Of a DNA stretch of 25,404 nucleotides, positions 1-25,404 are shown in pieces. The notes under the pieces were generated by a model. The model ran no database searches, was not told the DNA's origin, and saw only the letters and a program-made list of their open reading frames with translations. Both the position numbers and the translations under genes were made by a program. Source of the stretch: Desulfuromonas sp. (GTDB lineage Bacteria; Desulfobacterota; Desulfuromonadia; Desulfuromonadales; SZUA-401). The stretch covers positions 1 to 25,404 of the forward strand of contig PKUI01000068.1 in assembly GCA_002869605.1 (NCBI GenBank), given 5' to 3'. Positions within the stretch are counted from its first letter, which is position 1. Each line of letters opens with the position of its first letter.

Positions 1-51
1 GAAGGGCAGGGTTTAGTGTCGCAATAATGTCACACAGGGTGTGCAAAAAGG

Positions 52-3000
52 TTAGCGGGTAAAGAGTTCGACCGCGTCGCGCACGCTCTGCTGGTCGAAT
101 TTGACACGGAACCGGATGAAGGCTCCTTCGGCAGTGTAGTCGGCAGCCGAGAAGTCCTGATCCTTGAAACCGGTAAGGTTGTAGCCAAGTGACAGCCACA
201 GGTCCTTGGCCGGGCTGAACCCGAGGGAGGCCCCGCAGTTGTAATCGCTCTGCTTGGTTTCCCAGGCGTTGAGGGTGCTGGCATGTACGCCGATATCCCA
301 GTGTGGGGTGAGGTCGTAACGGACTTCGCTGCCGAGCAGGGTGGTAAGGGCATCGTAGTTCTCATTGTCAATTTCTTCGGCGATGTAGCGGATGCCGGTG
401 TTGACGGCGAGATGGAGCTTCTTGGTTGCCCGCCAGTGACTGTTGAAGCGGTTAACAATGCGCCAGCCGCTTTGCTCGTCATTGCCGTCGTCATCGGCAT
501 TATGGATCAGATCGAGACGGTCCAGCAGCAGCCAAGTGCGATGTTCTGGGCGGTGCGCCAGGCCAAGGCGCAGTTCGATATCCCGGCTCCATTGCCCGTC
601 CTGCTGATCACTGTGGGCCATCCTCCCGGAGAAGCTTAAGCCTAGGTCCTCGCGCGGTTCGACGATTGAACCGGCAAAAATACCCCAGCGGTCTTCGCTT
701 TCACCTGCACGGAATTCAACGCGGTTGTCAAAGCTCCAGTTGCTTTCGCGGTAGGAGATCCCGGAGGAAACAGCGGTGTACTCTTCCGGGCTGCCGGCCG
801 CTGGCGGCTGATCTGGATGAATCGAGGAGGTAACATCTCCCGAGAGAGTCTGGCTGCGATCGAGACTGACGTCGAGGCTTAGCTTCGGGCTGACCTGGAA
901 GCTCTGGCTGAGGCCGAGGTTGGCAAAGCTGCGACGACTGTTTTCGCTCAGCTGCTGTTCCATGGACGTGCGCACCTGGGCCCCGTCCCACGGAGAGGCG
1001 CGGAAACCGACACGGGTTCCTTCGGTGTCGGCTCTTTCGCCCTGGGTAAACTCCTGCTGCGCAAAAAGTGTTACTGCCGAGGTCAGGCGGTATTCGCTTC
1101 CAAGGAGGGTACGGGTCGGGTAGTCTCGGTTGTCGTTGTTGCCCAGAGACTGTTCATGCCGTCCAGTGAGGGTCAGTCGTTTGCTAATCTTCCAGTCTCC
1201 TCCAATAAAGACCTGGTCGGAGATCTCTTCTTTGCCATCTGTCTGTTTGTCCCGGGCGTGGCGCAGCCCGGTGCTCAAAGTGTAGAGTTCCTGCTGGTAG
1301 CCGATGCCGGTTTCGCCGACCCAGCGCTGGGTATCGCTGCTCAGGTTGTCTTGAGAGAACAGCTCGGCGTCGATGCTCAGGTGTTCGGTGAGCAGAGTTC
1401 TGATGTCTCCGCCAATTTTACGTGTGGCGACTTCACTGCTGGGCTGGTGTCCTAGCCCGAAGTTTTCCTGTTGTTCGCGCGCATAGAGCCGAGCCTCGGT
1501 TCCGGGATGGCTGTAGGTCGCCTCACCGAGCCAGGCATCACCGGAGAGTTTTCCAGATGGGGATTCGGTCTGAGAGGTTGCCCACTCCCCCTTGATGGTC
1601 AGATGTTCATCGATGTGCAGTGCCGTATCGATGCCGTAGAGATCTGACACGACGGTGTCGGCCCCTTCATGTACCCCTGAAAAGCCAACCTCGAGTGTAT
1701 CTCCTAAGGGTTTCAGGTAGCCTCGTCCTCCATAGGTCAGGTCGCTGCTTGCGAGATCGTGGGTCTCGTATTCTGCTACGATGGTGATCGGGTTCAGGTC
1801 GACGTCGCGGCTGGCAATCGGTTCTTTGAAGTAGAGTGTCCCGGCCGTGTAGTCGATGTCGTAATCGATGTGACGTTGTAGAGTGTGGCTTTTCAGAATC
1901 GTTTCGCTATGGAAACGGTCGCGGGTTTCGATCACGATGGTCTCGGAGTTGAGCACCAGCGGGGCGCGGCTGAGACGGTACAGCCCGGAGGTGCCGTCAC
2001 CGGGCAGTTCGTCGCGCACAAAGCTCTGCTCGGTTTCACTGGCGAACGCTGTATAGCCAAACTTTTTGCCGAGATATTCGCTCTTGAACCCGGTAAGACT
2101 GCGGTTGTAGCGAGAGAGTTCTGTAACATTCAGGCCGCTGTTGAGGTCACCGAATACGGCATAGAAACGGTCTCGCTCGATGCGGACATAGAGGTTTTCA
2201 GCGCTGGCCGCCGCGTAGCCTTGATCGGTGGTGTCGCCGTAAAGAGTATAGTAGCTGTCGGGGTCGATCACCTGGTAGAGGCTCTGGTTGCGGCGGTCCT
2301 CCTTGTCGCTGTCGTAGGCTACGGTCAGCAGCCAGTTCCCCTTTACCTGTCCCCGGGCGAAGAACGCAAGCCGGCCTTCATCGTAGTACCCATCTTCAGT
2401 ACCGTCAGCAAGCGGTTCGACCCCGTCGAGAACCGTGTGGGTGCCGGCGGTGCCGCTGGCGAGACCAACCAGAATCCATTCGCGCTGCTCCGGTTGGACA
2501 AAGATATCCACATCGACTTCGACTTCGCCATGGCCGAGGGTCAAAAGGTAGCGACCGGACTGATCGACCGGCTCAAAGCTGGTCCAGCCATTCTGTGAAA
2601 GGTTGGCAAGGCGATCCTCAGGGCTCTGCAGGAGGTTGGTCTGGCGCACCTCAGCCGGGATCAGTTCGCCGGAGCGGACTTCGAGTTTGCTGGCAGCATG
2701 AATGGTCTTGCCCGATGCATCGCGCAGCTCAAGACGAATGCGGATCGGGGTGCGACCGTCGGCGATATTCCCCTCGGTCTCCAGAACGCGGATGGATGCA
2801 ATCTCGCCGGTACGGATGATTTCGAGTTGCTGCTCAAAGCGGGGGTTGCCGAAGGGGTCGACACCCTGTAGCACGAGGGTGTGTTCACCCGGCGCTCCGA
2901 AGTCGATGCCGACATAGGTAATGACAACGGTGCGATTTTCACGCTCCAGTAGTTTAAAACCGATACTCTCGTTGGAGATCTCCTCTCCATCAAGCAGGAG

Positions 3001-5526
3001 TTTGGGCTGCAGGCGGTTGTCGAGGCGGATTTTCACCGCGCTGATCGGATCGGCCAGCGTATCTCCGTCCTTAGCCGAGAGGATGCCAAGGGGGAGGTCA
3101 GATGGTGCTTTTGCTGCCGGGCGTCGGGTTTCGGTGGCGAAGCGTTTGACTTCACCTCCGGAGGAGATGACCTTGTCCATTTCAGGGTTGATTACAACAC
3201 GGTGCAGAACCCGCAGGTCGGTACGGCGATTGAACGCCTGGGCCTCTTCAGTGTCATCCTGGTTCAGGGGGTCGGCGGCAGCCATGCCGATGGTGATTAC
3301 CTGTTCAGGGTCGAGTTCGAGACTGGCAATTAGTTCACGTGCCACAGCTTCAGCGCGCGCTTCAGAGAGCTCGAAGTTGTCATGATAGGTCATGCCCTGG
3401 TGCCAGCGTATCCGGCGCGCGTCGGTGTGGCCGATGACGTAGATTTTAATCAGGTCGAGGAGTTTGAGCTGCTCAACCGCGTCGGCCAGGACCGCGCGGT
3501 CTTCAGTGTTTAATTCGGCATTAAGTGTTTCGAACTTCGGCTGCAGCAGGAGTTCCTGGACTTCGCGACGTTCACCTCGCGAGATCCAGATCAGGGCACT
3601 CTCCGCTGCCGGTGTCATCAATCCTTTGTCACTTTCCGTATCGAAGTGCAGCGTGGCGTTGGCTAGCATCTCTCCCGTATCGGTGGTGTCATCAATCAGG
3701 GTCCGGAAGGTGATCTGGCTGTTCCACTCGCCTGTCTGTGGTGGCAAGTCATAGAAGAGGGTGCGTCCTTCGATGACCGGGTCCATCAGGGCATGTCCTC
3801 CGAACAAGGAGCTTCCGGGGAGATATTCGGCCTCATGCGGAAGTTCAACCTCAAGACGCATGTTGTCGAGGCTGACCCCGTGACCACCTAGTAAAACAGT
3901 GTAGGTGGCGGCCTCACCGATCGCAAATGCGTTGTCCATAGCAATGCTGACTTCGCCCGAGGCCGGAGGGTAGGCGAGGTAGAAGTCTGCGCGCCATAGA
4001 GTGCCGGGTTGCAGTTCTAAAAAGCGCGCTGCCGGATTTCCTGCCGACCGTGTGTGGTCTTCGCAAAGAATCGGTTCAAGACCCTCCGGGTAGGTTGCCG
4101 GGTCGAGTTGCACGACATGGGTTCCGGGTTCCATCCCCTCTATATGGTAGCGCCCTTGCTCATCGGTGATGACGTAGGTACCGTCTTCAAGGAACAGACG
4201 GATGCCAGATAACTCCTGGTAGCTGTCTTGCTCCGAACAGCTGTCAATGGCTAGGACGCGGCCGGCGAGGTAGCTCTTGTCGGCACCGAAGGGATCACGG
4301 ATCTGGACAGCGTCCTTAGCGGTATTTGAGGCCACCGTACCTAAAGAACTGGCGACCGTCGAGCTGGTATAGCTGCCAGGTGAGATGGCGCCGACCGATG
4401 TCAGGACGGTGATCTGACGCGTTTCGAGAGGCGGGAGGTCTCCAAGCGTAAAGGTCAGGGTTTGTCCGTTCGCAGAAAGTACCGGATCGGCAATGGGCAC
4501 ACCCTCGACTTTTGCACTGTTGGCGCGGTACTGGAAGCCGCTCGGTAATGACAGGCTGACGCTGACCTGTGGGGCGAGTGATGCGGCAAGTGGTGTCGGG
4601 CTGTACGCAGATGTGCTGGCCGAGTTTGCCGTCGGGGGTGCCGGGTCGATGTTTTCGACGTCGAGAGTCAGCCCAAGCGTGTCTCCCGGAGCGACGAGAT
4701 TGCGATCGGCTTCAAGTTGCAGCCAGAGGGTTGGTGCTATCATGCCAACGACCGTGGCTGAAGCCGTTCGGGTCGTGTTGTTGTCCTGGTAGCTGAGGTC
4801 GATGCTGGAACCGGTGGGTGCGCTTAAATACCCATCGTAGTTTGTGGCAAGGTTGCTTCCACTGTAAATATAGCCGATGAAGATCCCGGTGTTTTCGCCT
4901 GTTTCCCGCAATAGAAGGTGTTCTAAGTCTCCGGTTGTTGAGACAAGATTCACGATGATGGTGTTCACTGTCCATGGTTCAAGGTTCTGGTCAGGGTCGG
5001 TCACGCTTATGACGATCAGCTCACTTTCTTCAAAATGAGTTGTCGAGGTGAGGATTCCAGAACCCGGGAGCGGATTCAGTGCAACAAAAGTTCCAGGAGC
5101 GGGAGTTGTACTGAAATCGGTTGCAGGCAGCAGGGTTCCTGATGGATCGGCGACGTGGTGGAGGAACTCAACCGTAGCGTCAGATGGATGTATGGTAACC
5201 GACACGATAGCCGGGTTGGTATCTAAGGTGAAACTTCTTCCACTTATTTCGTAATCAGCGACGGCGATATTGGTAATGTCATAACCATGGCTCATGCCAG
5301 AGGTTGTCAGTATAAAACTGCCGACAAGTAATGCCCGCCCCAGGCGGTGAATCCGTTTCGTCGCCACAGGCCGGCGGACCGGGGAGCGCAGCGTGGCGCT
5401 CCCCGATCTGTCGGATTTGCGGTTAATACCTGTCGAAATAATGCACACCAGGGCGTAGAACGCAGCGAAGACGCTGCGCACGATGCGCCAGACGGTGTAG
5501 ATTATGTAAGACAGGTACGGTTTCAC
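52..5526 (-). CDS. Giant outer-membrane protein: DUF11-like + SdrD B-like + OmpA-like + C-terminal beta-barrel
   Basis: This 1824-residue protein is probably anchored in the outer membrane and is the last gene of the DUF11 cluster. Seen in the sequence: a hydrophobic N-terminus (about 5-31), a basic linker, a second hydrophobic stretch (about 62-77), a module with the motif ETGENTGIF (208-216) that recurs in the first gene of the cluster, a DUF11-like beta domain (about 265-410), an SdrD B-like domain (about 418-515, holding C430 and C488), a second DUF11-like domain (about 525-650), an OmpA-like peptidoglycan-binding domain (about 655-775, with GHTDARR, LSEARAEAV and NRRTDLRV), Ig-like segments, then about 800 residues of alternating beta-strand pattern (about 1017-1815) ending near FIRFRVKF. 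The start is a GTG with a poor ribosome site and is uncertain. If the barrel is C-terminal, the OmpA-like domain would be periplasmic. A role in displaying or exporting the upstream secreted proteins is inference. Confidence 0.8.
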   Translation of the reverse strand: MKPYLSYIIYTVWRIVRSVFAAFYALVCIISTGINRKSDRSGSATLRSPVRRPVATKRIHRLGRALLVGSFILTTSGMSHGYDITNIAVADYEISGRSFTLDTNPAIVSVTIHPSDATVEFLHHVADPSGTLLPATDFSTTPAPGTFVALNPLPGSGILTSTTHFEESELIVISVTDPDQNLEPWTVNTIIVNLVSTTGDLEHLLLRETGENTGIFIGYIYSGSNLATNYDGYLSAPTGSSIDLSYQDNNTTRTASATVVGMIAPTLWLQLEADRNLVAPGDTLGLTLDVENIDPAPPTANSASTSAYSPTPLAASLAPQVSVSLSLPSGFQYRANSAKVEGVPIADPVLSANGQTLTFTLGDLPPLETRQITVLTSVGAISPGSYTSSTVASSLGTVASNTAKDAVQIRDPFGADKSYLAGRVLAIDSCSEQDSYQELSGIRLFLEDGTYVITDEQGRYHIEGMEPGTHVVQLDPATYPEGLEPILCEDHTRSAGNPAARFLELQPGTLWRADFYLAYPPASGEVSIAMDNAFAIGEAATYTVLLGGHGVSLDNMRLEVELPHEAEYLPGSSLFGGHALMDPVIEGRTLFYDLPPQTGEWNSQITFRTLIDDTTDTGEMLANATLHFDTESDKGLMTPAAESALIWISRGERREVQELLLQPKFETLNAELNTEDRAVLADAVEQLKLLDLIKIYVIGHTDARRIRWHQGMTYHDNFELSEARAEAVARELIASLELDPEQVITIGMAAADPLNQDDTEEAQAFNRRTDLRVLHRVVINPEMDKVISSGGEVKRFATETRRPAAKAPSDLPLGILSAKDGDTLADPISAVKIRLDNRLQPKLLLDGEEISNESIGFKLLERENRTVVITYVGIDFGAPGEHTLVLQGVDPFGNPRFEQQLEIIRTGEIASIRVLETEGNIADGRTPIRIRLELRDASGKTIHAASKLEVRSGELIPAEVRQTNLLQSPEDRLANLSQNGWTSFEPVDQSGRYLLTLGHGEVEVDVDIFVQPEQREWILVGLASGTAGTHTVLDGVEPLADGTEDGYYDEGRLAFFARGQVKGNWLLTVAYDSDKEDRRNQSLYQVIDPDSYYTLYGDTTDQGYAAASAENLYVRIERDRFYAVFGDLNSGLNVTELSRYNRSLTGFKSEYLGKKFGYTAFASETEQSFVRDELPGDGTSGLYRLSRAPLVLNSETIVIETRDRFHSETILKSHTLQRHIDYDIDYTAGTLYFKEPIASRDVDLNPITIVAEYETHDLASSDLTYGGRGYLKPLGDTLEVGFSGVHEGADTVVSDLYGIDTALHIDEHLTIKGEWATSQTESPSGKLSGDAWLGEATYSHPGTEARLYAREQQENFGLGHQPSSEVATRKIGGDIRTLLTEHLSIDAELFSQDNLSSDTQRWVGETGIGYQQELYTLSTGLRHARDKQTDGKEEISDQVFIGGDWKISKRLTLTGRHEQSLGNNDNRDYPTRTLLGSEYRLTSAVTLFAQQEFTQGERADTEGTRVGFRASPWDGAQVRTSMEQQLSENSRRSFANLGLSQSFQVSPKLSLDVSLDRSQTLSGDVTSSIHPDQPPAAGSPEEYTAVSSGISYRESNWSFDNRVEFRAGESEDRWGIFAGSIVEPREDLGLSFSGRMAHSDQQDGQWSRDIELRLGLAHRPEHRTWLLLDRLDLIHNADDDGNDEQSGWRIVNRFNSHWRATKKLHLAVNTGIRYIAEEIDNENYDALTTLLGSEVRYDLTPHWDIGVHASTLNAWETKQSDYNCGASLGFSPAKDLWLSLGYNLTGFKDQDFSAADYTAEGAFIRFRVKFDQQSVRDAVELFTR

Positions 5527-5566
5527 GTGTGTTTTTTGCCCTTCAGCGGTTGTCTTTTAACTGACC

Positions 5567-6682
5567 TTAGTCGACGGTGACATTAAAGGTCAGGTTAGCG
5601 GTGTTATTTGGAGCCACCGAGCTCAACGTGTTCCAGGTCGCCTGGATATGGGTGACAGCATCGTTGCTCGTAGGTGCAGCGAGCCATGGGCCTCCAGAGC
5701 CAGACTCTGAGTACTGAACGGAGTCGGCTGCCGGGGTTGTTGACACGGCTCCGGCAAAGGTTGTGAACGCCTGGATCGGATCGATGATTGTAACGGTGGA
5801 GGCATCCGTCGAACCGCCATTGGTGGCGGTAATCGAATAGGTTACTGGTTCGCCGGGGGCCGCGGTTGTCGATGCTCCACCATTGGCGGTTTTCGTCAGG
5901 GTGAGTGCCGCCTTGACGACCGTTACGGTTTCGATGTGTTGGGCGACTTTGGCAGCATCACCGTCAGGGGCTGCTTCCGTCGTGACGACATGGTCGCCGG
6001 TTGTGTTAGGGGCTACCAAGGTGTCCGTTGTAAAGGTGACGGTAAATTGTTTTTGCTCGCCGATAAGATCACCGGCGGACAGTGCCGGGGTTCCTGTAAT
6101 GGTAATAGTGTATGGGCCGGCGTCATCGACGGCGGTAACAGAATAGGTTGTCCCCGTTGCCGTGCCGATAACGATGTTACTGACGTTTGCGACCAGGCCG
6201 TGCCCGCTAGCTGGAGAAGGGATGGTGATAATGGTATCTGAGCCTGAGACCACAGAGCTCACCACCACGGTGGCCCCGAGGGTGACAGTTGCCGGTACCG
6301 TGGTCGACGGTGTGGCATCGAATACGGCATTGGCAGCAATGGTTGATGTAAGGTCGTAGGTGTCGAAACCGTTCGACTGGCTGGTCAGGTTGTACGTGAT
6401 GGTCATGGCCTCACTCTCTGGAACCGTAGTCGTCGATGTCGCAGAGGAGTCCTGCGTGTCGACCCAGTCGAGGAGGGGGGCCACTTCGGCGATAGTGACG
6501 GTAACGGTAGCTGATGCCGTGGTGGACTCGGTACCGTTCCAGGTTACCGTGGCTTGGTTGGTGATAACCGTGCCGACTGGGGTTGCCGCAGCAAGTGCCG
6601 TCGTTGGCATCCATGCCAGGGTGAGCAATAGGGCTGCAACGAGCAGTCCGCTTACCTGTTTAAAGTTCGTTCTTTTCTTCAT
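5567..6682 (-). CDS. Secreted DUF11-domain protein, 371 residues
   Basis: I chose the ATG at 6682 because AGGAGA lies six bases upstream and it gives a clean signal peptide (KKR..., then a hydrophobic run, ending LAAATP); an upstream extension of 65 residues is basic, lacks a ribosome site and does not look like protein. The mature protein is rich in Thr, Ser, Ala and Val and almost free of Cys. It starts with GTVITNQATVTWNG, a motif typical of DUF11-associated surface proteins, has a middle beta-rich part, and ends in a DUF11 domain beginning near ALTLTKTANGG. Its final strand (LTFNVTVD) resembles the ends of the two upstream secreted proteins. It is separated by 40 bases from the outer-membrane gene downstream and by about 225 bases from the gene upstream. 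Likely a surface or extracellular structural protein; the exact role is unknown. Confidence 0.8.
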   Translation of the reverse strand: MKKRTNFKQVSGLLVAALLLTLAWMPTTALAAATPVGTVITNQATVTWNGTESTTASATVTVTIAEVAPLLDWVDTQDSSATSTTTVPESEAMTITYNLTSQSNGFDTYDLTSTIAANAVFDATPSTTVPATVTLGATVVVSSVVSGSDTIITIPSPASGHGLVANVSNIVIGTATGTTYSVTAVDDAGPYTITITGTPALSAGDLIGEQKQFTVTFTTDTLVAPNTTGDHVVTTEAAPDGDAAKVAQHIETVTVVKAALTLTKTANGGASTTAAPGEPVTYSITATNGGSTDASTVTIIDPIQAFTTFAGAVSTTPAADSVQYSESGSGGPWLAAPTSNDAVTHIQATWNTLSSVAPNNTANLTFNVTVD

Positions 6683-6907
6683 GATGTTCTCCTGTTTTCG
6701 TGTCGATTGCCTAGATTGTCTGTTAGGGTCTATGTTCAAAATTTTTATTTGTTCCGGTTTGTCTGGTTTTCCACGATCTGGCGGCTTGCCCGTGTGCCAG
6801 CCTCGTCGCCGTTTACTGGCAATAGTCTGAACTATGGACTTATTTGCTTGTTTTAGCCTGTTCGAATGCATGGTCATGGTGAGAGCCTTTCTATATAGTT
6901 TCTTCGT

Positions 6908-7408
6908 TTATTTGACGCGTACGTTGAATGAAACGGAGCCGCTGGAGCCGGCCTCAACGGGAGACAACATCCAACGGATGTGGGTGTATTCTCCTGCCGA
7001 GGCAATTCTCTTTTCTATACTGCCGTCAACGTTGGAGACTTCGTAGGTCAAGAGAGTCGGGCTTTGATAGGTGGCCCCCTTGTCGATAGAAAACAACAAG
7101 GATTCAACGCCAACGGATGTGGCTGAATCGACGATATATTCAGTGCCTTCGGGTATCGGGTTGTCTAGCTTGACATCGTCGGCGGTTTCATCCCCTGTGT
7201 TGCTGTAGCTCAATGTGATGCGCAGGGTGTCACCTGGCTCGACCTCATTTGTTGCCAGGTAACTAACTTGTTTCCCTTCTGGAGTGTCGACGAGTATCTC
7301 CCTTTCGACGATCGTTTCGAGTTTGATTTGCCCGGCTGCTAATGCCCCGCTGGACATGATCATTACAGCTGCCAGGGCGGCCGTGATAATAAGATGAACC
7401 TTTCTCAT
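6908..7408 (-). CDS. Small secreted single-DUF11 protein, 166 residues
   Basis: The ATG at 7408 follows an AAGGAG site eight bases upstream and a typical signal peptide (MRKVHLIITAALAAVMI..., cleavage likely after ALAAG or ALA). The mature part is one DUF11-type beta sandwich: LVDTPEGKQ and EPGDTLRITLSYSNTGDE are the usual opening, DNPIPEGTEYIVDSA the middle, and THIRWMLSPVEAGSSG followed by VSFNVRVK the closing strands. It has no membrane anchor, lipobox or sorting signal. It lies 27 bases downstream of the 1381-residue DUF11 repeat protein and is almost certainly co-transcribed with it. A single-domain homologue of the big repeat protein could be a minor subunit, cap or chaperone of a surface structure, but that is inference. 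Confidence 0.82.
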   Translation of the reverse strand: MRKVHLIITAALAAVMIMSSGALAAGQIKLETIVEREILVDTPEGKQVSYLATNEVEPGDTLRITLSYSNTGDETADDVKLDNPIPEGTEYIVDSATSVGVESLLFSIDKGATYQSPTLLTYEVSNVDGSIEKRIASAGEYTHIRWMLSPVEAGSSGSVSFNVRVK

Positions 7409-7435
7409 GGTGTATTCTCCTTTTTGCGAAACTGT

Positions 7436-10400
7436 TTATTTGATAATGACCTGATAGTTGAGGGTAAAGGTGCTTGAGTTCGGCATAATGCCGGTAAACG
7501 GTAAAGACCAGTGAGCAACTCTTCCGTCACTGCCGCCCGGTGAACCACCGCCACCGTCTGTGAGTGTGATGGGGGTGGAAGAGTTGTCCTCGTAAATGGC
7601 TACAGTTGGGGTCAGAGAGCTTGCGGGCACTCCGTCGGTGAACTGGAATGGAGTGCCGTTGCCGTACGGGTCAACCTGCAAGGCTACGAAAGTGCTGGGC
7701 ATCAGGTCGTCGATGACGACGTCGGTGGCTACACCCGGCCCGGAGTTGAGAATGGTTATCGTGTAGGTGACGATATCGCCCGGTTTTGCACTGGCTGTGC
7801 TGGACATTTTCATAATCGTCAACGTTGCAGGTATTCCGGCTGCCGGGGTGATGATCGCGTCTTCGCTGTTGTTGCCGGTGTTCGGATCGTGGGCATCTGC
7901 GCTGAGGATGCTGGCGGTGTTGGTGATATTGGTTCCTTCTGTGCCGAAATCGACAGTCGCAGTTACCGTCAGGGTCGCGGAGGCAGACTTCGCCAGCGTT
8001 AGCCCACTTAAGTCCCAGAGCCCTGTGGTCTGGTCGTAGCTGGAGCCGGCCTCGGCGACATGGCTGCTGTAGGTTAGCCCCGCAGGGAGCAGGTCGCTGA
8101 CCTGCAGGCCGGTGGTGTCCGTCGGTCCGTTGTTGAAGAGCGTGATGGTGAAGACCACCGGTGTTCCTTCCTCGGGGGTGGTGTGATCGGCTGTTTTGGT
8201 CAGTACGACGTCGGCTTCCTGGATAACCGTGCTGACGCTGGCACTGTTGTTGGCCGAGACCGGGTCGGGAACGTTGCTGTTGGTTACGCTGGCACTATGG
8301 GTGATGGTTGTCCCACCGGTACCGCTGTCGACCGTGGCGCTGAGTTGCAGGGACAGCGACGCCCCGGTTGCCAGAAGCCCGACATCCCAGAGGCCGCTGA
8401 CGCTGTCATAGCTGGTGCCGGTTTCGGGGGTGGCGCTGACCAGGGTTAACCCGCCCGGGAGCAGGTCGGTTACCTGGACGGTGTCGGTGTCATCGGGGCC
8501 GTTGTTTGTCAGGGTCAGTATGTAGGTTACGGTTTCATCCACGGTCGGGGTGGTGTCGTCGATGGCCATTGACAAGGCCAGGTCGGCACCGCCGACGATG
8601 ATTGTGACCTGTGATGCGTTGTTGGTTGAGTCGGTCTCGGCTTCATCGAGGGACTGAATAAATGCGGTGTTGACCAGGGTTGTGCCGCTGGTGGCCGTGA
8701 CGGTGGCGGTAACCGTTAGGGTCACGGTGGTGTAGGCCGGCAGGACAGTATCTCCGCCGCTTTTGTCGCCGATGGTCCAGACCCCGGAGCTGTAGCCGGT
8801 ATTGCTGCCGTAATCGAAGCTGCTTGATGCCAGCGTTAGTCCGGCCGGGAGTACTTCGCTGACTTTCAGGTTGGTCGCGGTGTTGGGGCCGTTGTTGGTC
8901 ACCAGCAGCGTATAGGTGATGGTGTCGCCGGTCGATGGATTGGAGTTGTCGACGCTTTTTGCCACCGAGATGTCGGTGCCGGCGACGCCGATCAGCACGC
9001 TGTCGCTGTTGTTGCCATCCACCGGGTCTTCCTGGTCGGCGGATTGCAGTGAGGCGAAGTTGAAGAAGGTCGGAGCGTCATTCTGCCCGATATCAACATT
9101 GCAGGTGATGGTCAGGGTTTCAGTGCCTCCGACAGCGACGGTGCCGAGCGTCCAGAGATGGGTGGTCTCCGAGTAGCTTCCCTGGGTGGCACTGGAACTT
9201 ACATAGTCGAGCTGGCCGGGGAGTTGGTCGAAAATCACCACGCTGTCGGCGTCGATCAGCCCGTTGTTGGTGACGTCGATGGTGAAAATGATTGTTTCGT
9301 TGTCCTGGGGAGTGGTGTTGTCGACACTCTTGCTGATTGCCAGGTCGATGTAGCGGATGGCTATGTCTACGCTGCTGCTGTCGTTGCCGGGGTCGGAATC
9401 GAGTGGACTGGCAAGGATGCTCGCGGTGTTGCTAATGGTCTGTGCCGCGGTGCCGGCATCAATGGTGACGTCTATCGACAGTGATGCACTGCTCCCGCCG
9501 GCGAGGCTGGTTGCGGAGAAATCCCAGAGCCCGGTTGCCGAGGTGTAGGTGGTGCCGGGTGGGGCGGTGGAGCTTTGATAGGTTACGCCGGCCGGCAAAA
9601 GGTCGCTGACCTGGATGCCACTGGCACTGTTGGTGCCGAGATTTTCGAGTAGCAGGGTATATGTCACCGTGTCGCCAACATCGGGGGTCGGGTCACTGAC
9701 GCTCTTGGTCAGGCGCAGATCGGTTCCGTCGACATACAGGGTGGTTGTAGCCGTATTGTTGGCCGTAGCCGGGTCACTCTGGTCCAAGGAGGTAATGCTT
9801 GCGGTTTGGGTAATCGTCGTGTTGCTTGCCGCGTTGACGGTTGCGGTGATTTCCAGGGTGGTGCTATCGCCGCTGGTAAGACCCGCCAGCGTCCATGTGC
9901 CCGTTCCCGGGTCATAGCTTCCGGCACCAGCCACATGACTCACATAACCAAGGTCCGTAGGGTCAAGGAGTTCAGTGATGCTGATGGAGCTGGCGTCGAA
10001 GCTGCCGTTATTGACAAGTTCCAGGGTGAGAACAACTGTGCCGCCACTGTTGGGGGTGAAGGTGTCAACGGTCATGCTGAGCGCCAGGTCGGCGCCGGTG
10101 ACGGCAAGCGAAGCGCTCGCCGTATCGTTGCCCGCCACGGGGTCGGGCTGGGCATGCGCGGTGATGGCTGCACTGTTGGTGATCGTGGTCAGGCTGGTGC
10201 CGCCGTCGACTGTGACGATGATCTGGAGGCTAAGGGTGTTGCCTGTGGCAAGGCTCGCTATCGACCAGATTCCGGTTGTGGGGTTGTAGCTTCCTGAGCC
10301 ACTGTTGCTGACGTAAGTCAGCCCGGCGGGGAGTTGATCGGTGACCTGGATACTGGTTGCTGTGCTTGGACCGTTGTTGTGCAGGTTGATGGTGAAGGTC

Positions 10401-10462
10401 ACGTTTTCACCTTCGTTGGGCGTCGGGTTGTCGATGCTCTTGCTCAAGGCAAGGTCTGCTGC
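7436..10462 (-). repeat. Tandem DUF11-coding repeats (seven regular plus one divergent)
   Basis: Each unit of about 370 bases encodes one DUF11 domain. Unit openings seen in order are ADLALSKSIDNPTP, GADLALSMTVDTFTP, GTDLRLTKSVSDPTP, YIDLAISKSVDNTTP, GTDISVAKSVDNSNP, GADLALSMAIDDTTP and EADVVLTKTADHTTP, followed by the divergent ATLTIMKMSSTASAKP. Unit ends share a DPxxxNN signature (for example QPDPVAGND, QEDPVDGNN, VPDPVSANN). The repeats are divergent in base sequence, so the array looks old and stable rather than freshly amplified. Confidence 0.85.
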
Positions 10463-11581
10463 AGGCAGCGCTTTTGCCGTGTCGTTACGTGGTTCGTAGA
10501 CATCAAGGTTAGAATCTGCCGCGTCGATGTAGGTGGCGGTGATGAACTCGATGGGCGAGACCTGTAACGTTCCGTCGTTGCTGACAGGGGCAGCTTGGGA
10601 GGTGGCTACGCTTGCGGTGAAGGCGCCGGTGTCGACGCCTGTTTCGAGCAGGGTGAGGGTTTCGCTGTCTCCGCTGGGGGAGGTTACGGTAATGGAAATG
10701 GTCTCGCGCAGGGTAGGAATCCCGTTCTGATCCGCATCGTCGACCCGAATGTACAGGGTGCTTCCCGGATAGAATTCCGTAACGTCGCCGCTCCCTGAAA
10801 GGTCGGCAACGAAACTCAGGGCCCCTGTAGCGGGTAGCTCACCGTTAGGGAGGACTTCGTCGGAAATACCATCATTCAGGAGCCCGTCATAGGCAGAGGA
10901 GGCGGTTGTTCCCAAGTCGGCGGTGAGTGTCTGGGCGCTGTTGGAACTGCCGATGAACAGGCGGATCAACGAGTCGTCGGTAAGGCCGAGGGTGGTCTTG
11001 AAGACGTCGTAGGGCATGCGGTAGTCGAGGTAATAATCATCGTCTCCACCGAAACTTGAGGTTGGTCCACCGATGTCGGTCGGGGTGAGTACCTGGTAGT
11101 TGCCGCTAATGGGGTCGTTATTGAGCAACTGCGACCAGACGATGGTTTCGGCCTTGTCGCTCGGATTGCTGATGTTGGTCTTGACGGTGTTCTCGGCAAG
11201 GTAGATCTCTTCGGGGCTGGTTATGCCGTCGAGCATGATCATGTACTCGTAGTCGCCGGTGTCGCCATCGGTGTCGATCAAAAACCCCCAGCCAAAGGGG
11301 TCAAGGCCGGTGAGGGAGTTGTCGCGAGGGTCCTCGTCAATGCGGATGCGAAAATAGATATATGTGCCGTCATTGTAGAGATACGCCGCAGGGTAGGTGC
11401 TGTCGCCGACGATGTCTCGTGAGGTGGCACTGTCTTTTTCAGGGTCATCTACGTAGCCGCTATCTTTGTAGAGCGGGTTCCAGTCGGTGCTGGATGGCCA
11501 TGCGTGAGCTACCGCAGGGAGCACTGCAAACAAGATCGCAAGCCAGATCAGGCGACATATGTTGAGATTACGACTTAACAT
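7436..11581 (-). CDS. Large secreted DUF11 repeat protein, 1381 residues
   Basis: The start at 11581 gives MLSRNLNICR followed by a hydrophobic core and a signal-peptidase site (AVAHA|W, residue 27), with AGGAG 11 bases upstream; a longer reading frame to 11704 adds an unlikely 41 residues. Residues about 28-250 form an N-terminal domain rich in Asp, Gly and Tyr (motifs YIYFRIRIDEDP, WGFLIDTDGDTGDYEYMI). Residues about 255-370 form a module with the motif ETGVDTGAF (313-321), shared with the giant outer-membrane protein. From about 374 to the end there are seven regular DUF11 repeats of roughly 122-130 residues (typical units read ADLALSKSIDNPTPNEGE, TFTINLHNNGP, LPAGLTYVS) and one divergent final repeat ending FTLNYQVIIK. 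There is one Cys in the mature chain. It is the first gene of the cluster and probably the main structural or adhesive component; function is inferred only. Confidence 0.85.
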   Translation of the reverse strand: MLSRNLNICRLIWLAILFAVLPAVAHAWPSSTDWNPLYKDSGYVDDPEKDSATSRDIVGDSTYPAAYLYNDGTYIYFRIRIDEDPRDNSLTGLDPFGWGFLIDTDGDTGDYEYMIMLDGITSPEEIYLAENTVKTNISNPSDKAETIVWSQLLNNDPISGNYQVLTPTDIGGPTSSFGGDDDYYLDYRMPYDVFKTTLGLTDDSLIRLFIGSSNSAQTLTADLGTTASSAYDGLLNDGISDEVLPNGELPATGALSFVADLSGSGDVTEFYPGSTLYIRVDDADQNGIPTLRETISITVTSPSGDSETLTLLETGVDTGAFTASVATSQAAPVSNDGTLQVSPIEFITATYIDAADSNLDVYEPRNDTAKALPAADLALSKSIDNPTPNEGENVTFTINLHNNGPSTATSIQVTDQLPAGLTYVSNSGSGSYNPTTGIWSIASLATGNTLSLQIIVTVDGGTSLTTITNSAAITAHAQPDPVAGNDTASASLAVTGADLALSMTVDTFTPNSGGTVVLTLELVNNGSFDASSISITELLDPTDLGYVSHVAGAGSYDPGTGTWTLAGLTSGDSTTLEITATVNAASNTTITQTASITSLDQSDPATANNTATTTLYVDGTDLRLTKSVSDPTPDVGDTVTYTLLLENLGTNSASGIQVSDLLPAGVTYQSSTAPPGTTYTSATGLWDFSATSLAGGSSASLSIDVTIDAGTAAQTISNTASILASPLDSDPGNDSSSVDIAIRYIDLAISKSVDNTTPQDNETIIFTIDVTNNGLIDADSVVIFDQLPGQLDYVSSSATQGSYSETTHLWTLGTVAVGGTETLTITCNVDIGQNDAPTFFNFASLQSADQEDPVDGNNSDSVLIGVAGTDISVAKSVDNSNPSTGDTITYTLLVTNNGPNTATNLKVSEVLPAGLTLASSSFDYGSNTGYSSGVWTIGDKSGGDTVLPAYTTVTLTVTATVTATSGTTLVNTAFIQSLDEAETDSTNNASQVTIIVGGADLALSMAIDDTTPTVDETVTYILTLTNNGPDDTDTVQVTDLLPGGLTLVSATPETGTSYDSVSGLWDVGLLATGASLSLQLSATVDSGTGGTTITHSASVTNSNVPDPVSANNSASVSTVIQEADVVLTKTADHTTPEEGTPVVFTITLFNNGPTDTTGLQVSDLLPAGLTYSSHVAEAGSSYDQTTGLWDLSGLTLAKSASATLTVTATVDFGTEGTNITNTASILSADAHDPNTGNNSEDAIITPAAGIPATLTIMKMSSTASAKPGDIVTYTITILNSGPGVATDVVIDDLMPSTFVALQVDPYGNGTPFQFTDGVPASSLTPTVAIYEDNSSTPITLTDGGGGSPGGSDGRVAHWSLPFTGIMPNSSTFTLNYQVIIK

Positions 11582-12180
11582 TCTGGCCAGGGCTCCTGGG
11601 ATGGGGGGGAGGTGAAGTCGCCCGGCGACAAGACGCCAGTGGTGCGGTCGAATAGATGACAAAGTCGGTTCAAATAGTTGGCATATGAACCCATTGCTTG
11701 ACAATGATTTGACACACGTCTCCCTTCCCCTGCGATATCATCGAAGCGGTGAGAAAAGCATCGGTCAAGAAGTCGTTGTTTGGTGGACTGGATAATAAAG
11801 AGATCCGGATGCCCGCGTGCAGGGGTGTGTCTCGGGCCGGGCCTGATCGGCGGGAGCCATGGTGATATAAGGGCTGCCAAACAAGGTAAGTGGCAGATAT
11901 TAAGAAGGTATTTCGGGGGCATGTCTGTGCTGCTTCCCTAGTCCTGGAGCTGGTTATCCCGTTTACCCCAACCTTGTTGTGGTTGGGCACCTGTCAGTAA
12001 GTATTACTCTCTGCGTTGAGGCTTAATCGATAACAGGGAACCACGCTATGTTCAGTTAATTATATATTTGGATTTTCTTGAAGCGTTAAGGGTGCACTAA
12101 TGGTGCCAATATTACAGGGTTTTGTCCAGATAAACTAAGGGTTATTGGGTGGTTGAGTTAGATTGGAAATTCGGCGGTGG
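11582..12180. other. Gene-free leader region upstream of the DUF11 cluster
   Basis: No convincing protein gene is visible in this stretch of about 600 bases. It holds a sigma-54 motif on the minus strand (12093-12109), an exact minus-strand TATAAT (12059-12064) with no good -35 partner, a perfect 7-base stem CCCAACC/GGTTGGG with a 7-base loop (11967-11987) not followed by a T run, and a CTGCCA/TGGCAG inverted repeat near 11876-11897. If transcription starts at the sigma-54 motif, the message carries a leader of about 500 bases. I could not match it to a known riboswitch class. Confidence 0.5.
12093..12109 (-). promoter_or_regulatory. Candidate sigma-54 promoter for the DUF11 cluster
   Basis: Read on the minus strand the motif is TTGGCAC-CATTA-GTGCA, which keeps the invariant GG-N10-GC of -24/-12 promoters and differs from the consensus TTGGCAC-N5-TTGCA at one base. 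It points towards the DUF11 genes. The roughly 500-base distance to the first start codon is the main reason for caution. Confidence 0.5.
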
Positions 12181-12221
12181 AAAGAAAAAAAATAAAGCCC
12201 GCCGGAGTTCCGGCGGGCTTT
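12181..12221 (-). terminator. Intrinsic terminator of the CoA-transferase gene
   Basis: A perfect 12-base stem (AAAGCCCGCCGG / CCGGCGGGCTTT, tetraloop) at 12194-12221 is followed on the minus strand by a T-rich run (complement of 12181-12193). It lies directly after the stop codon at 12250 and isolates this gene from the DUF11 cluster leader. Confidence 0.93.
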
Positions 12222-12249
12222 GTGGTGCTGCATTGGTTTGGGTCGATGG

Positions 12250-13836
12250 TTATTCGCAGAGATCGACCTTGATGTCCCAGTTCTTGATCTTCATGGTGCC
12301 GTTGGTAGCAAGATTCTGCTGCATCTTGAAGGCACGATCAAACAGCTGAGGCTCGTGGCCGACACCCTTGGCGATGGTCTCGTTCTTGGCCATCTCGAAG
12401 TAGTCTTTGAGGATCGGCTGATACTCGGGGTGAGCGCAGTTGTCGATAATGAGCTTGGCGCGATCCTTCGGTGCCATGCCGCGCATGTCGGCGAGGCCAC
12501 GCTCGGTGACCAGTACGTCGAGGTCGTGCTCGGTGTGGTCGATGTGCGGTGCCTTCGGAACCACGCAGGTGATACCCATCGGGTCGGTCTTGCTCGGACG
12601 GGTCGAGGGGGAGTGCATGATCTTCAGGTAACCGTTGCGCAGGAAGTCGCCCGAACCGCCGAGACCGTTGATCATGCGGGTACCGCCGACCAGGGTCGAG
12701 TTGGCATGGCCGTACATGTCGAACTCAACCGGGGTGTTCATGGCGATACAGCCGAGACGGCGGATCGGTTCCGGATGGTTCGAGATCGACAGCGGACGCA
12801 GGGTGATCTTGTCGAAGTACTTCTCCCAGTTGTCGAAGAAACGCGGGAAACCGGGGTCTTCGGAGAGCGACAGCGAGCAAGACGATGCGGAGACCAGGTT
12901 GCCGCCGTCAAAGAAGTCGAGCATGGTGTCCTGGAGAACCTCGGTGTAAACCGACAGGTTCTTGAACGGACCCTTGGCCAGGCCGCCGACAACGGCGTTG
13001 GCGATGGAGCCGACGCCCGACTGCAGCGGGAGCAGGTTCTCAGGCAGGCGACCCATCTTGATCTCATGGGTGAAGAACTCCATGATGTGGCCGGCAATCG
13101 CCTCGGAGGTGTCGTCCATGTCGGTGAAGGCACGACCCTTGTCGCGGTGCTTCGACTCGACAACAGCAACGATCTTGTCCGGGTCGCACTGGACGTACGG
13201 GGTACCGATACGGCTGTCGGCCTTGGTGATCAGCAGCGGGCCACGATTTGGCGGCTTCTGCTGGAAGTGGATGTCGTGCATCCCTTCGAAAGAGGGCTGT
13301 CCGGTGTTGACCTCGATGATGATCTTGTCGCAGAGGTGCAGAGCTTCGGAGACGATACCGCAGGAGGTGGTCAGAGCCAGGCCGCAGTCTTCGGTGATGG
13401 CCGAGACTTCGATGATGCCGATGTCGTAACGACCGTTTTCGGTGTAGAAACCGTAGCCGGCGTCCTGGGCGAAAACGCCGAGGTGCTTGTCACCCATGCG
13501 GATGCGGCCAGCGTTGATCCCTTTGGCGATGTTCTTGCCGGTCTGGTAAGGCCAGCGGCGATCGATCATGTCAAGGGTAGCCCAGCGGTCCTCGGTCTCG
13601 GCGCCGACAGAAGCACCGATGAAGAGGTTGAATCGCATCTTGCCCTGCAGGTTGTTGGCCTCAACGTGATCTGCCAGGGCGATGGGTACAGCTTTGGGGT
13701 AACCTGCCGGGGTAAAGCCGGACCACATCAGGTTTTCACCACCCTTGAAGAACTGAATACAGTCTTCAGCCGTCATGACCTTGTTGAGCAGTGACTTGCG
13801 ACGGACACGGCTTTCCAATGTACCGAAATCGGACAT
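12250..13836 (-). CDS. Acetyl-CoA hydrolase/transferase family protein (succinyl-CoA:acetate CoA-transferase)
   Basis: This 528-residue protein belongs to the acetyl-CoA hydrolase/transferase family (Cat1/AarC-like). Such enzymes move CoA between succinyl-CoA and acetate and, in acetate-oxidising Geobacter relatives, replace succinyl-CoA synthetase in the TCA cycle. Evidence in sequence: N-terminal MWSGFTPAGYPKAVP, the glycine-rich loop LQSGVGSIANAVVGGL (271-286) and SVYTEVLQD, where E299 matches the glutamate that forms the CoA thioester intermediate in the family, then GGTRMINGLGGSGDF. Length is normal. I chose the ATG at 13836 because GGAGGAG lies just upstream; a longer frame to 13899 has no ribosome site. 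It is a single-gene unit with its own promoter and terminator. Substrate preference for succinate and acetate is inferred from family and probable taxonomy. Confidence 0.92.
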   Translation of the reverse strand: MSDFGTLESRVRRKSLLNKVMTAEDCIQFFKGGENLMWSGFTPAGYPKAVPIALADHVEANNLQGKMRFNLFIGASVGAETEDRWATLDMIDRRWPYQTGKNIAKGINAGRIRMGDKHLGVFAQDAGYGFYTENGRYDIGIIEVSAITEDCGLALTTSCGIVSEALHLCDKIIIEVNTGQPSFEGMHDIHFQQKPPNRGPLLITKADSRIGTPYVQCDPDKIVAVVESKHRDKGRAFTDMDDTSEAIAGHIMEFFTHEIKMGRLPENLLPLQSGVGSIANAVVGGLAKGPFKNLSVYTEVLQDTMLDFFDGGNLVSASSCSLSLSEDPGFPRFFDNWEKYFDKITLRPLSISNHPEPIRRLGCIAMNTPVEFDMYGHANSTLVGGTRMINGLGGSGDFLRNGYLKIMHSPSTRPSKTDPMGITCVVPKAPHIDHTEHDLDVLVTERGLADMRGMAPKDRAKLIIDNCAHPEYQPILKDYFEMAKNETIAKGVGHEPQLFDRAFKMQQNLATNGTMKIKNWDIKVDLCE

Positions 13837-13864
13837 CTCTCTCCTCCTGAAAATAATGATGTGT

Positions 13865-13917
13865 CGGAGCTGCAGAGCAGTCTCCGCTGTGTGAAGCAAG
13901 CGTCAGACAGGCTGACG
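13865..13917 (-). promoter_or_regulatory. Structured 5' leader of the CoA-transferase mRNA
   Basis: Two hairpins lie between the promoter and the ribosome site: CGGAG-CTGC with a three-base loop and one bulge (13865-13886), and a perfect CGTCAG/CTGACG stem with a five-base loop (13901-13917). An imperfect 16-base palindrome, CATTGAAAGTTTAATG, lies further upstream at 13958-13973. The leader is about 200 bases in all. No known riboswitch class was recognised. Confidence 0.45.
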
Positions 13918-14046
13918 TTAGTGATTGCATGCGAGATTACAGGCGAACAGAACGAAACATTGAAAGTTTAATGTTTTTGGCGGGTTTCGACTGCCTGAGT
14001 GCTGGTCCTGCCTGATTATAAAATCCCGTTATAGAAACGAGTAGAA

Positions 14047-14075
14047 TTTATAATATGCCGTAAACGGCAAGTCAA
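14047..14075 (-). promoter_or_regulatory. Sigma-70 promoter of the CoA-transferase gene with palindromic operator
   Basis: On the minus strand TTGACT (14070-14075) and TATAAA (14047-14052) are separated by 17 bases, each one mismatch from consensus. The spacer contains the perfect palindrome GCCGTTTACGGC (14057-14068), a position where a bound repressor would block RNA polymerase. The regulator is unknown. Confidence 0.7.
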
Positions 14076-14076
14076 G

Positions 14077-14104
14077 CAAAAAGAGCCCCAAACTGTGCGG
14101 CTTT
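14077..14104 (-). terminator. Possible intrinsic terminator after bamD
   Basis: On the minus strand a short stem (AAAGCC pairing with GGCTCT, one wobble pair, 11-base loop) is followed by CTTTTTG. The stem is weak, but it sits just after the bamD stop codon and just before the next promoter, where a terminator is expected. Confidence 0.45.
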
Positions 14105-14114
14105 AGGCCGGGAA

Positions 14115-14858
14115 TCAATACTCTTTGGCGAGGGTTTTACGCGCCTTGTCGACGTATTTGCTGTCGGGGAATTTGGCGTAGAGGGTGTTGAAGATATCGA
14201 CCGCCTCAGCACTCTGTCCGGCGCGCAGGTGGGCCTGCCCCAGGTAGAGGTAGACGCGGTCAAGCTCGGTAAAGGCGGGATACTGTTTTGGAATAGGGGT
14301 GAGCCGCTTGATGGCAGCCTGATAGTGGTCGGTGCGCAGGTAGAAATGGCCAACGTACAGCTCGTGCTCGGCAAGTCGAACGTTGCAGGCTTCGATGACT
14401 TCGCGGGCTTTCGTCACGCGTTTGTCTTCCGGGTAGCGGCTGGTGAAGTTACGCAGGCTCAGGATGGCATTTTTGGTTGCCGTCTGGTCGCGGTCGGCAG
14501 AGAGCATCTGCTCGAAATAGGCGATGCCGAGGTAATACAGGGCGTCGGCAATATGGGGATGATCCGGGTGTTGCTGGATGAAGCTTTCGAAGGCGGTAGC
14601 GGCTTCAAGGTAATCCTGGTTGAGGAAGCGGGCTTCCGCAATCCGGTAGTCGGCCGTCGCGGTCAGCTCTGCCGATTGATAGCTGTCGCGAACCTTCTCC
14701 CAGGAGGCGATGGCGTCCGTATAATTCTGTCTTTCGAAGAACGCGTTGCCTTCATCGAGGTAACGCTGGCCCGCCTTGGGGGTCGGGACAATGGTTTCAG
14801 CACACGCAGCAAGTAACAGGGTGAGCGCAAATATCAGCGAAAGACGGCAGTTCATCAT
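14115..14858 (-). CDS. bamD: Outer-membrane assembly lipoprotein BamD
   Basis: BamD is the essential lipoprotein partner of BamA in inserting beta-barrel proteins into the outer membrane. The protein (247 residues, or 246 if the second of two adjacent ATGs is used) starts with a lipoprotein signal, hydrophobic run then LLLAACAE, so the lipidated residue is C19. The rest is made of TPR-like helical repeats typical of the YfiO/BamD family: AGQRYLDEGNAFFERQNYTD, DYLEAATAFESFIQQHPDHP, ADALYYLGIAYFEQ, SLRNFTSRYPEDKR and GHFYLRTDHYQAAIKRL, each placed as in the family. GAGG lies seven bases before the first ATG; a longer frame begins with TTG at 14933 and overlaps the end of rpoH. It follows rpoH by about 70 bases and probably shares its transcript, which would link barrel assembly to heat-shock control (inference). 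Confidence 0.9.
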   Translation of the reverse strand: MMNCRLSLIFALTLLLAACAETIVPTPKAGQRYLDEGNAFFERQNYTDAIASWEKVRDSYQSAELTATADYRIAEARFLNQDYLEAATAFESFIQQHPDHPHIADALYYLGIAYFEQMLSADRDQTATKNAILSLRNFTSRYPEDKRVTKAREVIEACNVRLAEHELYVGHFYLRTDHYQAAIKRLTPIPKQYPAFTELDRVYLYLGQAHLRAGQSAEAVDIFNTLYAKFPDSKYVDKARKTLAKEY

Positions 14859-14929
14859 CAACGATCCTCTGGGCAGAAGTAAGCGCTCACGGTAAGGGAA
14901 TCGCTTGGGTTTGTCAATTGGACAGTACG

Positions 14930-15004
14930 TCAATCGTTGGCGGGTGCGCGCAACAGGGGCCGGAGCTTTTTCAGGGCATTGCTCTCGAGCTGGCGCACCC
15001 GTTA
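14930..15004 (-). pseudogene. rpoH: Cut-off C-terminal coding tail of rpoH beyond an in-frame TAA
   Basis: After the TAA at 15002-15004 the same frame continues with RVRQLESNALKKLR and further residues to a TGA at 14930-14932. This is the standard recognition helix and C-terminal end of RpoH. Including it, the gene would encode 282 residues plus the residue at the stop, close to the usual 284. In relatives the stop position is a glutamate, and GAA or GAG to TAA or TAG needs one base change. Confidence 0.85.
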
Positions 15005-15778
15005 GCGGCTGATGCCGTAGACATCGGCCAGCTCCTGGAGGGTGGCCGGTTCGTCGGTGAGGATACGTCGTTCAATGATTTGACGTTCCCGGTCGTTGAG
15101 GACTTCTAGGGCCTGGTGGACGTCTTCACTGCGCTGTTGTTGTTCTTGGTAGTCCCCGAGAAGTTCTTCCTGGTTGGCACGGCCATCGACCAGGGTGTCC
15201 TTGAGAGAGAAATCATCTCCGGGGACCAGTTGTGCCTCGAGTGAGGTGTCGCGCGCCGCAAGACGCATCGACATCTCTTCGATTTCCTCTTCGCGGACAT
15301 CGAGCTGATCTGCAAGTGCGTCGGCTTCGGCCTTGCCGGTCAGTTGGGCCAGGGCTTGGCGGGTCTGGCGCAGCTTGAAGAACAGTTTCTTTTGTGCCTG
15401 GGTGGTGCCGATCTTGACCAGTGACCAGCTGCGGATGATGAAGTTGTGCATGTAGGCACGGATCCACCAGACCGCGTAGGTGATCAGCCGGGTTCCGCGC
15501 TCGGGGTTGAACTTTTTGACCGCCAGCATCAGGCCGACGTTGCCTTCCTGAATCAGGTCGAGGAGCTTGAGACCGTAATTCCTGTACTCCTGGGCGACCT
15601 TGACGACAAAGCGCAGATTGGCACAAACCAGCTGCTGGGCGGCCTCAAGGTCGTTGTCGCGCTGGTAGCGGGTCGCCAGATCGTGTTCCTCTTCGGGGCT
15701 GAGAAGGGGAAATCGGTTGATCTCGACCATGTAGTGTTCAAACGAATCGAGGACAACGGGCAGGGTCGTCGTACTCAT
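15002..15778 (-). CDS. rpoH: Heat-shock sigma factor RpoH (sigma-32), truncated by an in-frame stop
   Basis: The 258-residue reading frame is a clear RpoH: region 1.2/2 (NLRFVVKVAQEY, DLIQEGNVGLMLAVKKFNPE), region 2.3-2.4 (RLITYAVWWIRAYMHNFIIR), the RpoH box (QKKLFFKLR, about 129-137), and region 4 up to TLQELADVYGISR. It then stops at TAA, exactly before the second helix of the region 4.2 helix-turn-helix, which reads RVRQLESNALKKLR in frame downstream. A protein ending here would keep core and -10 binding but lose -35 recognition. The start is ATG at 15778 with GGAG seven bases upstream. A CIRCE operator and a promoter lie upstream. Either this is a sequencing error, a real nonsense mutation, or an unusual short sigma factor; I cannot separate these from one sequence. 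Confidence 0.9.
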   Translation of the reverse strand: MSTTTLPVVLDSFEHYMVEINRFPLLSPEEEHDLATRYQRDNDLEAAQQLVCANLRFVVKVAQEYRNYGLKLLDLIQEGNVGLMLAVKKFNPERGTRLITYAVWWIRAYMHNFIIRSWSLVKIGTTQAQKKLFFKLRQTRQALAQLTGKAEADALADQLDVREEEIEEMSMRLAARDTSLEAQLVPGDDFSLKDTLVDGRANQEELLGDYQEQQQRSEDVHQALEVLNDRERQIIERRILTDEPATLQELADVYGISR

Positions 15779-15802
15779 TATTTTTCTCCATAAATCATGA
15801 GG

Positions 15803-15829
15803 TTAGCACTCTCTCCAAGAGAGCGCTAA
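15803..15829 (-). promoter_or_regulatory. CIRCE operator (HrcA site) in front of rpoH
   Basis: The sequence TTAGCACTC-N9-GAGCGCTAA matches the CIRCE consensus TTAGCACTC-N9-GAGTGCTAA in 17 of 18 arm positions with the correct nine-base spacer. It lies just downstream of the rpoH -10 and 25 bases before the start codon. HrcA repressor binding here would shut off rpoH at normal temperature; HrcA itself is not in the window. Confidence 0.93.
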
Positions 15830-15831
15830 TA

Positions 15832-15860
15832 CGTATATCAAAACGGCTATATGTTTGCAA
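15832..15860 (-). promoter_or_regulatory. Promoter of rpoH
   Basis: On the minus strand TTGCAA (15855-15860) and TATACG (15832-15837) are separated by 17 bases. The expected start point falls inside the CIRCE element, so a bound HrcA would occlude it. Confidence 0.6.
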
Positions 15861-15929
15861 GGGGAGGGGCTTAAAAACGTATTTCAGTGCGTCCTGAAGT
15901 GTGCGATTGCACACCTTTTCTGCCAGTGG

Positions 15930-15958
15930 TTGACAGCCCCCGATCCGCCGCCGATAAT
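15930..15958 (+). promoter_or_regulatory. Promoter of the crcB operon
   Basis: A perfect TTGACA (15930-15935) is followed after 17 bases by GATAAT (15953-15958). The predicted message starts about 28 bases before the crcB ATG, leaving no room for a fluoride riboswitch. It diverges from the rpoH promoter. Confidence 0.75.
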
Positions 15959-15992
15959 GGCCACCTGTTCGATCAATGTCTCTGGAGAGCTC

Positions 15993-16364
15993 ATGAAACT
16001 CCTCTATATAGCAATCTTTGGTGGCTGCGGCTGTGTTTCTCGTTATCTGGTCTCGGGGTGGACGTACACCCTGGCGGGGAGGGGGATGCCGTGGGGAACC
16101 CTGGCGGTCAATGTGATCGGCTCTTTCCTGCTCGGGGTTTTGATGGATATGAACCTGCGTAGTGCGCTGCTGAGCCCGGACCTACGCGTCGGCCTGACCG
16201 TCGGCTTCATGGGGGGCTTTACCACCTTTTCCACGTTTTCCTTTGAGACGGTGCGCTTGCTCGAAGAGGGCAGCTGGTGGCAGGCGGGGGGCAATGTGCT
16301 GCTGAATATCTCGGTGTGCCTGGTTTTTGCGATGCTCGGTGTCGCGTTGGCACGTCAACTGTAG
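15993..16364 (+). CDS. crcB: CrcB/FluC fluoride channel
   Basis: FluC proteins are small dimeric membrane channels that let fluoride leave the cell. The 123-residue protein shows the family motifs in order: GGCGCVSRY (10-18), PWGTLAVNVIGSFLLG (33-48) with the pore asparagine N40, and GFMGGFTTFSTFSFE (71-85) with the two phenylalanines F79 and F82 of the fluoride path, plus four hydrophobic helices. Start at 15993 is set by GGAGAG six bases upstream; a longer frame from 15855 begins at a TTG inside the divergent promoter region and is unlikely. It heads a tight operon with DUF190, a TerB-like protein and a methyltransferase. Confidence 0.93.
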   Translation: MKLLYIAIFGGCGCVSRYLVSGWTYTLAGRGMPWGTLAVNVIGSFLLGVLMDMNLRSALLSPDLRVGLTVGFMGGFTTFSTFSFETVRLLEEGSWWQAGGNVLLNISVCLVFAMLGVALARQL

Positions 16365-16372
16365 GGGGTGTA

Positions 16373-16720
16373 ATGAGTCGTCTGGAAGGGGAACAGACCC
16401 TGATGCGGATCTTTGTCGGCGAAAGTGATCGCTGGCACGGCAAGGTGCTTTACGAGGCGATCGTCGAGCGCTTGCGCGAAGAGGGCTGCGCCGGCGCGAC
16501 GGTGCTCAAGGGGGCCATGGGTTTCGGCGCCAGCAGTATCATCCATACGGATCGTATTCTGCGCTTTTCCGAGGATCTGCCGGTGGTTATCGAGGTGGTC
16601 GATCTACCGGAGCGGGTTCAGATGCTGTTGCCTCTGCTCGATGAAATGATCAGTGGCGGCATGGTGACCCTGGAGAGGGCACACGTCATCCGCTACCGTG
16701 CAGAGCAGACCCAGGCATGA
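16373..16720 (+). CDS. DUF190 family protein
   Basis: The 115-residue protein matches the DUF190 family, small soluble proteins with a PII-like alpha/beta fold often encoded beside crcB. Visible signatures are RIFVGESDRWHGKVLYEAIV near the start, GCAGATVLKGAMGFGASSIIH, then RILRFSEDLPVVIEVVDLPE and a hydrophobic helix (MLLPLLDEMI) followed by GGMVTLERAHVIRY. It begins eight bases after the crcB stop with GGGGG upstream of ATG, and its stop overlaps the next start (ATGA). The neighbourhood suggests a role connected with the fluoride channel, for instance sensing a small ligand; this is inference. Confidence 0.88.
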   Translation: MSRLEGEQTLMRIFVGESDRWHGKVLYEAIVERLREEGCAGATVLKGAMGFGASSIIHTDRILRFSEDLPVVIEVVDLPERVQMLLPLLDEMISGGMVTLERAHVIRYRAEQTQA

Positions 16721-17169
16721 TCGGGCGTCTGGTCGAACTGCTCTCGGGGGGACCCGCCGAAGCCCCGGAGGTGGAGCAACAACGCATCGCCGTGGCGACC
16801 TGTGTGTTACTGCTTGAACTGGCCCATGCGGACGGGGAGTTCGACGCGAGCGAGCAGCAGCTGCTCGAAGAGCTGGTGACGACCCGTTTCGAACTCGACG
16901 CCGAGGCCCGTCAGGAGTTGCTGGAGCTGGCCCAGCAGAAACGGCAGGCGAGCGTCGACCTGTATGCCTTTACCCGGGTTCTCAACGATAACTTTACCGC
17001 TGAGGAGAAGCAGGCCTTAGTCAAGGAGTTGTGGCATCTGGTCTACAGCGATGGACAGATGCACCACCACGAGGAATACCTGGTCCGGCGTATCAGTGAT
17101 CTGTTGCATATCCCCCACCGCTTGATGATCGCGGCCAAACTGGAAGCAGCCAAGGCCGCCTCGCGTTAA
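16717..17169 (+). CDS. TerB-like protein
   Basis: The 150-residue soluble helical protein resembles the TerB (tellurite-resistance B-like) family. It has two repeats of the family's acidic metal-binding type pattern: ELAHADGEFDASEQQLLEEL (around residues 34-53) and LVYSDGQMHHHEEYLVRRIS (around 109-128). Its ATG overlaps the DUF190 stop by four bases, so translation is probably coupled. Members of this family are often found alone in operons of unrelated genes, and there are no other ter genes here, so tellurite resistance should not be assumed. Confidence 0.78.
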   Translation: MIGRLVELLSGGPAEAPEVEQQRIAVATCVLLLELAHADGEFDASEQQLLEELVTTRFELDAEARQELLELAQQKRQASVDLYAFTRVLNDNFTAEEKQALVKELWHLVYSDGQMHHHEEYLVRRISDLLHIPHRLMIAAKLEAAKAASR

Positions 17170-17177
17170 ATCCTTCC

Positions 17178-17780
17178 ATGAGTTTCCAACTCCCGCATAT
17201 CATTTCCTGGGCGCACCGTTTTGCCGAAGAGATTCTTAAGCCGGGAGATCTGGCTGTTGACCTGACGGCAGGCAAGGGGCGCGACACCCTGATGTTGTAC
17301 CGCTGCGTGTCCCCCGGTGGGCGCGTGCTCGCTTTCGACATCCAGCAGCAGGCGTTGTGTGCGAGTGCCGAACTGCTGGAGGATGCAGGTGTATCCAGCG
17401 TCTTGGTTAACGATGCAGAGCGTACGGACGCACCTGCTGGCGTTCAATTGATCCACGCGGACCACGCCCGGCTCGCAGACTACCTGGACGCCGCCCCCAA
17501 GGTGGTGATGGCGAACTTCGGTTACCTGCCCGGGGGAGACCCGGAGGTGATCACCCGCTCCGCCTCGTCCTGCACGGCCCTTGAAGTAGCACTTGATCTC
17601 CTTGCTCCCGGAGGCCGACTGGTGTGCGTCCTGTACACCGCGCATCCCGGCGGCGACCAGGAGGCCGCCGCGGTCGAAGCACTGTTGGCATCGCTCTCCT
17701 CGCGGGACTGGTTCGTGCTGCGTCTGCAGGTGGGCAACCGCTGCCAGGCGCCCTATCTGCTGGTCGCTGAAAAGCGTTAA
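17178..17780 (+). CDS. MnmM/YtqB-like tRNA methyltransferase
   Basis: This 200-residue class I SAM-dependent methyltransferase has the layout of the YtqB family, whose Bacillus member MnmM completes the mnm5s2U modification at the tRNA wobble position. Motifs: AVDLTAGKGRDTLML for SAM binding (about 26-40), LAFDIQQQAL (motif II), NFGYLPGGDPEVITRS, the family signature, then LVCVLYTAHPGGDQEA and a C-terminus ending YLLVAEKR, as in YtqB. The start lies eight bases after the TerB-like gene. No Shine-Dalgarno sequence is visible before its ATG, so it may depend on translation of the upstream gene. Substrate is inferred from family; the protein could methylate another RNA. Confidence 0.78.
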   Translation: MSFQLPHIISWAHRFAEEILKPGDLAVDLTAGKGRDTLMLYRCVSPGGRVLAFDIQQQALCASAELLEDAGVSSVLVNDAERTDAPAGVQLIHADHARLADYLDAAPKVVMANFGYLPGGDPEVITRSASSCTALEVALDLLAPGGRLVCVLYTAHPGGDQEAAAVEALLASLSSRDWFVLRLQVGNRCQAPYLLVAEKR

Positions 17781-17826
17781 CCGTCCAATTTGCTGGCTGT
17801 TTCCAGAAAAAAACCCGCAGATGGAG

Positions 17827-17873
17827 TATAATTTTCTTAGTTAGCGAGTGTTGAGGCCGCGTCTCCGCTCGCT
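17827..17873 (+). promoter_or_regulatory. Candidate promoter -10 and leader hairpin before the 116-residue gene
   Basis: A perfect TATAAT is at 17827-17832, without a clear -35. It is followed by a stem AGCGAG/CTCGCT (17843-17848 with 17868-17873) that encloses a smaller GAG/CTC stem. The hairpin would be at the 5' end of the message. Confidence 0.45.
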
Positions 17874-17922
17874 CTTGGGGCGAAAGGAGGCGCAAGCGCA
17901 CATCCTGAACAAGGAGGCCGAG

Positions 17923-18273
17923 ATGAAAGGATCCGAAATTATCAGGGACGTAGTGGTAAACGCCGACGCAGAGAGCTGTTTCATCAAGTGGTGGCGCAGG
18001 GAGAACGACTTTGCCGATTACGAACTGGTCGATGCGTTTATGCAATCAGGGATCGATAACCTCGAGTTCGATGGTTACGAGCTGCTCGACATGAACCAGA
18101 TGTGGGAACTGCTGCGTAGCCGTGCTGCCGACCATGTCGATATCACCCAGCGCGCAGGGGAAAAACGGCTGCTGTGGCGTCATGCTGACGGTTCGACCGA
18201 GTCGCGCCCCTTCAACGCGGAAGCGCTGATGGAGATCTTCGATGCGGAAACCCACGGGGACATCCTGATGTAG
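17923..18273 (+). CDS. Unrecognised 116-residue protein
   Basis: I do not recognise this family. The start at 17923 is fixed by AAGGAGG five bases upstream; a longer frame from 17848 is non-ATG and runs through the leader hairpin. The protein is soluble, acidic, rich in aromatic and charged residues (FIKWWRRENDFADYEL, DGYELLDMNQMWELLRS, RLLWRHADGSTESRPF) and has no signal peptide or membrane segment. It has its own leader and a strong terminator and so forms a one-gene unit between the crcB operon and the ferritin gene. Codon use looks like its neighbours. Confidence 0.75.
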   Translation: MKGSEIIRDVVVNADAESCFIKWWRRENDFADYELVDAFMQSGIDNLEFDGYELLDMNQMWELLRSRAADHVDITQRAGEKRLLWRHADGSTESRPFNAEALMEIFDAETHGDILM

Positions 18274-18307
18274 TGTCTGTTGCGGCGTGTCGTGATGGAA
18301 TCTTTTC

Positions 18308-18337
18308 AAGCGGGGGGAAAGCACCCCCGCTTTTTGT
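18308..18337 (+). terminator. Intrinsic terminator after the 116-residue gene
   Basis: A perfect stem AGCGGGGG (18309-18316) / CCCCCGCT (18324-18331) with a seven-base loop runs into a five-T run followed by GTT. Confidence 0.92.
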
Positions 18338-18378
18338 TGGAAAATTGAAAATTTATCATGCTTCGCATGACGAGTTAT

Positions 18379-18393
18379 GGTATACAGTATACC
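18379..18393. promoter_or_regulatory. Palindromic operator candidate upstream of the ferritin gene
   Basis: GGTATAC-A-GTATACC is a perfect seven-base inverted repeat around one central base, ending 36 bases before the ferritin start. A second perfect inverted repeat, CATGC-TTC-GCATG, lies 9 bases upstream (18357-18369). The paired, symmetric design is that of a dimeric regulator site; which regulator is unknown. Confidence 0.5.
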
Positions 18394-18429
18394 GTTTTGA
18401 GATTTGAACCGCGTGTTTTGGAGGAGAGA

Positions 18430-18888
18430 ATGACCCAAGTCAACCTGCAGGAAGCAATCAAGGACTCGATTCAAACCGAAAAAGATGCCATGGACTTTTA
18501 CCAGCTGTGCGCCGAGCGTTCTCAGGATGAGAAAGCTGCGAAGTCTTTTGAAATTCTGGCTAAAGAGGAGCGTGAGCACGCGCACCAGTTCTATCGCATC
18601 TATCCAGGTACCGATCTGCCCGCTTTCGAGACGCTGATCGTCGAAGCACCCAGGTCCGATTCACCCTGGCTGGCAGACCTCAACAAGATGATAGGTCACG
18701 AGTTTGATGAGCAACGTGCCCTGCAGCTCGCTATGGACAAGGAAGAAGAACTCGAGAAGTATTTGCGCGAGATGGCCGCCAAGATTGACGATGGAGATGT
18801 TAAGAAGGTATATCTCTCCAATGCCAGCTCGACTCACGGACATTTTGAGCTGATCCGCCAGGATTACGAAGATATCTACGGCGCTTAA
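18430..18888 (+). CDS. Rubrerythrin-like ferritin-family protein
   Basis: The 152-residue protein is an all-helical ferritin-like four-helix bundle. Diiron-type signatures are EKDAMDFYQLC in helix 1 (around residue 17), LAKEEREHAHQFYRI (ExxH, around 41-55) in helix 2, MDKEEELEKYLREM in helix 3 and STHGHFELIRQDYEDIYG in helix 4. Such proteins oxidise iron or remove peroxide in anaerobes. It lacks the C-terminal rubredoxin-like CxxC domain of full rubrerythrin. ATG at 18430 follows GGAGGAGAGA; a longer frame from 18358 crosses the operator region. Monocistronic, with its own terminator. The exact metal function is inferred. Confidence 0.85.
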   Translation: MTQVNLQEAIKDSIQTEKDAMDFYQLCAERSQDEKAAKSFEILAKEEREHAHQFYRIYPGTDLPAFETLIVEAPRSDSPWLADLNKMIGHEFDEQRALQLAMDKEEELEKYLREMAAKIDDGDVKKVYLSNASSTHGHFELIRQDYEDIYGA

Positions 18889-18912
18889 TCAGTCTCGCCC
18901 GTTTTGCTATCG

Positions 18913-18944
18913 AGAAGGCCCACCATATGGTGGGCCTTCTTTTG
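18913..18944 (+). terminator. Intrinsic terminator after the ferritin gene
   Basis: A perfect 12-14-base inverted repeat AGAAGGCCCACCAT / ATGGTGGGCCTTCT is followed by TTTG on the plus strand. The repeat is symmetric, but on the minus strand no T run follows. Confidence 0.9.
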
Positions 18945-19051
18945 TTAATCGGAATAGACTGTTGAAAGTGAAAAGACAGTTTACTGTGGGGTCCTGTTGA
19001 AATACAGGAATCTCGCAATGGAAATGTTATCTCTCGTATCCGTGTAAAAGA

Positions 19052-19264
19052 TTAAAACCAATATTCTTCTGTAAACGGCCCGCCTTTGCGTCGATCTTTT
19101 CCGGCAAAAGAGGCTTTAATTTTTCGAAGTTTATCGCGGTTGGTTTTTACCCAACCGTCAGATCGCATAAAAGATGCGATTAGCCCCGCAGACAGATAAC
19201 AGTCCAGTTGAGCCTTACAAAGATCTCGTTTCGTACCACCTTTAAGCGTGACGGGGATTTTCAT
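19052..19264 (-). CDS. Small GSU3473-family-like protein
   Basis: The 70-residue protein starts at an ATG with AGGAGAG four bases upstream. It contains KGGTKRDLCKAQLDCYLSAG, IASFMRSDGWVKTNRDKLRK and a basic tail (GKDRRKGGPF). The pattern (short beta strands, LxxxLxxG, FxRSxGWV) resembles the small GSU3473 family of Geobacter and relatives, whose function is unknown. No signal or membrane segment. It lies convergent to the ferritin gene and about 290 bases from the next gene. Confidence 0.68.
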   Translation of the reverse strand: MKIPVTLKGGTKRDLCKAQLDCYLSAGLIASFMRSDGWVKTNRDKLRKIKASFAGKDRRKGGPFTEEYWF

Positions 19265-19551
19265 AAGACTCTCCTTCCTCAGCTAGCTTACCTAACAGCA
19301 AAAGATCTAATGTTTTTCCACGAGATTTTGTTCCCATGACACAGAAGCTGTCGAGGTCAATGATTTTCTCATGTGAGATACCCATTGGCCTCTTTGACTT
19401 GTCTTAGATTTTAGCACTGAGATAAATATCCTCAAGAGGCGCAACATCGCCAAAGCTTATTGTCGTAGCGGCAGAAAAGGGTTTGCCAGACAAGCATGGA
19501 AATTTTCTCAGGATGGTGCTTAGGGGGGCTTTTCATGCCATTCTCAAGGTC

Positions 19552-20256
19552 TTATTTGCTGGCTGGACGAGTGGAGTCTTCCTGAAAATATTTCCGTTCA
19601 GGACGACCAACGGCGCCGTAGATCAGCTCGGCGGAGAGCTCTCCGCTGGCGGTCAGGTATTCCAGGTAACGGCGCGCGGTGGTGCGGCTGGCGCCAATCA
19701 TCTGGCCGATCTCTTCGGCGCTGAATCCATCGGGGTGGGGGTGGTCAAAGGCGGTGCGGATTTTTTTGAGAGTCAGCGGGTCGATCCCCTTGGGGTATTC
19801 CGGTTCACCGGTGGCGCCGCTCTTGTAGGGGTGCAGCAGGCGATCAACCTCCTGCTGGTTAAGGGTGCTCTCGCCGAGCAGGCGTTGCCGGTGTTCACGG
19901 AAACGCTCGAGGGTCTCCTGGAAACGGGTGAACATCACCGGTTTAAGGATATAGTCGAAAACCCCGCCGTGGAGCGCTTCCTGGAGTGGTTCCAGTTCCT
20001 TGGCTGCGGTGATCAGGACCACGTCGGTCAGTTGTTTGCGTGCACGTAGTTCCCAGAGGACCTCGGTCCCCAACCCTTCGGGGAAATAGAGGTCGAGCAG
20101 GATCAGGTCCGGTTCCAGCAGCTGGACCATTTTTTTTGCATCGTCGAGGCTGGCCGCCATACCACAGACACTGAAGCCATTCACCTTTTCGGTGAAGTGG
20201 CGATGAATTTCGGCAATTTTCGGGTCGTCGTCGACGATCAGGACTTTCAGCTCCAT
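19552..20256 (-). CDS. CitB/DcuR-type response regulator
   Basis: The 234-residue protein has a receiver domain with acidic pair D10-D11, phospho-acceptor D55 (LILLDLYFPE), T83 and K105 (DYILKPV), then a linker and a C-terminal winged helix-turn-helix (GFSAEEIGQMIGASRTTARRYLEYL, about 177-200) of the CitB/DcuR family. Such regulators activate carboxylate uptake or breakdown genes. Its start codon lies one base after the stop of the sensor kinase gene, so the two are co-translated. The likely target is the divergent tctCBA operon; repeats at 21953-21979 are a plausible binding site. Confidence 0.92.
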   Translation of the reverse strand: MELKVLIVDDDPKIAEIHRHFTEKVNGFSVCGMAASLDDAKKMVQLLEPDLILLDLYFPEGLGTEVLWELRARKQLTDVVLITAAKELEPLQEALHGGVFDYILKPVMFTRFQETLERFREHRQRLLGESTLNQQEVDRLLHPYKSGATGEPEYPKGIDPLTLKKIRTAFDHPHPDGFSAEEIGQMIGASRTTARRYLEYLTASGELSAELIYGAVGRPERKYFQEDSTRPASK

Positions 20257-20257
20257 C

Positions 20258-21880
20258 TCAGCCTACCTTCCGTTTGGGGATGAAGACTGTGAACAGGGCG
20301 CCTCCCAGTTCGCTATCGTTTAGCGTAATCTCTCCGTCAAATTCCTGCAAGGCGGTCATCACCAGATGAAGGCCGTGACCGCGATCATGCTGCTTGGTGG
20401 TGAAGCCGCGGGCAAAGATTTTTTCCACCAGCTCGGCCGGAATCCCGGGACCGGAATCACCGATTTCGAACACCAGGTCGTTACCGGAGTCGGTCATCGA
20501 AAGTGTCACCTGCGGCGCTTGGATCCCGTTCAATGCTGCATCGAAGGCATTGTCGATCAGGTTGCCGAGGATGGTGACCAGCTTCTCGCGGCTCAATTCG
20601 GCCGGCACGTCGGTCAACTGGCTCTCAGGATCGATTTTAAAACGGATTCGCAATTCCTGGGCATGATTGTACTTGCCGATGATGAACGCCGCCAACACAG
20701 GGAAGGGGACCGCTTTGGCAAGAAACGCGATCAATCCCTGGTAGCCGGCTGTCTCCTTGCTGATCAGTTCCAGGGCTTCTTTTTCGTGGCCGATCTGAAT
20801 GAGCCCGGCGATGGTGTGCAGCTTGTTGGAATATTCGTGGGTCTGGGCACGTAGCATCTCCGAGTAATCTTTGACCTGGGAAAGCTGCTTGGCGATGATG
20901 TCCAGTTCGTCTTTACGTCTGAAGCTGGCGACAGCGCCGACGATCTCGCCATTTTCAACCATCGGGACCGTATTGAGGATCATCATGGTCCCGGAGACTT
21001 CAAATTCGTGATCGAAGCGCTGTTCGCCGCCATCCAGAACTTTGCTTAAATGAGCTCCCGGCAATACCTCGCGGATATGCCTGCCGAGCAGCTCATCCTC
21101 GGTGTTGCAGCCGACACTTTCGATCGCCACATGGTTGGCGACGGTCACCAAGGCCTCGCGATCGATCGCAACGATCCCCTCGCGGATCGATTCGATGATC
21201 GAGGCCCGCTCGCTGAAGAGGCGCGCGATTTGCTCCGGTTCCAACCCGAAGATCTTCTGCTTGACGTGGTTGGAGATATGCACCGCGCCAAAGATGCCGA
21301 TCAGCATCAGCATCGCGATGAGTACACCGACTTTGAGCTGTTGCTCGTGAACAATGCTGCGAACATCCTCCAGCAGATAACCGACCGAAACAACGCCTAT
21401 GATCCCATCGTCTTTAGAAATGATCGGCGCCTTGCCGCGGATTGACGGACCGAGGGTGCCGACTGCGCGGGAGATGTAGGATTCGCCACGCTCAAGCGCC
21501 GGGGCGTTGTCGCCGCCGACCATTTTTTTACCGATACGGTCCGGTTTGGGATGCGAGAAACGAACCCCTTCGATGTTGCCGATAACAATGAATTCAGCCC
21601 CGGTCTGTTGACGGATCTCTTCTGCGAGGCGCTGTAGCTCCCCTTCGGGGTGGAGTTTGATGATCTGCCTCCGCACCAGCGGTATTTTGGCGACGGTTTG
21701 CGCGACCTGGAGTGCCTGTTTGCCAATCTTTTCTTCCTGGATCTCGCCGATCATTGCCGTGTACATGCCGCCGGCGACCAGCGTCAGCGACATGACCAGC
21801 AAACAGACCAGCAGGATCATCCTGGTTTTCAGGCTGGCTGGTTGGCGTTCCAGCAGTTTTCGCTTGGCTCGTGTAATCAT
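20258..21880 (-). CDS. CitA/DcuS-type sensor histidine kinase
   Basis: The 540-residue membrane kinase has two membrane segments (about 20-43 and 181-202) flanking a periplasmic sensor of the CitA/DcuS type (GVRFSHPKPDRIG, GGDNAPALERGESYISR, GTLGPSIRGKAPI), a cytoplasmic PAS domain (about 220-320), a dimerisation box with phospho-acceptor H348 (THEYSNKLHTIAGLIQIG) and an ATPase domain (NLIDNAFDAAL, GDSGPGIPAELVEKIF, RGHGLHLV). Length matches CitA and DcuS. I chose ATG at 21880; a longer frame from a TTG at 21979 adds 33 residues that look non-coding and would include the putative promoter. No strong ribosome site precedes either. The sensor probably detects citrate or another di- or tricarboxylate. 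Confidence 0.9.
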   Translation of the reverse strand: MITRAKRKLLERQPASLKTRMILLVCLLVMSLTLVAGGMYTAMIGEIQEEKIGKQALQVAQTVAKIPLVRRQIIKLHPEGELQRLAEEIRQQTGAEFIVIGNIEGVRFSHPKPDRIGKKMVGGDNAPALERGESYISRAVGTLGPSIRGKAPIISKDDGIIGVVSVGYLLEDVRSIVHEQQLKVGVLIAMLMLIGIFGAVHISNHVKQKIFGLEPEQIARLFSERASIIESIREGIVAIDREALVTVANHVAIESVGCNTEDELLGRHIREVLPGAHLSKVLDGGEQRFDHEFEVSGTMMILNTVPMVENGEIVGAVASFRRKDELDIIAKQLSQVKDYSEMLRAQTHEYSNKLHTIAGLIQIGHEKEALELISKETAGYQGLIAFLAKAVPFPVLAAFIIGKYNHAQELRIRFKIDPESQLTDVPAELSREKLVTILGNLIDNAFDAALNGIQAPQVTLSMTDSGNDLVFEIGDSGPGIPAELVEKIFARGFTTKQHDRGHGLHLVMTALQEFDGEITLNDSELGGALFTVFIPKRKVG

Positions 21881-21952
21881 GCTTGCATCATCGTCGGGGT
21901 GTCCCAAGCATACCTGCAATTTGCCGTGAACAGTATGCACAAAATGCCCGTA

Positions 21953-21979
21953 ATGGAGCAAAAACTCATTATGGAGCAA
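21953..21979. repeat. Two direct repeats upstream of the tctC promoter
   Basis: ATGGAGCAA occurs at 21953-21961 and again at 21971-21979, 18 bases apart. The pair lies about 15-40 bases upstream of the -35 of the tctC promoter, where an activator would bind, and on the other side within the region before the sensor kinase start. Probable binding site for the CitB-type response regulator (inference). Confidence 0.6.
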
Positions 21980-21993
21980 TTATTTACAGCCAA

Positions 21994-22022
21994 TTGATGG
22001 CTGGATAGAGTCACCGTATACA
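21994..22022 (+). promoter_or_regulatory. Candidate sigma-70 promoter of tctCBA
   Basis: TTGATG (21994-21999) and TATACA (22017-22022) are separated by 17 bases; each has four of six consensus bases. A weak promoter with an activator site upstream fits two-component control. Confidence 0.55.
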
Positions 22023-22054
22023 AGAATCTTCCAGTGCATCTTTCCCCATAAATC

Positions 22055-22076
22055 GTTCGGATGATTTAAGCCGAAC
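22055..22076 (+). promoter_or_regulatory. Inverted repeat in the tctC leader
   Basis: GTTCGG-N10-CCGAAC is a perfect six-base inverted repeat, ending just before the ribosome site AAAGGAG. It could be an RNA hairpin protecting the message or an operator. Confidence 0.45.
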
Positions 22077-22098
22077 AACCAACAAAAGGAGCCACAGT

Positions 22099-23088
22099 AT
22101 GAAAACACCCCGGATTGGAAAACTGCTGTTACTGATCGCGACGGCCATGCTGATTTTGCCGGCAAGTCAGTCCCTGGCTTTCGAACCCGAAAGCCCTGAG
22201 TGTATCGCACCCGCGGGTCCTGGCGGCGGCTGGGATTTCATTTGCCGTACCACGGCCAAGAACCTGTTTGAACTGGGCCTGGTTGAAAACGCGATGCAGG
22301 TTTCCAACATGTCCGGTGGTGGTGGCGGTGTGGCCTTCGCCCACGTTACCAAAGAGCGCAACAACGACAATGACCTGATCGTTGCGGCTTCAACCAGCAC
22401 CTCTGCGCGTCTGGCACAGGGCATTTTCAAGGGCGCTACTGCGGACGACGTGCATTGGTTGGCGACCTTTGGTGCCGAGTATGGCGTTCTTGCGGTCAAG
22501 AAGGATTCCAAATTTAAAAACCTCAAAGACCTGATGGACGCCATCGTGGCCAATCCACGTTCGGTCGGTATCGCGGGTGGTTCCTCGGTCGGCGGCTTCG
22601 ATCATATCAAGCCGATGCTCGTTGCCCGTAAAGCAGGTCTGAAGGATGTGCGCAAGCTCAAGTACGTTGCCTATGCCGGTGGTGGGGAGGCGATGACCGG
22701 TCTTCTTTCCGGCGCAGTTCAAGTAATGTCCGGTGACTTCTCGGAGCTTCGCGGATTCTATGAGTCTGGTGATATCCGCATCGTCGCCATCCTGGCACCT
22801 AATCGCCTGAAGGGTTTCCCCGACATCCCGACCGCTAAGGAGCAAGGCTATGACGTGATCGGTGCCAACTGGCGTGGGCTCTACATGCCGAAAGGTTCTT
22901 CTGTAGAAGCGCAGGAGTTCTGGAAGAATGCAATCCAGAAGATGACCGAGTCCGAGGCATTTCAGAAAGACCTGGAGGCCAAGGCGATTGAACCGTTCAA
23001 CAACTTCGGCGCGGATATGGACAAGTTCGTCAAGCAGAGCATCAATGATATCGCTGAACTTTCTAGGGAAATCGGTATTCTCAAGTAA
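22099..23088 (+). CDS. tctC: TctC-type solute-binding protein (tripartite tricarboxylate transporter)
   Basis: The 329-residue protein is the periplasmic receptor of a tripartite tricarboxylate transporter (TctC/Bug family), which captures a carboxylate and hands it to TctAB. It has a signal peptide with cleavage near SLA|F (residue 27), then APAGPGGGWDFICRTTAKNL, the family's ligand-loop motif, GGGVAFAHV, GIAGGSSVGGFDHI and GANWRGLYMPKG. ATG at 22099 follows AAAGGAG. First gene of tctCBA; a terminator-like hairpin follows it, which probably lets it be made in excess over the membrane parts. Confidence 0.93.
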   Translation: MKTPRIGKLLLLIATAMLILPASQSLAFEPESPECIAPAGPGGGWDFICRTTAKNLFELGLVENAMQVSNMSGGGGGVAFAHVTKERNNDNDLIVAASTSTSARLAQGIFKGATADDVHWLATFGAEYGVLAVKKDSKFKNLKDLMDAIVANPRSVGIAGGSSVGGFDHIKPMLVARKAGLKDVRKLKYVAYAGGGEAMTGLLSGAVQVMSGDFSELRGFYESGDIRIVAILAPNRLKGFPDIPTAKEQGYDVIGANWRGLYMPKGSSVEAQEFWKNAIQKMTESEAFQKDLEAKAIEPFNNFGADMDKFVKQSINDIAELSREIGILK

Positions 23089-23098
23089 TATCAATATC

Positions 23099-23134
23099 GA
23101 GGCTGCCCCTGGGTTTGGGGCAGCCTCTTCTTTG
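23099..23134 (+). terminator. Terminator-like hairpin between tctC and tctB
   Basis: GAGGCTGCCCC (23099-23109) and GGGGCAGCCTC (23117-23127) form a perfect 11-base stem with a seven-base loop, followed by TTCTTTG. The poor T run suggests partial termination or 3'-end protection of the tctC message. Confidence 0.75.
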
Positions 23135-23163
23135 TTCATAATCGTTAGCAGAAAGAGGATCTC

Positions 23164-23595
23164 ATGAGCGACCGGATATTCGGTATTTTCGGACTGGCGC
23201 TTGCCGCGTTTTACTTTTGGGCCACGTCCATTATCCCGGACAGTTTCATGGTCGATGTCGTCGGCCCGCGAGCTTTTCCATATATCGTTGGGACTGTCCT
23301 GGCAATCTGTTCTTTGTATATCCTTCTGCGCCCTGATGCAGAACCGGACTGGCCAAACATGAAGAACTTCATCGAGATCATCTTCGCCACGGCGGTGATG
23401 TTTCTCTATGCCTGGGCATTATCCAAGGTCGGCTTTGTGATCGCTACGGTCTTTACCACCGCCTATCTTTCATGGCGGTTGGGAACCAAACCACTTAGTT
23501 CTTTGATCACTGGTGTCGCGACCTCTGCCGGCATCTACGTGGTCTTTCACCTGGTCCTTGGCCTGTCTCTGGCTAAAGGCCCGTTGGGCTTCTAA
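23164..23595 (+). CDS. tctB: TctB-type small membrane subunit
   Basis: The 143-residue protein has four hydrophobic helices and the family opening GIFGLALAAFYFWATS, VDVVGPRAFPYIVG (around 33-46), and a C-terminal pair of helices. TctB is the small permease subunit of tripartite tricarboxylate transporters. Start ATG at 23164 is preceded by AGAGGATCTC. It lies 75 bases after tctC and 11 bases before tctA. Confidence 0.9.
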   Translation: MSDRIFGIFGLALAAFYFWATSIIPDSFMVDVVGPRAFPYIVGTVLAICSLYILLRPDAEPDWPNMKNFIEIIFATAVMFLYAWALSKVGFVIATVFTTAYLSWRLGTKPLSSLITGVATSAGIYVVFHLVLGLSLAKGPLGF

Positions 23596-23606
23596 AGGGG
23601 ATAGGT

Positions 23607-25163
23607 ATGGAGATTTTCACAAATCTGGCTGACGGATTCGCCATTGCTCTTTCCGCCCAGAATCTCTTTTTGGCGCTTTTAGGTTGCTTTCTCGGCACGC
23701 TCATGGGGGCGTTGCCGGGTTTGGGGCCGGCCAACGGTGTGGCGATTCTTATTCCGATCGCATTCACCCTGGGCCTTGGACCGATCCCGTCCATGATCCT
23801 GCTGACCAGCGTCTACTACGGTGCCATGTATGGCGGCCGAATAAGCTCGATCCTGCTGAACATCCCTGGTGATGAGCCCGCGATGATGACCTGCCTTGAT
23901 GGCCATCCGATGGCTATGCAGGGCAAGGCGGGGGAGGCGCTGGCACTGTCCGGCGTCGCCTCATTTACCGGCGATTTCTTTGGCACCTGGGGATTGGTCC
24001 TGCTCGCGCCGCAACTGGTCAAGATCGCGCTCTTGTTCGGCCCTGCGGAGTATTTCGCCCTGTTCACCATGGCTTTTGCCACACTGGGCGGTCTTACTGC
24101 CAGCAATCAGGCGAAATCGGCTTTCGCCGCCGCGCTGGGCCTCGGCATCGCTATGATCGGTATGGACTCGCAGACCGGTTCACAGCGCTTTACCTTCGAT
24201 CATATCGAACTTTACGACGGGATCGATTTTCTGATCGCCATTGTCGGACTGTTTGCCATCAGCGAAGTACTCATCTTCATCGAACATCACCAGGGTGGCG
24301 CTGCCGCTAAGTCCCGCTCGAAGATCGGCCGGCACCGTTGGCCTGATTTACGTGTGCTGAAGCGTTCCATTGGCACGATAGGACGGTCAACCATCATCGG
24401 TTTTCTCTCCGGTGTTCTGCCGGGGGCAGGGGCGTCGTTGGGATCGTTCCTCTCCTACTCGGTGGAGAAGAACATCGTTGACCCCAAAGGCAAGACCTTC
24501 GGCAAAGGCGATCCACGAGGTCTAATAGCACCTGAAGTCGGCAACAACGCGTCCGCTGCCGGGGCACTGGTGCCGATGCTGTCGCTCGGTGTACCGGGTT
24601 CCGGCACTACCGCGGTGCTCCTCGCTGTACTGCTTCAACTCAACATAACACCGGGGCCGCTGCTGTTCCGAAACAATCCCGACGTCGTGTGGAGCCTGAT
24701 CGCGGCGCTCTTTATCGGTAACTTCATGTTGCTGTCGCTGAACCTTCCCTTGGTTGGCCTGTTTACCCGTGTGTTGATGATTCCGGCGCGGATCCTGATG
24801 CCGGCGGTAGCGATGATTTCTTTCGTCGGCATCTATGGCCTTACTGGCTCAACCTTCGACGTCATGATGATGGTCGGTTTTGGCTTTGCTGGCTGGGGAT
24901 TGCGTAAGCTCGGTGTGCCGTTGGTGCCGGTAATTCTTGGTATCCTGCTCGGCAACGAAATGGAGGTCAACATGCGCCGCGCACTGCAGGTGTCGGATGG
25001 TGACTGGTCGATTTTTGTCGGCAGCCCCTTGGCCATTGGTCTCTGGGCGATTGCCATCACCGGCTTCGTACTGCCGATGTTCCTTGGCAAGAAGGTGAAA
25101 AAACAGATGGAATCGAGCCATTCCGAAGTCGAATTGGAAGAGATCGACGAAGGCGGAGATTGA
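23607..25163 (+). CDS. tctA: TctA-type large permease subunit
   Basis: The 518-residue integral membrane protein is the main translocation subunit of the tripartite tricarboxylate transporter. Family motifs are GALPGLGPANGVAILIP (about 33-49), YYGAMYGGRISSILLNIPGD (about 71-90), GVLPGAGASLGSF and GVPGSGTTAVLL, in two inverted halves, with about twelve hydrophobic helices. Length is normal. Its acidic C-terminal tail (ELEEIDEGGD) is cytoplasmic by expectation. ATG at 23607 follows AGGGGATAGGT. Last gene of tctCBA. Confidence 0.95.
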   Translation: MEIFTNLADGFAIALSAQNLFLALLGCFLGTLMGALPGLGPANGVAILIPIAFTLGLGPIPSMILLTSVYYGAMYGGRISSILLNIPGDEPAMMTCLDGHPMAMQGKAGEALALSGVASFTGDFFGTWGLVLLAPQLVKIALLFGPAEYFALFTMAFATLGGLTASNQAKSAFAAALGLGIAMIGMDSQTGSQRFTFDHIELYDGIDFLIAIVGLFAISEVLIFIEHHQGGAAAKSRSKIGRHRWPDLRVLKRSIGTIGRSTIIGFLSGVLPGAGASLGSFLSYSVEKNIVDPKGKTFGKGDPRGLIAPEVGNNASAAGALVPMLSLGVPGSGTTAVLLAVLLQLNITPGPLLFRNNPDVVWSLIAALFIGNFMLLSLNLPLVGLFTRVLMIPARILMPAVAMISFVGIYGLTGSTFDVMMMVGFGFAGWGLRKLGVPLVPVILGILLGNEMEVNMRRALQVSDGDWSIFVGSPLAIGLWAIAITGFVLPMFLGKKVKKQMESSHSEVELEEIDEGGD

Positions 25164-25239
25164 TTCGGGAAGAGGTACATGACACTGCCCGGTAGTGTCC
25201 CTCTCTAAGTACGCTTAGTCTATCTTTGTCGTTTAAATG

Positions 25240-25277
25240 CCCCGACTCAGCATCTGCTGGTCGGGGTGTTTATTTTT
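25240..25277 (+). terminator. Intrinsic terminator of the tctCBA operon
   Basis: CCCCGAC (25240-25246) pairs with GTCGGGG (25260-25266), and the inner CAGCA/TGCTG extends the stem; TGTTTATTTTTAT follows. Confidence 0.85.
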
Positions 25278-25354
25278 ATGAGAAAGCGATGACCTTTCCG
25301 CTACAGAATAATTCATCATTTCTCTTTCAGGCTCCAGTCACTTAGATTTGGTCT

Positions 25355-25404
25355 ATGGAATTATTTTTGATCGTTCTGCTGTCGTTTTTCAGTGCGCTGG
25401 TCAC
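25355..25404 (+). CDS. Start of a membrane protein, truncated by the window end
   Basis: From ATG at 25355 the frame reads MELFLIVLLSFFSALVT to the window end. This is a hydrophobic first membrane segment. The opening resembles TauE/SafE-type (TSUP) anion permeases, but 16 complete codons are too few to decide. No strong ribosome site is seen. Confidence 0.4.
   Translation, partial: MELFLIVLLSFFSALV

Follow-up and report, generated by a model that had tools for sequence, protein, structure and literature searches.

Nonsense codons in a heat-shock sigma gene are known from Escherichia coli, in which rpoH165 is an amber allele. A literature search on the amber allele gave no paper with the name rpoH165 among the matches listed, although a matching case of an rpoH with a premature stop may already be in print. 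One candidate, PMC10697842, was set aside as not relevant. For the intact E. coli sigma-32, PMC10216364 reports that the substitutions E265A, R266A and R268A cause a substantial loss of transcription activity and weaker binding of the -35 element, that L253, a DNA contact, has a smaller effect when replaced by alanine, and that the beta-flap interface is made up of A221, L225, W244, L245, L278 and E283. For the delta-proteobacteria, PMC545781 places rpoH in all of the species studied there, and describes a CIRCE element before rpoH in Geobacter sulfurreducens.

The window described here is the whole 25,404-nucleotide stretch of Desulfuromonas sp. DNA, and it contains an rpoH gene on the minus strand that is interrupted near its end. 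The frame starts with an ATG at 15778, is open for codons 1–258, meets a TAA at 15004–15002 as codon 259, continues open for codons 260–282 and reaches a TGA at 14932–14930 as codon 283. As read, the gene (15002..15778) encodes a 258-residue sigma-32 that lacks the end of region 4.2 and is closed by the TAA, according to frame reading together with profile and domain searches. Behind the stop, on the same strand, lies the remainder (14930..15001), namely, 23 codons for the recognition helix of region 4.2 and the C-terminus, followed by the TGA; it was recognized by profile search and by its identity to P0002, a protein described below. The earlier note on this DNA had claimed that a TAA splits the rpoH frame and that a C-terminus of family length follows up to a TGA at 14930, and both the frame and the profile searches agree with this. 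The resemblance to E. coli rpoH165 lies in a stop codon within the heat-shock sigma gene, whereas the stop in the window is near the C-terminus and is known here from sequence alone.

When the 258-residue part and the 23-residue tail were searched separately, both matched the same sigma-32 profiles, one directly after the other. In TIGR02392 the first part stops at profile position 250 and the tail begins at 252, and in NF005143 the corresponding positions are 263 and 265, so that the single position skipped in each profile is the stop codon. The E-values of the tail alone are weak (0.019 and 0.0089), as is expected at 23 residues; however, a chance match is set aside because the same two profiles are continued in register and all 23 residues are identical to those of P0002. 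Because both pieces fit the same models and leave a single position free between them, the tail can be identified as the end that the truncated gene is missing. Its GC3 is 0.83, compared with 0.73 upstream, and its coding composition is thus kept.

The window gene is an rpoH. The truncated product scored 320.6 bits against TIGR02392 (rpoH_proteo), just under the curated cut-off of 323.1 because its end is missing, whereas the whole P0002 scored 352.3 bits; against NF005143, a sigma-32 subfamily model with a cut-off of 241, the truncated product scored 315.2 bits. Region 2, for core binding and -10 recognition, and region 1.2 are present (Sigma70_r2, E-value 2e-16; region 1.2, 3.4e-10). Sigma70_r4, however, is matched only up to position 34 of its 50 positions, compared with position 49 in P0002, and region 4.2, which carries the -35 recognition helix, is incomplete in the truncated product.

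The position of the stop was compared with the E. coli protein (PDB 8hkc chain E), which is whole and distant in sequence but can be aligned with P0002 over residues 11–277 of the latter. In the phmmer alignment, with the register counted by hand, codon 259 (15002..15004, minus strand) pairs with E265 in the motif SAERVRQLE, and this bears out the previous assignment of the stop to the glutamate of that motif. The predicted structure of P0002 is poor overall (mean pLDDT 54.6), with ten-residue blocks at 72–88 across residues 211–280, and in it the last helix, the recognition helix, comprises the 18 residues 258–275. The stop thus falls on the second residue of the predicted helix and not, as had been proposed, on the first, and the truncated product keeps one of the 18 residues and lacks 17. 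Of the E. coli residues mentioned above, L253, A221, L225, W244 and L245 lie before the stop, E265 coincides with it, and R266, R268, L278 and E283 follow it. Judging from homology, the truncated product should hardly recognize -35 elements, and the stop, if real, is likely to mean a loss of RpoH function.

A shortened sigma factor might conceivably still work, for example by using promoters that are independent of a -35 element or by modulating other sigma factors, and the intact regions 1.2 and 2 and the contacts preceding the stop (the DNA contact and four of the beta-flap residues of PMC10216364) are consistent with this. One homologue, P0060, is likewise short: this 265-residue RpoH from a Desulfuromonadales metagenome-assembled genome (MAG) is 66% identical, keeps the glutamate and includes just the first six residues of the recognition helix. 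However, P0060 may have been cut by a contig end, the other 118 of the 119 homologues besides the window's own extend at least 20 residues past the start of the recognition helix (among the matches listed, 120 of 7,997), and the three residues whose replacement by alanine costs activity in E. coli are among those lost here. We therefore regard a working truncated sigma factor as extremely improbable.

The protein search also revealed the same protein whole. P0002, of 282 residues, comes from another contig, of 12,708 bases as compared with the 25,404 of the window, is identical to the window rpoH at all 281 comparable residues (258 + 23) and has Glu at position 259. Because P0002 is whole, with Glu at the position of the stop, the stop is not fixed in the species. 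In searches with the neighbouring BamD and TerB proteins, the rows for the window's own proteins stood for a single contig each, and a contig of 12,708 bases was not among the rows shown. At least one of the two genes would be expected on a collinear contig of 12.7 kb, so that either P0002 lies in other surroundings or, at a guess, the rows for the window's own proteins were merged or masked.

Different surroundings would be expected if P0002 were a second, intact rpoH for the same protein elsewhere in the same genome and the window copy a fresh pseudogene. We hold this to be improbable, because the rows of the window's own proteins are the ones that may be merged or masked, the window copy has retained both its CIRCE and its BamD neighbour, and the relatives mostly have a single copy. 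The last point comes from a search of 136 genomes of the order (that of genome G001), in which an RpoH-level match was defined as one of at least 254 bits, the next score being 148; counted by hand from the search table, there were 85 such places in 84 genomes. Only one of the 84 (G033) has two full places, on two contigs and 60% and 58% identical to P0002, and another (G030) has an additional partial place under the RpoH-level score, covering residues 1–93 with 69% identity; these extra places may represent duplicates or contamination. Further searches for another copy found no near-identical rpoH on plasmids in 345 matched records (one at 60–80% identity and 344 below 60%, the five matches listed being 47–48% identical to the window RpoH), no exact DNA pattern across the stop site in viral contigs, and, in a scan of a genome collection, six loci 42–64% identical to the window RpoH, none of them from the species of the window. 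A related idea is that the species keeps two forms of RpoH, one whole and one cut in the recognition helix, either encoded at two loci or maintained as a polymorphism, and that the short form, in which region 2 is kept, ties up RNA polymerase and so dampens the heat-shock response; we consider it very unlikely.

Apart from its stop, the window gene resembles the RpoH proteins of Desulfuromonadales and kin, to which its named closer relatives belong. The nearest non-identical proteins, P0003–P0010, are 80–92% identical and all have Glu at the stop position, and the nine nearest full proteins (P0002–P0010) have 284 residues in P0004 and 282 in the other eight, the latter being also the length of the window gene when its tail is included; in contrast to these TIGR02392- and NF005143-type proteins, the window gene has an in-frame stop at codon 259. 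Glu occupies this position in 119 of the 119 homologues besides the window's own (among the matches listed, 120 of 7,997). In a check of the DNA at 41 loci, among which four genomes were counted twice, the expected motif was found at 28, where Glu is encoded by GAA in 20 cases and by GAG in eight, and 13 loci gave no motif match. None of the 85 RpoH-level places of the order has an inner stop and 84 of them reach past residue 259. Two of the places are partial: that in G005 ends at residue 177, and that in G009 starts at residue 73. The rpoH of G005, a MAG (loci L006 and L011), is in two pieces in different frames, matching the family model at 2–165 and 184–268, and this break may be an assembly error.

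Whether the stop is decoded can be judged from the same comparison. If the TAA were read through or recoded, a full-length RpoH would be made from the intact in-frame tail, which is the single observation in favour of this; but the conserved stop that such decoding would call for is absent, as neither the 84 places of the order that extend past residue 259 nor the 119 other homologues among the matches listed have one. Among the 17 other genes of the window picked from open frames, the stop is TAA in 11, TGA in four and TAG in two, and TAA being the commonest stop argues against its recoding as sense. Selenocysteine uses TGA and pyrrolysine uses TAG, and both are set aside because the stop here is TAA. 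A frameshift bypassing the stop was also considered and rejected, since the RpoH tail is encoded in neither of the adjacent frames (-1 and +1). In short, we give almost no credence to read-through or recoding.

A CIRCE element, the operator of HrcA, lies upstream of rpoH on the minus strand (15803..15829), with one departure from the consensus of PMC545781 and no occurrence in 100 shuffles, and CIRCE also precedes rpoH at 21 of the 41 relatives' loci, the four genomes represented twice being included. Because the element is directly upstream and recurs at these loci, the window rpoH is probably under HrcA control. The element and the promoter had both been described as intact; the former is present, and in a consensus scan the minus strand of 14830–16000 showed no promoter of the sigma-70 type. 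The downstream neighbour on the minus strand (14115..14858) encodes a BamD-like outer-membrane lipoprotein with a YfiO domain, for which the longer frame 14115–14933 was also scanned. The divergent upstream neighbour on the plus strand (15993..16364, scanned from 15987) is a crcB-like gene with a CRCB domain, and together with DUF190, TerB-like and rRNA-methylase-like genes it forms a divergent cluster adjoining rpoH (15987–17780). Elsewhere in the window (52–11704), four successive minus-strand genes encode long proteins (166 to 1,824 residues) that are rich in repeats and from their look may be DUF11-like.

A CIRCE before rpoH would fit a lineage in which RpoH function has been lost through a fixed or common nonsense allele and the heat-shock response proceeds via HrcA and CIRCE, and the order does offer a precedent of a kind. 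Although PMC545781 found rpoH in all the delta-proteobacteria that it covered, the present search gave no RpoH-level match in 52 of the 136 genomes, none of the 52 exceeding the TIGR02392 cut-off. They include a run of 44 genomes (G050–G093), of which 41 have HrcA above its cut-off; the exceptions within the run are G069 and G087, without RpoH and HrcA, and G082, without HrcA, while G081 has an RpoH fragment. This run is perhaps a clade from which the heat-shock sigma factor has disappeared. Members of the order thus seem to tolerate the loss of RpoH, and a real null allele is therefore possible, though not thereby demonstrated. However, some of the 52 genomes, which may be incomplete, hold fragments (G021, G081 and G123) or no match whatever (G069 and G087). 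More directly, P0002 is the same protein in whole form, and the tail of the window gene is undecayed, with all 23 residues kept; drift would be expected after an old loss, so that the intact tail speaks against a fixed allele. We hold a fixed or common allele to be improbable.

The best account is that of an ordinary rpoH with a TAA codon in its recognition helix, brought about by a non-fixed one-base change. It is very probable that the change is of this non-fixed kind, be it a consensus error, a minority variant or a nonsense allele of very recent origin. We infer that the change either is erroneous or happened recently, that a single base suffices for it and that the product would be inactive. 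Of the two forms, an error or a minority variant in the contig consensus is favoured, with somewhat better than even confidence, because a whole version exists, the tail is undecayed and single-base stops arise by chance when many windows are scanned. A stop would arise from 88 of the 2,322 possible single-base changes in codons 1–258 of the window rpoH, and occasional cases would thus be expected in a scan of many windows. The 17 other genes of the window that were checked are all open, however, so that the contig is not generally error-ridden, and this counts against an error. A real and very recent nonsense allele of one strain is a possible, though clearly less probable, alternative; if the allele were real, translation would end at residue 258, and the resulting sigma-32, most of its -35 recognition helix being absent, would make this a null or nearly null allele. 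Among the four readings put forward in the earlier note (a truncated sigma factor that the cell lives with, read-through, a second rpoH and a base error), the base error, or the closely similar case of a non-fixed nonsense allele, is favoured by the Glu of P0002 and by the lack of the stop in the relatives compared, while read-through and a specialised sigma factor received no positive support.

The stop in the window rpoH thus most probably reflects an error of sequencing or an ordinary mutation of recent date, and no new biology. When a core gene on an environmental contig shows one in-frame stop, other contigs from that population should be compared before recoding or the loss of a regulator is claimed. 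If the allele were nevertheless both real and fixed, it would represent a fresh loss of RpoH in an order in which other genomes seem to lack RpoH yet keep HrcA.
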